From Candidatus Didemnitutus sp. (lineage in GTDB: Bacteria; Verrucomicrobiota; Verrucomicrobiia; Opitutales; Opitutaceae), in NCBI GenBank assembly GCA_017991595.1, contig JAGOQJ010000001.1, forward strand, positions 186,001-250,000: 64,000 bases of DNA, read 5' to 3'. The notes below the pieces were generated by a model that ran no database searches, was not told the DNA's origin, and saw only the letters and a list, made by a program, of their open reading frames with translations. Shown here one piece after another: positions 1 through 64,000 of the stretch. The number at the start of each line of letters is the position of its first letter. Position 1 is the first letter of the stretch. The translations under genes and the position numbers were made by a program.

Positions 1-3000
1 GGGAGAACGATTGCCGGTGACGAAGGACTCGCTGCGACGGAGGGAGCCGTCCGTGCCGGTGACAAATTGGAGGGCGCCGTCCGCGTAGGTGAGCGAACTC
101 GTCGCTGGGATGGTGGTGCCGGGCGGAGTGGCTCCCCAAAACAGGCCATCCGTGGAGATGAGCCAGAAGGACGAACTGGTGGATCCTTCGTAGCGGATTG
201 CGGTGGCGATGAGGATGCCCGGGCCGGCGGCGAGGCGTTGGATACTGAAGGAGCTGCCGGATAGGGCGAGGCTGGCTCGCGTCCAAGTCTGCCCACCGTC
301 GGTGGATCGATGGATCGCGTTGAATGTGGCGGCATACCATACGCCGTCGGCATGGAGGAGGTGCATGACGGTGCCTTGTCCAATGGCAGCGGAGCGATCC
401 GTCCACGTGAGGCCGTCGGTCGAGCTGAGGAGGGTATTGTTGTCGCCGGCGGTCATGAAAAGGCCAGCGCTGCAGGCGACGGTTCGAAGCGAAGGGGCGC
501 CGGTAGGCGCGGGCAGAATCGTCCACGTGGCGCCGGAGTCACTGGAGCGCAGGAGCGTGCCGTTGTAGCCGACGGCGACGCATACGCCCGTGTCGCTCGC
601 GGCAACGGAAGTGAGCTCGGCCACCTGCGCGGGAAGGGTGATTTGTTGCCATATCCGCCCATCGAGTGAGCGATTGATCGCTCCGATCCAGCGTGAGGTG
701 GCGTAGTCGTAGTCCGCACCGACAGCGATGAACGCCGTGGTGTTGGCGGCGCAGGCGTTCATGCGGTTATTGTAACCGAGATTGGATACGGTCCAATTGA
801 CGCGATCGAGGGAGGAATAAATGGACGAACTCTGGAAGACAAAGTGGCGGCCGCGCAGGTAAGTGACGGCGCTCAGGTTGCCCGATGCGGCCACCGTGGA
901 GGAGTTCCAGGTCAGAAGCGGGTCGGTCACAGTCACGGTGGCGGTGCGGGTGGTGACGCCGCCCTTGCGGTCGCTGATGCGCACGGAGATGTCGTAAGTG
1001 CCTCCCGTGTTCCACGAGTGGGTGCGCGTGGCGGCGCTGAGGGGGGCGGAACCATCGCCCAGCTCCCAGTCGTAGGCGAGCGGGTCCCCATTGGGATCGG
1101 TGGCGACCACGGTGAGCGTGGTCGGGGTGCGGGCGGCGGTGCTGGCTGGGGGCGAGAACGTGGCGCTCGGGGGTTGGTTCGCGGGGAAAGTGCCCAGCTC
1201 GACGTGCAAATCCATCCAGGCGTCGGCGCCGGATCCGCCGGTGGCCAGCGGCGTCAGATGCACGCCGGCAGTCGTGTCGGAATAAGTCACGCCGACGCGC
1301 AGCGCCGCGTCCGTGAGGCCCGCGGATGAATTGGGCGTGGGGTCGAGCAGCGCGGCGTTGTCGATGCCGGGTCTTTCCCAAGTGAGGTAGGCTCCTTGCG
1401 AAAGGAACGTGTTGCCGGGAATACCGGGACGGTAACCGACCCAGTAGTAGCCGACTTGGTAGGCGGTGGCGGAAGGGTCCTTGATGACGCGCAAACCGCG
1501 GAGCGTCCCGGTCGTGTCGGCGTGGTCGAAGCGGTGGAGGCGGTAGGTGCCGGAGCCGCGAACGTTCGCGTCGACCCAGCCGGACGAGGTGATCCAGTTG
1601 AGCGCGACCTTGGCTTGAGAATGGAAATGCCCTTCGGGCGGAGAGCCGGAGCCCATCACGTCGAAAGGATCGCCGTATTCGACCAGTTCACCGGTCCCCA
1701 TGACGGAACCGTCCGACGTCTTCCACGCGTGGGCGTGGCCAATCCCGTAGTTGTGGCCGAATTCGTGCACGATCGTCTTGTCGGACGGATTGCCCTGCAG
1801 CCAATGACGGGAGCCTCCCATCGTCGCGAGCCCCGCGTAGACGATGCCGGAGGAGGCGCCGATGGACGGAAACTGCACGCCGATGATATCGTAGCCGTTG
1901 AGAGACTGCGCTCCGGCCAGCGCCCGGTAGGCGGCGAGAGCGTCGTCGTAAAGCAGGAAGCTGTTGGTTTTGTAGGCGGTGCTGGCCTGTGGCAGGCGCA
2001 CGATCATCGAGCTGACGCCGGTCGTCACCGTGGTCTTGCCATACGACATCTCTCGCAGGCTGGACGCGACCCGAGTGTTGATTTGCTCGGACAGCGACGC
2101 CTGCGACAAAGAGCCCGGCGCATCGGAGAAATCGGCCCGGATGAAGAACACGTTCTTTGGTGTCTCGGTCCACGCCGAGGCGGCCGTGTCGACCGCTGCT
2201 GCTGCCGCGGTCCAGTCGAAGCCCGCCGACGGGTCGCTCGGATAAGGCAGGGCGAGCGCGAGGGCGGAGCCGCCCTGCGGACCCGGACGGAGATCGAGTG
2301 TAGCGAGACGTTGATTGAAGGCCTCGGCGCTTGCGTGGTCGGCGAAGAGCAGGCGGCGGTTGCCGGCGAGTGCGACCACCGGCGAGGTGCCGAGCGGCGC
2401 TCCAGTGGAGAAATCGCGGGCCGGATCGGGTTGGCCGAGCGGCAGGTGGGCAAACAGCGCGGCATCTTCCGGCGAAAGCAGGGCGAGCGGCGTATCCGCG
2501 ACGACGGCTTGATCGCCGAGCAGAATGCCGTGGACCGGGCGCGATGCACGGGAGCTTGCGCTGACGTGAGGTCCCGCGGCGAAGGCTGAGTAGGTGCGCT
2601 CGCCGTGGCGCAGGACGACGAGCGTGCGAGCCTCCGTTGCGCCGCAGACGGGAATGACGTCGAGCGCTGCGATGGCGGCGAAAGGCTGCTCGTAGTATTC
2701 CCGCAAGGCCTCGGGCAGGGCTGCGTATTGGGCGAACGAGATGGACTCCGCGAGGGCCCGGGCCGGATCGCTGGCCATCAGGCGGCGCAACCGTTCCTGA
2801 CGGCTGCGGGCGGCGGCGATGACTGAGACGGAGGCTTTCTCGTTGGTGGGACCGGCGCTCGACGGGGTGGCCTCGGCCGACCTGTGGGGGCGGCGCGCAG
2901 CGAGCTGAGCGGTCGTTGGGCCGCCCGGTGTGAGCAGCAGCCAAAACGCGAGGGTGACGACAAGCAGCGCAACGAGAGGCGCAAGGCGGCGCAAGGACAT
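1..3000 (-). CDS. Exported metzincin-type metalloprotease with PKD domain and BNR-like repeats (3' end outside window)
   Basis: One frame stays open from an ATG at 3000 to the left edge, about 1000 codons, so the C-terminus is missing. The N-terminus is a signal peptide (basic MSLRRLAP followed by a long hydrophobic run). Residues 412-422 read HEFGHNYGIGH, the zinc-binding HExxHxxGxxH motif of metzincins, and DVMGSG with Met449 fits the Met-turn. Roughly residues 600-695 form a PKD domain (DPNGDPLAYDWELGDG). From about 700 onwards come repeated SxDGxTW/SxDSGATW motifs like the blades of BNR/sialidase-type propellers. It is probably a secreted or surface protease related to the M11/gametolysin-like group; that family assignment is inference. 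No Shine-Dalgarno is visible. The large Arg-rich frames overlapping it are shadows. Confidence 0.85.
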   Translation of the reverse strand, partial: MSLRRLAPLVALLVVTLAFWLLLTPGGPTTAQLAARRPHRSAEATPSSAGPTNEKASVSVIAAARSRQERLRRLMASDPARALAESISFAQYAALPEALREYYEQPFAAIAALDVIPVCGATEARTLVVLRHGERTYSAFAAGPHVSASSRASRPVHGILLGDQAVVADTPLALLSPEDAALFAHLPLGQPDPARDFSTGAPLGTSPVVALAGNRRLLFADHASAEAFNQRLATLDLRPGPQGGSALALALPYPSDPSAGFDWTAAAAAVDTAASAWTETPKNVFFIRADFSDAPGSLSQASLSEQINTRVASSLREMSYGKTTVTTGVSSMIVRLPQASTAYKTNSFLLYDDALAAYRALAGAQSLNGYDIIGVQFPSIGASSGIVYAGLATMGGSRHWLQGNPSDKTIVHEFGHNYGIGHAHAWKTSDGSVMGTGELVEYGDPFDVMGSGSPPEGHFHSQAKVALNWITSSGWVDANVRGSGTYRLHRFDHADTTGTLRGLRVIKDPSATAYQVGYYWVGYRPGIPGNTFLSQGAYLTWERPGIDNAALLDPTPNSSAGLTDAALRVGVTYSDTTAGVHLTPLATGGSGADAWMDLHVELGTFPANQPPSATFSPPASTAARTPTTLTVVATDPNGDPLAYDWELGDGSAPLSAATRTHSWNTGGTYDISVRISDRKGGVTTRTATVTVTDPLLTWNSSTVAASGNLSAVTYLRGRHFVFQSSSIYSSLDRVNWTVSNLGYNNRMNACAANTTAFIAVGADYDYATSRWIGAINRSLDGRIWQQITLPAQVAELTSVAASDTGVCVAVGYNGTLLRSSDSGATWTILPAPTGAPSLRTVACSAGLFMTAGDNNTLLSSTDGLTWTDRSAAIGQGTVMHLLHADGVWYAATFNAIHRSTDGGQTWTRASLALSGSSFSIQRLAAGPGILIATAIRYEGSTSSSFWLISTDGLFWGATPPGTTIPATSSLTYADGALQFVTGTDGSLRRSESFVTGNRSP

Positions 3001-3244
3001 GGAGAAAAATCAGGGCCGGATATCGCTCCGGTCCGTCCAGGACGGTGGTTGACCCGGAGCGAGCGATGAGACTGTCCGCGGGCTCTTGTTCCAGGCAACG
3101 GGCAGCGGCCAGTGCTCTGGCAAAATCCGATCGAGGCGATGACTCCCGCGCGACATCCGATGGGGCGTGATTACAACACGATGTGTGGCGACCGCGCAAC
3201 GCGTGATCGCGTGCACCGCCACGCCATTAGCCGCACCGCGCCGC

Positions 3245-4948
3245 TCAGTAGCCGGCGGCGGCGTTGGTGCGGCGCGGGTCGGCCCAGCCGCGCTTCACGC
3301 CGCCGGGGAGGAACTCGATGGCGTTGACGCCGCCGAAATGCTCCGGGTCGTCCTCGATGCGCGGATTCCAGCCGAGCTGCCGCAGCGCCTCCGCCGTGGG
3401 CACGGGGAGGGAATACTCGAACTCGAGCTTGTTGCGGGCGTCGTCGGCGGAAGCGGGGCGCACGACGTGGAAGCGCGTGTCGCCGATCGCCTCGCCCACG
3501 GAGCGGTTGAACGCGAGGTAATCCAACAGCACCTGCAGCACGCCGATCGGGATGCGTTGTCCGCCGGGCACGCCGACGGCGAGGACGGGCTCGCCGCCGC
3601 GCAGCACGAGTGTCGGCGACGTGGTGCTGCGGCCGCGGCGTCCGGGCGCCACGTAGTTGGGCGACTTGCGGTCGCCGTAAGTGAGGGAGTTCATCCAGTT
3701 GTTCAGCACCACGCCGGTGCCGTGCGCGACGATGCCGGATCCGAAATGATAGCCGGTGGACTGCGTGATGCAGGCGATGTTGCCTTCCGCGTCAGCCACG
3801 GCGAAGTGCGTCGTGGAACTGGCCTGGCCCTCGTCCTCCATCGCGGTGGAGACGTGCACCAGCGGGCGTCCGGGCGTGGTGAGCGCGCTGCGCAGGAGCG
3901 TGGTCGTCTCGGGTCCGGTGAGGCGGCGGTAACGTTCCCAAGTGTCGGGCACGTCGCCGATTTCGGCCTGCACGAGCGGGTAGAGGCGTTGCACGACGCG
4001 GGCCACGCGATCGAGGTTGCGCGGGTCGCGGAGCGTCTCGCCGGGCCAGGTCGCGCCTTCGAGTGCCTGCATGGCGAGCTGGAGCATCGTGCCGCCGCTG
4101 AAGGGTGGAGGACTGGTGAAGATCTCTGCGTCGCCCCACGTGAAGCGCGCGGCCTCGGAAAACTCCGAACGATAGTGCGCGAGGTCCTCGAGCGTCATCG
4201 TGCCGCCTCCGGCGCGGACGGAGGCGACGATCGCCTCCGCCACCGGTCCGCGGTAAAAACCTTCCGGACCCTTTTGCGCGAAGAGTTCCAGCGTGGCGGC
4301 GAGATCGGGGTTCGCCAGGCGCGTGCCGGCAACGGGCAGTTTGCCGCGAGGGAGGTAGAGCCGGCCGATCTCGGCGAAACGCCGGAGCTTCTTCTCCTGA
4401 CTTTGGAAGAATTTGACCGAGAGCGGCAGCACGAGGAAGCCCTCGCGCGCGAGCTTGATGGCGGGCCGGGCGTTGTCGGCCCACGGCAGCCGGCCCCAAC
4501 GCCGGTGCGCATCATGCAGCGCGGCGGGCAACCCGGGCACGCAGACCGCGGTGGCGCCGATGGAGCGGCCCGCGCTGGGGAGCTTGCGGTAGGCGTCGAC
4601 GTCGAGTGCGCGGCTCACCGACTCGACGCCGTGCACGACCGAGACGCGCTTCGTCGCGGCCTCGTAATAGACGATGACGATGCGCCCGCCGAGGCCCGAG
4701 CCGTAGGGCTCCGCCACGCCGAGCGCCAGCGATACGGCGACGGCGGCATCCATCGCCGAGCCGCCCGCGCGCAGCATCTGCACGCCGGCCTCGGTCGCTT
4801 CCGGATGTCCGGCGACGACCATGCCGTGCGGCGCATCGACGGGCTCCAGCCGGTGCGTGGCCGAGGCGTGGAGCGCGACCGGCAGCGCGGTGGAGCAAAT
4901 GACAACGCCGGCAAGGGCGACGCGGGGCAGGGCGGCAAGAAGGCTCAT
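3245..4948 (-). CDS. ggt: Gamma-glutamyltransferase (glutathione hydrolase)
   Basis: Transfers or hydrolyses the gamma-glutamyl group of glutathione and related peptides, normally in the periplasm. The 567-residue precursor starts with a hydrophobic signal sequence (MSLLAALPRVALAG). SSTTHFAVADAEGN contains the autoprocessing nucleophile, the first Thr of TTH (residue 379). This predicts a 378-residue large and a 189-residue small subunit, the usual proportions. The substrate-pocket SSMSPT of E. coli Ggt is STTSPT here, and PGGS is PGGQ, so acceptor preference may differ. An upstream in-frame start at 5026 is rejected because a sigma54 promoter lies at 4985-5000, inside such an extension. The gene lies 101 nt downstream of the sigma54 activator gene on the same strand, which suggests control by that regulator. 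Confidence 0.93.
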   Translation of the reverse strand: MSLLAALPRVALAGVVICSTALPVALHASATHRLEPVDAPHGMVVAGHPEATEAGVQMLRAGGSAMDAAVAVSLALGVAEPYGSGLGGRIVIVYYEAATKRVSVVHGVESVSRALDVDAYRKLPSAGRSIGATAVCVPGLPAALHDAHRRWGRLPWADNARPAIKLAREGFLVLPLSVKFFQSQEKKLRRFAEIGRLYLPRGKLPVAGTRLANPDLAATLELFAQKGPEGFYRGPVAEAIVASVRAGGGTMTLEDLAHYRSEFSEAARFTWGDAEIFTSPPPFSGGTMLQLAMQALEGATWPGETLRDPRNLDRVARVVQRLYPLVQAEIGDVPDTWERYRRLTGPETTTLLRSALTTPGRPLVHVSTAMEDEGQASSTTHFAVADAEGNIACITQSTGYHFGSGIVAHGTGVVLNNWMNSLTYGDRKSPNYVAPGRRGRSTTSPTLVLRGGEPVLAVGVPGGQRIPIGVLQVLLDYLAFNRSVGEAIGDTRFHVVRPASADDARNKLEFEYSLPVPTAEALRQLGWNPRIEDDPEHFGGVNAIEFLPGGVKRGWADPRRTNAAAGY

Positions 4949-4984
4949 GGGTAATGGCGCGAAAAGGTGACCGGTTGAAAAGTT

Positions 4985-5000
4985 AGCAATGTGCATGCCA
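4985..5000 (-). promoter_or_regulatory. Candidate sigma54 (-24/-12) promoter of ggt
   Basis: On the minus strand the bases read TGGCATGCACATTGCT, against the sigma54 consensus TGGCACG-N4-TTGCW. There is one mismatch in the conserved positions, and GG and GC are separated by the required 10 nt. Initiation about 12 nt downstream would give a 5' leader of roughly 25-30 nt before the ggt ATG at 4948. The neighbouring gene encodes a sigma54 activator. The motif is read directly; its activity is inference. Confidence 0.65.
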
Positions 5001-5049
5001 CGGCGCAATGCGTTCATGCCTCGCACCGCGCCGGCGCGGCGGCGCGCGC

Positions 5050-6405
5050 TCAGCGGAAAGCCTGCGGATCGATCCCGTGGCGGCGCACGAGGCGGAAGTA
5101 GTTCGAGCGGTCCGTGCCCGCGAGCGTGGCCGCCCGCGACATGTTGCCGCGCGCCTGACGCAGGGTGCGCTCGAGGTATTCCTTCTCGAACGCCGCGCGC
5201 GCCTCCGCCAGCGGCAACAGCGGGGCGTGCTCACCGACGAGCGATGGGCGCGTGGTGTGGAAGATCTTCGGCGGCAGCGCGGCGACGTCGATGACCTCGC
5301 CCGCGTGCAGCACGGCGAGCCGCTCGACGAAATGCTCCAGCTCGCGAACGTTGCCCGGCCACGGGTAGCGCTGCATCCAGTCGAGCGCCTCCGGCGTGAA
5401 GCGCTTCGGCGCGGCGCCCGGCGTGGCGAAACGCCGGAGGAAATGCTCCGCCAGCAACGGCACGTCGCCGGCACGCTTGCGCAGCGGCGGCAGCGTGATG
5501 CTGATCACGTGCAGCCGGTAGAAGAGATCCTCGCGGAAGCGGCCTTCCTCGGCCTCCTTCTGCAGGTCGCGGTTGGTCGCGGCGATGACCCGCGCGCGGG
5601 ATTGCAGCGTGGCGGAGCCGCCGACGCGGCTGAAGCGTCCGCTTTGCAGCACGCGCAGGAGCTTCGCCTGCACGGCGTAGCTGGTCTCGCCGATCTCATC
5701 GAGAAACAGCGTGCCGGCGCCGGCCTCCTCGAAGCGTCCCTGCCGGCGCTCGGTCGCGCCGGTGAACGCGCCGCGCTCGTGGCCGAAGAGTTCGCTCTCG
5801 AGCAGGTTCTCGGGAATGGCGGCGCAGTTGACCTCGACGAACGGCTCCCGGTGGCGCGGGCTCGCGGCGTGCAGCGCCTGCGCGATCAGCTGCTTGCCCG
5901 TGCCCGTCTCGCCGAGGATGAGCACGCGGCTGTCGCTGCGCGCCACGGCATCGACCATGTCGAAGATGGCCTTCATCTCCGGTGATTGCGTGATGTAGTT
6001 GGCGGGCGCGGCCAGCGGCTCGGCGACGCGGGCCTCGCTCGCGGCGAAGATCTTCTGCACGCGCGCGCGGAGCTCCGCTGGCGCGACGGGCCGATCCATG
6101 TAGTCCGAGGCGCCGAGGCGCGTGGCCTCGATGGCGGTCGTCTCGTTGCCCCGGGCCGTGAGCATCAGGATCGGCACGGGGTTGCCCTGCCCGCGGATGC
6201 GGCGGATGACGTCGAAGCCGCTCAGCTCCTTCATCGCCAGGCCGGTGATCACAAGGTCGTAGTCGGAGCGGTTGGTCCGCAACAGCCGCACGGCGCGCAG
6301 CGGGCTCGTGCAGATTGCCACGCTTTCGCAGACCGGCCGCACGGCGGCGCGGAGTTCCTGACAAAGCGGGGCAAGATCGTCGACGATCAGGACACGGCGG
6401 GGCAT
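5050..6405 (-). CDS. NtrC-family sigma54-dependent regulator with degenerate receiver domain
   Basis: A 451-residue regulator with a receiver domain (about 1-120), an AAA+ sigma54-activation domain (about 145-370) and a C-terminal Fis-type HTH (about 405-450). The AAA+ part is intact: Walker A GETGTGKQ, the sigma54-contacting loop GAFTGA, Walker B GTLFLDEIGE and the WPGNVREL motif. The receiver keeps the acidic pair (VLIVDD), but the phosphoacceptor strand reads DYDLVITGLAM, with Gly where Asp is expected, and the conserved Lys is Arg (DYMDRPV). It therefore probably does not work by ordinary Asp phosphorylation. The ATG at 6405 is preferred; an in-frame GTG at 6420 would add five residues. 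No histidine kinase gene is adjacent. Its likely target is the sigma54 promoter of ggt. Confidence 0.9.
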   Translation of the reverse strand: MPRRVLIVDDLAPLCQELRAAVRPVCESVAICTSPLRAVRLLRTNRSDYDLVITGLAMKELSGFDVIRRIRGQGNPVPILMLTARGNETTAIEATRLGASDYMDRPVAPAELRARVQKIFAASEARVAEPLAAPANYITQSPEMKAIFDMVDAVARSDSRVLILGETGTGKQLIAQALHAASPRHREPFVEVNCAAIPENLLESELFGHERGAFTGATERRQGRFEEAGAGTLFLDEIGETSYAVQAKLLRVLQSGRFSRVGGSATLQSRARVIAATNRDLQKEAEEGRFREDLFYRLHVISITLPPLRKRAGDVPLLAEHFLRRFATPGAAPKRFTPEALDWMQRYPWPGNVRELEHFVERLAVLHAGEVIDVAALPPKIFHTTRPSLVGEHAPLLPLAEARAAFEKEYLERTLRQARGNMSRAATLAGTDRSNYFRLVRRHGIDPQAFR

Positions 6406-6554
6406 GGTTGCCGTATCCACAACGCCCGGATGCGATTTGGCAACACCGTGGGCGGCCGGTGACGGGGTTCGTTCGTCCGCCCGCCCGCCGCGGCGGTGTG
6501 TTACGACGCAACGCGGGATTGACGGCGCGCTCGCCGCGACTTTGGCTGCCCTTG

Positions 6555-6646
6555 CCTGTAGGGGTGTCCTCCGCGGAGGGCTGAGATTGCGGCACGACCG
6601 GCTGCTCGACCCTTGGAACCTGAACGGATCATGCCGACGAAGGAAA
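6555..6646 (+). promoter_or_regulatory. TPP (thi-box) riboswitch
   Basis: The conserved elements occur in order and spacing: AGGGGTG (6560-6566), CTGAGA (6581-6586), ACCCTTGGAACCTGA (6609-6623), GGATCATGCC (6626-6635, consensus GGATAATGCC) and the closing CGAAGGAA (6638-6645). Outer pairing between CCTGT and ACAG can form helix P1. The element lies about 90 nt upstream of the TonB receptor on the same strand. Family knowledge: TPP binding usually shuts off thiamin synthesis or uptake genes. The expression platform is not certain. Confidence 0.93.
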
Positions 6647-6700
6647 CAGCAGGCGCCGCGATGAGCGCCAAGGGGTTGCTTCGGAGCGGTGCCCCTTCAA

Positions 6701-6746
6701 CGGGAGTCCGATTTGGGTCGGGCATCCAACAACGATGCAACTCCCG
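6701..6746 (+). promoter_or_regulatory. Possible start-codon-masking helix downstream of the riboswitch
   Basis: CGGGAGT (6701-6707) is exactly complementary to ACTCCCG (6740-6746), which begins three bases after the receptor start codon at 6735-6737. Pairing would enclose the initiation region. A separate hairpin AAGGGG...CCCCTT (6670-6697) lies between the aptamer and this helix and has no U-tract. Either could act as the expression platform. This is inference from complementarity only. Confidence 0.3.
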
Positions 6747-8906
6747 ACACGAATCCTCTCCATCACGCTCGCGCTGACGGCTCTCGCCGCCGCGCGCGCC
6801 CAGACCGGCGCCTCGCGCCCCGCGGACACACCGCCGGCTGCGCCTCCTGCCGCGGGCGACCCGTCGCCCGACCTCGTCCGCCTCGCGCCGCTGCGCGTGA
6901 CGGCCGATCTCTGGGAAACCCCGCTCGACCGCATCCCGGCCAGCGTCTCCGTCTATGACGAGAACGCGCTGCGCGCCGCCTCCGTGCGGCACTTCGGCGA
7001 TCTCGTCGACCAGATCCCGAACCTCACCTGGACCGGCGGCACGTCGCGTCCGCGCTATTTTCAGATCCGCGGCATCGGCGAGAACTCGCAATTCGAGGGC
7101 GAGACGCCCGATTCGACCGTGCGCTTCGTCGTCGACGATCTCGACTTCACCGGCCTCGGCACGCTCGGCAGCACCTTCGACGTGCGCCAAGTCGAGGTGT
7201 TACGCGGCCCGCAGGCCGGCGCCTTCGGGGCCAACGCCGCGGGCGGCGTCGTGCGTCTCGTGAGCCACGCGCCCACGCCTTACTGGACCGGCCAGGTCGA
7301 AGCCTCGGCCGGCGGCGACGATCTGCGCTCCGGCGCTGTCGCGCTCGGCGGCCCGCTTCTCGCCGCCACACCCGATAAGTTGATGATGCGCCTCGCCGTG
7401 CAGCAGCACCGCAGCGACGGCTTCCGCCGCAACCTCACGCTCGATCGCGACACGAACGCGCGCGACGAACTCACCGCGCGCCTGCGCCTGACCTTCAACC
7501 CGAACGATGCCTGGCGTTGGGAAGCAGCGGTGCTGTTCTCCGATTTCGCCAACGGCTACGACGAGTTCGCGCTCGATAACAACGGCGAGTTCACCTTCAG
7601 CGATCAGCCCGGCCGCGACGAGCAGCGCTCCACCGCCGCCAGCCTCCGCGGCACCTACCGCGGCTGGAGCGGCGTCCGCCTCAGCACCGTGACGAGCGCG
7701 GCGTGGATCGACTCCGCCTACAGCTACGACGACGACTGGACCGCGGCTTCCTACGAGGGCTTCAGCGACCTCAACCGCGAGCGCACGGCGTGGAACCAGG
7801 AACTGCGCCTCGACTCCGAGGCCGGCGCGCGCGCCCTCGGCTGGATCGACCGCTGGACGCTCGGGGCGTTCTTCGCCCGCATCGACGAGACGAGCGCCTA
7901 CACCAACGAGGACCCCGGCAACATCCGCGGCCTGCGCACGACCTACGTTTCCGACAACGCCGCGCTCTTCGGTCAGATCGCGCACGACTTCACGCCGCGC
8001 ACACGCGCGATCCTCGGCCTGCGCGCCGAACACATCGACCTGCACGGCACCGGCACGAAGACGCGCTACCGCAAGGGCCCGGGCACGTTCGATCCCGTGG
8101 TGGTCACGCAGCCGCGCTTCGACGACACGCTCGTCGGCGGCAAGCTCACGCTCGAGCACGCGCTGACGGAACGGCACCACGCGTTCGCCTCCGTGACGCG
8201 CGGCTACAAGGCCGGTGGCATCAACGTCGACGCGCGCATCGACACCGCCGTCGATCCGCTGACCTACGCCACCGAGACGCTCTTGAACTACGAGCTCGGT
8301 CTCCGCGGCCACTGGCTCGAGCAGCGCCTCACGGGCGAGTTCACGGTCTTCCACCTCGAACGCCGCGACACGCAGGTGCGCGACTCCGCCGGCTTCGGCG
8401 GCAGCTACCGTTTCTTCACCGACAACGCTGCGGCCGCGCACGTCACCGGCCTCGAGGCCTCGGGCAGCTTCGCGCTCACGCGCGCGTGGACGCTGCACGG
8501 CACACTCGCGCTGATGGACTCCGAGCTGGAGGCCGCGACGATCTCCAACGGCAACCCCGTCGGCGGCCGCCGCCTCGCCAACACGCCTCGCTACGGCTAC
8601 ACGCTCGGCGCGCGCTACCGCGCGGAGCAGGGCTTCTTCGGCAGCGCGGAACTGGTCGCGCGCGGGCAGCAGTTCGATTCGAACAACCAGAACGAGGCGC
8701 GCCGCCCGTTCCAGGTCATCAACGCCACGCTCGGCTACGCGTGGGGCGATTGGACGATCACGGTCTGGGCGCGCAACCTGCTCGACGAGGAATACGACAA
8801 GCGCGTCTATTTCTTCGGCAACGAAGATCCGAACTACATCGAGACCCGCTACGAGAACCGCGCCGACCCGCGCCAGATCGGCGTGACGGCGGCGTGGCGT
8901 TGGTGA
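6735..8906 (+). CDS. TonB-dependent outer membrane receptor, probably for thiamin or a thiamin-related compound
   Basis: A 723-residue protein with a signal peptide (ALAAARAQ), a short Pro-rich linker and a TonB-box-like stretch (APLRVTAD, about 52-59). A plug domain (about 65-175) carries FQIRGIG and QVEVLRGPQAGAFGANAAGG, and a 22-strand-type barrel follows. It ends in the aromatic residue expected of outer-membrane barrels (AWRW). It imports ligands across the outer membrane using TonB/ExbBD energy. The TPP riboswitch directly upstream is the only clue to substrate and points to thiamin, its phosphates or a precursor. No inner-membrane thiamin transporter gene is adjacent. The ATG at 6735 gives the only good signal peptide. 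Confidence 0.92.
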   Translation: MQLPTRILSITLALTALAAARAQTGASRPADTPPAAPPAAGDPSPDLVRLAPLRVTADLWETPLDRIPASVSVYDENALRAASVRHFGDLVDQIPNLTWTGGTSRPRYFQIRGIGENSQFEGETPDSTVRFVVDDLDFTGLGTLGSTFDVRQVEVLRGPQAGAFGANAAGGVVRLVSHAPTPYWTGQVEASAGGDDLRSGAVALGGPLLAATPDKLMMRLAVQQHRSDGFRRNLTLDRDTNARDELTARLRLTFNPNDAWRWEAAVLFSDFANGYDEFALDNNGEFTFSDQPGRDEQRSTAASLRGTYRGWSGVRLSTVTSAAWIDSAYSYDDDWTAASYEGFSDLNRERTAWNQELRLDSEAGARALGWIDRWTLGAFFARIDETSAYTNEDPGNIRGLRTTYVSDNAALFGQIAHDFTPRTRAILGLRAEHIDLHGTGTKTRYRKGPGTFDPVVVTQPRFDDTLVGGKLTLEHALTERHHAFASVTRGYKAGGINVDARIDTAVDPLTYATETLLNYELGLRGHWLEQRLTGEFTVFHLERRDTQVRDSAGFGGSYRFFTDNAAAAHVTGLEASGSFALTRAWTLHGTLALMDSELEAATISNGNPVGGRRLANTPRYGYTLGARYRAEQGFFGSAELVARGQQFDSNNQNEARRPFQVINATLGYAWGDWTITVWARNLLDEEYDKRVYFFGNEDPNYIETRYENRADPRQIGVTAAWRW

Positions 8907-8914
8907 ATGCACCG

Positions 8915-8941
8915 GCCGCGCGGCGGGAAAAGCCGCGCGGC
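8915..8941. terminator. Hairpin between convergent genes
   Basis: GCCGCGCGGC occurs at 8915-8924 and again at 8932-8941 around the loop GGGAAAA, giving a perfect 10-bp stem. It sits between the stop of the TonB receptor and the stop of the convergent glycosidase. There is no U-tract on either strand, so classic intrinsic termination is uncertain. Confidence 0.45.
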
Positions 8942-8954
8942 TGCGTTCGTGCGA

Positions 8955-11597
8955 TCAGCGGGCTTCGATCCGAACTTCGGCGGGAGCGAGGCCCTCGCCC
9001 TCGACGCGGAGCGTGATCTCGCCGCCCGCGCCGGCGTGTGGACGCACGATCGCGAGCGCGAGGCCGTTGAAGGCGTTGCGCTCGGCGCTGCCGAAGGCGC
9101 GGTGATCGGTCGCGTCGCCGTTGTCGGTGGCGACGAGATCGGCCGGTCCGGTGACGGAGAATTTCAGGAGCGGCTTCGTGCGCGGGACCATCCGGCCGTG
9201 CGCGTCGACGATCTCGACCTTCACGAACGCGAGGTCGCTGCCGTCGGCCCGCAGCTGCGCGCGGTCGCTCGTGGCGCGCAGCGCGGTGGCGGCACCGGTG
9301 GTGCGCTGGACGGCTTCGGCCCAGGGCTGGCCGTTCTTGTAGGTGACGACCTTCAACTCGCCGGGTTCGTAGACGGTGTCGTCCCAACGGAAACGGTATT
9401 CGAGCGGGCCGCGCTTTTTGCGGCCGAGCGAGCGGCCGTTGAGGAAGAGCTCGGCCTCGTCGCCGCTGCTGTAAACGTGCACGGGCGTGACTTGGCCGAT
9501 GCGCTCGGGCCAGTTCCAGTGCGGCAGGAGGTGCGCCATTGGCAGATCGGGCCGCCAGCGGGCCTGATAGATATAGTAGCGGTCCTTCGGAAAACCGGCG
9601 AGGTCGACGATGCCGAAGTAGCTGCTGCGCGAGGGCACGCGGATCTTGCCGAGCGCGGCGAGTTCCGCAGCGATGCGCGCCTGCTGCTCGAGCGAACTGA
9701 AGTTGAGCAGGTTGGTGGTGTCGCGGTTGAAGGGCGTGGGCTCGCCGAGGTAGTCGAAGCCGGTCCACACGAACTCGCCGAGCGCGCCCGGGTGTTCGTC
9801 GAGCGCCTTCCATTCGACGTCCGGCGGCCAGGCCCAAGGCGGAGCGGTGAGGTCGTAGCTGCTGACTTGGAAATCCTGCGCGCCGTCGGCCTTCGTCTTG
9901 GGCAGCGGGAAGAAATACTCGCCGCGCGAGCTGACGGTGGAGGCCGTCTCCGCGCCCATGAACACGAGGTGCGGGTGGCGGGCGCTGAAGCGGGCGTATT
10001 CGGCGGGCTTGTAGTTGAAGCCCACGATGTCGAGCACCTGCTCGAAACCGGAATAGGCGGCGCGGACGCTGTTCATGCCGGCCGTGATCGCGCGGGTGCG
10101 GTCCTCCTCGCGGACGATGGCGGCGAGGTGCGCGGCGAGTTTCCAGCCCTCGGGGTCGTTGAGTTCCACGACTTCGTTGCCGATGCTCCACTGGATGACG
10201 CTCGGGTGGTTGCGGTCGCGACGGATCATGGCCCGGATGTCGCGCTCGTGCCAGTCGTCGAAGAGGCGGCTGTAGTCGTCGGGCTTCTTGCCCGCGCGCC
10301 ACGCGTCGAACGGCTCCACCATGACGAGGAAGCCCATACGGTCGCAGAGCTCGAGCAGCTCGGGCGCGGGCGGGTTGTGCGAGGTGCGGATGGCATTGGC
10401 GCCCATCGCCTGGAGGATCTCCAGCTGGCGCTCCATCGCGCGGACGTTGAAGGCGGCGCCGAGGGCGCCGAGATCGTGGTGCAGGCAGACGCCGCGGATC
10501 GGCACGTGCTCGCCGTTGAGCAGGAACCCGCGCTCCGGATCGATCGCGAGCGTGCGGATACCGAACGGCGTGGCCACGACGTCAGCCACGGCGCCGTCGC
10601 GGAGCACGCGCACCTCGGCGACGTAACGGTGGCGCGCGGCGAGGCTCCAGAGTCGCGGCGCGTCGAGTTCCAAGGTCACCGCGGCATGCGCGGAGCGACC
10701 GGCGGGCAGCGCGACGGGCAGGGCTTCGGCCTGCGTCAGCGCCGGGCCGGTGGCGCGGCCTTCGGCGTCGGCGGCGAAGAGAGTAACTTGGGGGCGCAGG
10801 TCGGCCTTGGCGGCGGAGGCGTTGTCGAGCGTGACGGCCACGTGCACGAGCGCGGACTCGGCGGTGACTTGCGGCGTGGTGACGTGCACGCCCCAGTGCG
10901 CGACGGCGGTGGGCGAGGTTTTTGTCAGCCAGACGTGACGGTAAAGGCCGGAGCCCGGATACCAGCGCGACGACTCGGCGGGATTGTGCAGGCGGATCGC
11001 GATGACGTTGTCCTCGCCGGGACGAAGATAAGGCGTGAGATCCACGCGCCACGAGGAATAGCCGTAGGCCCAGCCGCCCGCGAGGTGGCCGTTGCACCAT
11101 ACGAGCGCGTAGGCCATGGCGCCGTCGACCTCGAGGTGGATGCGGCGGCCGGCGTCGCTGGCGGGGAGGGAGAATTTCTTCCGATACCAGCCGGTGCCGG
11201 CCCACGGGAGTTTGCCGGTGGGGCCGGGCAGGTCCTGATCGAACGCGGACTCGACGCCCCAGTCATGCGGCAGCGTGAGCGAGCGCCACGCGGCGTCGTC
11301 GAACTCGGGCTTGGCGAACGTGAGCCATTTCAGGTCGGGCGCGGGCGGCGGCGGGTTGGGTTGGGGCGGGCGGTAATTGAGCAGGTGGTCGCCGGTGGCG
11401 AGCATGGCGGCCTTCACGCGTTCGTATTGCAGCGCCTCGCCGGCGGTCGGGTCTTCGCCGAGGTGGAATTTCCAGCCGGCGTTGAAGGGGGCGCGTTCGC
11501 GCGGGGCCGTATCCGCGGCCCAAGCCGCACCGGTTGCCGTGAGAAAGAGAAGACCGAAACGAAGGACGCGGAGCAGGGGCGGGGTGGGGCGGCTCAT
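8955..11597 (-). CDS. Glycoside hydrolase family 2 (beta-galactosidase-like), exported
   Basis: An 880-residue exo-glycosidase with signal peptide (GLLFLTATGAAWAAD). It has the GH2 sugar-binding domain (about 60-230), an Ig-like domain, then the TIM barrel containing IRTSHNPPAPELLELCDRMG. The acid/base is Glu475 in SIGNEV and the nucleophile Glu550 in MGAETAS. The C-terminal part resembles the DUF4982 and GH2 domain-5 regions (HVYSSGDEAELFLNGRSLG). Family members hydrolyse terminal beta-galactosides, glucuronides or related sugars; exact specificity cannot be read here. The ATG at 11597 gives the signal peptide; the in-frame codons further upstream, up to 11723, run into the adjacent DUF4286 gene. 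Confidence 0.92.
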   Translation of the reverse strand: MSRPTPPLLRVLRFGLLFLTATGAAWAADTAPRERAPFNAGWKFHLGEDPTAGEALQYERVKAAMLATGDHLLNYRPPQPNPPPPAPDLKWLTFAKPEFDDAAWRSLTLPHDWGVESAFDQDLPGPTGKLPWAGTGWYRKKFSLPASDAGRRIHLEVDGAMAYALVWCNGHLAGGWAYGYSSWRVDLTPYLRPGEDNVIAIRLHNPAESSRWYPGSGLYRHVWLTKTSPTAVAHWGVHVTTPQVTAESALVHVAVTLDNASAAKADLRPQVTLFAADAEGRATGPALTQAEALPVALPAGRSAHAAVTLELDAPRLWSLAARHRYVAEVRVLRDGAVADVVATPFGIRTLAIDPERGFLLNGEHVPIRGVCLHHDLGALGAAFNVRAMERQLEILQAMGANAIRTSHNPPAPELLELCDRMGFLVMVEPFDAWRAGKKPDDYSRLFDDWHERDIRAMIRRDRNHPSVIQWSIGNEVVELNDPEGWKLAAHLAAIVREEDRTRAITAGMNSVRAAYSGFEQVLDIVGFNYKPAEYARFSARHPHLVFMGAETASTVSSRGEYFFPLPKTKADGAQDFQVSSYDLTAPPWAWPPDVEWKALDEHPGALGEFVWTGFDYLGEPTPFNRDTTNLLNFSSLEQQARIAAELAALGKIRVPSRSSYFGIVDLAGFPKDRYYIYQARWRPDLPMAHLLPHWNWPERIGQVTPVHVYSSGDEAELFLNGRSLGRKKRGPLEYRFRWDDTVYEPGELKVVTYKNGQPWAEAVQRTTGAATALRATSDRAQLRADGSDLAFVKVEIVDAHGRMVPRTKPLLKFSVTGPADLVATDNGDATDHRAFGSAERNAFNGLALAIVRPHAGAGGEITLRVEGEGLAPAEVRIEAR

Positions 11598-11670
11598 GAG
11601 GGAGCCAGTGTGCGCGACTTTGCGTCGTCGCGCCATTCCCTCATTCGGGTGAACTGCACCGAGGCCGCGC

Positions 11671-12027
11671 TCAGGCTTCGAGCTCGGTGGCGATCTCGGC
11701 GACTTGGCGGGAGTAGGTGACACCGCTCTCGGGCGGGAAGTTTTTCAGGCCGTCGGCGCGCAGCGCGGGGGCGTGGTCGCGGACGTAGGTGTCGAAGGCC
11801 TTGCGCGAAGGGAACACGTATTGCGTCTCCACGACGGCCGCGCCTTCGACTGGCTCAGGGCTTCCGGGGGCGGTGTCGCTTTCGCGGTCGGGCAGGACGA
11901 TGCGCACAGCAGTGGCGCCGCCCTTCATCACCTCGGCGACGTGGTGCGGCGTGAGCCAGGAGAGGAAACGGCCGCGCACATGGGCATTCGGGCAGGAGGC
12001 GCGGACGGTGTAGAGGATCGCGGGCAT
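11671..12027 (-). CDS. DUF4286 family protein with an in-frame repeat insertion
   Basis: A 118-residue cytoplasmic protein matching the pattern of the DUF4286 family: N-terminal MPAILYTVRA, HHVAEVMKGG, then QYVFPSRKAFDTYVRDHAPALR. Members form small ferredoxin-like (dimeric alpha/beta barrel) folds of unknown function. Residues encoded near 11841-11866 read GSPEPVEG. This is the translation of a short repeat (CTTCGACTGGCTCAGG) known to be scattered through many bacterial genomes, and it sits in a loop where family members are usually shorter. The start is the ATG at 12027; an in-frame upstream start adds residues without family similarity. The gene lies 73 nt upstream of the GH2 gene on the same strand. 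Confidence 0.75.
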   Translation of the reverse strand: MPAILYTVRASCPNAHVRGRFLSWLTPHHVAEVMKGGATAVRIVLPDRESDTAPGSPEPVEGAAVVETQYVFPSRKAFDTYVRDHAPALRADGLKNFPPESGVTYSRQVAEIATELEA

Positions 12028-12093
12028 GAGGGTGAAATTGGCGTCGCAAAAGCGGGGAGCCAAGGACGTTTGCGGTCACAGGCGCCGTCGCGC

Positions 12094-12154
12094 CGTAGGC
12101 GGTGAGCTTGCTCGCGCAGATCGGGCCATGGCGCGACCAAGGTCGCTGCCTACG
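12094..12154. repeat. Interspersed palindromic element, copy 1
   Basis: Terminal inverted repeat CGTAGGC/GCCTACG encloses two small hairpins, GAGCTTGCTC and GCGACCAAGGTCGC. The same modular design recurs near 19839, 23265, 31591 and 36518. It is intergenic, with no coding potential. Confidence 0.6.
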
Positions 12155-12181
12155 CGGGGCGGGTGCGGGGCGGACATGAAA

Positions 12182-12208
12182 AAGGCGGGGTCGCAGGGAC
12201 CCCGCCTT
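12182..12208 (-). terminator. Intrinsic terminator of the M16 operon
   Basis: Read on the minus strand, an 11-bp GC-rich stem (AAGGCGGGGTC pairing with GACCCCGCCTT) is followed by TTTTTC. It lies about 30 nt past the stop of the M16-like gene. Its arms also resemble the GGCGGGGTC module of the interspersed repeats, so a repeat may have been used as the terminator. Confidence 0.65.
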
Positions 12209-12235
12209 GAAAAGCGGATTGGCGTGGGACGCGGC

Positions 12236-13582
12236 TTATTTCGCCGCGGGGGCGGCACCGGGGACGGTGCCGGCTTTGATCAGGAACATTTCGTCGGGGT
12301 TGAGGTGTTTCTTGATCGCGCCGTTCACCTGCTCGACCGTCAGCGAACGGACGATCTGCGGGTAGCGGTCGATCCAGCCGAGGTCCTTGCCGCGGTGGAG
12401 CGTGGTGAGGAGCGTCTGCGTGAGACCTTCGGTGGTGGAGAGGCCGACCTGGAAGGAGCCGACGAGGTTGTCCTGCCGGCGCGCGAGCTCGTCCGCGGTG
12501 ACGCCGTCCTGATACCAAGTGTTGAGCTGGCGCTTGGCGGAGGCGATGCCCTTCTCGAGGAGCGCGGGCGCGAAGGTGGCGGTGATCTTCCAGTCGCCGT
12601 CGGCGAAGGTGTCGTTGCCGAGCGAGGCGCCGATGCCGTAGGTGAGGCCTTCCTTGTCGCGCACGTTGGCCATGAGGCGGCCGGTGAAGCCGCTGCCGAG
12701 GATGGCGGTGCCGGCACGCAGGGCGATGTTGTCGGTCTCGCCGTAACGCATGCCGGTGGACTGGCCGATGACGATGTTGACGGAGGTCTTGCCGGGCATG
12801 AACACGGTCTGCTCCTTGGCGGCGTCGGTGGGCGCGTTCTTCGGCGTGGACAGCGGCGGGGTGCCGCCGGACCAGCCGGCGAAGGATTTGGCGAGTTCGC
12901 CTTGGAGCGCGGTCACGTCGAGGTCACCGGCGGCGACGAGCGTGAGGTGAGCGGGGCCGTAGTGCTCAGCGTGGAATTTCTTCAGGTCCTCAAGCTTGGC
13001 GTTCTGCGTGGCGGCGATGCGTTGCTCGATGGTGGCGTTGTGGTTCGGGTGGCCGGGGCTGAAGGCGGCGCGGGAGAACTCGTCGGTGGCGCGGAAGTCC
13101 GTGCTCTCGAGCGCACGCTGGAGGCCGCCGGCGGTCTGCTGCTTGAGGCGGTTGAATTCCTCCTCGGTGAACGCAGGTTCGCGGAGCTGCTCGGCGAGGA
13201 GCGAGACGACGAGCGGCACGTCCTTGGCGAGGCAGCGGGCGCTGAACTCGACCATGTGCGAGCCGACGCTGAAGTTGATGGAGGCGCCGACGGCTTCGAG
13301 CTGGTCGGCGATCTCGTTCTTGGTGTGCTTGGTGGTGCCGCGTTCGAGCATGCCGCCGACGAGGGTGGGGAGCATGACGTTGTCGGCGGGGGCCTTGTTG
13401 TCACCGGCGGGGAGCGAGCCGCGCAGGTAGACGACGTCCTTCACGCCGGTCTTGTAGGCGACGACGTCGAGGCCGGCGATGCGCGTGCGCGTGACGCCGT
13501 CGGCGATCTGCGCGTGGGCGGTGGCGCCGAGGACGGAGGACAGAAGACCGAGGACGGAGAAGAGAAGGGCTTTGCGTTTCAT
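12236..13582 (-). CDS. M16-family peptidase-like protein, catalytically inactive subunit
   Basis: A 448-residue exported protein with a signal peptide (LLSSVLGATAHAQ) and the two-lobed M16 fold. Recognisable pieces are MLPTLVGGMLERGT, FNRLKQQTAGGL, GPAHLTLVAAGD and VRDKEGLTYGIGASL. The zinc motif HxxEH is absent: the aligned position reads GGMLERG. The C-terminal lobe keeps the substrate-binding R/Y pattern. M16B proteins commonly work as heterodimers of an active and an inactive chain. The active partner is encoded 20 nt upstream on the same strand, so the two are probably co-transcribed and act together on peptides in the periplasm. The ATG at 13582 is chosen over an in-frame upstream start at 13606 because it starts directly at the signal peptide (MKRKALLFS). 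Confidence 0.88.
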   Translation of the reverse strand: MKRKALLFSVLGLLSSVLGATAHAQIADGVTRTRIAGLDVVAYKTGVKDVVYLRGSLPAGDNKAPADNVMLPTLVGGMLERGTTKHTKNEIADQLEAVGASINFSVGSHMVEFSARCLAKDVPLVVSLLAEQLREPAFTEEEFNRLKQQTAGGLQRALESTDFRATDEFSRAAFSPGHPNHNATIEQRIAATQNAKLEDLKKFHAEHYGPAHLTLVAAGDLDVTALQGELAKSFAGWSGGTPPLSTPKNAPTDAAKEQTVFMPGKTSVNIVIGQSTGMRYGETDNIALRAGTAILGSGFTGRLMANVRDKEGLTYGIGASLGNDTFADGDWKITATFAPALLEKGIASAKRQLNTWYQDGVTADELARRQDNLVGSFQVGLSTTEGLTQTLLTTLHRGKDLGWIDRYPQIVRSLTVEQVNGAIKKHLNPDEMFLIKAGTVPGAAPAAK

Positions 13583-13602
13583 GGGAGCAAGTGCGGGAGG
13601 TT

Positions 13603-14982
13603 TCACTTGGCGGCGGCGGGAGCCGGGGCGGCGCCGGGGAGGATGGGCACGAACCAGCCGGTGGTGCTCTGGTCGATGTTGAAGTATTTGTTGGCGGCGG
13701 CCTGCACGGAGGCGGGCGTCACGGCTTTATATTTGTCGCCGATCTGGACGAAGTTCTGCCAGTCGCCGACGGCGATGTGCTCGTTGATCTGGCCGGCGAG
13801 GGCGAAGGAGCCGTCGCGCTGGAAGGCGAGATCGGTGAGGAGCTTGGCGACGGCGGCGTCGACTTCCTGTTGCGTGACGCCGTCCTGCTTCAGCTTCTCG
13901 ATCTCCTCGAGGGCGATCTTCTCGACGGCGTCGTGGGTGGCGCCGGGGGCGAGCGCGGCGAAGAGGATGCACATGGACGGGTCCTTGAAGTAGCCGTTGA
14001 AGGCGGCGACGTTGGTGGTGAGGCCCTTGTCGGTGAGTGCGCGGTAGAGGCGGGAGTTGGGGCCGTCGGTGAGGATCTGACCGAGGATCTCGACGGAGAC
14101 CCAGTCTTGGTGGAGCGCGGCGGGGTTCTTGTAGCCGAGGGCGACGACGCCGAGCTGGCCGGCGCGTTTGACGGTGACGCGGCGCGGGCCGGTCTGCTCG
14201 GGCTCCTCGGTGTAGATTTCGGCAATGGGCTTGGGGGAGCGCGGGATGGGGCCGTAGAATTTGGCGATGAGGGCGAGCGCCTCCTCGGTCTGGAAGTCGC
14301 CGATGACGGTGACGGTGGCGTTGTCGGGCCAGTAGAAAGTGTCGTAGAACTCCTTCAACTTCTCGATCGGCACGCGTTCGATGTCGCTGCGGTGGCCGAT
14401 GGTGGAATGGTGGTAGGGGTGAGCGACGAAGGCGGCCTGCATGATCTCCTTGATGAGGGACTGGAAGGGCGAGTTCTCGCCGCGCTCGAATTCGTTGCGC
14501 ACGACGGTCATCTCGGGGCGGCGGTCCTCGTCGCGGAGCCAGAGGTTGCGCATGCGGTCGGCCTCCACCTCGACGACCATGGCGAGGTGCTCCTTGCCAA
14601 GGGTCTGGTAATAGTTGGTGCGGTCGAGCCAGGTGGTGGCGTTGTAGAGCGCGCCGGTGCGTTCGAGGAGCTGGTCGACGCCGGTGCCCTTGGCGCGGTT
14701 GAACTTCTCGGTGCCCTTGAACATGAGGTGCTCGAGCAGGTGCGTGGCGCCGGTGGTGCCGGTGACCTCGTTGCGGGAGCCGACGCGGTAGGTCACCATG
14801 AAGGTGAGCACCGGCGCGGAGTGCTCGGGCATGAGGAGGACTTGCAGGCCGTTGGCATCGAGGCGGTATTCGTGGATGCCGCCGAGGGATTTGACGTGGC
14901 TGAAACCTTCCGGCGTCGGCGTCGCGGCGGTCAGCGCGAGACCCGACGTGAGGGCCAGCAGGGTGAGGACGAGGCGTTTCAT
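13603..14982 (-). CDS. M16-family zinc peptidase, active subunit
   Basis: A 459-residue exported metallopeptidase of the pitrilysin/processing-peptidase family. HLLEH at residues 81-85 is the inverted zinc motif HxxEH, followed by MFKGTEKF. The third zinc ligand region is seen as [13 protein letters not shown]. Further M16 hallmarks are HPYHHSTIG and [14 protein letters not shown]. The signal peptide is [21 protein letters not shown] long N-terminal extension of the frame is rejected because it is Arg/Pro-rich and the ATG at 14982 starts exactly at the signal peptide. This is the first gene of a two-gene operon with the inactive paralogue. It is divergent from the amidohydrolase gene, with a 193-nt shared upstream region. 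Confidence 0.92.
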
Positions 14983-15175
14983 GGTTGCGAAAAAGGGTGG
15001 TGGACGGGGACTCGGCGCGCGGAGGGATTGGGATGGGCGGACGGCGCGGCGGGTTGAACGGAAACCACTGACGGCGCGGGCGCAACCGCGCAGCGGCAAA
15101 GCGGCAGGCGCCGGAAATTGTGCGTTGTGCCGCGAAATGCCTGCGGCCAGCCTGCGCGCCTCCTTACCCCCCGTC

Positions 15176-18100
15176 ATGATGTCCTTCCGCCAGTCCTATG
15201 TCGGAGCCGGCCGTGCGCCGTGGTTCCGTTTCGCGGCCTTGGTCTGGATCGGTGCCCTCGCATCGATACTCGTCGCCGCGCCTCCGGTCTCCACCACGCC
15301 TATCGAGGGCCTGCGCGACGCGAGCCCGCGCACGCACGCGCTGGTCGGGGCGCGCATCGTCGTCGCGCCGGGTCAAGTGATCGAGCGCGGCACGCTCGTG
15401 CTGCGCGACGGCGTGGTGGCCGCGGTCGGGGCCGAACTCGCCGTGCCCGCCGATGCGCGGGTCTGGGATGTGGCCGGCGCGACGGTTTATCCGGGCTTCA
15501 TCGAGAGCCATGCGACGGTCTTCCTGCCCGAGGCGATGAAGCCCGCCGTGTCCACGCGCGGCGCGCTCTCCGCCGGCACCGCCGCGCGCGAGGAACCGGC
15601 CGGCGGCACGCGCGCTTGGAATCCGCGCATCACGCCGCAACGCAGCGCCGAGCGGGCGCTGACCGCCGATGCGAAGGCTGCGGAAAAGTTGCGCGGTCTC
15701 GGCTTCACCGTCGCGCACGTCGTGCCGGCGCGCGGCATCTTCCGCGGTCAGACCAGCCTCGTCGCGCTCAGCGGCGCGCCTTTCAACAGCAGCGTGGTGC
15801 GCCCGGTCGTGGCACAGAGCGCGGGCTTCGAGTTCGGCGCGTTCCCCGGCGGCGGCGACGTGCGTTACCCGACCTCGCTCATGGGCGCGATCGCGCTCAT
15901 GCGGCAGACCTTGCTCGACGCCCGCTGGTATCAGGTGGTGCAGGCTGAGCACGCGCGCCAGCCCGCCGGCGCCGCGCGCCCCGAAACGAACGAGGCGCTC
16001 GCCGCCCTCGCGCCGGTCGTGCGTGGCGAGCAAACGCTGTTCGTGCAGCTCGAGGACGAGCTCGATGTGGAGCGCGCGCAGAAGATCGCCGCCGAGTTCG
16101 GGCTTCGGCTCGCCTTGCGCGGCACGGGCACGGAATACCGCGTGGCGGCCCAACTCGCCGCCGCGAAGACGCCGGTGGTCCTGCCGCTGAATTTTCCCGA
16201 AGCGCCCGAGGTCGAGACGCCCGAGAAGGCGGCCGACGTGATGCTCGACCAGTTGCAACACTGGGAGCTCGCCCCGTCCAATCCCGCGCGCCTCGCCACC
16301 GCGGGTGTGCCGGTCGCATTCACGGCGACCGGGCTGCGCAAGGAGAGCGATTTCTGGCCTCGCGTGCGCGACGCCGTGAAGCACGGCCTGCCCGCCGAGC
16401 AGGCGCTCGCCGCGCTCACCACGACGCCCGCGGAACTGCTCGGTGTCGCGGCGACGCATGGCACGCTCGAACCCGGTCGCGCGGCGCATGTCGTCGTCGC
16501 GAGCGGCGATCTCTTCACGCAGGACGATGCGGCGATCGAACTCGTGTTCGTCGACGGCGAACCCTTTGCGCAGGACGGTTGGCAACGCTACGATGCGCGC
16601 GGCACTTGGGCGCTGACGTGGAGCGGCGCGACCGGTCCGGCAGAAATCGTCATCCGCGGCGCCAAGCCCAACCGCGTCCGCGCCAAGGCCGGTGACAAGG
16701 ACATCCCGGTCGCGGCGCAGAAGGACGGCGTGGTGCTCTTCGCCCCCGCGACGCTCTTCGGCGGCGATGAGGGCACCGTGCGTCTGAGCGCGCGCGGTTT
16801 CGGCGACGAGTTGGCCGGTGACGGCGCGCTGCCCGACGGGTCCGCGCTGCGCTGGACCGCGCGCCGCACCGGCCCCGCGCTGGTCGAATCCCCGAAGAAA
16901 ACCCCGTCCGGCGAACGCACCAAGAAACCCGCCGCGGCGGAGAAAATCCTCGCGAGCACCGGCGTCTATCCCGCCGGCGCCTTCGGTCGCGCCGGCCTGC
17001 CCGCGCAGCCGGAGTGGGTGCTGGTGAAGAACGCCACGATCTGGACCAGCGCCGCCGCCGGCACGCTCGAACAGGCGGATCTGCTCGTGCACGCCGGCAA
17101 GATCGAGCGGGTGGGCCGCAACCTCGCCGCGCCCGCCGGCGCGCTCGTGATCGACGCCACCGGCAAGCACGTGACGCCGGGCCTCATCGATTGCCATTCG
17201 CACATCGCCATCCAGCGCGGCGTGAACGAGAGCGGCAGCTCCGTCACGGTCGAGGCGCGCGTCGAGGACGTGCTCGATCCGACCGACATCGACCTCTACC
17301 GCCAGCTCGCCGGCGGCGTCACCGCCTCCAATCTCCTCCACGGCTCCGCCAACGCCATGGGCGGCCAGAACGCCGTCATCAAGCTGCGCTGGGGCGTCAC
17401 GCGCGCCTCCGATCTGCTCATCGCCGGCGCGAAGCCCGGCGTGAAATTCGCGCTCGGTGAGAATCCCGTGCGCGCCAACGGCTCTTCGTCCCGCTCGCGC
17501 TATCCGATCAGCCGCATGGGCATGCGCGAGACGTTCCTCGACACCTTCCGCCAAGCAGCCGACTACGCGCACGCGTGGGAGGAGTTCAATGCCGGCCGCG
17601 CACCGCTGCCGCCGCGGCGCGACCTGCGGCTCGACGCCGCACTCGAGATCGCGCGCGGCGACCGGGTGATCCACATCCATTCCTACCGGCTCGACGAGGT
17701 GCTCATGTTCATCCGCCTCGCCGAGGAGCTGCGGCTCCCCGTCGCCACCTTCCAACACATCCTCGAAGGCTACAAGGTCGCGCCCGAGATCGCCAAGCTC
17801 GGCGCCGGCGCGTCCGCCTTCGCCGATTGGTGGGCCTACAAGTTCGAGGTGATCGACGCCATCCCGCACGCCGGCGTGATGATGCACCGCGCGGGCGTGC
17901 TCACGTCGTTCAACTCCGACAACGCCGAGATGGCGCGCCGTCTCAACACCGAGGCCGCCAAGGCCGTGAAATACGGCGGCCTGCCGCCGGCGGAGGCGTT
18001 GAAGTTCGTGACGATCAACCCTGCGCAACAGCTCCGCCTCGACGACCGCATCGGCTCGCTCGAGCCGGGCAAGGACGCCGACTTCGTCATCTGGGACCGT

Positions 18101-18430
18101 GCGCCGCTCTCCAGCTTCGCGCGTCCCGAGCAGACTTGGATCGAAGGCCGCCGCTACTTCGACCTGCAGGAAGACGCCGCGCTGCGCACCGCCGCCGCCA
18201 CCGAGCACGCCGCGCTCGTGCAGAAGGCGCTGCCGGCGCGCCAGCGCGCGCTCACCGGCGGCGAGCGCAGCGGGGCCGACGCCGATGGCGGCGATGGCCC
18301 GCCGCCCCTGCCGCCGACGCTGCGCGCGCTCGCGGAGTCACTTTATCACGAGACCGACGAATACCGCGCGATCTACCATCACGGCGACAACGTCCACAAC
18401 TGCACCACCCACGCCGGAGGCCACCGATGA
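15176..18430 (+). CDS. Exported double-domain amidohydrolase-superfamily protein
   Basis: A 1084-residue protein made of two amidohydrolase-like halves. The N-terminal half (about 40-480) has the beta-sandwich and barrel pattern ([25 protein letters not shown]) but lacks the HxH metal motif. The C-terminal half (about 600-1030) is complete: [14 protein letters not shown] with His674 and His676, VIHIHSYR, and [11 protein letters not shown] near the catalytic Asp. A signal anchor is at the N-terminus. Similar proteins are often annotated as imidazolonepropionase-like; the substrate is unknown. ATG 15176 (or ATG 15179) is chosen; the frame's longer N-terminal extension overlaps the divergent M16 gene. 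The stop overlaps the next start as ATGA, showing translational coupling. Confidence 0.85.
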
Positions 18431-19749
18431 AAACCCGTCTCGCCCTTCTCCTCGCCGCGCTGGCGCTCGGCCACGCGGCCACCGCATCGACGATCATCCC
18501 TGCGCAACGTCCCGCCGCGCCCGTGCTCCTGCGCGGCGGCACCGTGCACACTGTCAGCGGCGGAGTCCTGCCGCTGACCGACCTGCTCATGGTCGACGGC
18601 CGGATCGCCGCGATCGGCCCCGGCCTCGCCGCGCCCACCGGCGCCGAGGTTGTCGATGTTGCGGGCCGGCACATTTATCCGGGCTTCATCTCCGCCAACT
18701 CGCAGCTCGGCCTCGCCGAGATCCTCTCCGTGCGCGCCACGGTCGACACCGCCGAGCTCGGCGCGGTCAATCCCAACGCCCACACGCTCGTCGCCGTGAA
18801 TCCCGACAGCGAACTCATCCCCGTCGCGCGGCTCAACGGCGTGCTCACGGCCAACATCACGCCGCTCGCCGCGTCCGACGCCGGTCGCCCCGCTATCTTC
18901 GCCGGCACTTCCGCGACCGTGCGGCTCGACGGCTGGACCTGGGAGGACATGGCCCTGCGTCCCGCCACGGCTGTGCACATTTACTGGCCGTCGCTCGACA
19001 TCAGTCGCAACCCACGCAACCCCCGCAGCCCCGACGAACAGCGCCGCGACATCGCCGAGCGCGTGAAGCTCATCCGCGACACCTTTGCCGCCGCGCGCGC
19101 CTACGCCGGGGCGAAATCCGCCGGCCGCACCGATACCGACCTGCGTCTTGAGGCGCTGCTGCCCGTGTTGCGCGGCGAGCGGAAGCTCTTCGTCCACGCG
19201 AACGCGCTCAACCAGATCAACGCCGCCCTCGACTGGGCCCGGGAGGAGAAACTGCCCATCACGCTCGTCGGCGGACGCGACGCGTGGCGCGTGGCCGACC
19301 ACCTCCGCGAGGCCGGCGTCGGCGTCATCCTGTCCGGCACCTTCAACCTCCCGCCGCGCCGCGACGACGCCTACGACACCGCCTACGCCGCCCCCGCCAA
19401 GCTCCATGCTGCCGGCGTGAAGTTCTGCGTGGCGATGGGCACCGACGGCGCCAGCGAGCCCGGCAACGAGCGCAACCTGCCCTACGAAGCCGCGCTCGCC
19501 ATCGGCTACGGCCTGCCCGCCGACGAGGCGCTGAAGGCCGTCACGCTTTACCCGGCGCAACTCCTCGGTCTCGAGGCAGAGCTCGGTTCGCTCGAAGTCG
19601 GCAAACGCGCCACGCTCATCGTCACCGACGGCGACGCGCTCGAAGTCACCTCGAACGTGCAGCAAGCCTACATCGACGGTGCGCGCCTCGACCTGCGCAG
19701 CCGCCAGACCGACCTGCACGAGAAATACAAACGCCGCCTCGGCCAGTGA
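18427..19749 (+). CDS. Exported amidohydrolase-like protein lacking metal ligands
   Basis: A 440-residue protein with a signal peptide ([12 protein letters not shown]) and the amidohydrolase composite fold ([55 protein letters not shown]). The usual HxH motif after the first barrel strand is replaced by SANSQ, so it probably cannot bind a metal in the usual way. Its start overlaps the stop of the double-domain amidohydrolase by 4 nt (ATGA), which suggests equimolar production and a complex. With the degenerate half of its partner, the pair contains one competent and two incompetent domains. A structural or substrate-presenting role is inference. Confidence 0.85.
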
Positions 19750-19790
19750 CGCGCCGTCCCAAGGCGGTGCGTGTGTGCGGTCAGTCATTG

Positions 19791-19976
19791 TAGGGCGGGG
19801 TCGCTGAACCCCGCCAATCCCTGCGTCGGTCGGCGGAAGGGTAGCGGCGCTCGTCCCGAGCGCCACATGCCCGATGGCCGTCGGGGACGACGACCGCTAC
19901 CCACTAAGCGTCGGCTGTATTTTTGAAACGACCTGCGTGCGTTCCATCATTGGCGCGGTTTGGCGACCCCGCCCTA
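19791..19976. repeat. Composite interspersed palindromic element, copy 2
   Basis: This fills much of a 392-nt gap between the amidohydrolase and uxaB genes. The left end TAGGGCGGGGTCGC (19791-19804) and the right end GCGACCCCGCCCTA (19963-19976) are perfect 14-bp inverted repeats. Between them, at 19839-19902, lies a palindrome running from GGGTAGCGG to CCGCTACCC. It encloses the hairpin GGCGCTCGTCCCGAGCGCC and a second, imperfect GTCGGGGACGAC hairpin. No open frame of note. The rest of the gap (19977-20141) shows nothing recognisable. Confidence 0.65.
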
Positions 19977-20141
19977 AAGATCCGCGCCGCGGAGCCGCCC
20001 GCCCTGCGCATATCTTGGCGCTGCGCTGCGCGTTTCAACAATGCGACCAAATCAAACGCCCTTGAGACAGGCATCGGCGTAGCATCGGCCCGCGCGACAT
20101 GGCACGATGCCGGCACGAATCTCCCTCTGCTTCCGCCGCCC

Positions 20142-21683
20142 ATGAACGCCCTGTCCCGCTCCTTCCTGCAACGCTCGCCCGCCCTGCCGCCCGGACTCCG
20201 GTGCGGTCCGCTCACCGCGTTCCCCGAGCGGATCGTCCAGTTCGGCGAGGGCAATTTCCTCCGCGCCTTCGCGGACGTGATGATCGACGAGCTCAACGGC
20301 CGCGGCCTGCTCGGCAGCAGCGTGCTCGTCGTGCAGCCGATCCGCCAGGGTCTCGCCGGGCTGCTCAACGCGCAGGACGGCCTCTACACCGCCCTGACCC
20401 GCGGCATGCAGAATGGCCAGGTCGTCGAGTCGCGCCGCATCGTCACCGCCGTCCGCCGCGCGCTCGATCCCTACGCGCAATGGGCCGAGCTCGTGCGCGC
20501 CTTCACGGGCGACGAGCTGCGCTTCGTGCTCTCCAACACCACCGAGGCCGGCATCGCCTACGTCGAGGAGCCGCTCACGCCCGGGCGTTGCCCGGAGTCG
20601 TTCCCCGCGAAGGTCGCGGCGCTGCTGCACGCGCGCTGGCAGGCCGGCGGCACGGCGGCGCGCGGACTCGTGTTCCTCCCCTGCGAACTCATCGAGCGCA
20701 ACGGCACGCAGCTCCGCGCCGCGGTGCTGCGCCACGCCGCCGCCTGGCACTTGCCCGCGGCTTTCGTCGCGTGGGTCGAGCAGGCGAATCATTTTTGCAA
20801 CACGCTCGTCGACCAGATCGTGCCCGGCTACCCGAAGACCGAGGCGGCCGAGCTCACGGCGCAACTCGGCTACGAGGACAAGCTGCTCGTCGCCGCGGAG
20901 CTGTTCCACCTCTGGGTCATCGAGGGCCCGGCGCACCTCGCCGCCGAGCTGCCCTTTGCGGCGGCCGGCCTCAACGTCGTGTGGACCGACGACCTCACGC
21001 CCTACCGCAACCGCAAGGTGCGCGTGCTCAACGGCGCGCACACCTCGTCCGTGCTCGCCGCCTACGCCGCCGGCGCCGTGACCGTGCGCGAGATGATGGA
21101 GGACGACCTGCTCGGCGCGTTCGTGCAGCGCGTGGTCTTCGACGAGATCGTGCCGCACGTCGCGCAGCCGCCGGCCGAGCGTGCCGCCTACGCCGAGGCC
21201 GTGCTGGAGCGTTTCCGCAATCCCTTCGTGCGCCACGAGCTGCTCTCCATCTCGCTCAACTCCGTCTCGAAGTGGAAGGTGCGCGTGCTGCCTTCGCTAC
21301 TCGATCACGCCGCTGCCCGGGGCACGCCGCCGCCGCTGCTGGGCTTCTCGCTCGCGGCGCTGATCTGGTTCTACCGCGGCCAGCGCAACGCCGCCGGCTC
21401 CTACGAAGGTCGGCGCGACGGGGAAACTTATCCGCTGCGCGACGAAGCGCCGGTGCTCGAGTTCTTCGCCGCCGCCTGGGTCGACTGGGACCACGGCCGC
21501 GATTGGCGCGTGCTCGCCACGCAGGTGCTCAGCCGCCTCCAACTCTGGGAACGCGATCTCACGCAGATTCCCGGTTTGCTCGTGGCCGTGACGGAGGACC
21601 TCGCGACGATTCACGAGCAGGGCATGCGCGCGGCCATCGCCGCCGCGCTCGATCGCGCCTCGGCGGCCCAACCCGTCGGCTGA
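20142..21683 (+). CDS. uxaB: Tagaturonate reductase (altronate oxidoreductase)
   Basis: A 513-residue cytoplasmic mannitol-dehydrogenase-family enzyme that interconverts D-tagaturonate and D-altronate with NAD(H) in galacturonate catabolism. Near the N-terminus IVQFGEGNFLRAFADVMID is the nucleotide-binding region with the family's FGxGNFxRAF pattern. FVLSNTTEAGIAY, FLPCELIERNG and the catalytic-region KVRVLNGAHTSSV are also characteristic of UxaB. Length is slightly above the E. coli enzyme. ATG 20142 is chosen; upstream codons of the frame lie in repeat sequence. The altronate dehydratase gene follows after 45 nt, so the two form an operon. No isomerase (uxaC) or KDG kinase gene is in the window. 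Confidence 0.93.
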   Translation: MNALSRSFLQRSPALPPGLRCGPLTAFPERIVQFGEGNFLRAFADVMIDELNGRGLLGSSVLVVQPIRQGLAGLLNAQDGLYTALTRGMQNGQVVESRRIVTAVRRALDPYAQWAELVRAFTGDELRFVLSNTTEAGIAYVEEPLTPGRCPESFPAKVAALLHARWQAGGTAARGLVFLPCELIERNGTQLRAAVLRHAAAWHLPAAFVAWVEQANHFCNTLVDQIVPGYPKTEAAELTAQLGYEDKLLVAAELFHLWVIEGPAHLAAELPFAAAGLNVVWTDDLTPYRNRKVRVLNGAHTSSVLAAYAAGAVTVREMMEDDLLGAFVQRVVFDEIVPHVAQPPAERAAYAEAVLERFRNPFVRHELLSISLNSVSKWKVRVLPSLLDHAAARGTPPPLLGFSLAALIWFYRGQRNAAGSYEGRRDGETYPLRDEAPVLEFFAAAWVDWDHGRDWRVLATQVLSRLQLWERDLTQIPGLLVAVTEDLATIHEQGMRAAIAAALDRASAAQPVG

Positions 21684-21728
21684 TCCGGTCGGCCCCGTTC
21701 CCGTCGTTCGCGCCGCTTTTTCCACGCC

Positions 21729-23222
21729 ATGCATTCCGGCATCCTCGTCATTCATCCCTCCGACAACGTCGCCATCGCCCTGCGTCCGCTGGCCGCCGGC
21801 ACTGCCGTGAACGCTGACGGAGCCCGCATCACGCTCGTCGCCGACATTCCCTGCGGCCACAAGTTCGCGCGGCGTCCCATCGCCGCGGGCGAGGCCGTGC
21901 TCAAATTCGGCCAGCCCATCGGGCGGGCGACCGCCGACATCCCCGCCGGCGCCTGGGTGCACGTGCACAACGTGAAGACGACTCTCGAAGGCGTGCTCGA
22001 CTACACCTATACGCCGCAGCCGCCCGCGCTGCTGCCGGAGCGCCCCGCGCTGACCTTCGATGGCTACGTGCGTCCCGACGGCGAGGTCGGCGTGCGCAAC
22101 GAGCTCTGGATCATCCCGACCGTCGGCTGCGTGAACGAGATCGCGCAGCGCGTCGCCCGGGAGTTTCGCGAGCGAGGCCTGCCCGCGGGCGTCGATGGCG
22201 TGCACGCGTTCACGCATCCCTACGGCTGTTCGCAACTCGGCGCCGACCACGCGGCCACGCAGCAGATCCTCGCCGGCCTCGCGCGCCACCCGAACGCGGC
22301 CGGCGTGCTCGTCATCGGGCTCGGTTGCGAGAACAACACGATGGCGAGCTTCCGCCAGTTGCTGCCCGGCGTCGACTCGGGGCGCTACCGCTTCCTCGTC
22401 GTGCAGGAGGCGGCCGACGAGATTGCCGACGGCCTGCGTCTGCTCGGCGAGCTCGCGCAGGACGCCGCCCGGTGCCGGCGCGTGCCGTTGCCGCTCGCGC
22501 GCCTGCGCGTCGGGTTGAAGTGCGGCGGCTCGGACGGTTTTTCCGGCCTGACGGCGAATCCGCTCGTGGGCGCGTTTTCCGATCTGCTCGTCGCGCAAGG
22601 CGGCACGAGCGTGCTCACGGAGGTGCCGGAGATGTTCGGCGCCGAGGCGCTGTTCCTCAACCGCTGCGTGTCGCGGGCGGTGTTCGACGACTGCGTGGCG
22701 ATGATCAATGGCTTCAAGGAATACTTCCAGCGCTACAACCAGGTCGTTTACGAGAACCCTTCGCCGGGCAACAAGGATGGCGGCATCACGACGTTGGAGG
22801 AAAAATCCCTCGGCTGCCTCCAAAAGGGTGGCACGAGCGGCGTCGTGGCGGTGCTGCCTTACGCCGGTCGCCTGCAGGAGCGCGGCCTGAATTTCCTCAC
22901 CGGCCCCGGTAACGACATCGTCTCGCTTACCGCGCTCGCGGCGTCGGGGGCGCACCTCGCGCTCTTCACGACCGGGCGCGGCACGCCGCTCGGTGGCCCG
23001 GTGCCGACGGTGAAGATCGCCTCCAACTCCGCGCTCGCCGCCCGCAAGCCGGGCTGGATCGACTTCGACGCCGGCCGCCTGATCGACGGTGCCACGCTGC
23101 CCGCACTCGCCGAGGAGTTGCTGCAGCACGTCATCGCGCTCGCCAGCGGCCGCGCCCGCACGCGCAACGAGGAAAACGGTTTCCGCGAGATCGCGATCTT
23201 CAAGGACGGCGTGACGCTGTAG
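21729..23222 (+). CDS. uxaA: Altronate dehydratase
   Basis: A 497-residue enzyme that dehydrates D-altronate to 2-keto-3-deoxygluconate, the step after UxaB. An N-terminal SAF domain (about 1-95, with GHKFARRPI) is joined to the C-terminal UxaA domain. The latter has GYVRPDGEVGVRNELWIIPT, THPYGCSQLG, GLGCENN, LKCGGSDGFSGLTANP and TTGRGTPLGGPVPTVKI. The Cys residues in GCSQ, LGCENN and KCGGSDG are the conserved metal/active-site positions of the family. It follows uxaB on the same strand, giving a hexuronate-utilisation operon. The product would enter the KDG pathway encoded elsewhere. Confidence 0.95.
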   Translation: MHSGILVIHPSDNVAIALRPLAAGTAVNADGARITLVADIPCGHKFARRPIAAGEAVLKFGQPIGRATADIPAGAWVHVHNVKTTLEGVLDYTYTPQPPALLPERPALTFDGYVRPDGEVGVRNELWIIPTVGCVNEIAQRVAREFRERGLPAGVDGVHAFTHPYGCSQLGADHAATQQILAGLARHPNAAGVLVIGLGCENNTMASFRQLLPGVDSGRYRFLVVQEAADEIADGLRLLGELAQDAARCRRVPLPLARLRVGLKCGGSDGFSGLTANPLVGAFSDLLVAQGGTSVLTEVPEMFGAEALFLNRCVSRAVFDDCVAMINGFKEYFQRYNQVVYENPSPGNKDGGITTLEEKSLGCLQKGGTSGVVAVLPYAGRLQERGLNFLTGPGNDIVSLTALAASGAHLALFTTGRGTPLGGPVPTVKIASNSALAARKPGWIDFDAGRLIDGATLPALAEELLQHVIALASGRARTRNEENGFREIAIFKDGVTL

Positions 23223-23264
23223 ACGCGGCGCCGGTTAGCCTCGGCGACTCGGCAAAAGGGAAAT

Positions 23265-23328
23265 GGTAGCGGCGCTCGTCCCGAGCGCCACGGTTGAGCA
23301 ATGGCCGTCAGGGACGACGGCCGCTACC
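23265..23328. repeat. Interspersed palindromic element, copy 3
   Basis: A 64-nt element bounded by GGTAGCGGC and GCCGCTACC. The left arm holds the hairpin GGCGCTCGTCCCGAGCGCC, identical to the core of copy 2; the right arm holds GGCCGTCAGGGACGACGGCC. It lies between uxaA and the S9 peptidase gene. Confidence 0.65.
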
Positions 23329-23423
23329 GGGGCAAAGCGGACTTCCCTCGCGCGCCGGCTTGTGGCTGACTCGCGCCCGCCAGCGTCGGGGCGGTTGTCC
23401 GCGGCGCTGGGACTTTCCCGCCC

Positions 23424-25529
23424 ATGACTCCCCTCCGCTCCGTCTTCTCCCGCGTGCCGGCCGTGCTCGCGCTCGCGTTCGTTGGCATTGTCCTGGCCGC
23501 GCCGGCCGTGCTCGCCCAAGCGCGTCCTCTGACGCTCGATGATATTTTCAAGTTCAAGCGCGTGTCCGATCCGCAGGTGTCGCCCGACGGACGCCACGTG
23601 GTCTATGTGGTCAGCGAAGTGCTGTTCGACGAGAACCGCACGCAGTCCGATCTCTGGCTGGTCGAGACGACGACCGGCAGGGCCCGCGCGCTCACCAACA
23701 CGCCGAAGAGCGAGAGTCATCCGCGCTGGTCGCCCGACGGGCAGTGGATCGCCTTCCAGTCGAACCGCGACGGCGACACGCAGATTTGGCTGCTGCCCTT
23801 CGCGGGTGGCGAGGCGCGCCGCCTCACGTCGCTCGCCACCGGGGCGGAGAATCCCGTCTGGTCGCCCGCGGGCGATCGCATCGCGTTCATCTCGGAGGTG
23901 TTTGCCGAATTTTCCGATAAGCCGTTCGCCGAGGCCGACCGCCTCAACCGCGAAAAGCTCGACGCGCGCGAGAAGAGCAAGGTGAAGGCGCGTGTCGTCA
24001 CGCAGCTGCTCTATCGCCACTGGGATTCGTGGAACGATGGTCGCCGCAAGCACCTCTTCATCGTCGGCGTGCAGGACGGCGCCGCCACCGGCGAGCCGCG
24101 CAACGTCACGCCCGGCGACAACGATGCCGTGCCGACCTCGTCCACGTTCAGCTGCGGCGACGACTTCGCGTTCTCGCCCGACGGCCGGTCGATTGCCTTC
24201 ACCGCGCCGCCGCTGCCGTTGCGCGAGCAGGCGTGGAGCACGAATCACGATCTCTGGCTCGTGGACCTTGCCACGCTCGCCAGGCGCCAGCTCACGACGA
24301 ATCCCGGGGCGGATGGCGCGCCGCGTTTCTCGCCCGATGGCCGGCAACTCGCCTACCGTGCGCAGGCGCGCGGCGGGTTCGAGGCCGACAAATGGGAACT
24401 CCGCGTGCTCGACCTCGCCTCCGGCCAGCACCGCAGCCTTACCGTGGCGTGGGATCGTTCCGCCGAGGATTTCCTGTGGGCGCCCGACGGCAGCCGGATT
24501 TATTTCACCGCGCAGGAGGCCGGCGCCGAGCCGATCTGGTCCGTGGCGGCGGACGGCGAGAGCGCGCCGGTGCGGCACAACGGCGGCGGTGTCAGCGGCA
24601 GCCTGAGCCTCACGGCCGACGGCGGCGTGCTCGTGTTCAGCCACCACGACGCGACGCGGGCCGCCGAGGTGCGCGCGTTGAACCTCGCAGGCGGCGCCGA
24701 TGCCAGCCAACCCCGCACGCTCACGAGCACCAACGCGGCGCTCGCGGCGAGCTTGCAGATGAACGCGCTGGAGAGCGTCACGGTGCCGGCGCCCGACGGC
24801 GCCGACGTGCAGATGTGGCTGCTCAAGCCGCCCGGCTTCGATGCGACGAAGAAATACCCGCTCGTGTTCTGGGTGCACGGCGGCCCGCAGGGTGCGTGGA
24901 TGGACGCATGGGGTTACCGGTGGAATCCGCAGCTCTGGGCCGCACAGGGCTACGTCATCGCGCTGCCGAATCCGCGCGGTTCGACCGGTTTCGGGCAACG
25001 CTTCACCGATGAGATTTCGCGCGACTGGGGCGGGAAGGTGTTCGCCGACCTGATGGCGTGCATGGACTGGCTGGAAAAGCAGCCTTACATCGATGCGACG
25101 CGCGCCGCCGCGGCCGGGGCGAGCTACGGCGGCTACATGATGAACTGGTTCCAGGGACACACCGACCGCTTCCGCACGCTCATCACGCACTGCGGCGTCT
25201 ATAACCTCGAGTCGATGTATGGCACGACAGAGGAAATCTGGTTCGCCGAGTGGGACAGCGGCGTGCCGTGGCGCGACGCCGACCAGCTCAAGTGGTCGCC
25301 GCACAAATACGCTGCGAATTTCAAGACCCCGAATCTGATCATCCACAACGATCTCGATTTCCGCGTGCCGCTGAGCGAGGGCATGCAACTTTTCACCGCG
25401 CTGCAGCGGCAAGGCGTGCCGTCGAAGCTCGTGATGTTCCCCGACGAAGGCCACTGGGTGAACAAGCCGCAGAACAGCCAGCTCTGGCACCGGGAGATTT
25501 TCGCGTGGCTGGCGGAGTATTTGCGTTGA
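23424..25529 (+). CDS. S9-family prolyl oligopeptidase-type serine peptidase (exported)
   Basis: A 701-residue peptidase with a signal peptide (LAAPAVLAQ). An N-terminal seven-bladed propeller (about 35-430) shows repeated SPDGRxxxY, WSPDGQWIAF and FSPDGRQLAY strands. The C-terminal alpha/beta hydrolase (about 440-701) has the triad Ser567 in GASYGGY, Asp645 in DFRVP and His677 in DEGHW. HGGPQGAW marks the oxyanion region. It resembles dipeptidyl/acylaminoacyl-peptidase S9C enzymes and probably degrades peptides in the periplasm. It stands alone between a palindromic repeat and a convergent hypothetical gene. Confidence 0.93.
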   Translation: MTPLRSVFSRVPAVLALAFVGIVLAAPAVLAQARPLTLDDIFKFKRVSDPQVSPDGRHVVYVVSEVLFDENRTQSDLWLVETTTGRARALTNTPKSESHPRWSPDGQWIAFQSNRDGDTQIWLLPFAGGEARRLTSLATGAENPVWSPAGDRIAFISEVFAEFSDKPFAEADRLNREKLDAREKSKVKARVVTQLLYRHWDSWNDGRRKHLFIVGVQDGAATGEPRNVTPGDNDAVPTSSTFSCGDDFAFSPDGRSIAFTAPPLPLREQAWSTNHDLWLVDLATLARRQLTTNPGADGAPRFSPDGRQLAYRAQARGGFEADKWELRVLDLASGQHRSLTVAWDRSAEDFLWAPDGSRIYFTAQEAGAEPIWSVAADGESAPVRHNGGGVSGSLSLTADGGVLVFSHHDATRAAEVRALNLAGGADASQPRTLTSTNAALAASLQMNALESVTVPAPDGADVQMWLLKPPGFDATKKYPLVFWVHGGPQGAWMDAWGYRWNPQLWAAQGYVIALPNPRGSTGFGQRFTDEISRDWGGKVFADLMACMDWLEKQPYIDATRAAAAGASYGGYMMNWFQGHTDRFRTLITHCGVYNLESMYGTTEEIWFAEWDSGVPWRDADQLKWSPHKYAANFKTPNLIIHNDLDFRVPLSEGMQLFTALQRQGVPSKLVMFPDEGHWVNKPQNSQLWHREIFAWLAEYLR

Positions 25530-25689
25530 GCGGAACGCATGCCGTGAGGAACCACGACCGAGCGCCCGCAAACACGCAGCCGGGGTGAACGCCGCCGCCC
25601 GGCTCGGCTTCCCTAACAACGAACTCCTGAAACACGGCCCCGCCGTCCCGATGGGTGCCGAGGCAATGGACGAGTGGGTGCCGTGAGGC

Positions 25690-26607
25690 TTAAAGCCCGC
25701 GCAGAGCCAGAAGCTCGTAGGTTGGGCGGCTCACGTTTCCGTGAGTTCTGAAACGCACGCGGCGCACGTGTGCCTCCGATGGTCTGTCGCACAGCGCCAC
25801 CATGGACTGAGCTTGTTCGTCGGTGACCGAGTCGGCAAGGGCACCGGAAATCGGCAACGCTCCATCTGGAACGAAGTCGAATTTCCAAGATTCCAAAAGC
25901 ACACCCCGAAAAACTCCGCGCAGGGTGACCTCGTCGGATTCCGGAATCGTCGCGGCCACTCTTGTCCGCGCAGCTTGCACCTGAGGGATCGACAATTGGG
26001 TTTCCCGTTGGCCGGAGCGGATCGTCACGGTCGCTTCCCGATTGGCCAGCGTGTCGAGAAATCGCCGCAGCGGGACGAGCACGCGAGGGTGGAATCGTTC
26101 CACACCTTGGGCGAAGGTGGCGTCTCCCGATGCAGCGGCTTCGACGAGCGTGGTCAATTCTTCCATCGCTTCGCCGACGTGCTGGGCGACGACGAAGTCC
26201 GCGGGCTGCGGTTGCGTCAATTTAAGTCCGAACGAGCCACGGGGCAGCGCGCTCAGGAACAGCCGCGATTCCTGCTCCCCTGGCCGTCGTCCTTCGCGAC
26301 TCATGCCAGGAAAAAGGCGTCCGCTGTAGTGATTGCTGACCATGTCTTGGAAGGATTCGAGCACCGCACTGGCGAATTTGGCGTCGATCCCCAGCGAACC
26401 ATCAACCGCGCGCCCGCCGAAGAGCAGTTCAGTTTCCGGCGCAGTGATCGTGGGCTCGCGCTCGAGTTGCTGTAATTCGTTCTCCTTCGCGGTAATTTTG
26501 CTGAGCAGAAGCGGTTTTTCGAACTCTTCGTCGGCGGCTGTTCCCAGCAGCAAGCGCAAGCCGGTCAGCTCGGCGCGACGTTCTTGAAGTTGACGCAGGG
26601 TGCTCAT
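25690..26607 (-). CDS. Hypothetical protein, 305 aa
   Basis: No family recognised. The N-terminal 55 residues look like a coiled coil (LRQLQERRAELTGLR, AKENELQQLERE). The middle is alpha/beta with LGIDAKFASAVLESFQDMVS and an invariant-looking LPRGSFGLKL, and the C-terminus has LRGVFRGVLLESWKFDF. There is no signal peptide or membrane segment, so it is probably cytoplasmic. Composition is less GC-biased than the surrounding genes, with ordinary codon use for a real gene; the opposite frames are fragmented. It is convergent with the S9 peptidase (160-nt gap) and isolated by a 395-nt gap upstream. It could be part of an accessory or defence function, but nothing in the sequence shows this. Confidence 0.7.
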   Translation of the reverse strand: MSTLRQLQERRAELTGLRLLLGTAADEEFEKPLLLSKITAKENELQQLEREPTITAPETELLFGGRAVDGSLGIDAKFASAVLESFQDMVSNHYSGRLFPGMSREGRRPGEQESRLFLSALPRGSFGLKLTQPQPADFVVAQHVGEAMEELTTLVEAAASGDATFAQGVERFHPRVLVPLRRFLDTLANREATVTIRSGQRETQLSIPQVQAARTRVAATIPESDEVTLRGVFRGVLLESWKFDFVPDGALPISGALADSVTDEQAQSMVALCDRPSEAHVRRVRFRTHGNVSRPTYELLALRGL

Positions 26608-27002
26608 GGAAACACGAGGGTGCCGAGGTGCTGACAGGCCGCATTATCGCCCGCAACATCGTTTAGGTCTGCGCTTCGCCCTTTTCATCGCCCCGCACGT
26701 GAGCCTTCGCCCATTGGACAAACGTTCGAAGTGATTCGGAGCGGGGGTCGGTCATCGCAGAATGCGGTTTTGCTTTGGCGCCGGGGTGACGCGGGGGCCG
26801 TGATGATACGCGTTTCTTGGAGCGGTGTGACGGGCGGGGCATGGCAAAAGGAGTAATCCCTTGGCGTGGCCCCGCCGTGAGTGCGGGGTGTTGTCTCTCG
26901 CGGTGTCAGGGCTCGCAACGGGAAAGTGCGGCAAGGGGCGGTTCTTCGCCTCCGCTGGTTCCGGCGGACAGGGCGACCGGCCTTGAGCGAGGCTCCGGCG
27001 AT
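26608..27002. other. Gene-free gap with one GC-rich inverted repeat
   Basis: No credible gene is visible. GGCGGGGC (26833-26840) and GCCCCGCC (26869-26876) are complementary and separated by 28 nt. The structure lies downstream of recD2 (minus strand) and upstream of the hypothetical gene, so it may terminate recD2 transcription, although no U-tract follows. Confidence 0.4.
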
Positions 27003-30000
27003 TCAGGGGCCGACGATTTTCTGGCGGAGGTGCGTGTGGCGGAACTTCGACTCGGCGTTGCGGACGGCCATCGAGTAGGCGGCGGGCTCGCCGACGAGGA
27101 AGACCTTCTTCTTGCCGCGCGTGATGGCGGTGTAGACGAGGTTGCGCTGGAGCATCATGAAGTGCGCCTTGAGCAGCGGCACGATGACGACAGGATACTC
27201 GCTGCCCTGCGACTTGTGGATGCTGATGGCGTAGGCGAGCGCGACGTCACCGAACTCGCCGCGCTCGAAGACGTGCGACTCGCCGTCGAAATCGGCGATC
27301 AGCGTGCCCTTGGTGAGGTCGGTGCTGACGACGCGGCCGATGTCGCCGTTGAAGAGGCCCTTGTCGTAGTTGTTGCGGAGCTGGATGAGCTTGTCGCCGG
27401 GGCGATACTCGCCGCTGACGGCGCGCAGGCCCTTCTGGTGGGGGTTGAGTGCGGCCTGGAGGCGGGTGTTGAGGTTGCCGACGCCGACCGTGCCCTTGTG
27501 CATCGGGGCGAGCACCTGCACGTCGGTGATGGGGTTGAACCACTTGAAATGCGCCGGGATGAAGTGCGTGCAGAGCTCGACGATCTTGGCGAGGCAGTCC
27601 TCGGCGTCGGTTGCGGCGATGAAGTTGAGATCGCTCCACGTCTGCGCCTTGCCGACCTCGCCGAGCACGGGTGGCGGCTGGGCGACGCCTTCGTTGATGG
27701 CGTGCGCGGTGGTGACGATGGAGCTCTCCTTGCCCTGGCGATAGACGAAGGAGAGGCGGGTCACCGGCAAGGCCGGTGCCTCGGCGGGTGATGGGCGATG
27801 GGCAATGGGAGATGGGGTGGGGCCGCTCGCAACTAGCTCACTACTGACGGCGATGAGGTCCTTCAACACGTTGCCGGCGCCGACGCTGGGGAGCTGGTCG
27901 ATGTCGCCGACGAGGAGCAGGTGCGCGCGGGCGGGCACGGCTTGCAACAGCGCGGCGGCGAGGCGGGTGTCGAGCATCGAGGCTTCGTCGACGATGAGGA
28001 AGTCGGTGGCGAGCGGGTGCGCCTCGTTCACCGTGAAGGCGCCGCGCTCGAACTTGAGCAGGCGGTGGATGGTGGAGGCGAAGCCGCCGGTGGTGCCCGC
28101 GAGGCGCTGGGCGGCGCGGCCGGTGGGGGCGGCGAGCGTGACGCGGACTTTCTTGGCCTTCAGGATGTCGACGAGCGCGCGGAGGATCGTGGTGTTGTGG
28201 GTGACGATGTAGTCGTCGGTGACATAGAGCCCGGATTTCGATTCGAGGCTGATGCACACGCATTCCTGCGGGCCCAGCGGCGTGACAGAGGCGATCCGCA
28301 GGCGGAGCGACAGGCGCCGCCGGGCGTGCGGACGCTCCGTCCTTTGCCGTTTGCGCGAGAGGTGGAACAGCGTGGCCGGTTCCGGGTGCTGTAGAAAGAC
28401 CGTGTAGGCGTCGAGCCCCGCCCGGCGTTCGCCCCGGTGGGTGAAATGCGGTCGCTTCACTGCGCCGAGGGTGGCGATGGCGCCGAGGGACCAGGCCAGC
28501 CGCTGCACGTCCCGGGCGAGTTGAAACGAGGAGGTCGTGAAGGAGACCACGCCGAGGTGGTCCACGGTGCCGTCGGTGTCGAGGAGGCCGCGCAGCAGTT
28601 CGAGTCGTTGCTCAAGGGACGCCTCGAACAAGGAAGGCGGGATGAACTTGGCCTCCGAATTAACATTCAGCCCCCAGCCGACGATCGCATCGCGCAAGGG
28701 GTTGGCGTGACCTTTGCCGCGGGCGACCAACCGGTGCGTGAGCGTCGGCTTGCCGTGAAGCGTGACCGGTTTGAGGCGGATGCCCAAGGGAGCAAGCAGC
28801 CCGGCCACGTGGTCCAGCAATTCTGCGTCGGCCGAAGTCAGCAACACGGCCTCCTTGAGCCCGCCGTCTCCGATGAGTGCGCCCAGAACATACGGGGGCA
28901 TGGCGATCGGCAGATCCGTGCCTTCGGGACGCGGCTGCAGCAAAGGCACGGCCATGCGCTCGCTCTCGGTGCGATCATCCGCGAGGCGTTGTTGCACGTA
29001 GCTCAGCGGGACCACGCGCCAGCCGCGGGAGCGAATCTTCTTCTTTTTGCCCGGATGCCAGACGGAGGTGCGGGTCCACAGTTTCCAGAGGTGGTCGGCA
29101 CAGCATTCGCAGGAACGCCCGTCGGCGAAGGTGACACGGAACGTCGGCTTCACACCCTGCGGATGGATGCTGCGCACACGCACGACATCGCCCTCCGCGC
29201 CGACCACAAGGTCGCCGGGACGGAGGTCGCCGATGGCACGAAACCCTTCCGGCGTGAGCACCCGGGCGTGCAACGGCTGCGCTTTGCCGGTTCCCGGTCC
29301 GCCGGTGAGGATGGAGAACTTGTGCGTGAGGGCGTTTTTGATCGCGCTGGATTGGAGCGGGTGGAACGCGAAGCCGGCCTTGTCCTGCGCCCATTGCACG
29401 GCGGCGTCGACCTTGATGGCCGGGAGGCCGCTCGGCACGGCGGTGAGGCGGCGGACAGTGTCGGCGATTTTCTGTTCGGCGCGGGTGTTGAGCGGGAGCT
29501 GGATGGCCGCCGCGTTGCGCGCGGCGAGCTGAGCGCTGTGCTCTGAGGGCTCAGCGCCAGAAGGGCCGTGGGCGACGATGGCTTTTTGCGCGATGAGTGC
29601 GTCGATGCGGGCCTCGACGCGTTCGGCGGAGGTCTCGAGGAGTGTGGCGGTGTAGGTGACGAGCTCCTCGCGCGGGTAGGCCGTGTGGCCTTCCTCCTGC
29701 AGGGTCTCGAGCGCGTAGATGAGGCCGGCGTCGAGGCGGGGCGGGGCGTCGTTGGCGTAGCCGAGGTTGATGGCGATGCGGTCGGCGGTCTTGAAGCCGA
29801 TGCCGTCGATCTCGCGCGCCATGCGATAGGGCTCGTGGGTGATGATCTGTTTCGCCTCGGGGCCGAACTGGTTGACGATCTTCACGCACTGCGAGGTCGT
29901 GACGCCGTAGGTCTGAAGGTAAATGTGCACCTCGCGCAGCGTGCGTTGCTCCTCCCACGCGGCCTTGATGGCGCCGGCGCGGACCTTGCCGATGCCGGGG

Positions 30001-30425
30001 ACCTTGCGGAGCTTGCCGGACTCCTCGCTGAGCACGCGGAAGGTGTCCACGCCGAACGCGTCGACGATCTTGTTGGCGTAGACCTTGCCGATGCCGGGGA
30101 CGAGGCCGGAGCCGAGGTATTTGCGGATGCCGTAAACGGAGGAAGGCAGCTCGCTCTTGTAGCCGGTGATCTTGAACTGCGCGCCGTGCTGCGCGTGCTT
30201 GGTCCACTCGCCGGTGAGCTGGAGCGTCTCGCCGCATTGCACGCCGGGCAGCGGACCGACGATGGTGACGAGCGACTTGCCCTCGGCGGGCGGGGCGGAG
30301 GCCGGATCGTCCGCGGCCTTGGCGTTCTCGGGGCGCAGCTCCGCGATGGTGTAGTGGTTCTCCTCGTTGAAAAAAATGATGCGTTCGAGGACGCCGGTGA
30401 GGGAGTTGGGAGAGGGCGCGGCCAA
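27003..30425 (-). CDS. recD2: RecD2-type SF1B helicase interrupted by an intein
   Basis: A 1140-residue precursor; without the intein the mature helicase would be 777 residues, normal for RecD2. The N-terminal half has OB/HhH elements (VPGIGKVYANKIVDAFG, VPGIGKVRAGAIKAAW, IDGIGFKTADRIA). Walker A is GGPGTGK | TT, broken after Lys381 by the intein and resuming at Thr745. Downstream are motif II VDEASMLD, GDIDQLPSVGAGN, and the C-terminal AYAISIHKSQGSEYP and YTAITRGKKKVFLVG. It is a 5'-3' DNA helicase of repair or recombination, separate from RecBCD. The start is TTG at 30425, the only in-frame candidate after the TAA ahead of LTGVLERIIFFNEENHY. A loop of about 30 residues with short tandem repeats lies after motif III. 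Activity depends on protein splicing. Confidence 0.93.
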   Translation of the reverse strand: MAAPSPNSLTGVLERIIFFNEENHYTIAELRPENAKAADDPASAPPAEGKSLVTIVGPLPGVQCGETLQLTGEWTKHAQHGAQFKITGYKSELPSSVYGIRKYLGSGLVPGIGKVYANKIVDAFGVDTFRVLSEESGKLRKVPGIGKVRAGAIKAAWEEQRTLREVHIYLQTYGVTTSQCVKIVNQFGPEAKQIITHEPYRMAREIDGIGFKTADRIAINLGYANDAPPRLDAGLIYALETLQEEGHTAYPREELVTYTATLLETSAERVEARIDALIAQKAIVAHGPSGAEPSEHSAQLAARNAAAIQLPLNTRAEQKIADTVRRLTAVPSGLPAIKVDAAVQWAQDKAGFAFHPLQSSAIKNALTHKFSILTGGPGTGKAQPLHARVLTPEGFRAIGDLRPGDLVVGAEGDVVRVRSIHPQGVKPTFRVTFADGRSCECCADHLWKLWTRTSVWHPGKKKKIRSRGWRVVPLSYVQQRLADDRTESERMAVPLLQPRPEGTDLPIAMPPYVLGALIGDGGLKEAVLLTSADAELLDHVAGLLAPLGIRLKPVTLHGKPTLTHRLVARGKGHANPLRDAIVGWGLNVNSEAKFIPPSLFEASLEQRLELLRGLLDTDGTVDHLGVVSFTTSSFQLARDVQRLAWSLGAIATLGAVKRPHFTHRGERRAGLDAYTVFLQHPEPATLFHLSRKRQRTERPHARRRLSLRLRIASVTPLGPQECVCISLESKSGLYVTDDYIVTHNTTILRALVDILKAKKVRVTLAAPTGRAAQRLAGTTGGFASTIHRLLKFERGAFTVNEAHPLATDFLIVDEASMLDTRLAAALLQAVPARAHLLLVGDIDQLPSVGAGNVLKDLIAVSSELVASGPTPSPIAHRPSPAEAPALPVTRLSFVYRQGKESSIVTTAHAINEGVAQPPPVLGEVGKAQTWSDLNFIAATDAEDCLAKIVELCTHFIPAHFKWFNPITDVQVLAPMHKGTVGVGNLNTRLQAALNPHQKGLRAVSGEYRPGDKLIQLRNNYDKGLFNGDIGRVVSTDLTKGTLIADFDGESHVFERGEFGDVALAYAISIHKSQGSEYPVVIVPLLKAHFMMLQRNLVYTAITRGKKKVFLVGEPAAYSMAVRNAESKFRHTHLRQKIVGP
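27789..27816. repeat. Four-copy 7-nt tandem repeat inside recD2
   Basis: ATGGG recurs at 27791, 27798, 27805 and 27812, a strict 7-nt period. On the coding (minus) strand it yields SPIAHRPSP within an in-frame loop between the GDIDQLPS motif and TRLSFVYRQ. RecD2 proteins usually have a much shorter linker there. Confidence 0.7.
28194..29282 (-). other. Class 3 intein with LAGLIDADG endonuclease in the RecD2 P-loop
   Basis: 363 residues (382-744 of the precursor) beginning AQPLHARVLTPEG and ending VTDDYIVTHN before Thr+1. Residue 1 is Ala, which cannot be the usual first nucleophile. The class 3 WCT signature is present: block B HLW (His64, Trp66), block F VCISL (Cys343), and Thr361 directly before the terminal His362-Asn363. 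LAGLIDADG blocks are LGALIGDGG (about 133-141) and LLRGLLDTDGTV (about 229-240), so the homing endonuclease looks intact. The block B position normally held by Thr appears to be Cys (CADH). Insertion after the P-loop Lys removes ATPase function until splicing. The boundaries are exact because removing the segment restores GPGTGKTT. Confidence 0.92.
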
Positions 30426-30569
30426 GCGGGTCCACGGTTATCCGTCGTGACGCCGCGGGCAAGCCCGGTCCTGAATCGCGGCCGAGGCGGTGCGGCGGAC
30501 GGCGCGGGCGGGCTGGGGAAACAAGAAGCGCATTGCCGGGGTCGGCCGAGGCAGACAAGGTGCGCGGGC

Positions 30570-31022
30570 ATGGAATCGCTCTCGTTGCTGCTGCCGATCA
30601 TCCAGCTCGCCATCACGCCCGTGATCCTCGTGTCGGGCATGGGCGCGTTGATGATCGTGCTGACGAATCGCATGGGCCGCATCGTGGATCGCACGCGGCT
30701 CCTGGCGGAGAAGATCCCGGCGATGGAGGGGGACGAGCGCCGGCACCTGGAGGATCAGCTGGAGATCATGTGGCACCGCTCACTGCTGATCCGTCGCGCG
30801 GTGACGATGAACGGCCTGAGCATGTTGCTCTCGTGCCTGATGATCGTGGCGCTGTTTTGCGGCGCGATGCTGGAATGGGAAATGCGCGGCGTGGTCGTGA
30901 CACTTTTCGGCGGGAGCCTCCTGATGCTCATCGGCTCGCTGGTGGTGTTCCTGCGCGACATCTTCTACGCCCTGCGCGCACTGCGGTTGCAGATCGACCG
31001 GGCGAAGACCCTGCACCGTTGA
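30570..31022 (+). CDS. DUF2721 membrane protein
   Basis: A 150-residue integral membrane protein with hydrophobic segments near residues 7-30, 75-100 and 105-130. Family pattern: PVILVSGMGALMIVLTNRMGRIVDRTR near the N-terminus (signature LTNRxxRxxDR) and FLRDIFYALRALRLQ near the C-terminus. DUF2721 proteins have no established function. A paralogue lies 84 nt downstream on the same strand. It is divergent from recD2 (144-nt gap). The ATG at 30570 begins the conserved region; a long upstream extension of the frame is antisense to recD2 and rejected. Confidence 0.88.
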   Translation: MESLSLLLPIIQLAITPVILVSGMGALMIVLTNRMGRIVDRTRLLAEKIPAMEGDERRHLEDQLEIMWHRSLLIRRAVTMNGLSMLLSCLMIVALFCGAMLEWEMRGVVVTLFGGSLLMLIGSLVVFLRDIFYALRALRLQIDRAKTLHR

Positions 31023-31106
31023 ACGGGATCGGACAGCGCAACCTTTGACAGAAAATGCACACGCCCGGAGATTGCGGGCTGACGCTCTCAATCTAGCCTT
31101 CACCCC

Positions 31107-31562
31107 ATGAATCCCAGCACGAGCGCGACCTTGCTCCAGATCATCCAGGCGGCGATCACGCCGGTCATCCTCATCTCGGGCACAGGCATGCTGCTGCTCA
31201 CGCTGACAAACCGCATGGGCCGGGCCGTCGACCGCACGCGCGCGCTGGCCGGGCAGTTGCGCGGCTCCAAAGGCAGCGATGTCCGGCACGTCGAAGGCCA
31301 GTTGACGATGTTGCATCTGCGCACGCGGCTCATCCGCTGGTCGGTCATCTACGCCGTGGTGAGCATGCTGATCGAATGCCTGCTGGTGCTCGCGATCTTC
31401 GTCTCCGGGCGGCTGCAACTGCAGGCGGAGGCCGTGCTGCTGGGGCTTTTCCTGACCAGCATCGTGCTGCTGGTAGGTTCGCTGGTTTACTTCCTGCGCG
31501 ACGTGGTGCTCTCGCTCGAGGCGCTGGACACCGAGGTGGCTTGGGCGCGCGAGGGGAAGTAG
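31107..31562 (+). CDS. DUF2721 membrane protein (paralogue)
   Basis: A 151-residue paralogue of the preceding gene. Both have a QxxITPVILxSGxGxLxxxLTNRMGRxVDRTR N-terminus, three hydrophobic segments, and a C-terminal FLRDVVLSLEALD. The two chains probably arose by tandem duplication and may form a hetero-oligomer in the inner membrane. Function unknown. Just downstream lies palindromic repeat copy 4. Confidence 0.88.
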   Translation: MNPSTSATLLQIIQAAITPVILISGTGMLLLTLTNRMGRAVDRTRALAGQLRGSKGSDVRHVEGQLTMLHLRTRLIRWSVIYAVVSMLIECLLVLAIFVSGRLQLQAEAVLLGLFLTSIVLLVGSLVYFLRDVVLSLEALDTEVAWAREGK

Positions 31563-31590
31563 CCGGTGGGCGGGCAACGGGGGCGCCAAC

Positions 31591-31662
31591 GGTAGGCCGC
31601 GACCTTGGTCGCGCCGCCAAGCGGTTATCCGGCAGATGGCGCTCGGGACGAGCGCCGCTACC
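31591..31662. repeat. Interspersed palindromic element, copy 4 (hybrid)
   Basis: The left arm GGTAGGC with hairpin GCGACCTTGGTCGC matches the module of copy 1. The right arm, with hairpin GGCGCTCGGGACGAGCGCC and GCCGCTACC, matches copies 2 and 3 in inverse orientation. The copy therefore joins modules of two subtypes. Confidence 0.6.
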
Positions 31663-31693
31663 TTGCGCGGAACGGCGATAAAACCCAAACGTG

Positions 31694-32341
31694 CTATACC
31701 CGCGCCAGCAACACCGGCGACATCGCAGCGAAGGACGCGAACACCTCCGTGGCGCCGTGTGCCCGCAGTTCCTCCGCCGTGTGCGTGCCGGTGGTGACGC
31801 CGAAGAAGACGAGGCCGGCCTGCTGCGCGGCGGCGAGGTCGTAGATCGAGTCGCCGACGAGCGCTGTGGTGGCGGCGGTGGCGCCGAGCGCGGCGAGGGC
31901 GTGGGCAGCGAACTCGGGTTGCGGTTTGAGCCAGGGCGTGTCGCCCGCTCCGAAGATGCCAGCCACGAGTGGCGTGACGCCGAGGTGGGCGCAGACCTCT
32001 CGCGCTGCATCGCCGCGCTTGTTGGTGAGAACGCCGCAGGTGACCCCGCGGGCGCGCAGGGCTTCCAGCAACTCGCGGGCACCGGGCAGGAGCGTGACGT
32101 CCTGGAGATTCGTGGCGCGCCAATGCGCGAGGTAGAGCGGCAGGATGCGCGCGACGTTCTCCGGGCCCGCGAGGGCGGCGATGGCGTCCTCCAAGCCGCG
32201 TCCGATGGCGTCGTGCACCTGTTGCATCGTCGGTTCCGGCAGGCCGATCTGACGCATTGCGTAGGCGTGGCAGCGGTGGATCGCGCCGAAATGGTCGAGC
32301 AGGGTGCCGTCGAGGTCGAAGAGGACAGTGCGGAGACGCAT
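31694..32341 (-). CDS. HAD-superfamily phosphatase (phosphoglycolate phosphatase-like)
   Basis: A 215-residue cytoplasmic hydrolase. Motif I is FDLDGTLLD with nucleophile Asp9 and acid/base Asp11, motif II VLTNK, and motifs III/IV KPQPEF and LVGDSIYD. The alpha-helical cap between motifs I and II has the subclass I arrangement of Gph/PGP enzymes. It likely dephosphorylates a small phosphorylated metabolite such as 2-phosphoglycolate; the substrate is not provable from sequence. It is monocistronic and divergent from the MlaE operon. Confidence 0.9.
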   Translation of the reverse strand: MRLRTVLFDLDGTLLDHFGAIHRCHAYAMRQIGLPEPTMQQVHDAIGRGLEDAIAALAGPENVARILPLYLAHWRATNLQDVTLLPGARELLEALRARGVTCGVLTNKRGDAAREVCAHLGVTPLVAGIFGAGDTPWLKPQPEFAAHALAALGATAATTALVGDSIYDLAAAQQAGLVFFGVTTGTHTAEELRAHGATEVFASFAAMSPVLLARV

Positions 32342-32505
32342 GGGAACGGGCCAGCATCGCGGTCGGTCCGCCGCCCGCGAGTCGGAAATGGCCGGTCGCG
32401 CGGGCGATCTCAGCGGCGAGCCTGACCTGCGGCACCGCTGAAGGCAGTCATCCGGTCGGACAAAAAGTTCTGGAGCCCGCCGGGTCGTGAGACGAGAGTG
32501 CCGGC

Positions 32506-33651
32506 ATGTCCGAACCCAGCATCGTTCCCGCTCGCGCCGAGGCGCAGTTGGCCGATGGCGTCATGACCGTGGCGGTGGGCGGAGATTGGAAACTGACGGG
32601 GCGGCGACCGGATTGGCGTGATCTGGCGGCGCAGACGATGCAGGCGCACCCGGACGTGGCCGCGCCGCACACGATCCGTGTCGTTGGCGACGGGTTGGTG
32701 GATTGGGATAGCGCGCTGCCACTCTTCGTCCGTCACGCCCGCACGGGTGCGGAGTCGATCGGGGCGAAGTTCGAGACGGAGAACTTGCCGCCGGGCGCGG
32801 TGCAGTTGATGGATCTGCTGGTGCGCCGCGAGGCGGTGCACGCGGAGGCGAAGTTGCCGGACCTGTTCACCGCTGTGGGCGTCTTCACGCACCACCTGGC
32901 CGGCGAGGCGCGCGATCTCTCGCGGTTGGTGGGCGAATGCGTGTTCAGCTTCGGACGGTTCGTGCGCGGGCAGGCGCAGTTCCGTTGGCGCGATTGTCTT
33001 TTGGAGATGCAGCAGTGCGGCGCGCAGGCGCTGCCGATCGTGGGGCTGATCAGTTTCCTCGTCGGCATCATCCTCGCGTATCAGGGCGCGGTGCAGCTGC
33101 GGCAGTTTGGCGCGGACATCTACGTGGCCGACATGGTCGGCGTGGCGGTGGTGCGCGAGATGGGGCCGCTGATGGCGGCGATCGTGCTGGCCGGCCGCAC
33201 GGGCGCGGCCTTCGCGGCGACGCTGGGCAATATGAAGGCGAACGAGGAGATCGACGCGCTCGACACCCTCGGCGTCTCGCCGATCGACTTTCTCGTCATG
33301 CCGCGGCTCGTGGCGCTGCTGGCGATGATGCCGTTGCTCGCGCTGTATTCCAACGTGCTCGGCATCTTCGGCGGGCTCGTCATTTCGCGCGCGATCCTCG
33401 ACATCCCGGCATCGCTCTACTGGGCGGAGACGAAGACGATCGTGGACCTGTCGGACCTGTTCACCGGCCTGATCAAGGCCGGGGTGTTCGGCCTGCTCGT
33501 CGGCGTCTCGGGCTGCCTGCGCGGGTTGCAGGCGGAGCGCAGCGCCGCCGGCGTCGGCCGCGCGGCGACCGAGGCCGTGGTCACCGGCATCCTGCTCATC
33601 ATCGTGAGCGACACGGTGTTCGCCGTGATCTTCAACATCCTCGGCTGGTGA
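32506..33651 (+). CDS. mlaE: MlaE-type ABC permease with N-terminal STAS-like domain
   Basis: A 381-residue inner-membrane permease of the Mla/MCE phospholipid transporter. The first ~125 residues form a STAS-like cytoplasmic domain (VVGDGLVDWDSALPLFV), which in the E. coli system is provided separately (MlaB). The rest is the MlaE domain: QALPIVGLISFLVGIILAYQ, the coupling-helix region VREMGPLMAAIVLAGRTGAA, and EEIDALDTLGVSPIDFLVMP. It is the first gene of a four-gene operon; the ATPase start follows the stop after one nucleotide. Together with the next three genes it should move lipids between inner and outer membrane. Confidence 0.93.
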   Translation: MSEPSIVPARAEAQLADGVMTVAVGGDWKLTGRRPDWRDLAAQTMQAHPDVAAPHTIRVVGDGLVDWDSALPLFVRHARTGAESIGAKFETENLPPGAVQLMDLLVRREAVHAEAKLPDLFTAVGVFTHHLAGEARDLSRLVGECVFSFGRFVRGQAQFRWRDCLLEMQQCGAQALPIVGLISFLVGIILAYQGAVQLRQFGADIYVADMVGVAVVREMGPLMAAIVLAGRTGAAFAATLGNMKANEEIDALDTLGVSPIDFLVMPRLVALLAMMPLLALYSNVLGIFGGLVISRAILDIPASLYWAETKTIVDLSDLFTGLIKAGVFGLLVGVSGCLRGLQAERSAAGVGRAATEAVVTGILLIIVSDTVFAVIFNILGW

Positions 33652-33652
33652 G

Positions 33653-34459
33653 ATGAGCGCGCCTACCGTCAGTCCCGCCACCGGCAAGTTCGCCATCGAG
33701 GTCGAGGGTCTCGAGGCGCGCTACGACGACCGTGTCATCCTGCAGAACGTCTCCTTCGCCGTGAAGCGCGGCGAGATCTTCTTCATCATCGGCGGCAGCG
33801 GTTGCGGCAAGAGCACGCTCCTGCGCAACATGATCGGCCTCGTGCCGCCGGCGAAGGGCAGCGTGCGTTACTTCGGGCGGGATTTCACCCATGCCGCGGC
33901 CGCCGAGCGCAAGGCGCTGCTGCGCACCTTCGGCGTGCTCTACCAGAGCGGCGCGCTGTGGAGCTCGATGACGCTACGCGAGAACGTGGCGCTGCCGCTG
34001 GAACTCTACACCGACCTCTCCCGCCGCGAGCGCGACGAGGTCGTCGCCCTCAAGCTCGCGCAGGTCGGCCTCGCCGGCTACGAGGATTACCTGCCCGCCG
34101 AGCTCTCCGGCGGCATGAAGAAACGCGCCGGCCTCGCCCGCGCGCTGGCGCTCGACCCGCAGATCGTGTTCTTCGACGAGCCCTCGGCCGGCCTTGATCC
34201 GATCACCTCGCTCAAGCTCGACGAACTCATCCTCCAACTGCGCGAGACGCTCGGCACCACCATCGTCGTCGTGTCGCACGAGCTCGCCAGCATCTTCGAC
34301 ATCGCCGATCGCGTGGTGATGCTGGAGAAGGAGACGCGCGGTCTCATCGCTGAGGGTGACCCCCGCCAGTTGCGCGACCGCAGCGAGGACCCGCGCGTGC
34401 GGGAGTTTTTGAATAGACGCGTGGCGTCGCTTGAAACAAAAGGAGACACCTCCGCGTGA
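33653..34459 (+). CDS. mlaF: MlaF-type ABC transporter ATPase
   Basis: A 268-residue ATPase with Walker A GGSGCGKST, Q-loop region YQSGALWSSMT, signature LSGGMKKRAGLARALAL, Walker B IVFFDEPSAGLDP and switch His in VVSHEL. QSGALxxSMT and DPITS are typical of the Mla/Ttg2A branch. It pairs with the upstream permease, and its last codon overlaps the start of the MCE-protein gene by 4 nt (GTGA). The sequence AAAAGGAG before that overlap is one of the few clear ribosome-binding sites in the window. Confidence 0.95.
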   Translation: MSAPTVSPATGKFAIEVEGLEARYDDRVILQNVSFAVKRGEIFFIIGGSGCGKSTLLRNMIGLVPPAKGSVRYFGRDFTHAAAAERKALLRTFGVLYQSGALWSSMTLRENVALPLELYTDLSRRERDEVVALKLAQVGLAGYEDYLPAELSGGMKKRAGLARALALDPQIVFFDEPSAGLDPITSLKLDELILQLRETLGTTIVVVSHELASIFDIADRVVMLEKETRGLIAEGDPRQLRDRSEDPRVREFLNRRVASLETKGDTSA

Positions 34460-35463
34460 AATCCCGCTTCAGTCCCGCCGTCGTCGGCATGTTCGTCCTA
34501 GGCGCCGTCCTGCTCGCGATGCTGGCATTCATCTCGTTCGGCGGGACGAATTTCTTCTCCAAGCCCACGCGCTTCGTCGTGTATTTCGACGAGTCCGTCA
34601 GCGGGCTCGATCCCGGTGCCGCGGTGAAGATCAACGGCGTCCGCATCGGCCGCGTGGCCGCGATCGCCGTGCGCTACGACACCGCCGCCCGCGCGGCGCA
34701 GGTGCAGACCATCTGCGAGGTCGACCGCAACGTCCTCATGGACGGCGATGGCAACACCATCGAGATCACCAATCCCGCCGAGCTCCGGAACCTCGTCGAG
34801 CGCGGTCTCCGGGCCCGTCTTACGCTGCAGGGCATCACCGGCCTCCTCTTCGTCGAGCTCAGCTTCGTCGACCCCCGCGAGTATCCCGACGCCCAGCCAC
34901 GGCGCGCCGAGAGCTACCCTGTCGTGCCCGCGATCCCGTCGCCGATCTCGGAGTTGCAGAACAGCCTCGTCGAGATCGTCGCCGACATCAAACAGGCCAA
35001 GATCTCCGAGCTCAGCCGCGACCTGCGCACGCTCATCGGCACCACGAACCAGAAAATTTCCGAACTCGACGTGAAGGAACTCGGCGCGCGCATCACTGCG
35101 GCCGCCGCAGGCGTGGAGAATTTCGTCAACAATCCCGAGGCGCGCGGCGCCTTCGCCAATCTCAATCAGGCGATCGGCGAAATCCGCACGCTCGTCGCCA
35201 AGGTCGACGCGCAGGTCGGCCCCGTGAGCGACGAGTTCCGCCAGACGCTGACCGAGGCGCAGCAGGCGATCGAGTCGATCGACGGCGCCGCCGTGACCAC
35301 GCGTCGTTTTGTGCAATCGCAGGGTTACCTCGGCGAGGATGTGGCGCGGGCGCTCCAGCAAGTCTCCGACGCCGCCGAGGCGATCCAGCGTCTCGCCGAG
35401 CTGATCGAGCGCAACCCGAACGCCCTGCTCGTCGGCCGCAAGCCCGCCGCCAACGCCAAGTGA
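34456..35463 (+). CDS. mlaD: MlaD-type MCE-domain substrate-binding protein
   Basis: A 335-residue protein with a single N-terminal membrane anchor (VVGMFVLGAVLLAMLAFISF). The MCE domain (about 35-120) has FVVYFDESVSGLDPGAAVKI and GVRIGRV. A long helical C-terminal region (about 160-335; DIKQAKISELSRDLRTLIG) is rich in predicted coiled coil. MCE proteins form hexameric rings that shuttle lipids across the periplasm, and the long tail may extend the tunnel as in PqiB/YebT-like proteins. It starts at GTG 34456, overlapping the ATPase stop, with a strong AGGAG upstream. A lipoprotein gene follows after 10 nt. Confidence 0.92.
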   Translation: MKSRFSPAVVGMFVLGAVLLAMLAFISFGGTNFFSKPTRFVVYFDESVSGLDPGAAVKINGVRIGRVAAIAVRYDTAARAAQVQTICEVDRNVLMDGDGNTIEITNPAELRNLVERGLRARLTLQGITGLLFVELSFVDPREYPDAQPRRAESYPVVPAIPSPISELQNSLVEIVADIKQAKISELSRDLRTLIGTTNQKISELDVKELGARITAAAAGVENFVNNPEARGAFANLNQAIGEIRTLVAKVDAQVGPVSDEFRQTLTEAQQAIESIDGAAVTTRRFVQSQGYLGEDVARALQQVSDAAEAIQRLAELIERNPNALLVGRKPAANAK

Positions 35464-35473
35464 TCCGCCGACC

Positions 35474-36091
35474 ATGAACGCCCCGCACCGTCCCTTCTCG
35501 TTTTCGCTCCGCCTCGCCGTCGGTTTGGTCGCGGTGGCGTTGCTCGCCGGCTGCAACCTGCTGCCGGAGGCGCAGCCGGACAACACGCGCCACTACGTGC
35601 TCGAGAGCGGCGTGGTTGCGCCCACCACCGGTCCGGCCGGCACGGTGCGGCTCGGACTGCGTCCCGTGGACGTGCCGGTGTATCTGCGGCAAAAATCCAT
35701 CGTCATCCGCACCGGCGACAACGAGCTCGCCTACACGCCCGACGCCCGCTGGGCGGAGCCGATCGAGGCCGGCATCACCCGCCTGTTGCGGGAGCACCTC
35801 GCCGCGCGCGTCCGCGTGCTGGCGTATCCTTTCCCGGCGCAGTTGCCGCGCGACTACGATCTCACCGTGCGCATCCTCAACGCCGAGGGCGCGAAGGACG
35901 GTGTGCAATTTGTCGCGGTCTTCGAGCTGCTGCGCGTGGGCGACCGGCCGGAGATGGTTGTGCGCCGCGAGTTTCGCACCCGCGGTCGGTCGTGGAACGG
36001 CGACCACGGTCAACTCGCACGCGTGTTGAGCGATGCCGTGGCCGAGCTGGCCGACGAGATCGTCGCCGCCGTGCCGCCGCCGGAGAGTTAA
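35474..36091 (+). CDS. ABC-type transport auxiliary lipoprotein (PqiC-like)
   Basis: A 205-residue lipoprotein with lipobox LLAGC and mature N-terminus at Cys28. The PqiC/ABC-transport auxiliary pattern is present: HYVLES, VRLGLRPVDVPVYLRQKSIVIR, LAYTPDARWAEPIEAGITRLLREHL and a C-terminal AVAELADEIVAAV helix. Members sit in the outer membrane, facing the periplasm, and complete MCE transport systems. It is the last gene of the mlaE-mlaF-mlaD operon, which makes the assignment firm. Confidence 0.9.
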   Translation: MNAPHRPFSFSLRLAVGLVAVALLAGCNLLPEAQPDNTRHYVLESGVVAPTTGPAGTVRLGLRPVDVPVYLRQKSIVIRTGDNELAYTPDARWAEPIEAGITRLLREHLAARVRVLAYPFPAQLPRDYDLTVRILNAEGAKDGVQFVAVFELLRVGDRPEMVVRREFRTRGRSWNGDHGQLARVLSDAVAELADEIVAAVPPPES

Positions 36092-36160
36092 GAAAATCGC
36101 CGCGGCGTGCCGCCGTGTTTTTCCACTGGCGGACCGGGCCGGGGCGATTACAGGTGGGTC

Positions 36161-36460
36161 ATGCCTACCCCCGGAGCAGCGGCGAACTTCGCGGTGATCC
36201 AATTTTCCCTGGAAGTGGGGGAGGGCAACCGGCCTTCGCAGCGCGCCCACAACTGGGGCACGCACGTGTCGGTGGAAGACGCCTTCGCGCAGGCGCGCAC
36301 CCTCGCGCACGGCGCGTGTGAGCGGTTGCGGATGGAGCGCAGCGGCCCAGCGCCGACCTTGCTCGACACCGAGTGGGGCTACGACCTGCGGCTCGGCGCG
36401 CTGACGGTGCACCGTTTCTGGGTGCACGAGAACATCCGCACGCAACGCCTGCTCGGCTGA
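36161..36460 (+). CDS. Hypothetical protein, 99 aa
   Basis: A small soluble protein with no recognised family. It contains FAVIQFSLEVGEG, HVSVEDAFAQARTLAHGACERLRM and WGYDLRLGALTVHRFWVHENI. The mix of strands and one central helix, and a start (ATG 36161) after a 69-nt gap from the Mla lipoprotein gene, fit a real gene with possible read-through from that operon. A hairpin with a T6 run follows the stop directly. Confidence 0.55.
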   Translation: MPTPGAAANFAVIQFSLEVGEGNRPSQRAHNWGTHVSVEDAFAQARTLAHGACERLRMERSGPAPTLLDTEWGYDLRLGALTVHRFWVHENIRTQRLLG

Positions 36461-36478
36461 GCGCGGCGGCTCTTTTTT
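36459..36478 (+). terminator. Probable intrinsic terminator
   Basis: GAGC (36459-36462), a 6-nt loop and GCTC (36469-36472) are followed by TTTTTT. The stem is only 4 bp, but the U-tract immediately after the small gene's stop supports termination of the Mla-region transcript. Confidence 0.4.
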
Positions 36479-36517
36479 GTCCTAATAATCCCCAGACGAA
36501 AGGCGCGGGTCGGGTGA

Positions 36518-36583
36518 GGTAGCGGCGGTCGTCCCGACCGCCACGAGGCGCGTGCGATGGCGGTCGGGACGACCGCCGCTACC
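36518..36583. repeat. Interspersed palindromic element, copy 5 (nearly perfect)
   Basis: GGTAGCGGCGGTCGTCCCGA at the left is the exact reverse complement of the right end, giving a 26-bp inverted repeat (36518-36543 with 36558-36583) around a 14-nt centre. Each arm also contains its own GGCGGTC/GACCGCC hairpin. It is the cleanest copy of the family and sits between the Mla-region terminator and dapL. Confidence 0.75.
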
Positions 36584-36636
36584 TTGCGTCAAGGGGCGTC
36601 GGGAGAATTATTGAGAGATGCGCGGGCCGGGACTGC

Positions 36637-37860
36637 TCAGCGCAGGGCGCTCGCGATGCGGGCGAGGGCGGTCTCGACGTTGGCGCGGGAGTTGAAGGCG
36701 CTGATGCGCACGTGGCCTTCGCCGCACTTGCCGAAGCCGGCGCCGGGCGTGACGACGACCTGCGCCTTATTGAGCAGCAGATCGAAGAATTCCCAGGAAT
36801 CGCGCTGCACGTTCACCCAGATGTAGGGCGCGTTGTCGCCGCCGATGCAGGCGAAGCCAAGTTTGCCCATCGCCTCGCGGATGAGCTTGGCGTTGCCGAG
36901 GTAGAACTCGGTGAGCGCGTGCGTCTGCGCCTGACCTTCCGGCGTGTAGACGGAGGCGGCGGCCTTCTGCACGGGGTAGGAGACGCCGTTGAACTTCGTC
37001 GTGTGGCGGCGGCTCCAGAGCGCGTGCACGCTGTGCTCGTGGCCGGCGGCGTCGCGCGCCTTGAGCGTCTTCGGGACGACGGTGTAGGCGCAGCGCAGGC
37101 CGGTGAAGCCGGCGAGCTTGGAGAAGCTGCGGAACTCGATGGCGACGTCGCGCGCGCCGGGGATCTCGTAGATCGAACGCGGGATGCCGGGCGTGCGGAT
37201 GAAGGCCTCGTAGGCGGCGTCGAAGAGGATGAGTGCGCCGTGTTGCTTCGCGTAGGCGACCCAAGCCTCGAGCTGCGCGCGGGTGGCGATGGCGCCGGTG
37301 GGGTTGTTGGGGAAGCAGAGGTAGATCAGGTCGGCGGGCTCGGCGGGCGGCGCGGGCACGTAGCCGTTGGCAGCGGTGGAATCGAGATAAACGAGCCCGG
37401 TGTAGCGCCCGTCGGCGTTGGCGCCGGTGCGGCCGGCCATGACGTTGGTGTCGACGTAGACCGGATAGACGGGATCGGGGATCGCGATGCGGATGTCGCT
37501 GGCGAAGATTTCCTGAATGTTGGCGACGTCGCACTTGGAGCCGTCGGAGACAAAGATCTCGTCGGCTTCGACGGGGGCGCCCTTGGCGGTGAAATCGTGT
37601 TGGGCGATGGCTTCGCGGAGGAAGGCGTAGCCTTGCTCGGGGCCGTAGCCCTTGAACGTGGCGCGGTGCGCCATCTCGTCGGTCGCGGCGTGGAGGGCGG
37701 CGATGCAGACGGGCGGGAGCGGCTCGGTGACGTCGCCGATGCCGAGGCGGATGACGGGCTTGTCGGGGTGCGTCGCGACGTAAGCGGAGACGCGCTTGGC
37801 GATGTCGGCGAAAAGATAGGAAGCCTTGAGCTTCGAGTAGTGTTCGTTGAGGCGGATCAT
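36637..37860 (-). CDS. dapL: LL-diaminopimelate aminotransferase
   Basis: A 407-residue PLP enzyme that makes LL-diaminopimelate from tetrahydrodipicolinate and glutamate in one step of lysine and peptidoglycan synthesis. This DapL route is used by Chlamydiae/Verrucomicrobia, plants and others. Motifs: [28 protein letters not shown], the aspartate-aminotransferase-fold CFPNNPTGA, and the PLP lysine Lys248 in [15 protein letters not shown]. The ATG at 37860 starts [17 protein letters not shown], the conserved N-terminus; a longer frame running to 38751 is antisense to panC and rejected. It is divergent from panC. Confidence 0.95.
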
Positions 37861-37971
37861 CGGTGGAAGGGAGCGGGCGGGAGGATAAGGGCGCGACGAC
37901 CGGCGCGGGTGCCGGGCGAAGAGCGCTTGATAAAGCGGGTCGCGGCGGGTTAGTTCAAGTTCGTTCCCTGT

Positions 37972-38814
37972 ATGCAAAAAATCGACACCATCGCGGCGAT
38001 GCGGGAGGCCGCCGCCGGACTGCGGGCCAATGGACGGCGCATCGCGCTGATCCCCACGCTGGGGGCCTTGCACGCGGGGCACGTCAGCCTGATACGGCTG
38101 GCGCGGGAGCGCGGCGAGGAGGTGGTGCTGTCGGCCTTCGTCAACCCGCTGCAATTCGGGGCGAGCGAGGACTTCGGCAAATACCCGCGGTCGCCGGCCG
38201 CCGACGCCGCGCTGGCCGAGCGCGAAGGCGTGGCGGTGCTCTTCACGCCGACCGCCGAGGAGATGTTTCCGAAGCATTTTTCGACCACCGTCGCGGAGGA
38301 CCGCGTGAGCAAGCCGCTGTGCGGCATCTCGCGCCCGGCGTTGTTTCGCGGCGTGCTGACCTGCTGGCTGAAGCTGTTGCACATCGTGCAGCCGCAGGCG
38401 CTCGTGCTGGGTGAGAAGGATCCGCAGCAGGTCGCCGTCGTGCGCAAGATGCTGGCCGATCTCTCGCTGCCGGTGGAGATCGTCACCGGGCCGACGGTGC
38501 GCGATGCGGACGGTCTGGCCCTGAGCGCGCGCAACGCCTACCTCATGCCCACGCAGCGCGAGGAGGCGCTGGCGGTGCACCAGGCGCTGAGCCGGGCGCG
38601 GGAGATGGTCGCCAGCGGCGTCCGCAGCGCGGACCGCATCGTCGCCGAGGCCACGCACATCATCGGGCAGAAACGCCGCCTGCGCATCATCTACATCGCC
38701 GTGGTGAATCGCGACACGATGGAGGCGATGCGCGAAGTCGTGCCGGGACAATGCCTCATGGCCGTCGCCTTCTGGGTCGATGAGGTGCGGTTGACCGACA
38801 ACATCTCGCTCTGA
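37972..38814 (+). CDS. panC: Pantoate--beta-alanine ligase (pantothenate synthetase)
   Basis: A 280-residue cytoplasmic ligase that joins pantoate and beta-alanine with ATP to make pantothenate. Family motifs: [14 protein letters not shown] (HIGH-like ATP site), [14 protein letters not shown] and the KMSKS-like SARN. In the pantoate site [13 protein letters not shown] replaces the more common HFxGVxTVVxKL, a mild divergence. It is followed by a ketopantoate reductase-like gene, so two pantothenate-pathway steps are adjacent. PanB and PanD are not in the window. Confidence 0.93.
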
Positions 38815-38944
38815 CGCGCACCCGAGTCAGCGAGCGCGGATGGAGTCGCGGTCCACCCGGGCGGCGCGAAAAAACCGGACGGAAGCGCGGGTGCGGAGCG
38901 GCTCCGGGATTGAATTTTCTCCGCGCGCGTGTGTGCTCGCGCCT

Positions 38945-39901
38945 GTGAATCCCCCGTTCCCCGCCAAGCCCCGCATCGCGATCGTGGGCGCCGGCGCGCT
39001 CGGCACGTATTACGGAGCCTTGCTCGCGAAGTCCGGCCACGACGTCCATTTTCTCGCCCGCACCGGCCGCGCCGCCTTGCTCGCGCGCGGCATCCGGATC
39101 AAGACCCCGTCCGCACGCATTCACGTGCGCAAAGTGCAGGCCTACGGTTCGACGGAGGAGATCGGACCCTGCGATCTGGTGATCGTGGCGCTCAAGGCGA
39201 CGGCAAACGACCAGCTGCGCCGGCTGCTGCCGCCGCTGCTGCACGAGAACACCGTCGTGCTCACGCTGCAGAACGGTCTCGGCGTGGAGGAACCCGTGGC
39301 GGAGGTCGTCGGCGCGGCGCGCACCGCCGGAGCGATCTGCTACATCGGCGCCACGCGCACGGCGCCGGGCGTGGTGGAGTGTCTGTTCCCCGGCCTGATG
39401 GCTATCGGCGAATTCGGCCGCACGAAGGACGAGCGCACACAGGCGATCGTCGCGCTCTTCAACCGCGCCGGCGTCAAGTGCGAGGCGCACGACAACCTCG
39501 AGGAGCAGCGCTGGCGCAAGCTGGTGTGGAACGTCCCCTTCAACGGCATCGCGATCGCCGCCGGCGGCATCACGACCGACCTCATCATGGCCGACGAGGG
39601 CCTGCGCGCGCTCGCGCGGCGTCTGATGGAGGAGATTGTGGAGGCGGCCGCGAAGTTCGGGCACGTGATCCCGCGCTCCTTCGTCGAGCTGCAGTTCGAG
39701 CGCACGGAGAAGATCGGGCGTTACCGTCCGTCGAGCCTGATCGATTGCGAGGAAGGCCGCGAGGTGGAGATCGAGGAGATTTGGGGCGAGCCCGTGCGCC
39801 GCGCCAAATCCGTCGGCGCCGCCGTGCCGCGCCTAGAGATGCTCTACTGGCTCATCCGCCACAAGCTCGCCGCGCGCAAGCCGGCGAAGCGCCGCCGCTG
39901 A
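38945..39901 (+). CDS. panE: 2-dehydropantoate 2-reductase-like protein (PanE/ApbA family)
   Basis: A 318-residue NADPH-dependent reductase with N-terminal Rossmann motif IVGAGALGTYYG, VLTLQNGLGVEE, and the catalytic-lysine region RWRKLVWNVPFN of the ketopantoate reductase family. It would reduce ketopantoate to pantoate, the substrate of PanC encoded just upstream, which supports the assignment. The GTG at 38945, next to the Rossmann strand, is preferred. An in-frame ATG at 38840 would add a 35-residue Arg-rich extension with no similarity, beginning 26 nt after panC. Confidence 0.85.
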   Translation: MNPPFPAKPRIAIVGAGALGTYYGALLAKSGHDVHFLARTGRAALLARGIRIKTPSARIHVRKVQAYGSTEEIGPCDLVIVALKATANDQLRRLLPPLLHENTVVLTLQNGLGVEEPVAEVVGAARTAGAICYIGATRTAPGVVECLFPGLMAIGEFGRTKDERTQAIVALFNRAGVKCEAHDNLEEQRWRKLVWNVPFNGIAIAAGGITTDLIMADEGLRALARRLMEEIVEAAAKFGHVIPRSFVELQFERTEKIGRYRPSSLIDCEEGREVEIEEIWGEPVRRAKSVGAAVPRLEMLYWLIRHKLAARKPAKRRR

Positions 39902-39971
39902 GCGGGGGCGGTGGGCGAATGCTGGGTTGCCTGCCCGGGCGCGGCGCAGCAAGCTGCGCCCGCTTTTTCCC

Positions 39972-42266
39972 ATGGCGCAACCTTCCTCCTCGAAATTCGA
40001 GCCGTTCATCCCGGCCTCGGCCGTCATCCCTGAGTTCACGTTGCGCGCCGTGCTGACCGGCGCCGTGCTGGGCATCGTCTTCGGCGCGTCGTCGCTCTAT
40101 CTCGTGCTGAAGGTCGGCCTGACCGTCAGCGCGTCGATCCCCGTGGCGGTGATCTCGCTGACGCTGTGGCGCGCTCTCTCGAAAGTGGGCCTGCGCGACG
40201 CGACGATCCTCGAGCACAACATCGCACAGACCGCCGGCTCGGCGGGCGAGTCGATCGCCTTCGGCGTCGGCGCGACGATGCCGGCGATCATGATCCTCGG
40301 CTTCGACCTCGAGGTCGCGCGCGTGATGCTGGTGGCGCTGCTGGGCGGATTGCTCGGCATCCTCATGATGATCCCGTTGCGCCGCGCGCTGATCGTGAAG
40401 GAGCACGGCGTGTTGAAGTATCCGGAAGGCACGGCCTGCGCGGCGGTGTTGAAGGCGAGTGTCGACGAGGTTTCGCGGCAGGCGGCCTCGCCCAGCGCGC
40501 GAGCGGAGATGGTGGCGGCGGAAGCGGCCGGTCTGGGCAAGTCGCCGGGCGCGAAGGTGGTGTTCGCGGGCTTTTTCATCGGCTTGTTCTACAAGATCGC
40601 CATGGCGGCGCTGAAGGGATGGAAGGACATCCCCGAAAAAGTGTTCGGCGCGCCGCTTAAGGGCGGCTCCGTCGGCGCGGAAATCTCGCCTGAGCTCGTG
40701 GGCGTGGGTTACGTGATCGGGCCGCGGATCGCGGCCATCATGTGCGGCGGCGGCGTGCTGTCGTTCCTCGTGCTGATCCCGTTGATCAAATTCTTCGGCG
40801 ACGGCGTGCCGGTGCCGATCGCGCCGGGCACGGTGCCGATTGCGGACATGGATCCCTACGACATCCGCCGCGCCTACATCCTCTACATTGGCGCGGGCGC
40901 GGTGACGGCGGGCGGCATCATCAGCCTCATCCAGGCGCTGCCGACCATCTGGCACAGCTTCGTGGCCGGCGTGCGCGACGTGCGGGCGGCGCAGGGCGAC
41001 ACCCCGGCGGCGGACGCCGTGCCGCGCACGGAGCGGGATCTGCCGCTGAAATTCATCGGCATCGGCATCGTGGTGCTGATGACCTGCATCGTGCTGGCCA
41101 AGCCCCTGCAGATGAACCTGCTCGGCGCGGCGCTGATCGTGCTGTTCGGCTTTCTCTTCGTGACGGTCTCGTCGCGGCTCACGGGCGAGATCGGTTCCTC
41201 GTCTAACCCGATCTCGGGCATGACGGTGGCCACGCTGCTGTTCGTGTGCCTGATCTTCCTGCTCATCGGCTGGAGCACGCCCGCCTACTACGTGACGGCG
41301 CTCTCGGTCGGCGCGATCGTGTGCATCGCGGCTTCGAACGGCGGCACGACCTCGCAGGATCTGAAGACGGGCTTCCTCGTCGGCGGCACGCCGAAGCTGC
41401 AGCAATACGCGATCCTCGTCGGCGCGTTCGCCTCGGCGTTGTTGCTCGGACCGATCCTGCTGCGGTTGAACGACGCCGCGACGGTCTATGTGCCGGCGGC
41501 GCAGGTGGCCCCGGCCGGCCTGCAGGCGAAGGTCGCGTCGGTCGGCGCGCTCGAGCGCGAGGCGTTGCAGGGACCGCAGGCGCGCGACGATGCGGCGGAG
41601 TATTTTGTCTGGCACAAGCAGGACGACGTGGGCGGCCCGGCGGGCAAGTATTTCGTCAACGAGCGCGGCGAGGCCGTGTGGTTCGTCGATCCCGGCATCA
41701 ATGGCGCCTACAGCGAGCGGCCAGATGGCACGAAGGTGCAGAAGTTCGCCGCCCCGCAGGCGCGCCTCGTTTCCTACATCATCAAGGGCATCCTCGACCA
41801 ACAGCTCCCGTGGGCGCTGGTGCTGCTCGGCGTCATGATCGCAGTGGTGCTGCAGATGAGCTTCGTGCCGGCGCTGGCGTTCGCCGTCGGCGTTTACATC
41901 CCGCTGGCCGCGTCGACGCCGATCCTCGTCGGCGGCTTCATCCGCTGGCTGGTCGACCGCCGCACGCGCCGGAAGGCGGCCTACGCGGCGATGAACGACG
42001 AGCAGTTCACCGCCGAGAGCGACAAGAGTCCGGGCGTGCTGCTCGCCTCCGGCTACATCGCCGGCGGCGCCATTGCGGGCATCGCGATCGCGTTCTTCGC
42101 GGGCGTGTTGAGCGACTTCGATGCGGCGGTGACGGCGTGGTCTGCGGCGAACAACCCGTTCTACGGTGGCGCCTACGCGGACTTGCTGGCGCTTATTCCG
42201 TTCGCGGCGATCTGCGTGTTCCTCTACCTCGTCGCGCGCGAGCGGTTGCTGAAACCGAAGCAGTGA
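39972..42266 (+). CDS. OPT-family oligopeptide transporter
   Basis: A 764-residue polytopic inner-membrane protein with about 14-16 hydrophobic segments. Bacterial OPT hallmarks are EFTLRAVLTGAVLGIVFGASSLYL, the paired QTAGSAGESIAFG and GTACAAVLKA, and the closing segment with LIPFAAICVFLYLVARERLL. Members import oligopeptides or metal-chelate peptides by proton coupling. It follows the panE-like gene after 70 nt. A hydrophilic stretch at about 510-590 (VPAAQVAPAGLQAKVAS to TKVQKFAAPQARL) is a large periplasmic or cytoplasmic loop more extensive than in typical members. Confidence 0.9.
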   Translation: MAQPSSSKFEPFIPASAVIPEFTLRAVLTGAVLGIVFGASSLYLVLKVGLTVSASIPVAVISLTLWRALSKVGLRDATILEHNIAQTAGSAGESIAFGVGATMPAIMILGFDLEVARVMLVALLGGLLGILMMIPLRRALIVKEHGVLKYPEGTACAAVLKASVDEVSRQAASPSARAEMVAAEAAGLGKSPGAKVVFAGFFIGLFYKIAMAALKGWKDIPEKVFGAPLKGGSVGAEISPELVGVGYVIGPRIAAIMCGGGVLSFLVLIPLIKFFGDGVPVPIAPGTVPIADMDPYDIRRAYILYIGAGAVTAGGIISLIQALPTIWHSFVAGVRDVRAAQGDTPAADAVPRTERDLPLKFIGIGIVVLMTCIVLAKPLQMNLLGAALIVLFGFLFVTVSSRLTGEIGSSSNPISGMTVATLLFVCLIFLLIGWSTPAYYVTALSVGAIVCIAASNGGTTSQDLKTGFLVGGTPKLQQYAILVGAFASALLLGPILLRLNDAATVYVPAAQVAPAGLQAKVASVGALEREALQGPQARDDAAEYFVWHKQDDVGGPAGKYFVNERGEAVWFVDPGINGAYSERPDGTKVQKFAAPQARLVSYIIKGILDQQLPWALVLLGVMIAVVLQMSFVPALAFAVGVYIPLAASTPILVGGFIRWLVDRRTRRKAAYAAMNDEQFTAESDKSPGVLLASGYIAGGAIAGIAIAFFAGVLSDFDAAVTAWSAANNPFYGGAYADLLALIPFAAICVFLYLVARERLLKPKQ

Positions 42267-42303
42267 ACGCCGCCGCGCCCCGCCGCCTGTTGATACTGCC
42301 GTC

Positions 42304-42939
42304 ATGACGCCCGCCCCGTGGGTGAACTTCCTGCGCCGCCTCGGCTGGCCGCCGTGGTTCTACGTCGCCATCGGCGGCGCGGCGCTCGTGGTGCAGCTCG
42401 TGCCGGCCTGGCGCGAGCCGCTCATCTACCAACGCGACGCGATCGGCGCGGGTGAGCTGTGGCGCATCTGGACGGGGCACCTGGTGCATTTCGGGTGGAT
42501 GCATTTCATCGCCGACGCCGGGCTGCTCATGATCCTCGGTTGGACGCTCGGGCAACGCTTCCGCACGGCGAGCTGGCTCGCGCTGACGGTGCAGCCTGCG
42601 CTCATCAGCGCGGCGATCTACTGGCTCGATCCGCAGATGCAGCGCTACGCCGGACTCAGCGCGGTCAACCTCGGGTTGCTCCTGCTGCTCGCCGTGCGCG
42701 GCTGGCAGGGCAACTGGCGCGACTGGTTCTGGCCGGCGGTCGTCGTCATCTACGTCGTGGAACTCGTTTACGAGATCACGCGCGGCGGGCAGGGCGGCGG
42801 TTTCATCGCCTTCGACGACCCGACGGTGAAAGTCGCCACGAGCGCCCACCTCGCCGCCACGGCGTATGCGTTGATCGCGTGGGGCGTGGGAGCCTGGGTG
42901 GAGCGCAAAGCCAAGTCAGCGCGGTCTTTGCGGAGTTGA
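42304..42939 (+). CDS. rrtA: Rhombosortase-like rhomboid protease
   Basis: A 211-residue rhomboid-family intramembrane serine protease of the short rhombosortase type, with about six membrane segments. GELWRIWTGHLVHFGWMHFIADAGLL is the conserved N-terminal region. The catalytic Ser119 lies in YAGLSAV, where most rhomboids have GxSG, and His182 in TSAHLAATAYAL. Rhombosortases recognise the C-terminal GlyGly-CTERM signal (Gly-rich run, TM helix, Arg cluster) of surface proteins. A protein with such a tail is encoded at 60033-63335. Assignment by motif pattern; the SAV in place of SGx is atypical. Confidence 0.75.
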   Translation: MTPAPWVNFLRRLGWPPWFYVAIGGAALVVQLVPAWREPLIYQRDAIGAGELWRIWTGHLVHFGWMHFIADAGLLMILGWTLGQRFRTASWLALTVQPALISAAIYWLDPQMQRYAGLSAVNLGLLLLLAVRGWQGNWRDWFWPAVVVIYVVELVYEITRGGQGGGFIAFDDPTVKVATSAHLAATAYALIAWGVGAWVERKAKSARSLRS

Positions 42940-43077
42940 TCGGCTCTCGGCGGCAGACTGATCTGCCCGGCCGGTCGCAGGCGCGTTCCTCGGTGCGGCG
43001 CGACGGGGAACCGCTTTCTTTTGAATAGCGACAACTTTTCCCGCGTCTCAGGGTCAAACTCCAACCGAGATCACCCC

Positions 43078-44448
43078 ATGAAAAAGCTGTTCCTCCTGTC
43101 CGGTATTTTTTCCCTCTCGTTGTGGACGTGGGCGGAGGAGCCGGCTCCTCCGCCGGAGCGGGTGCCGTTGACCGTCGCTCAAATCGAGGAACTGGTTGCG
43201 CCCATCGCGTTGTATCCGGATCCGCTCGTGGCGATCATCCTGCCGGCGGCGACGCAGCCGGCGGACATCGTGCTGGCGGCGCGTTACCTCGAACGCGGAG
43301 GCGAACTCGAGGCGGTCGACGCCGAGCCGTGGGACGACAGCGTGAAGGCGCTCGCGCGTTACCGCGAAGTCATCGACTATCTCGATGAGAACCTCGAATG
43401 GACGCGCACGCTGGGCGAGGCATTCCTCGACCAACGGGAACAGGTGATGACCGCCGTGCAAACGCTGCGGACGCGCGCTCGCGCGAACGGGCTGCTCTCC
43501 AGCACGGCGGAACAGGACGTGCTCGTGGAGGCGGATGAGATTCGCATCGTGCCCGCGCAGCCGACGGTGATCTATGTGCCGCGCTACGATCCCGAGGTGC
43601 TCTACGTAACGCACGTCACGACGTTCTGGCCGCGGCCGTTCCTCACTTTCGGCATCGGCTACAGCATCGGTTGGTGGCTGAGCTTCGATTGCGACTGGCG
43701 CTACCGCACCGTGCACGTCGTGCACCGGCCCGCGCATTGGTATTATCGCCCTGATTGGCGCATCCGTTATTCGCACCAGCATCCGCATCCGGATTATCGT
43801 TGGACGCATTGGCAACCGCGCCATCCGCGTCCGCCGCACCATCACGTGCGCCCGGTCGGGCCGGTGGTGTTGCGTCCCAACCGCGATTGGGAAGCCGCGC
43901 GCCAGTCCCGGTTACAAGCCCAGCCGTCGCGCGGCGGCGACGAGCGGCGTCGCCCGGATCGGGGTGTGCGCCCAGAATCTCCATCTCCGCGGCATCAGCC
44001 CGGGCAGGTGAATCCGCGTCCGGGACAGGATCGTCCGCGCGGTCCGGCGCTGCGGCCCGGCACGCCCGCGCCCGAGGTCGGTCGCGAGACACGCACGCCG
44101 CCGCCGCGCGTCAATCCGACCGCGACGCCGGGCCCGCGCGTTCCGCGGGTCGAGGGCGCGGACACCCGGCGGCATCAGGGGCCGCGCGCGGATCAGCCTG
44201 CGACAGCGAACAATTCAGGGCAGGTCGGCAATCCCGTGCGCCCGGGCAATCCGCCGCCCGTCCGCGATGCGGGGCGCGTCGTGAATCCTCCGCGCTCCGA
44301 CAACCCGGCTCCGCGGGTTTCCGCACCGCCGGCTCCTCCGGCCGAACGTCCGCGGGCGCAGCCCGAGCGCACCCCGCGGAACGAGCGCAACGAGCGCGAG
44401 GCCGACGCCGATGCGTCGCCGCGCCGCATGCAGCGCCAGCTCAACTGA
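43078..44448 (+). CDS. DUF3300 family exported protein
   Basis: A 456-residue secreted protein with signal peptide (SGIFSLSLWTWAEE). The DUF3300 domain (about 25-190) has ELVAPIALYPDPLVAIILPAA, DSVKALARY and VIYVPRYDPEVLYV. A His/Trp/Arg-rich segment (about 195-270; HWYYRPDWRIRYSHQHPHPD) could bind metals. The C-terminal ~190 residues are low complexity, rich in Pro, Arg and Gly. DUF3300 function is unknown; members are widespread exported proteins of Gram-negative bacteria. The stop is 5 nt from the stop of the convergent PPC-domain gene. The ATG at 43078 begins the signal peptide. Confidence 0.88.
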   Translation: MKKLFLLSGIFSLSLWTWAEEPAPPPERVPLTVAQIEELVAPIALYPDPLVAIILPAATQPADIVLAARYLERGGELEAVDAEPWDDSVKALARYREVIDYLDENLEWTRTLGEAFLDQREQVMTAVQTLRTRARANGLLSSTAEQDVLVEADEIRIVPAQPTVIYVPRYDPEVLYVTHVTTFWPRPFLTFGIGYSIGWWLSFDCDWRYRTVHVVHRPAHWYYRPDWRIRYSHQHPHPDYRWTHWQPRHPRPPHHHVRPVGPVVLRPNRDWEAARQSRLQAQPSRGGDERRRPDRGVRPESPSPRHQPGQVNPRPGQDRPRGPALRPGTPAPEVGRETRTPPPRVNPTATPGPRVPRVEGADTRRHQGPRADQPATANNSGQVGNPVRPGNPPPVRDAGRVVNPPRSDNPAPRVSAPPAPPAERPRAQPERTPRNERNEREADADASPRRMQRQLN

Positions 44449-44453
44449 GCGCG

Positions 44454-46724
44454 TCAGGAGCCGCCGCCGGCCGTCAGGGTGAAGGGGATGGCCGGCGCGC
44501 AGCCGAGCGAGGAGCGGCGCGGACGCTTTTGTTTTCCCGTTGGCGGACGCTCGTGCGTGACGCTGAAGATGAGGTTGCCGGCGGTCGCGGGCGCGTTGGC
44601 CTCGCAGGCGAGGGTGACTTCCACGCCGTCACCGGTCTCGCGGGTGCTGGCGACGGTGACGCCGGTCGGCGGATTCACGAGCGCGACGTGCAACGGGCCG
44701 GGCTCGCGCAGGCTGCCGGTGCGCAGCAGCACGCGGCCCTGGCCGCCGGCGGCCAGGGCGACCGGCTTGGTCTGCGCGCTGCGCACGCCGCTGCCGCGCG
44801 TGGCGGGATAGACGACGAGTTCGCGGGCGGGCACGAGGTGTTGGTAGGCGAAGGCCTGCATCATGTCCTCCGCCGGCGTGGCGAAGTGGATGACCGGCTG
44901 GCCGCCGATCAGGGCGCGGCCGGCGACTTTCAATGACGTGGGCTCGCGAGGCACCGTGGAGGCGGCGGTGAGCGTGAGTTGCACCTTGTCCTGCCCGGCG
45001 GGGATGCGCGGGCCGCTGAGCGCGAAGCCGGGCGGGGCCTCGATGAGCCCGAGCGCGATCTCGCCGGTGAAGCCGTCGCGGCGCACGGCGTAAACGGTGA
45101 GCGGCACGCTGCCGCCGGCGCGGGCGTTGATGGTCGCCGGTGACACGCGCAGCTCGAAGTCTGGGCGCGGCGGGCCGAGGCGCAGGCGGTAGGCGTAGTC
45201 GTCGCCGCCGCGGTGTTGCACGTCGCGCAGGCGCACGGCGTAGATGCCGTCGGCAGGGAGCTTGATCTCGAGGCGCGAGTCGGCGTGGTGCGTGAGGAGG
45301 CCGGCAGCCTTGTCCTCGCAATCGTCGTTGCTGGCGAGCACGGCGCCCTGCGGGTCGAGCAGTTCGAGGCGCGAATCGAGTGGCGAATCGAGCCGGCGGG
45401 CGAGGACCTCGGCGACGAACGGTTCTCCGGCGCGGCCGGTGAAACGGTAAATCTCGATGTCGTCGGGGCGGCCGATGCGTCCATCCACCAACGCCGGGAG
45501 CGTGAGCAGCGGCGCGGCGTCGGCGGTGTCGTTGGGCTCGGCTTCGAGCGTGGGCGTCAGCGGGTCGACGTGGACGCGCACGGCGTTGGAGCGGAAGCCG
45601 TGGCGTTGCACCGAGAGCTCAATGAAGCCGTCGCGGTGTTCGATGATCTGGCCGTTTTCGTCGCCGCTTTGGAGATTCCAGCCGCGGAGGGCGAAGCGGG
45701 TCGGTGCCGTGGGCGTGGTGCCGAGCGGGAAGACGCTGGTGATGAAGGGCAGTTCGCCGAGGCTGAGGCGATAGACGAAGTCCTCGCGGCCGCGGTGGAT
45801 GGAGTCCTTGATCTCGATGGTGTAGCGCCCGTCGGCCGGGATCGTGTAGGCGAGCACCGGATCGGGGTCGAAGCGGTAGTCGTCGCGGTAGGCGAGTTCG
45901 CGGCCTTCGTCGTCGTAGAGCGCGAGCGTGGCCTGGAACCAGCCCGGCACGGCGTCGGCGAGGTAGGGGATGAGCGCGCGGGCGCGGGCGATGACGGTGA
46001 GTTGCTGGCCGCGCCGGGCCTCGAAGCGGTAGCGGTCCACCTCGCCGCCGAGGATCTGACCGTTGACGGTCACCGGCAGGGCGATGTCGAGCGCGGCGCG
46101 CGAGCGGGTGCCGGGGGCGTCGCGCACGGAGGTGCCCTTGACCACGGGCTCGCTGAACTCAGGCAGGTCGCCGATGTGGAAAGCGAAGGGATTGGACAAT
46201 CCGATGGCACCGAGCACGCGGATCTCGCGCACGCCGGGCGCGGCATCGGGCGCGACCGTGATCTCGACGGTCACCGTCTCGCCGACGGCGGGCGTGGGCA
46301 GGCGGTTGGCGCGCATCATGGAGCGCGAGCGCAGGGCGGTGAGTTTCTTCTCGTCGGCGTCGGTCCACTTCACCGCGGAATTTTCCTGGGCGGCGCGGCG
46401 GCGCTTCTCGAGTTCGCGCGCCTCGTCGCGGGCCTGGTTGGCTTCGTCGACGGTGAGCGGGCGTTCGTAGTCGACGAATTTGGCCGTGATGCCGGCAGCG
46501 GGGGAAACGTGGACCGCCTCGGCGCCACGCAGGCGCTGACCGCCGATGCACACGCGCACGGAGGTGCCTTGGCGCGCGCCGGCCGGGTAGATGTAGCCGA
46601 GGTGCGGCGGATCGGCTTGGGCTTGGTTCTGCGCGCGGACGGCGGGCGGCAGCAGCACGAGCATCGCGCCGGCAAGCGCGAGGCGGGCGAACGGGGAAAG
46701 GCGAAGGCAGCGGGCGGCGGACAT
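44454..46724 (-). CDS. Exported protein with pre-peptidase C-terminal (PPC)-like domains
   Basis: A 756-residue secreted protein with a signal peptide (LALAGAMLVLLPPAVRAQ). An IPT/TIG-like N-terminal domain (GYIYPAGARQGTSVRV) is followed by PPC-like beta domains (VDRYRFEARRGQQLTVIARA with YTIPADGRYTIEI; EIYRFTGRAGEPFVAEV with LPADGIYAVRLRD). It is the third gene of the DUF1549/DUF1553-DUF1501 cluster, an arrangement recurrent in Planctomycetes and Verrucomicrobia. A GTG at 46748 that overlaps the DUF1501 stop as GTGA is an equally possible start and would couple translation. Molecular function is unknown; a cell-surface binding role is inference. Confidence 0.85.
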   Translation of the reverse strand: MSAARCLRLSPFARLALAGAMLVLLPPAVRAQNQAQADPPHLGYIYPAGARQGTSVRVCIGGQRLRGAEAVHVSPAAGITAKFVDYERPLTVDEANQARDEARELEKRRRAAQENSAVKWTDADEKKLTALRSRSMMRANRLPTPAVGETVTVEITVAPDAAPGVREIRVLGAIGLSNPFAFHIGDLPEFSEPVVKGTSVRDAPGTRSRAALDIALPVTVNGQILGGEVDRYRFEARRGQQLTVIARARALIPYLADAVPGWFQATLALYDDEGRELAYRDDYRFDPDPVLAYTIPADGRYTIEIKDSIHRGREDFVYRLSLGELPFITSVFPLGTTPTAPTRFALRGWNLQSGDENGQIIEHRDGFIELSVQRHGFRSNAVRVHVDPLTPTLEAEPNDTADAAPLLTLPALVDGRIGRPDDIEIYRFTGRAGEPFVAEVLARRLDSPLDSRLELLDPQGAVLASNDDCEDKAAGLLTHHADSRLEIKLPADGIYAVRLRDVQHRGGDDYAYRLRLGPPRPDFELRVSPATINARAGGSVPLTVYAVRRDGFTGEIALGLIEAPPGFALSGPRIPAGQDKVQLTLTAASTVPREPTSLKVAGRALIGGQPVIHFATPAEDMMQAFAYQHLVPARELVVYPATRGSGVRSAQTKPVALAAGGQGRVLLRTGSLREPGPLHVALVNPPTGVTVASTRETGDGVEVTLACEANAPATAGNLIFSVTHERPPTGKQKRPRRSSLGCAPAIPFTLTAGGGS

Positions 46725-46744
46725 GTGAGGGTGGCGGGACGGGG

Positions 46745-48169
46745 TCACATGATCTCGCTGAGGCGGGTGCGGCGCTGGCCGCCTTCGATCGCGGCCGGCA
46801 TGGCGCGGACGTCGCGGCCCTCGGGGTGCGGCAGGCGGGCCTCGGGGTCGATGCCCATCAGTTCATAAACGCTGCCGATGAGGTCGGACGGATGCACGGG
46901 ACGCTCGGTGACGGTCTCGCCGCGCTTGTCGGTGGCGCCGAGGACGTGGCCGCCCTTGAAGCCGCCGCCGGCGACGAGCGTGGAGAAGGCGGCGCCGAAG
47001 TGGTTGCGGCCGCCGTTCCACGGAGCTTCCCAGAGGATCTTCGGCGTGCGGCCGAATTCGCCGCCGGCCCAGACGACGGTGCTGTCGAGCAGGCCGCGTT
47101 GGGCAAGGTCCTCAAGCAGCGTGGCGAGGCCGCGGTCGAACTCGGGCAGCTTGCGCCGCATGATGGGGAAGTGCTGCTTGTGGGTGTCCCAGCCGCGGTA
47201 GTTGATGGTGATGTAAGGGACGCCGCGCTCGACGAGGCGTCGCGCCATGAGGCAGGACTGGCCGAAGGTGTTGCGGCCATAGCGGTCGCGGAGGGCGTCT
47301 TTTTCCTGCGCGAGGTCGAAGACCTTGCCGGCGTCGCCGAGAATCATCTCGTAGGCTTCGCCTTCGCACTGGGCGAGGGCGGCGAGGCGCGGATCGCCGC
47401 TGCGCGCGGCGTGTTGGAGGGTGTTGAGCTTGTGGAGCAGATCGCGGCGGTCGCGCTGGCGTTGGTCGCTCATGCCCTTGGCGACGACGCCTTCGACGAG
47501 GAACTGGTTGGCGCCGGGATCGCCGCCCGTGGCGAAGGGCTTGTAGCGCGCGCCGAGGAATCCGGCCTCGGAGAAACGGCCCTGCAACTCGGTGAGCACG
47601 ATGTAGGGCGGGAGCAGGCCGCGGTAGCCGGCGTCGTAACCCTTGAAGAGCGACACCACCGCGCCGGCGCCGGGGAAAACGTCGCGGCCGCCGGAGGCGC
47701 GGCCGGTCTGCACGGTGTAGGCGGCGGTCTCGTGGCCGTTGATGCCGTGGCTCATGCTGCGGATGAGCGCGTATTTGTCGGCGTGCTTGGCGAGCTCGGG
47801 GAGGAGTTCGCCGATGCGGATGCCGTCGACGTTGGTGGCGAGGGGCGAGCGGAGCGGGCCGGAGTAATCGTCGCCGGCGTCGGGCTTGGGGTCGAAGGTG
47901 TCGAGGTGGCAGGGACCGCCCCAGAGCCAGATCTGGATGACGGACTTGGCGCGCGGGACGAGCGGCGAGGCGGTGACGGCGGGCGCGGCGAGCGGAGCGG
48001 AGGCGGCGAGGGCGCGGGGCGCGTAACGGTTGACGAGCAGACCGGCGGCGCCGAGCAGGCCGAGGCGGAGCGCGTCGCGGCGGCTGATCTGGGGAACGTC
48101 GAGTCCGAAGAGGCGGACCTCTTGGTCGAGACTCCACTGGCGGTGGTCTTCGCTGTGATGGACGTGCAT
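46745..48169 (-). CDS. DUF1501 protein (Tat-exported, sulfatase/phosphatase-fold)
   Basis: A 474-residue protein with a twin-arginine signal (SRRDALRLGLLGAAGLLV). DUF1501 pattern: SVIQIWLWGGPCHLDTFDPKPD, LPELAKHADKYALIRSM, GWDTHKQHFPIMRRKLPEFD, TVVWAGGEFGRTPKI and NGGRNHFGAAFSTLVAGGG. The family has an alkaline-phosphatase-like fold and always travels with DUF1549/DUF1553 proteins; its biochemical role is not established. It lies 32 nt downstream of the DUF1549/1553 gene and runs into the PPC gene, forming one operon. Confidence 0.93.
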   Translation of the reverse strand: MHVHHSEDHRQWSLDQEVRLFGLDVPQISRRDALRLGLLGAAGLLVNRYAPRALAASAPLAAPAVTASPLVPRAKSVIQIWLWGGPCHLDTFDPKPDAGDDYSGPLRSPLATNVDGIRIGELLPELAKHADKYALIRSMSHGINGHETAAYTVQTGRASGGRDVFPGAGAVVSLFKGYDAGYRGLLPPYIVLTELQGRFSEAGFLGARYKPFATGGDPGANQFLVEGVVAKGMSDQRQRDRRDLLHKLNTLQHAARSGDPRLAALAQCEGEAYEMILGDAGKVFDLAQEKDALRDRYGRNTFGQSCLMARRLVERGVPYITINYRGWDTHKQHFPIMRRKLPEFDRGLATLLEDLAQRGLLDSTVVWAGGEFGRTPKILWEAPWNGGRNHFGAAFSTLVAGGGFKGGHVLGATDKRGETVTERPVHPSDLIGSVYELMGIDPEARLPHPEGRDVRAMPAAIEGGQRRTRLSEIM

Positions 48170-48201
48170 GGGAGCGGAGGGGACGGCGCGGGCGGGCGCG
48201 T

Positions 48202-49815
48202 TCAATGGCGGTAGAGAAATTCGGCGCTGTTGATCAGCGCCCAAGCGGTGTCGAGGAGCGCGGTGCGCGTGTCGTGGCCCTCGGCGTAGGCGGCGAGGGC
48301 GGCGATCTCGTCGTCGGTCGGGCGGCGCGAGAGGAGCGTGAGGTAGAGCTCCTCGGCGCTGGCGGGGAGCGGACGCTTGGCGCGAAGGAGAGGCTGGAGG
48401 CCGCGGCCGGTCTCGAGCTTGCGCTTGATGTGGGTGGAATTGAGCAGGTGCAGGCGCTGGCCGGAGGTGACGCCGTTGTTGCGTTCGGATTCGAGGCCGT
48501 TGTCGCGCGCGGCGCGGCCGAAGGTCTCGAGGAAGGAACTCGTGATGCTGCCGTCGGGCAGCGCGATGGCGCGCTGGGTCTCGGGGATGTAGGTGTAGGG
48601 TTCGGGGATCGCGCTGCTGTATTTCTCGGTGGTGCCGGTGACTTGGTTGAGCGCATCGATGAGCACCTCGGCCTCGAGGCGACGCAGGGGATAGACGGCG
48701 AACTGCGTCTCGAGGCGCGCGTCGTTGGCAGGCGCGAGCGAGGAGCGCTGGTAGGTCTGCGAATTCAGGATGAGGCGGAAGAGCTGCTTCACGTCGTAGC
48801 CGCTGGCGATGAATTCGCGTTCGAGCGCGGCGAGCAGCGCGGGGTTGGCAGGCGGGTTGTCCGCGCGGAGATCGTCGGGCTCGTGCACGATGCCGCGGCC
48901 AAAAAACCACGACCAAGCGCGGTTGACGAAGGCGCGGGCGAAAAAGGGATTGTCGCGTGCGACGAGCCAATCGGCAAAGGCCGCACGCGGGTCCGCGCCG
49001 GGAGCGAGGCGCGCGGCGCGGCCATCAGGGAACACGGGCGCGGTGTAGCGGCCGGGGTCGCGCGCGGGATCGAAGAACACGATTTCCTCCTTCCACTCGC
49101 CGGTGGGCTTGTAACTCACTTGCGCGAAGAACGCCGCCAGACCCTCGCGGCGGGCGGCGGGCCATTTCTCGGCGCGCTCGCCGAGGAAGGTCAGCGCGAC
49201 GGCGCGAGCGAGCGACTCGGGGTCGCGGCCCTGCACGGCGCGGTAGAAGTTGGCGGGGCCGACGCGGAAGTTGCTGCCGTTGGCCGTGAGCAACGTGCGG
49301 GCGAACTCGTCGTAGCGGAGGTTGTCGCGCACGGCGGTGTGAATCCAGCGGTGGTAGGCCTGCGCGGCGTTGGGCCAGAGATTGATGGGAAACTCCGCCT
49401 TCACGCGCAGCAGATCGCTCCACTTCATGGCCCAGTAATCGGCAAACTCGTCGCGCGCCAGCAGTGCCTCGATCAGCGCGCGGCGCTTGTCGGGCGTGGG
49501 GTCGGCGAGGAAGCGGCGTGTCTCGGTGGCGGTGGGCAGCGTGCCGATGACGTCGAGGAACGCGCGGCGCACGAACACCGCATCGGAGCACGCGGGCGCG
49601 GGCGTGAGGCCGAGTTGTTGCCATTGCGCCGTGCAGGCGGCGTCGAGCGCGCTGGCCGGCGTCGCGAACTCCGCGCGTTCGAACACCGGATGCGGCGCCG
49701 CCGGCGCCGCCGCGAAGACGGCGGGAGCGAGGCTCAGGACGAGCGAGACGAAGAGCGCGGCGCGCGGCGTGGGTCGGGCGGAGCGGGGGAAGGGCGGACG
49801 GAAAAGCCGGCGCAT
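48202..49815 (-). CDS. DUF1549/DUF1553 domain protein
   Basis: A 537-residue exported protein. DUF1549 (about 45-220) has FVRRAFLDVIGTLPTATETRRFLAD, RDEFADYWAMKWSDLLRV and NLRYDEFARTLLTANGSN. DUF1553 (about 290-537) has NPFFARAFVNRAWSWFFGRGIV, FIASGYDVKQLFRLILNSQTYQ, RRLEAEVLIDALNQVTGT and TAWALINSAEFLYRH. The cytochrome-like PSCyt domains found in long planctomycete members are missing, so this is the short form. It is the first gene of the operon with DUF1501 and PPC. The ATG at 49815 precedes a signal peptide. Confidence 0.92.
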   Translation of the reverse strand: MRRLFRPPFPRSARPTPRAALFVSLVLSLAPAVFAAAPAAPHPVFERAEFATPASALDAACTAQWQQLGLTPAPACSDAVFVRRAFLDVIGTLPTATETRRFLADPTPDKRRALIEALLARDEFADYWAMKWSDLLRVKAEFPINLWPNAAQAYHRWIHTAVRDNLRYDEFARTLLTANGSNFRVGPANFYRAVQGRDPESLARAVALTFLGERAEKWPAARREGLAAFFAQVSYKPTGEWKEEIVFFDPARDPGRYTAPVFPDGRAARLAPGADPRAAFADWLVARDNPFFARAFVNRAWSWFFGRGIVHEPDDLRADNPPANPALLAALEREFIASGYDVKQLFRLILNSQTYQRSSLAPANDARLETQFAVYPLRRLEAEVLIDALNQVTGTTEKYSSAIPEPYTYIPETQRAIALPDGSITSSFLETFGRAARDNGLESERNNGVTSGQRLHLLNSTHIKRKLETGRGLQPLLRAKRPLPASAEELYLTLLSRRPTDDEIAALAAYAEGHDTRTALLDTAWALINSAEFLYRH

Positions 49816-50106
49816 GAGAAAGGGTGGGGCGGACGGAGCCGCGAGGAGCGTCCGGTCGCGGCGCGCCGGCACGGCGCAGCCGCGGCCGTGTTGCAACCCC
49901 TCGCCGCAAGACCCGGCCGCTGTCGAAAATCAGGAACTAGACTCAGAGTGACGCCGCGAGGTGCGCCGGGCTACGCGGCGGCGCGGATCAGCCGTGCGTA
50001 TTATCGCGCCTAATCGCTGATGCGCGACGGGCTTCAGTCACCGCGCGAAACGCCGTCGCGCTGCCGCGGGTCGTAACTGCGCGCGGGCGGATTCGTCTGT
50101 GCAGGC

Positions 50107-51258
50107 ATGAGTATCACCTCGTTGGTGCGGGAGGGGCGCGCCGCGACGCAGCCCTCGGCGGTGCGCGTGGAAGCGGAACGGAACGACGCCGGCCCGGCGG
50201 CGTCGGGCGTCGAGTTCGTGCACACGCAGGCCGCGCGGCCGGGCGAGAGTGCGACGGCCTTTTTCGAGCGCCTCGCGGCGCACCTGCGGCGCGAGCCCGC
50301 GACAATCCTCGCGTTGATGATTTACGGTCGCACGGCCGCGCACGCGGAGGCGACGGAGGCGATGCGCGCCGCGCTCGGTGAGACGCGCTGGCCGGTGACG
50401 TGGGTCGAGGGCGCGAGCTGCGAAGGCGCGCCGCTCGTGGGCGTGCAGGTCTTCGCGCGGCGCGGCGGCAGTCCGGTGGAGCGCGTCGTGGTGGGCGGCC
50501 ATGTGCTCGGCACGATCTACGACGATGGCGCGGCGCGGCACTGCCTGCTCGGCGGGCTCGGGCCGACTGCGGTGGCGATGGACCGCCCGGCGCAGGTGCA
50601 GCAGATGTTTGCGACGCTCGACGCGGCGCTCGACCTGGCGGGCTTCACGCTCAGTGACGTCGTGCGCACGTGGTTTTTCAACGACGACATCCTTGCGTGG
50701 TATGACGCCTTCAACCGCGTGCGCTCGGCGTTCTATGCGCCGATCACGTTCCGCACCGGCACACTACCGGCGAGCACGGGCGTGTCCGGACGCAACCCGG
50801 CCGGAGCCGCGACCGCGGTGGCGGCGTGGGCGGTGCGGCCGCACGGCGCGGGAGCGAGCGTGCGCGACGTGCCTTCGCCGTTGCAATGCCCGGCGCCGGC
50901 CTACGGCAGCGCGTTCAGCCGTGCGGTGGAGATCGACTCGGCGGGTGTGCGACGCCTGCTCGTGTCGGGCACGGCGAGTATCGAGCCCGGCGGCAAGACC
51001 GTCTGGCAGGGCGACATCGCGAAGCAGATCGGGCTGACGATGGACGTGGTCGAGGCGATCCTGCGTTCGCGCGGGATGGGCTTCGCCGACGTCACGCGCG
51101 CCAACGCCTACTGCAAGCGCCCGGAATATCTCCCGTATTTCCGCGCCTGGCAGCAGGCGCACGGCGCGACGGCGATGCCGGCGCTGCCGATCCATTGCGA
51201 CATCTGCCGCGACGACCTGCTGTTCGAGATCGAGGTGGACGCGCGACGCGAAGGTTGA
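50107..51258 (+). CDS. Chorismatase / Rid (YjgF)-like protein
   Basis: A 383-residue cytoplasmic protein with two YjgF-like halves, the layout of chorismatases (FkbO/Hyg5/XanB2-type) and pteridine-dependent-dioxygenase-like proteins. Suggestive motifs are LGGLGPTAVAMDRPAQVQQMFATLD, FTLSDVVRTWFFNDDILAWYDAFN, RTGTLPASTGVSGRNPAGA, and in the C-terminal half LLVSGTASIEPGG and YCKRPEYLPYFRAW. Chorismatases hydrolyse chorismate to (di)hydroxybenzoate. Whether this protein acts on chorismate or is a Rid-type imine deaminase cannot be decided. No biosynthetic cluster is adjacent. Confidence 0.75.
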   Translation: MSITSLVREGRAATQPSAVRVEAERNDAGPAASGVEFVHTQAARPGESATAFFERLAAHLRREPATILALMIYGRTAAHAEATEAMRAALGETRWPVTWVEGASCEGAPLVGVQVFARRGGSPVERVVVGGHVLGTIYDDGAARHCLLGGLGPTAVAMDRPAQVQQMFATLDAALDLAGFTLSDVVRTWFFNDDILAWYDAFNRVRSAFYAPITFRTGTLPASTGVSGRNPAGAATAVAAWAVRPHGAGASVRDVPSPLQCPAPAYGSAFSRAVEIDSAGVRRLLVSGTASIEPGGKTVWQGDIAKQIGLTMDVVEAILRSRGMGFADVTRANAYCKRPEYLPYFRAWQQAHGATAMPALPIHCDICRDDLLFEIEVDARREG

Positions 51259-51392
51259 GCAGGAGCGCGGGCGTGGCGTCCGCTCGTGCGGCATGCCGCG
51301 GACAAAGACTTGCCGTCGAAACGCGCGCTGGTAGTTCATCCTTTTGCCGATTTTTCGCGCGCGGGCCGGCGTTCGAATCCCGGCCTCCTCCT

Positions 51393-52052
51393 ATGAGCAA
51401 GTCCCTTGTTTTGTCCGGACCGGCGCGCGGCAGGCTGTCGTGGCGCGGGTTGATGTCGATGATCGCGCTGGCGCTGTGCGCCGTGCCCGTGGTGCAAGCC
51501 ACCACCGTGCTGCCGCCCAGCTTCGAGGAAATGGTCGACGGCGCGGACTGCATTGTGCGCGCGCGGGTGACCGAGGTGTCGAGTTACGAGGAGCCGCGGG
51601 GAAAGAAGACCGTCATCCGCACGCGGGTGACGCTCGACGTCATCGAGACGATCGCCGGCGAGCCGCCCACGCCGCTGGTGCTGACGCTGCTCGGCGGACG
51701 CGTGGGCGAGCGCGAGCTCCGCGTGGCCGGCGTGCCGACCTTCATCGTCGGGCAGGAGGAAATTTTCTTCGTGAAGGACAACGGCAAGGCCTTCTATCCG
51801 ACCTACGCCGTCATGCACGGCCGCTACCCGGTGAAGCGCGACAAGGCCACCGGCCGCGAATACCTCACGCGCAGCAACGGCGTCCCGCTGACCGACACCG
51901 CCGAGATCGCGACGCCGATGCCGGAAGGCGCGGCGGCCGGATTGCAGCGCCGGGCGCGCTCGGTGAATGACGCGCTCACGCCCACGGCATTCACGACCAA
52001 GATCCGCGAGCTGCGCGGCAACGTCCGGGAAGGAGCGCGCAATGAAAAGTAA
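51393..52052 (+). CDS. Small exported protein A1 of a duplicated protease module
   Basis: A 219-residue protein with a signal sequence (LMSMIALALCAVPVVQA), then a beta-rich domain. Key stretches are TTVLPPSFEEMVDGADCIVR, RVTLDVIETIAGEPP, GVPTFIVGQEEIFFV and FYPTYAVMHGRYPVKRD. The protein at 54643 shares the same pattern almost residue for residue (YAVMHGRYP, GREY.xRSN, DALTPxAF). Its 3' end overlaps the next gene, a matrixin-like protease, by 11 nt. Similar small exported proteins encoded beside matrixin-like proteases have no established role that I recognise. An inhibitor, chaperone or targeting partner is inference. Confidence 0.8.
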   Translation: MSKSLVLSGPARGRLSWRGLMSMIALALCAVPVVQATTVLPPSFEEMVDGADCIVRARVTEVSSYEEPRGKKTVIRTRVTLDVIETIAGEPPTPLVLTLLGGRVGERELRVAGVPTFIVGQEEIFFVKDNGKAFYPTYAVMHGRYPVKRDKATGREYLTRSNGVPLTDTAEIATPMPEGAAAGLQRRARSVNDALTPTAFTTKIRELRGNVREGARNEK

Positions 52053-53493
52053 GTCGCCCTTTCACTTCGTTCTTCTCGGTTTGTTGGCGTTGCTGGCGTC
52101 CGGTGCGGCGCAGGCCTACGACCTGATCAATTATCCTGAAGGCGGGCCGACCGGCGCGTGGAACCCCGGCAGCATCATGATGCGCATCCGCGTGCCCGCG
52201 CCGACCTCCTCCCTGCGCGACGGCACCACCTATGCCACGAGCGTGCAGCAGGCCATGGCCGACTGGAATGCCGTGCTCGGCCGCGTCCAGTTTTTGCCCG
52301 AGATCCAAGCCTCCGGCGTGGGTGAGGAGGAAAACGGAACCACCGAGGTTTTCTTCAACAGCACGATTTACGGCGAGGCGTTCACCAGCGGCACCCTCGC
52401 GGTCACGCTGACGCTGCCCTATTATCAGCGCGACGATAACACCTACGTGATCGCGGAGGCGGACGTCATCTTCAACCAAAGCATCTGGTGGGATTCCTAT
52501 CGCGGTGTGCGGCGTTCGCAGCAGGACATCCGCCGCGTGGCGATCCACGAATTCGGCCACGTGCTGGGCTTGGACCATCCCGATGAGGCCGGACAGAGCG
52601 TGCAGGCGATCATGAACAGCATCGTCAGCGACGTGGACGCTCTCCAAGCCGACGATATCGCCGGCGGTCAGTCGCTCTACGGCACGGCCGGATCCGTCAC
52701 CCCGCCGGTCAACGACCTCTTCGCTAACGCCACGCCGGTCACGCTCAGCGAGCCGACCGGACGCTACGCCGGCACCAACGTGCATGCGTTCAAGCAACCG
52801 GGCGAACCCTACCACCACGCCAACGAGCCCGGCGGCTCCTCCGTTTGGTGGAAATGGACCGCGCCCGCCAGCGGCTCCCTCAAGGTCACCACGCGCGACA
52901 GCGCCTGCGACACCATGCTCGCCGCCTACACCGGCTCCGCCGTCGGCGCGCTCACCCAGCTTGCGACCAACGACGACGAGCAGCCGCCCGGCAGCGTGCC
53001 CGATGAATCGCAGCGCATCCGCACGAGCATCGTCACGATCCCCGTCACGTCCGGCACCACGTATCATTTCGCCGTCGATGGCTGGGCTGCTGAGCAAGGC
53101 TCCCTTTTCTTCAACCTCGAGCTCACCTCCGCGCCCGTCATCGTCACGTCGCCCACTTCTCGCACCGTCAACGGCGGCGCTAACACCACCTTCACCGTCG
53201 CCGCTTACGGTAAGGATGCGACCAGCAGCACCGTCAGTTACCAGTGGCGCAAGGGCGGCACGGCCATCCCCGGTGCCACCGCGTCGAGCTACACCCTCAA
53301 CGCCGTCACGCTCGCCGACGCCGGTTCCTACGACGTCGTTGTGAGCAATGCCCTCGGCAACACGACCTCCGCCGCCGCGACGCTCACGGTCAACAAGCCA
53401 CGCAGAGCATCGTCTTCCAGACTCCGGCCAGTCTCGTTTACGGCTCCGCTGCGTTCACCCTCAATGCGGTGGCCAGCTCCGGGCTGCCGGTGA
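52042..53493 (+). CDS. Matrixin-like metalloprotease B1, truncated by a frameshift
   Basis: As written, 483 residues: signal peptide (LLALLASGAAQA), metzincin domain with HEFGHVLGLDH (169-179) and Met-turn IMNSIVS, then a domain with VWWKWTAPASG (about 225-370) and an Ig-like domain ending in ATLTVNK. The last ~30 residues (PRRASSSRLRP...) are out of register. The expected continuation ATQSIVFQTPASLVYGS lies in the -1 frame at 53397. One base appears missing in the run AACAAG (53392-53397). AAGGAG at 52030-52035 is a good ribosome-binding site, and the start overlaps protein A1's stop by 11 nt. The catalytic half should still be made and exported. Confidence 0.82.
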   Translation: MKSKSPFHFVLLGLLALLASGAAQAYDLINYPEGGPTGAWNPGSIMMRIRVPAPTSSLRDGTTYATSVQQAMADWNAVLGRVQFLPEIQASGVGEEENGTTEVFFNSTIYGEAFTSGTLAVTLTLPYYQRDDNTYVIAEADVIFNQSIWWDSYRGVRRSQQDIRRVAIHEFGHVLGLDHPDEAGQSVQAIMNSIVSDVDALQADDIAGGQSLYGTAGSVTPPVNDLFANATPVTLSEPTGRYAGTNVHAFKQPGEPYHHANEPGGSSVWWKWTAPASGSLKVTTRDSACDTMLAAYTGSAVGALTQLATNDDEQPPGSVPDESQRIRTSIVTIPVTSGTTYHFAVDGWAAEQGSLFFNLELTSAPVIVTSPTSRTVNGGANTTFTVAAYGKDATSSTVSYQWRKGGTAIPGATASSYTLNAVTLADAGSYDVVVSNALGNTTSAAATLTVNKPRRASSSRLRPVSFTAPLRSPSMRWPAPGCR

Positions 53494-54485
53494 CGTTCGC
53501 GCTCGAGTCGGGCCCCGCGCAGTTGAGTGGCGCGCAACTCACCATCATCGGCGTCGGCACCGTGCGCGTGCGCGCCTCGCAGGCGGGCAACGCGCAGTTC
53601 TCGCCCGCGCCCGATGTCGTGCGCGACATCACGGCCGCGCCCGCGCCGGCCACGGTCCAGCTCGGCAACTTGTCCGCCACCTACGACGGCACGGCAAAAT
53701 CCATCAGCGTGACCACCAACCCCGCCGGCCTCGCCACCAGCGTCACTTACGCCGGCAGCGGCACGGCGCCGACCAACGCCGGCAACTATGCCGTCGTCGC
53801 GACCGTCACCGATCCGAACTACAGCGGCGCGGCCAACGGCACGCTCGTCATCGCGCCAGCGAGCCAGACGATCACGTTCGCCCCGCTCGCCGACCGCGCG
53901 TTCAGCAGCACACCGATCGCGCTGTCGGCCACGGCCAGCTCCGGTCTGCCGGTGAGCTTCACGCTCGTCGATGGCCCGGCTGATCTGCAGGGCGCCACGC
54001 TCACGCTCACCGGCGCTGGCACGGTCACCGTGCGTGCGACCCAGGCCGGCGATGCGAACCGCAGCGCGGCCACGCCCGTCGAGCGCAGCTTCACGGTCCT
54101 CGCCGGCTTCACCTCCTGGCAACTCGAACACTTCACGGCCGAGGAACTCGAGAACCCCGCGATCAGCGGCCCCGCCGCCGATCCCGACGGCGACGGGTTG
54201 AACAACCTGCTCGAATACGCGCTCGGCCTCGCTCCGAAATCGCCCGATGCCGGCGCCGGCACCGAGGTCGCGCTCGGCGACGGCGTCTGCACCTTCACCT
54301 ACACGCGCCCCGCCGACCGCAGCGACCTCGCCTACGTGGTGCAGGCCTCCGCCGATCTTGTGACGTGGGACGATGCCGGCATCACGCACGTCCGCACCGC
54401 GACCGTCGCTGGACGCGAGACCTGGACCGCCACGCGCGCACTCGCCAGCCCCTTGTTCTTCCGGTTGCTCATCGAGCGTCCGTGA
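53397..54485 (+). pseudogene. Out-of-frame C-terminal half of metalloprotease B1
   Basis: Open in the -1 frame relative to the protease start, with no start codon of its own. It contains bacterial Ig-like/MBG-type repeats (TFALESGPAQLSGAQLTIIG, LGNLSATYDGTAKSI, FTLVDGPADLQGATLTLTG). It ends with a domain WQLEHFTAEELENP...GDGLNNLLEYALGLAP...SPLFFRLLIERP. That final domain is also the C-terminus of protease B2 (LSNLMEYALGSNP...GPLFFRLKV), showing that both genes once had the same design. The sequence remains otherwise intact, so the frameshift is recent or a base-call error. Confidence 0.75.
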
Positions 54486-54642
54486 ATTCCCCGCGCGACA
54501 CGCGGTGCGGGCTTGTGCCCCGCCGCGCTTCGCGCGTAGCGTGGACGCAACCTCGGCGCATGGGCTTGGCGGTGTCTCCGTCAGCGTCGAACCCAACCTT
54601 CCTGATCTTGCGCGGACTTCCTGCGCCAGGTCGCCCTGCCAC

Positions 54643-55278
54643 ATGACTCCGCTCCGATTCCGCTTCCCGCTGCGGCCCGCCGCGATCTGCCACTTGCTCC
54701 TGTTTTGTGTCCTGCTCGGGCCGTTGCCGGCCACGACGGTGCAGCCGCCGCCGTTCGAGCAACTCGTCAACGGCTCCGACTACATCGTGCGCGCGAAGGT
54801 GACGGGCATCCGCTACGAAGCGACGGACCGCAACGGCCGGCCGTGGGTGCACACCTACGTGCAGCTGGAGGTGTTGGAGACGATCGCCGGCCAGCCGCCC
54901 GCCACGGTCGAGCTGCGCCTGCTCGGCGGCAAGGCGCCGAACGGCGACGAGATGCGCGTCGAAGGCGTGCCGGAGTTCAAGGTCGGCGACGAGGACGTGT
55001 TGTTCGTGCACGGCAACGGCCGGAATTTCTACCCGCTCTACGCGGTGATGCACGGGCGCTACCCGATCAAGAAGGACGCCGCCGGCCGCGAATACATCGC
55101 CCGCAGCAACGACGTGCCGATGGCCGATGTGGCCGAGGTCGCGCTCCCGCTCGCGCAAGGCGGCGCCGCCCGGGTGCAGAAAAACGTCAAGCGCACGAGC
55201 GACGCCCTCACGCCCGCCGCCTTCATCCAGCAGATCAAGCAGACGCGTCAGGAGGCGACCGGCGATGCGCAGAAGTAA
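54643..55278 (+). CDS. Small exported protein A2 of a duplicated protease module
   Basis: A 211-residue paralogue of the protein at 51393: signal peptide (LLLFCVLLGPLPA), TTVQPPPFEQLVNGSDYIVR, VQLEVLETIAGQPP, GVPEFKVGDEDVLFV and FYPLYAVMHGRYPIKKD. Its stop overlaps the start of the large matrixin-like gene by 14 nt, the same arrangement as in the first module. The repeated order A1-B1-A2-B2 argues that the pair is a functional unit duplicated in tandem. The ATG at 54643 is chosen; the upstream in-frame region overlaps the B1 remnant and reads as low-complexity. Confidence 0.8.
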   Translation: MTPLRFRFPLRPAAICHLLLFCVLLGPLPATTVQPPPFEQLVNGSDYIVRAKVTGIRYEATDRNGRPWVHTYVQLEVLETIAGQPPATVELRLLGGKAPNGDEMRVEGVPEFKVGDEDVLFVHGNGRNFYPLYAVMHGRYPIKKDAAGREYIARSNDVPMADVAEVALPLAQGGAARVQKNVKRTSDALTPAAFIQQIKQTRQEATGDAQK

Positions 55279-58200
55279 GCTTGCTCAGCTCGTCCGGGCG
55301 CTGCCCGCGCTGGTCGTCGGCGTGTTCCTCGTGCTCCCGCTGCACGCTTACGATCTCATCCGCGGCCCGGAAGGGGCGCGCGTGACGTGGGATGACGGCA
55401 CGGTGCCGCTCGTGATCCGGATGCCAGGCACGCCGACATTGCAGGATGGCTCAAATTACGTGACTTCCATGCAGGCGGCGGTGCAGGCGTGGAATGCACA
55501 GATGGCTCGCGTGGAGTTCGGGATGCAGATTGAGCCCGCGGGCTTGGCGGGCAGCGCGAATGGCATCAACGAAGTGGCCTTCGACAGCGCCATCTACAGC
55601 AACGATCCCAGTCCGATGGCCTTCGGTCCGCACACGCTCGCGGTCACCGTATCCTACCGGAGCGCGAATCCTCGCGCGGACGGCACTTATGCCCGGGTGC
55701 AGGCCGACGTCATCTTCAATACGGCGTTTCAATGGAGTTCCTATCGTGGTGCGTTGCAGACGTCCCAGGACATCAGGCGGGTGGCGATGCACGAGCTTGG
55801 GCATGTCCTCGGGCTCAACCATCCCGATCAAGCGGCACAATCGGTTGCCGCGTTGATGAACAGCACGGTGAGCAATACCGATACCGTGCAGCCCGACGAT
55901 CTGGTTGGCGCGCAGTATCTCTATGGCCGGCCGGGTGGGATAGCTGCTCCACCCAACGACAATTTCAGCAACGCCACTGTTGTTTCACTTTCGTCCGGCA
56001 CAACGAGCCAGACGGGATCTACTATTGGAGCAACTCATGAGAGCGGAGAACCGATGCACGCCGCAGAAGGCGGGGCGTCGGCGTGGTGGCGCTGGACTGC
56101 ACCGGGCGACGGGGTGGTGTCGATTTCGACGGCGGGCAGTGCCTTCGATACACTGTTGGCGGTGTATTCCGGCAGCTCCGTCTCTGCGCTGACCCATGTT
56201 ATATCCAGCGACGATGCTCCCGGGCTCCGGACAAGTGCGGTCGCGTTTACAGCAGTCGGCGGCCGGTCGTATTATTTCGCGGTCGATGGGTGGAAAGGGG
56301 AGTGGGGAGTGGTGCAGCTGCAGTTGAACTTCGCTCCTGCCCCGCCTTCCCAGGCCCCGGTCATCCTGGTTGAGCCAACCGACCAAATGTTGGTCGTCGG
56401 GAGCGGCGCGCGATTCGACGTGCAGGCCTCGGGCGCTCCAGTGCCGGGCTTGCAGTGGCAGCGGCAGGCGGCGGGCACTTCCTCGTGGTCCGATCTCGGT
56501 GACTCCGCGACCTATCAGGAAGTTAATTCCGTCTCCTTGCGCGTGCTCAATGTCTCTCTGAGTATGAATGGAGACCGCTTTCGCTGCGTCGCGACCAATA
56601 CTGGCGGAGCAGCGATAAGCCGTGCGGCGGTGTTGAGTATCCAGGGTGCTCCGCCCCTCATCGTCGAGCACCCGCTCACCCAAGGTTGCCCGTTGGGAGA
56701 ATCGGTCACTCTCTCGGTTGGCGTTGCCGGGCAGGGGCCATTCTCGTATCAATGGCAGCGTAACTGGATTGATTTGCCTGGAGAAAATGGCCCCACGTTG
56801 AAGGTCACGGCGCCTCCCTATTACGTTTCAAGTTCACTTGGTTTCTATCAGGTCGTCGTCAGCAACGCGAACAGCTCGACGCGCAGTCTTGGTGCGGACA
56901 TCGTATTGGTTCGGCCGCCTGCATTCCTGAGCCAACCGCGCGGCGGTATCGTGCCGGTCGGAACGCAAATGGCTCTGCTCTTCGCAGCCGTGATGGATTA
57001 TGGGTCCAAGGTGCAATGGTATCACAATGGCACTTTGATGCCTGGGAAGAATGACGCTGCCGTTGTGGTCCAGGCAGCCCAGGCTTCCGATGCTGGCGAA
57101 TACCGGGCAGTGATCACGAACCTCGCGGGTGTCGCGACCAGCACGGCGGCCGTGGTCGAAATCAGTCCGCTCCCGCCGCCGTGGGAAAAAAACTCGATTG
57201 GTCTCGAACACAGTTCGGACGGCAGGAGCCTCACGTTGCGTGGCGGCAAATCTGGGAGCTGGGGGCCATCGCCGCGCTTCCAGTGGTATAAAGACGGTCT
57301 GCCCATCCCTGGGGCGACCACTCTGGAATACTTCAAGGCCGGGGTTTCACCGGCTGATTACGGCAGCTATTATTACACGATTACAAATGAAGGAGGCGTC
57401 GGGCTGAGCCGCACCATCAACATCTACGACCAAGCGATTGCCAGTGAACAATACGCGTGGGATGCCGTGATGGAGTCGGGTGAGGTGGCTTACTTTTTCT
57501 ACAAGGCAGCCGGGCGCCTCGATCGCTACCATCTGGGCGAAAAGCGGTGGCTCACTTCCTTGCCGCTTCCTGCCGGCCCGACCAGCGTCGCCGTGGCGCC
57601 GGATGCGATCTACTTCGCGACTTCGTCCGCGCTATCGCGTGCCTCGCTCGAGGGCACCGGCACGGTGCAACTGGCCACCGTCAGCGGAGTCCAAGCGCTC
57701 ATGGTCCGAGGCTCGCAACTGCTCGTCGTCAGCCGGCCGGCGAGTGCGACCGTCTATCGCACGCTCGACCGGATGACCGGCGAGTTGCTGGGTGAAAAGG
57801 TGGGCACCATCATAGCGGACACCGGGTTGAGCTACAGTGCGCAGCTGGGGAAACTATTTCTCCGCGACTGGTATTCGGTGGGAACTTACCTCTTCTCGCT
57901 CGAATGGTTTGCCGACGGGACATTTGGGGAGTTGCGGCAAGCCGAACGCTCCTTCGGCGCTGCGCGGCAAACGTGGACGGTGCAGGAAGGACACAAAGTC
58001 ATCGAGGCCAGCGGTGCTACTTACTTCGGCGACGCGCTGTCTTTCGCCGGCGCTTTGGGCCGCCCGTTGGATGCTATTGTCGAGTCCGGGTCGCAACTCT
58101 GGCTGTTGAGTGGAGGACTGGTGTCGCGGCATGGTTCGGACAACCACCTGCAGGCGAGTGCCCGATTCCCACGCACCGCGCGTTGGATGGCGCTCAGAGG

Positions 58201-59923
58201 CACGACGCTGATCGGTTTTTCCTTTGGTGTCGCGCCGGGTGCCACGCCGGTGGTGGATGAACTGCCCCTCTCCGAATTTGTGCCACCGGCCACGCCCGCA
58301 TCTCCGGTTTCCCCGGAGGGCCTGCCGATTCCGTCGCCGTTGATTGAGACCAACTCGGAGGGCACGGTGATCTTTATCTACAGCAAGTTTCACCAAAGCG
58401 TTTTCCGTTGGTCTGTCTTGGAGGGGCGCTGGTTGTCCTCGATCCCGGTCGCCGGTTGGCCAGATGAAATGATTTGGTCGCCGGCGCACAGCTCGTTTTA
58501 CTATGAAACGCCCCTGCGCGAGTTGCGCCGGATCCACTCCGCCACAGGGTCGGCGTTGGAGACTCCGGTCACCAACGGCTTCACGCCCTACCATGCGGCG
58601 GGTGACTTCCTCGTCGGGCGAAGAAATTCGGCCCAATTGGCCACGCTGGATGCAGGTGGAGCGCTGATGGATCTTTGGACGGATCTTTACCGCATACCGC
58701 ACCAAGCAGAATGGGACGGCAGGGGCGGCAACCTGATCTCGGTTGTCGGGACCGGCGCCAATCCGGATCAGCTCATCTCGCTACGGCTCGATGAGCTGGG
58801 GCGCCTGCAGGGCACGACGGTCGGGCCGAGTGTTTTCAGCAACGGAGCATTACCTGTGCGTTTGGAGAGCGGTGGCGAGCGAGTGCTCATCGGGTCCGGC
58901 CATGTCCTAGACCGCGATCATTTTGGACTGCTCGGAGTCCTGCCAGTGCCGATTGTCGATGGCATCTGGCTCGGCGGCGTGCTTCACACCATCGAACGCA
59001 CGGTGCAGGGAGCGCGCGTCAGCCAATGGGCCGACTTCTCGAAGCGATCGGTCGTTCACGATATTCCCGAAGAGCCCGTGGCCCTGCGGGTGGTGCGGCG
59101 TGATTTGCTCGTCGCGATCACGCAAGTCGGCGGTGTGTTGCAATTCCGGATACTCTCCCCCGACGATTATTCGGAGCTGACACCCTCCATCCTGAACCGC
59201 CGTCCGGTGGCGTCGCTGCAGATTGCCCCCAAGTCATCGGTTGGTGCCACGCTGCCGTTGAGCGTGGATTTGGATGATCCGGACGGGAATTTCGCCTTCG
59301 GTCATCTTCGCGTCAAAACCCCGGATGGCGCCACTTACGCGGTCCTCCCAGACGGCAGCCGGGTCTCGACCGATGGCATCTCGGTGGCAGATGCCTTTGC
59401 CTTCTCAACCGGACGGCATCCGGGCCTTTTCAAGTTTGATGCGGGTAGCGGCAGCTACGAGTTCTCAACAGTCGCGGTCGACACGCTCCAACTCAGTTCG
59501 TTGCCTTCGACCGTGGTCGTCGAGGTTGCCGTTCCGCTCACGCCGCTCGAGGCGTGGAAGTCGGCGGTGTTCTCTTCTGCGGAGCGCGAGGATCCATCGG
59601 TCTCGGCACTGGCAGCCGATCCGGATTCCGATGCCTTGTCCAACCTGATGGAATATGCCTTGGGTTCGAACCCTAGGCAGGCCAGTGCCCATCTGGCTTG
59701 GGTGGATTTGGCGTTTGAAGAGATCGTCTATACCTACCAACGCCCCGTCGACCGTGCCGACATCGTCTACGCTGTCGAGGTTTCGGCGGATCTGGAGGAA
59801 TGGACTGAGGAGGGCGTCGCGCACGAATGGGTCGCGACGGAAGGCGACCGGGCCACGTGGCGCGCTCGCCATCCGCGTTCGTCCGGCCCGCTTTTCTTCC
59901 GCCTGAAGGTGACTGTGCCATGA
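55265..59923 (+). CDS. Large matrixin-like metalloprotease B2 with Ig-like and propeller regions
   Basis: A 1552-residue secreted protein. Signal peptide, then a metzincin domain with HELGHVLGLNH (176-186) and ALMNSTVS as Met-turn. A domain with AWWRWTAPGDG (about 225-360) is followed by four Ig-like domains (about 360-720; APVILVEPTDQMLVVGSGARF, FRCVATNTGGAA, YRAVITNLAGVA). A region of about 600 residues resembles a beta-propeller (SVAVAPDAIYFATSSALSR). The shared C-terminal domain has LSNLMEYALGSNP. GC content and codon use are clearly lower and more mixed than in all neighbours, which suggests a different history. It is coupled to protein A2 by a 14-nt overlap. Probably a surface or extracellular protease. 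Confidence 0.85.
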   Translation: MRRSKLAQLVRALPALVVGVFLVLPLHAYDLIRGPEGARVTWDDGTVPLVIRMPGTPTLQDGSNYVTSMQAAVQAWNAQMARVEFGMQIEPAGLAGSANGINEVAFDSAIYSNDPSPMAFGPHTLAVTVSYRSANPRADGTYARVQADVIFNTAFQWSSYRGALQTSQDIRRVAMHELGHVLGLNHPDQAAQSVAALMNSTVSNTDTVQPDDLVGAQYLYGRPGGIAAPPNDNFSNATVVSLSSGTTSQTGSTIGATHESGEPMHAAEGGASAWWRWTAPGDGVVSISTAGSAFDTLLAVYSGSSVSALTHVISSDDAPGLRTSAVAFTAVGGRSYYFAVDGWKGEWGVVQLQLNFAPAPPSQAPVILVEPTDQMLVVGSGARFDVQASGAPVPGLQWQRQAAGTSSWSDLGDSATYQEVNSVSLRVLNVSLSMNGDRFRCVATNTGGAAISRAAVLSIQGAPPLIVEHPLTQGCPLGESVTLSVGVAGQGPFSYQWQRNWIDLPGENGPTLKVTAPPYYVSSSLGFYQVVVSNANSSTRSLGADIVLVRPPAFLSQPRGGIVPVGTQMALLFAAVMDYGSKVQWYHNGTLMPGKNDAAVVVQAAQASDAGEYRAVITNLAGVATSTAAVVEISPLPPPWEKNSIGLEHSSDGRSLTLRGGKSGSWGPSPRFQWYKDGLPIPGATTLEYFKAGVSPADYGSYYYTITNEGGVGLSRTINIYDQAIASEQYAWDAVMESGEVAYFFYKAAGRLDRYHLGEKRWLTSLPLPAGPTSVAVAPDAIYFATSSALSRASLEGTGTVQLATVSGVQALMVRGSQLLVVSRPASATVYRTLDRMTGELLGEKVGTIIADTGLSYSAQLGKLFLRDWYSVGTYLFSLEWFADGTFGELRQAERSFGAARQTWTVQEGHKVIEASGATYFGDALSFAGALGRPLDAIVESGSQLWLLSGGLVSRHGSDNHLQASARFPRTARWMALRGTTLIGFSFGVAPGATPVVDELPLSEFVPPATPASPVSPEGLPIPSPLIETNSEGTVIFIYSKFHQSVFRWSVLEGRWLSSIPVAGWPDEMIWSPAHSSFYYETPLRELRRIHSATGSALETPVTNGFTPYHAAGDFLVGRRNSAQLATLDAGGALMDLWTDLYRIPHQAEWDGRGGNLISVVGTGANPDQLISLRLDELGRLQGTTVGPSVFSNGALPVRLESGGERVLIGSGHVLDRDHFGLLGVLPVPIVDGIWLGGVLHTIERTVQGARVSQWADFSKRSVVHDIPEEPVALRVVRRDLLVAITQVGGVLQFRILSPDDYSELTPSILNRRPVASLQIAPKSSVGATLPLSVDLDDPDGNFAFGHLRVKTPDGATYAVLPDGSRVSTDGISVADAFAFSTGRHPGLFKFDAGSGSYEFSTVAVDTLQLSSLPSTVVVEVAVPLTPLEAWKSAVFSSAEREDPSVSALAADPDSDALSNLMEYALGSNPRQASAHLAWVDLAFEEIVYTYQRPVDRADIVYAVEVSADLEEWTEEGVAHEWVATEGDRATWRARHPRSSGPLFFRLKVTVP

Positions 59924-59983
59924 GCATTATGCTCCAGCGCGTCGCCAATCAGTCGAAGAGATCGCCAGCCAACGGAGCCAGCC

Positions 59984-60010
59984 AAGAGTCAAGCCATGGC
60001 CCCTTTGGGC
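59984..60010 (+). repeat. 27-bp direct repeat, left copy
   Basis: AAGAGTCAAGCCATG then GCCCCTTTGGGC. It matches the copy at 63893-63919 in 24 of 27 positions, same orientation. The GH30 gene and a decayed LuxR gene lie between the two copies. Similar AGAGTCAAG...CCCCTTT motifs are known as scattered repeats in other genomes. Confidence 0.7.
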
Positions 60011-60032
60011 GCTCATGAGGCCTTTGGGCTGC

Positions 60033-63000
60033 TTAAGGCTGGCCGCTGAGCGTCCGCCGCCACTGCATCGCACGCCGCGCGGCCGTGAGCACCACGAGTG
60101 CGAGCAGCATCGGCAGGCTGATCGCTCCGCCGCCACCACCGCCTCCTCCACCGCCACTTGACGGTGGAGGCGTGGTGCCGCCGGAGCCACCGCCGCTCGA
60201 ATTTCCGCCGCCGCCGCCGCTATCGGCTTCGAGGCGCAACGCCCACGTCACCACGGCGCCGTCGAGCGTCACTTTCCGCAGCGTCGCGTTGCCGGTGTCG
60301 GCGACGAGGAGCGAGCCGACGCCGTCGAACTGCACGTCCTTCGGTTGATTGAACCACGCCATCGAGCCCGCGCCGTCCTGCAATCCCGCGACGCCCGGCA
60401 AGCCGGCCAGCGTCGTCACCGTGCCATTGGGCGCGATCTTCCGGATCGCGGAGTTGCCGGTGTCGGCCACGTAGAGATTGCCCGCACCGTCGAGCGTGAG
60501 GCCGGTGGGTTGATTGAAGAGCGCGTCGGCGCCCGCGCCGTCGGCAAAGCCGCTCACGCCGGCGAGTCCGGCCCACGTGCTCACGACGCCCGCGGGCGTG
60601 ATTTTGCGGATCGTCTGGTTGAGCGTGTCGGCCACGTAGAGCGTGCCGTCCGCGGCGACGGCGATGCCGCTCGGCTGATTGAACTGCGCCGCGACACCGG
60701 TCCCATCCACGCTGCCGCGCACGCCGGCAGAGCCGGCCACGGTGGTGACTGTTCCGTCGGGCGCGATCTTGCGCACGAGCGCGTTGCCGGTGTCGGCCGC
60801 GAAGAGATTGCCGGCGCCGTCGCGCGCGAGCGCGGCTGGCTGGTTGAACCACGCCGCAACACCGATGCCGTCGCGGTGTCCCTGATTCGTCGCCGAACCG
60901 GCGAGCGTCGTTACCGTGCCGTCGCTCGTGATGCGCCGAATGAGCGAATTGCCGGTATCCGCCACGTAGATCGTCCCGACCGTGCCGAGGACTATGCCGC
61001 TCGGTTGACGGAAGCGCGCCGCAGCGCCGACGCCGTCGGTCGCCCCTTGCTGGCCGTTCGTGCCGGCGAGGATCGAGCCGACGCCTGCCACCGGGAAGCG
61101 CGCGATGGTGTTCGTCGAGCTGTCGGCGATCCAGCGCGTGCCCGTCGCATCCATCGCGACGCCGCTGGGACTCGGGAACGACGACGCGATCACGGTCAAC
61201 GTGAACACCGCGCTCGTTGTCGTGCCGGCGGGATTCGTGGCGACGGCCCGATACTGTCGCCCGCTTACCGCCGCCGTCACCGAGCCGAGCGTCAGCGTGC
61301 TCGTGCCGCTGCCGCTGTAGGTGCTGTCGTCCGAGAGATTCGTCCACGTCGCGCCATTGTTGCTCGAAATCTGCCACTGATAACTCGCGGCCGGCGTGGC
61401 GGACGTCGCGACGCTGAAACTCACGCCATGCCCGGCGGCGACGGTTTGCGGGTAGGCCGCGCTCGTGAATCGCGGCGCGCTCGGCACCGCGTCGGCGCTG
61501 AACTGGAACCAGTTCAGATTGCCGATGCTGTTGCCGCCGACGAACACGACATAGACATCGCGCACGCCGGTGACATTTTCTGCCGCCGCCGTCACGGTTT
61601 GCCACGCCTGCCAGCCGCCGGTCGTCGGCACCGCGACCGAGGCGATCCGCGCACCACTCGGAGAATCCAGCCGAAACTCGATGCTGCCGCCGCCGCCCGC
61701 GCTCGCGACGCGCGCGCTCACCGAAGCGACGCCTGCGCCGAAATCGAGTCCGCGATAAACCGCGTAGTCGCCGCCGTCCGCGTAGCCGAGATCGTAGCCA
61801 CCTTGGACGTCCTTACACGACTCCGCCTGCAACCCGGACAGTTCGCTGGAGTTGGATGCGAGCACCGGGGCCTTCGCGTCGAGCGCCGCGGCGCTGCCGC
61901 TCACGGCGCCGCTCCAAGTGAAGGTCGCGCCGGCGCCCGCCGCGAGCGTGTAGCCGAATTGCCGCGCACCCCACTGCACTTGGAAAGTGCGCGCGCTGGC
62001 GCTGTCGTTGTAGGCGACGAGCACTTTCGAGTCGTCTGGATTCACGAATGCCGTGGTGACGATGCCGACCGCGTTGGTCGAGAGCACGCGCCGTGCGCCG
62101 GGCAGGATGAAGCGGCTGAAGTGGCCGAGCGTGTAGTATTCGAGGTCGTAGGTCACGGCGCCGGTCGTGCTGTGCACGGTGAGGAGCGCGGAGCACGTGC
62201 TCGTCGCGCTGCCCGCGGTGAACGGGCCGCGCCGCTCGTCGAGCGCGAGATTCCATTTCACGTAGGCCCTGGCCGAACTCCGCAATGTGAGCGTGATCTC
62301 GCTGAAGTCGGCCTTCATCTGATCCGCGATCCACGTGCCGCCCGAGTGCTCGGTGACGTAGTTGCCCTTGTCCGAATAACGGCTTGCGAGGTCCGCCATC
62401 ACTCCCGGTGTGCCGCCATAGCCGTGCCACGCCGTGCCGGCGATCTGCGGCGACGCGCGCAGCGTGGCGTCCGCGAACACGGCCTCCGGGTAGTCGGGGC
62501 GATCCCAGTTGTGGTCGTAAATGAGGAGCTTGGTCGTGAGCCCGTTCGCCGCGAACGCCGGGAGCACGCGGTCGCGCAGCAGTGCGGTCTGCGTGGCCGC
62601 ATCCATCCGCATGCCGGGATAGTTCGACGGCTCGTAGAGCGGCTCGTTTTGCAGCGAGAGATAATGCGTCGGGAGGCCCTGCGCCGCGTAGGCCTGCACG
62701 TATTTGACCAGGTAGTTTGCAAACGCCTCCGCGGCCTCCGCCCGCAAGGCACCCGCGATCAGCGAGCCGGAAGTCTTCATCCATGCCGGCGGACTCCACG
62801 GCGACGCCATGATCGTGAGTTGCGGATTCAGCGTCCGCGCCTGCTGGAGCAGCGGCACGATGTCTTCGAGGTCGTGCGCGATGGAGAAATTCGCCAGGGC
62901 CTGATCCTCCGTGCCCGCGGCAACGTCGTCGTAGGTGTAGTGCGAGCGCGCGTAATCGCAGGAGCCGATCGGGTTTCGCACGAAGCTCAGGCCGATTCCC

Positions 63001-63335
63001 TCGCCTTCGCGCGTGAAGAGCCGGCGCATCGCTTCCGTGCGCGCGTCCGGCGTCGCCACGCGGTTCAGCAGATAAGCCGACGCATCGGTGAACGAGCCGC
63101 CGAAGCCCTCGATCGTCTGGAATCGCACCGCCTCGTCGACGCGCACCGGATTGTCGGCCCCGCCTGCTGACGCAAACGCCACCGCGCCCTGCGGCTCCAG
63201 TCGCGCGTGCTGATCGGCTGTCGTCAGCCACACGTTGACCGTCTGCGCGTCCGCCACTCCCACCCATGCGCCGCTCAGCCACGCCATCACAGAGTGGGCC
63301 AGCACTGCCAACCATCCGGGCCGCAGAGGCTTCAT
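60033..63335 (-). CDS. GH30 glycoside hydrolase with CBM6, Ig-like and NHL repeats and GlyGly-CTERM-like tail
   Basis: 1100 residues. Signal peptide, then a GH30 catalytic domain (about 60-490): TIEGFGGSFTDASAYLLN, ASPWSPPAWMKTSG, acid/base Glu231 in LQNEPLYEP and nucleophile Glu329 in VTEHSGGTW. This points to a beta-1,6-glucanase or glucosylceramidase-like activity. A CBM6-like domain (about 505-620; GGDYAVYRGLDFG) is followed by an Ig-like domain. Five NHL repeats (about 715-1020) each have VADTGNSxIRKI. The tail is a Gly10 run, hydrophobic AISLPMLLALVVLTA, and ARRAMQWRR, the layout of a GlyGly-CTERM rhombosortase signal. The protein is probably surface-displayed after processing. Confidence 0.92.
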   Translation of the reverse strand: MKPLRPGWLAVLAHSVMAWLSGAWVGVADAQTVNVWLTTADQHARLEPQGAVAFASAGGADNPVRVDEAVRFQTIEGFGGSFTDASAYLLNRVATPDARTEAMRRLFTREGEGIGLSFVRNPIGSCDYARSHYTYDDVAAGTEDQALANFSIAHDLEDIVPLLQQARTLNPQLTIMASPWSPPAWMKTSGSLIAGALRAEAAEAFANYLVKYVQAYAAQGLPTHYLSLQNEPLYEPSNYPGMRMDAATQTALLRDRVLPAFAANGLTTKLLIYDHNWDRPDYPEAVFADATLRASPQIAGTAWHGYGGTPGVMADLASRYSDKGNYVTEHSGGTWIADQMKADFSEITLTLRSSARAYVKWNLALDERRGPFTAGSATSTCSALLTVHSTTGAVTYDLEYYTLGHFSRFILPGARRVLSTNAVGIVTTAFVNPDDSKVLVAYNDSASARTFQVQWGARQFGYTLAAGAGATFTWSGAVSGSAAALDAKAPVLASNSSELSGLQAESCKDVQGGYDLGYADGGDYAVYRGLDFGAGVASVSARVASAGGGGSIEFRLDSPSGARIASVAVPTTGGWQAWQTVTAAAENVTGVRDVYVVFVGGNSIGNLNWFQFSADAVPSAPRFTSAAYPQTVAAGHGVSFSVATSATPAASYQWQISSNNGATWTNLSDDSTYSGSGTSTLTLGSVTAAVSGRQYRAVATNPAGTTTSAVFTLTVIASSFPSPSGVAMDATGTRWIADSSTNTIARFPVAGVGSILAGTNGQQGATDGVGAAARFRQPSGIVLGTVGTIYVADTGNSLIRRITSDGTVTTLAGSATNQGHRDGIGVAAWFNQPAALARDGAGNLFAADTGNALVRKIAPDGTVTTVAGSAGVRGSVDGTGVAAQFNQPSGIAVAADGTLYVADTLNQTIRKITPAGVVSTWAGLAGVSGFADGAGADALFNQPTGLTLDGAGNLYVADTGNSAIRKIAPNGTVTTLAGLPGVAGLQDGAGSMAWFNQPKDVQFDGVGSLLVADTGNATLRKVTLDGAVVTWALRLEADSGGGGGNSSGGGSGGTTPPPSSGGGGGGGGGGAISLPMLLALVVLTAARRAMQWRRTLSGQP

Positions 63336-63339
63336 AAGC

Positions 63340-63362
63340 GAACCTCAGCGTAATCTAGGTTC
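63340..63362. promoter_or_regulatory. Inverted repeat just upstream of the GH30 gene
   Basis: GAACCT (63340-63345) and AGGTTC (63357-63362) form a perfect inverted repeat with 11-nt spacer, five bases upstream of the GH30 start codon. It could be an operator or a leader hairpin. Only the symmetry supports it. Confidence 0.3.
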
Positions 63363-63481
63363 ACTTCCGGGGCGCACAAAGGGTTTGTTTATCCGCTAAC
63401 CGACTAGTTGCCGCCGATTTGGCGGTCATAAGTGTGCGGCGCGCCCGGCCGGAGCGTCGTGTCTCGCGAATTTCGTCGATT

Positions 63482-63790
63482 GCGTCTCGGATGCTGACGC
63501 TGCTGCGCCCGGCGCCATCCCCGCCGAGGGCCGCGGCGGCGAGCGGTGCGAAGCCGGGTGCCGCGGATCTGCGCGCGCTCACGAGGCGGGAAACGGAACG
63601 GCTCGGGCTCGTGGCTGATGGCGTTATCGACAAGCAGGCGGCCGCTCAATTCGGTATGTCGGTCTCCGCGTCGAAGGCCACTTGGGAAGTATGGATGCGA
63701 AATGGCCCCTGCGCTCGCGCACCGAGGCAGCGATCGAGTTTGCACAGGCCGGCCGCTGGGCGCACGGACAAGGCCTGCGAAGGCAGGCGG
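63482..63790 (+). pseudogene. Decayed LuxR-type HTH regulator remnant
   Basis: One frame encodes LTRRETERLGLVADGVIDKQ, AAAQFGMSVSASKATWEVWM, clearly a LuxR/GerE DNA-binding domain (compare LTxREREVLxLVAxGxSNKEIA). Near 63700 the match moves to the -1 frame, where KWPLRSRTEAAIEFAQAGRW supplies the expected C-terminal helix (VRSRTEAAIRA). No receiver or other N-terminal domain precedes it. So the gene is truncated and frameshifted. It lies divergent to the GH30 gene and may be the relic of its regulator. Confidence 0.55.
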
Positions 63791-63892
63791 TCCGACGGCG
63801 GTGGCGGAGACGAACCACGGGCGCAGGCGCAGGAGTTGCCTCGGCCGCGAGGCCCGCGGAGCTGAAGAACCTCGCTGCGGATCCGCTCTGTC

Positions 63893-63919
63893 AAGAGTCA
63901 AGCCATGATCCCTTTAGGC
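63893..63919 (+). repeat. 27-bp direct repeat, right copy
   Basis: AAGAGTCAAGCCATG then ATCCCTTTAGGC, 24/27 identical and in the same orientation as the copy at 59984-60010. Together they flank 3.9 kb containing the GH30 gene and the LuxR remnant. Confidence 0.7.
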
Positions 63920-63938
63920 TGCCCCTGGATTGGCTCTT

Positions 63939-64000
63939 TTAGCGAGCGGTGAAAGTCACATAGATCGCGCCCGCGACAAACAGCCAAGCAACCGCTCCAA
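63939..64000 (-). CDS. C-terminus of a probable membrane protein (5' part outside window)
   Basis: On the minus strand the last 20 codons before a TAA at 63941-63939 read GAVAWLFVAGAIYVTFTAR, a typical final transmembrane helix with a positive end. The rest of the gene lies beyond the right edge. The other two frames give less plausible peptides. Confidence 0.45.
   Translation of the reverse strand, partial: GAVAWLFVAGAIYVTFTAR

Follow-up and report, generated by a model that had tools for sequence, protein, structure and literature searches.

What is the insert that splits the ATP-binding P-loop of a recD2 gene in this stretch of Opitutaceae DNA (64,000 nucleotides, hereafter the window), could it still splice and move, and is such an element rare? 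We conclude, with a probability of about 0.88, that it is a complete class 3 intein which carries a LAGLIDADG homing endonuclease and splits the Walker A motif of RecD2 between its Lys and Thr, with splicing and mobility predicted from the sequence.

The recD2 gene and its insert

The 1140-aa product scores 748.3 bits with TIGR01448 (curated cut-off of 500) and contains the domains HHH_RecD2, OB_YrrC, SH3_13, AAA_19 and UvrD_C_2. Both the score above the cut-off and the presence of the N-terminal HHH/OB extension place it in RecD2. The frame is unbroken from a TTG start at 30425, which is aligned with the GTG start of the gene from another species of the same genus (G010). Translation of 28194-29282 on the minus strand yields 363 stop-free residues (AQPLHARVLTP...YIVTHN), with junctions GGPGTGK/AQPLH on the N side and VTHN/TTILRA on the C side (slashes mark the junctions), while the plus-strand reading was ruled out because it contains a stop. 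The original prediction had given exactly these coordinates, leaving the coding strand unstated, and had described a 363-residue insert between GPGTGK and TT of the Walker A motif, starting with Ala and ending in THN before Thr; the translation and both junctions agree with it in every respect.

The G010 gene carries the same intein at the same junction (69% identity), and all 52 of the intein-less RecD2s examined run straight from one half into the other. In its own genome (2.88 Mb, 18 contigs, 87% complete) the intein has a single match. Beside the recD2 start, on the opposite strand, there are two adjacent DUF2721 genes (window 30594-31022 and 31107-31562, plus strand), probably tandem paralogues. 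The features of the locus are listed in Table 1.

Table 1. Coordinates of the recD2 gene, the intein and its predicted functional residues in the window
Feature	Position	Strand	Details
recD2 with intein	27003..30425	minus	1140-aa precursor, 777 aa expected after splicing; TIGR01448
N-extein	29283..30425	minus	381 aa, C-terminal end ILTGGPGTGK
Class 3 intein	28194..29282	minus	363 aa
C-extein	27003..28193	minus	396 aa, from TTILRA to stop
Intein residue 1, Ala	29280..29282	minus	no N-terminal nucleophile; Ala in 94/105 readable relatives
Block B, C58-E-C-C-A-D-H64-L-W66	29085..29111	minus	catalytic His64, class 3 Trp66
LAGLIDADG homing endonuclease domain	28323..28937	minus	about residues 116-320, limits by eye; PF14528 and fold matches
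Block C, first LAGLIDADG motif, YVLGALIGDG (131-140), Asp139	28860..28892	minus	Asp in 57/60
Block E, second LAGLIDADG motif, LLRGLLDTDGTV (229-240), Asp237	28563..28598	minus	Asp in 58/60
Cys343, block F position 4	28254..28256	minus	predicted first nucleophile; 60/60 aligned
Thr361-His362-Asn363, block G	28194..28202	minus	each in 60/60 aligned
Thr+1	28191..28193	minus	second nucleophile and RecD2 Walker A Thr; Thr/Ser in 105/105 readable relatives

Splicing residues and class 3 signature

As defined in PMC5222942, class 3 inteins have Trp at B:12, Cys at F:4 and Thr at G:5 (WCT), are devoid of the residue-1 nucleophile and usually show Ser/Thr at +1. In the window intein there is no Cys, Ser or Thr at residue 1, the three WCT residues are in place, and it has in addition His at B:10 (His64), the penultimate His362, the terminal Asn363 and Thr at +1. 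We aligned 60 inteins, which were the one in the window, 49 of 80 genome loci and 10 of 29 viral loci, picked for spread. His64, Cys343, Thr361, His362 and Asn363 are invariant in this alignment, and Trp66 is kept in 59 of the 60. Residues A1, H64, W66, C343, T361, H362, N363 and D139 are found in all 17 Opitutaceae RecD2 inteins. The WCT signature and the alignment check that accompanied it in the original prediction are thus borne out, with Trp66, Cys343 and Thr361 falling in blocks B, F and G. The remark that the block B Thr seemed to be Cys was also right, as Cys replaces the Thr of TxxH at position 61. Across the aligned inteins Cys is the majority residue at this position (45, against 10 with Thr and 5 with Ser), and PMC7891396 reports no conserved residue there in class 3 inteins, so Cys61 is not a defect.

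Following the route described in PMC5222942 and PMC7664689, Cys343 (F:4), assisted by His64 and Thr361, would attack the bond between Lys(-1) and Ala1, and the N-extein would be transferred to Thr+1; cyclisation of Asn363 and an O-N acyl shift would then leave an unbroken GPGTGKTT. The missing N-terminal nucleophile (Ala1) would also suit a class 2 route, with Thr+1 as the direct attacker of the N-terminal junction and Cys343 not serving as first nucleophile, since class 2 inteins likewise lack one (PMC5222942). We consider this very improbable, as the full WCT set is kept in 59 of the 60 aligned inteins and Cys F:4 was required by all three WCT mini-inteins tested in the same paper.

Since the insert sits in the P-loop, the unspliced precursor would have this loop broken and the helicase would presumably be unable to use ATP. 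It is plausible that splicing switches on the repair helicase, as the original prediction proposed. An alternative reading is a domesticated host switch, where oxidation of the Cys cluster 58/60/61 beside His64 would hold splicing and RecD2 would be freed only under suitable redox conditions. There is a precedent in Msm DnaBi1, likewise a class 3 intein in a P-loop, in which H2O2 pauses splicing by way of a disulfide between Cys48 and Cys118 (PMC6195587), and among the RecD2 inteins in the first 16 rows of our alignment Cys60 is present in 16 and Cys61 in 15. However, both cysteines are usual over all hosts (49/60 and 45/60), and so they are not a RecD2 adaptation, and no Cys occupies the position of Msm Cys48, judging by the distance from the block B His. 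The intein is, moreover, absent from close sister species, and its endonuclease is still under selection, as in a mobile element. We regard such domestication as unlikely.

Endonuclease domain, selection and predicted fold

Blocks C and E, both claimed from the first reading, are present with their acidic residues Asp139 and Asp237, and LAGLIDADG_3 (PF14528) matches with 48.7 bits (cut-off of 22.5). The predicted model has a two-domain fold, with matches to PI-SceI and I-DmoI, as expected for a LAGLIDADG endonuclease. This AlphaFold2 model, made from the 60-row alignment, reached a mean pLDDT of 92.8 and a pTM of 0.90. Its top Foldseek match was PI-SceI (1ef0_A, E 3.2e-19, TM-score 0.67), and further matches included inteins that also carry an endonuclease, the class 3 DnaB inteins 6rix and 6bs8 (E between 1.6e-5 and 6.1e-5) and, over the endonuclease part, I-DmoI. 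Comparison of the model with PDB structures indicates a HINT fold; in the Hint-domain search suggested earlier, Pfam Hint_2 stayed below its cut-off (20.2 vs 28.4). A sequence profile search of the PDB with the same alignment agrees with Foldseek in the kind of match. The gp41-1 entries 6riz (5.6e-19), an engineered form carrying WCT changes, and 6qaz (2.6e-15) ranked above 6rix and 6bs8 (4e-13), so that sequence similarity alone leaves the class unsettled.

Both the splicing and the endonuclease domains are under purifying selection. In 7 intein pairs (the five closest, hand-picked, and two with the window intein), dN/dS ranged from 0.08 to 0.28 in the splicing part and from 0.08 to 0.25 in the endonuclease part, Nei-Gojobori values that are rough because several dS exceed 1. 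Selection and distribution together suggest that the endonuclease is active at least in most copies. Asp237 is kept in 16 of the 17 Opitutaceae RecD2 inteins; it is replaced by Gly in the remaining one, L073 (4501-5589), and also in L079, from a Betaproteobacterium, both with intact splicing residues, a probable case of endonuclease decay as expected within a homing cycle. The least probable alternative is a decayed, non-splicing intein with RecD2 dead in this strain. The strain could perhaps do without RecD2, the completeness of the assembly is 87%, and one class 3 intein gene has been titled a pseudogene (PMC3196547); yet the frame here is open throughout, all the splicing residues checked are kept, and the exteins are under purifying selection (dN/dS of 0.125-0.41 in the tested intein-bearing pairs).

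If active, the endonuclease would cut intein-less recD2 at the codons of the P-loop, with the intein-bearing allele serving as template for repair. The idea that the P-loop DNA is an unusually conserved target was not supported, since the insertion site is not among the best conserved parts of intein-less recD2 (924 of 2191 24-base stretches are at least as conserved). Codon positions 1 and 2 of this site are nearly fixed and the wobble positions are variable.

Distribution and probable horizontal movement in Opitutaceae

From 252 Opitutaceae genomes, 19 were matched and 17 contain the whole intein, spread across 10 of 49 genera; in three genomes (one among the 17) the match was the endonuclease part of another intein. 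RecD2 itself was found in 234 of the 252 (E up to 1e-60). All 17 RecD2 inteins have exactly 363 residues. Their presence is scattered among close relatives, like a shuffled label. On a RecD2 tree of 70 rows (17 from Opitutaceae and 1 from a Betaproteobacterium with the intein, 52 without it, these empty genes being our own choice and mostly from intein-holding genera), the label takes 16 changes, among which gain and loss are indistinguishable, vs a mean of 16.1 when shuffled, with 285 of 500 shuffles as low. Branches between some intein-bearing genes and their empty sisters are very short (for example L154 vs L229 and L230, or the window gene, 0.035, vs G003, 0.013).

Signs of horizontal intein movement, missed in the original prediction, run across the whole family. 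The tree of the 17 inteins is in conflict with the tree of their RecD2 exteins (AU p from 1e-5 to 2e-10, for groups chosen after the trees were seen). Neither the seven-species clade of RecD2 (p 2.7e-7) nor the pairing L072+L080 (1.3e-5) is compatible with the intein data, and the extein data in turn reject two intein clades, L072+L076+L077 (1.8e-10) and L068+L080 (6.2e-6). Between L074 and L075 the synonymous difference amounts to 6.0% for the intein and to 22.1% for the exteins (confidence interval of the difference from -0.206 to -0.115), and an intein so much closer than its exteins was probably moved or replaced after the species split. Part of the intein history is vertical, as its distances are correlated with those of the exteins (Mantel r of 0.60, none of 2000 permutations as high).

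At synonymous sites, the inteins are further apart than the exteins in 131 of 136 pairs. We dropped this excess as proof of transfer because GC3 is lower in the intein than in the exteins in 16 of 17 cases (0.82 vs 0.92 in the window) and it may only reflect a weaker codon bias; only the L074/L075 pair, which goes in the opposite direction, was used. Co-conversion tracts beside the insertion were not detected, since the flanks have no excess divergence in intein-bearing/empty pairs (median near/far ratio of 1.23 in 85 such pairs vs 1.25 in 81 empty pairs). Between the window and the empty gene of G003 (L196), the third-position mismatch is 0.32 in the first 25 codons past the junction (28119-28193) and not above 0.04 in the next ten bins. 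Set against a third species, 28119-28193 is more divergent in the empty gene (0.52) than in the window (0.20), which suggests that this local peak is a change on the side of the empty gene.

Most probably, the insert in RecD2 is a homing intein of a known kind that is able to splice and moves horizontally, and the evidence of its movement within Opitutaceae is what this analysis adds to the earlier reading.

Insertion site and hosts of related inteins

Relatives were collected by intein sequence motifs and not by site, and TDDYIVTHN-like strings pick a subfamily. Junctions were read in 26 viral loci, near-copies included (29 loci in the viral scan, three partial ones, L033-L035, being omitted), and in the best 80 of 208 genome loci; L140 is masked at the junction, which leaves 105 readable loci. 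Among these, Lys always precedes the intein, and Thr (86) or Ser (19) always follows it. The preceding pair is GK in 104 and SK in 1, so the site is nearly always the GK/S or GK/T of Walker A, bearing in mind a bias of our script towards GK, as it took the last GK close to where the match begins for the N-junction; the C-junction is independent of this choice.

Family searches identified the hosts of several genome loci as RecD2 (L112), SNF2 (L091, L097, L105, L109, L129), ClpB-like AAA+ (L099), AAA_24 (L114), a UvrD/RecD-type helicase (L123) and another helicase (L118). The phage hosts identified in the same way are terminase (L008, L015, L017, L022), DnaB-like (L012), UvsX-like (L023), Dda-like (L032) and other helicases (L014, L024). 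No telling host family came out of this search for L081, L083, L096, L120, L128, L133 and L028. By the look of their motifs, we take the many GRPSMGK loci to be DnaB, L083 and L007 to be DUF927, L081 to be FtsK and L028 to be SMC, and some other host labels on the intein tree (L084, L092, L094, L103, L111) are assumptions of the same sort. L083 (a Cyanobium contig) and L007 (a viral contig) carry class 3 inteins that are tree neighbours and share the junction GGAGTGK/TTILK.

We also looked at 14 distant phage relatives, hand-picked from 40 spread rows of 477 matching records. Nine read as Lys followed by Ser or Thr at a P-loop-like GK, L235 has GK followed by Cys, and four (L236, L238, L239, L243) are inserted elsewhere, and universal use of Walker A by the relatives was therefore rejected. 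For 4 of the 14 the class is only putative, as the script picked up no block B HxW in the stretch examined. The Lys/Thr junction has already been called a "classic" P-loop insertion, and TerL inteins, some of them class 3, are reported at other sites (PMC5050341). Together with the phage relatives, these indicate that strict use of Walker A is a property of the sampled subfamily and not of class 3. A tentative reading, towards which we do not lean, is that one lineage of endonuclease-bearing class 3 inteins is a Walker A specialist, which would keep Lys/Ser or Lys/Thr while jumping among unrelated ATPases, with Opitutaceae RecD2 as an active front of frequent gain and loss between sisters. The universal P-loop would offer such a specialist a half-conserved DNA target, a splicing-compatible GK followed by S/T and no imprecise loss. 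If this were true, the ATPases jumped among would comprise RecD2, Dda-like, DnaB-like, UvsX-like, SNF2 and other helicases, ClpB-like AAA+ and terminases.

Origins and other inteins of the RecD2 family

A quickly built intein tree puts L079 in one clade with the RecD2 inteins of Opitutaceae (support of 99), beside DnaB and other inteins. Outside Opitutaceae, Walker A RecD2 inteins of the same kind occur in a Planctomycetota MAG (L112:2127-3161) and a Betaproteobacterium MAG (L079:4501-5574). L112 is placed elsewhere on the tree, with borderline significance (AU p of 0.039), which goes against a single origin of all RecD2 inteins and suggests at least two entries into RecD2. The inteins of the phage Dda-like helicase (L032) and of a Paracoccus RecD-like helicase (L123) form a clade of their own, and a direct jump from phage RecD to RecD2 is thus without support. 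A phage origin of class 3 inteins was proposed by Tori and Perler 2011, as cited in PMC5050341 and PMC7664689.

Besides the class 3 intein, the G010 RecD2 (L006 = L067) contains a second intein of 461 aa at approximately 3400-4782 (plus strand; SIHK/CVAAD...ISHN/SQG), which looks class 1-like (Cys1, Ser+1). Two LAGLIDADG_3 matches were found in a stretch that starts 23 codons upstream of this intein and stops 23 codons short. The second intein is also present in G262 (L161), whose Walker A is uninterrupted, and in G174 (L162), where Walker A lies outside the contig stretch.

Comparison with known systems and significance

The chemistry of this intein is already known, and class 3 inteins with LAGLIDADG are common: 82.5% of the 1701 class 3 inteins counted in PMC7891396 have LAGLIDADG motifs. 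The original prediction called inteins of this chemistry in RecD2 P-loops uncommon, a view that does not hold given this abundance, the classic Lys/Thr site and the 17 intein-bearing genomes among 252 from Opitutaceae. No intein hosted by RecD2 was found in the open-access literature searched.

Msm DnaBi1 and Mch DnaB1 (PDB 6bs8 and 6rix; profile E of 4.7e-13 and 4.3e-13) share the HINT fold and WCT with the window intein, and Msm DnaBi1 is likewise inserted in a P-loop and starts with Ala1 (PMC6195587). In contrast to the window intein, with its LAGLIDADG motifs and RecD2 host, their chains have 139 and 145 residues and lie in a replicative helicase, and Msm DnaBi1 is stated to be without an endonuclease. 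The mycobacteriophage TerL1-a has the same Lys/Thr P-loop junction (TerL inteins being of class 1 and class 3), and BAKA TerL1-b and Bethlehem TerL1-c are reported to cut intein-less alleles; however, the host of TerL inteins is a phage packaging ATPase, and TerL1-c and -e, grouped with class 3, are at other sites (PMC5050341). The phage Dda-like (L005 = L032) and Paracoccus RecD-like (L123) inteins are alike in their SF1 RecD-family host, Walker A site and WCT, but they belong to a separate clade of the intein tree, and L032 has 36-38% identity to the window intein. PI-SceI, the VMA1 intein, is the best fold match spanning both domains, although it has 18% identity to the window intein, class 1 chemistry and a yeast V-ATPase host.

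The RecD2 of Opitutaceae constitutes a natural panel, with 17 intein-bearing and many intein-less alleles within one family, some in near-identical sister genes, and a few of its recD2 genes hold an additional intein at a different helicase motif. Such a panel would let the rate of gain and loss of a class 3 homing intein be measured directly, and it would show whether the endonuclease tolerates wobble changes in the P-loop codons and whether a repair helicase is regulated through an intein in its P-loop.
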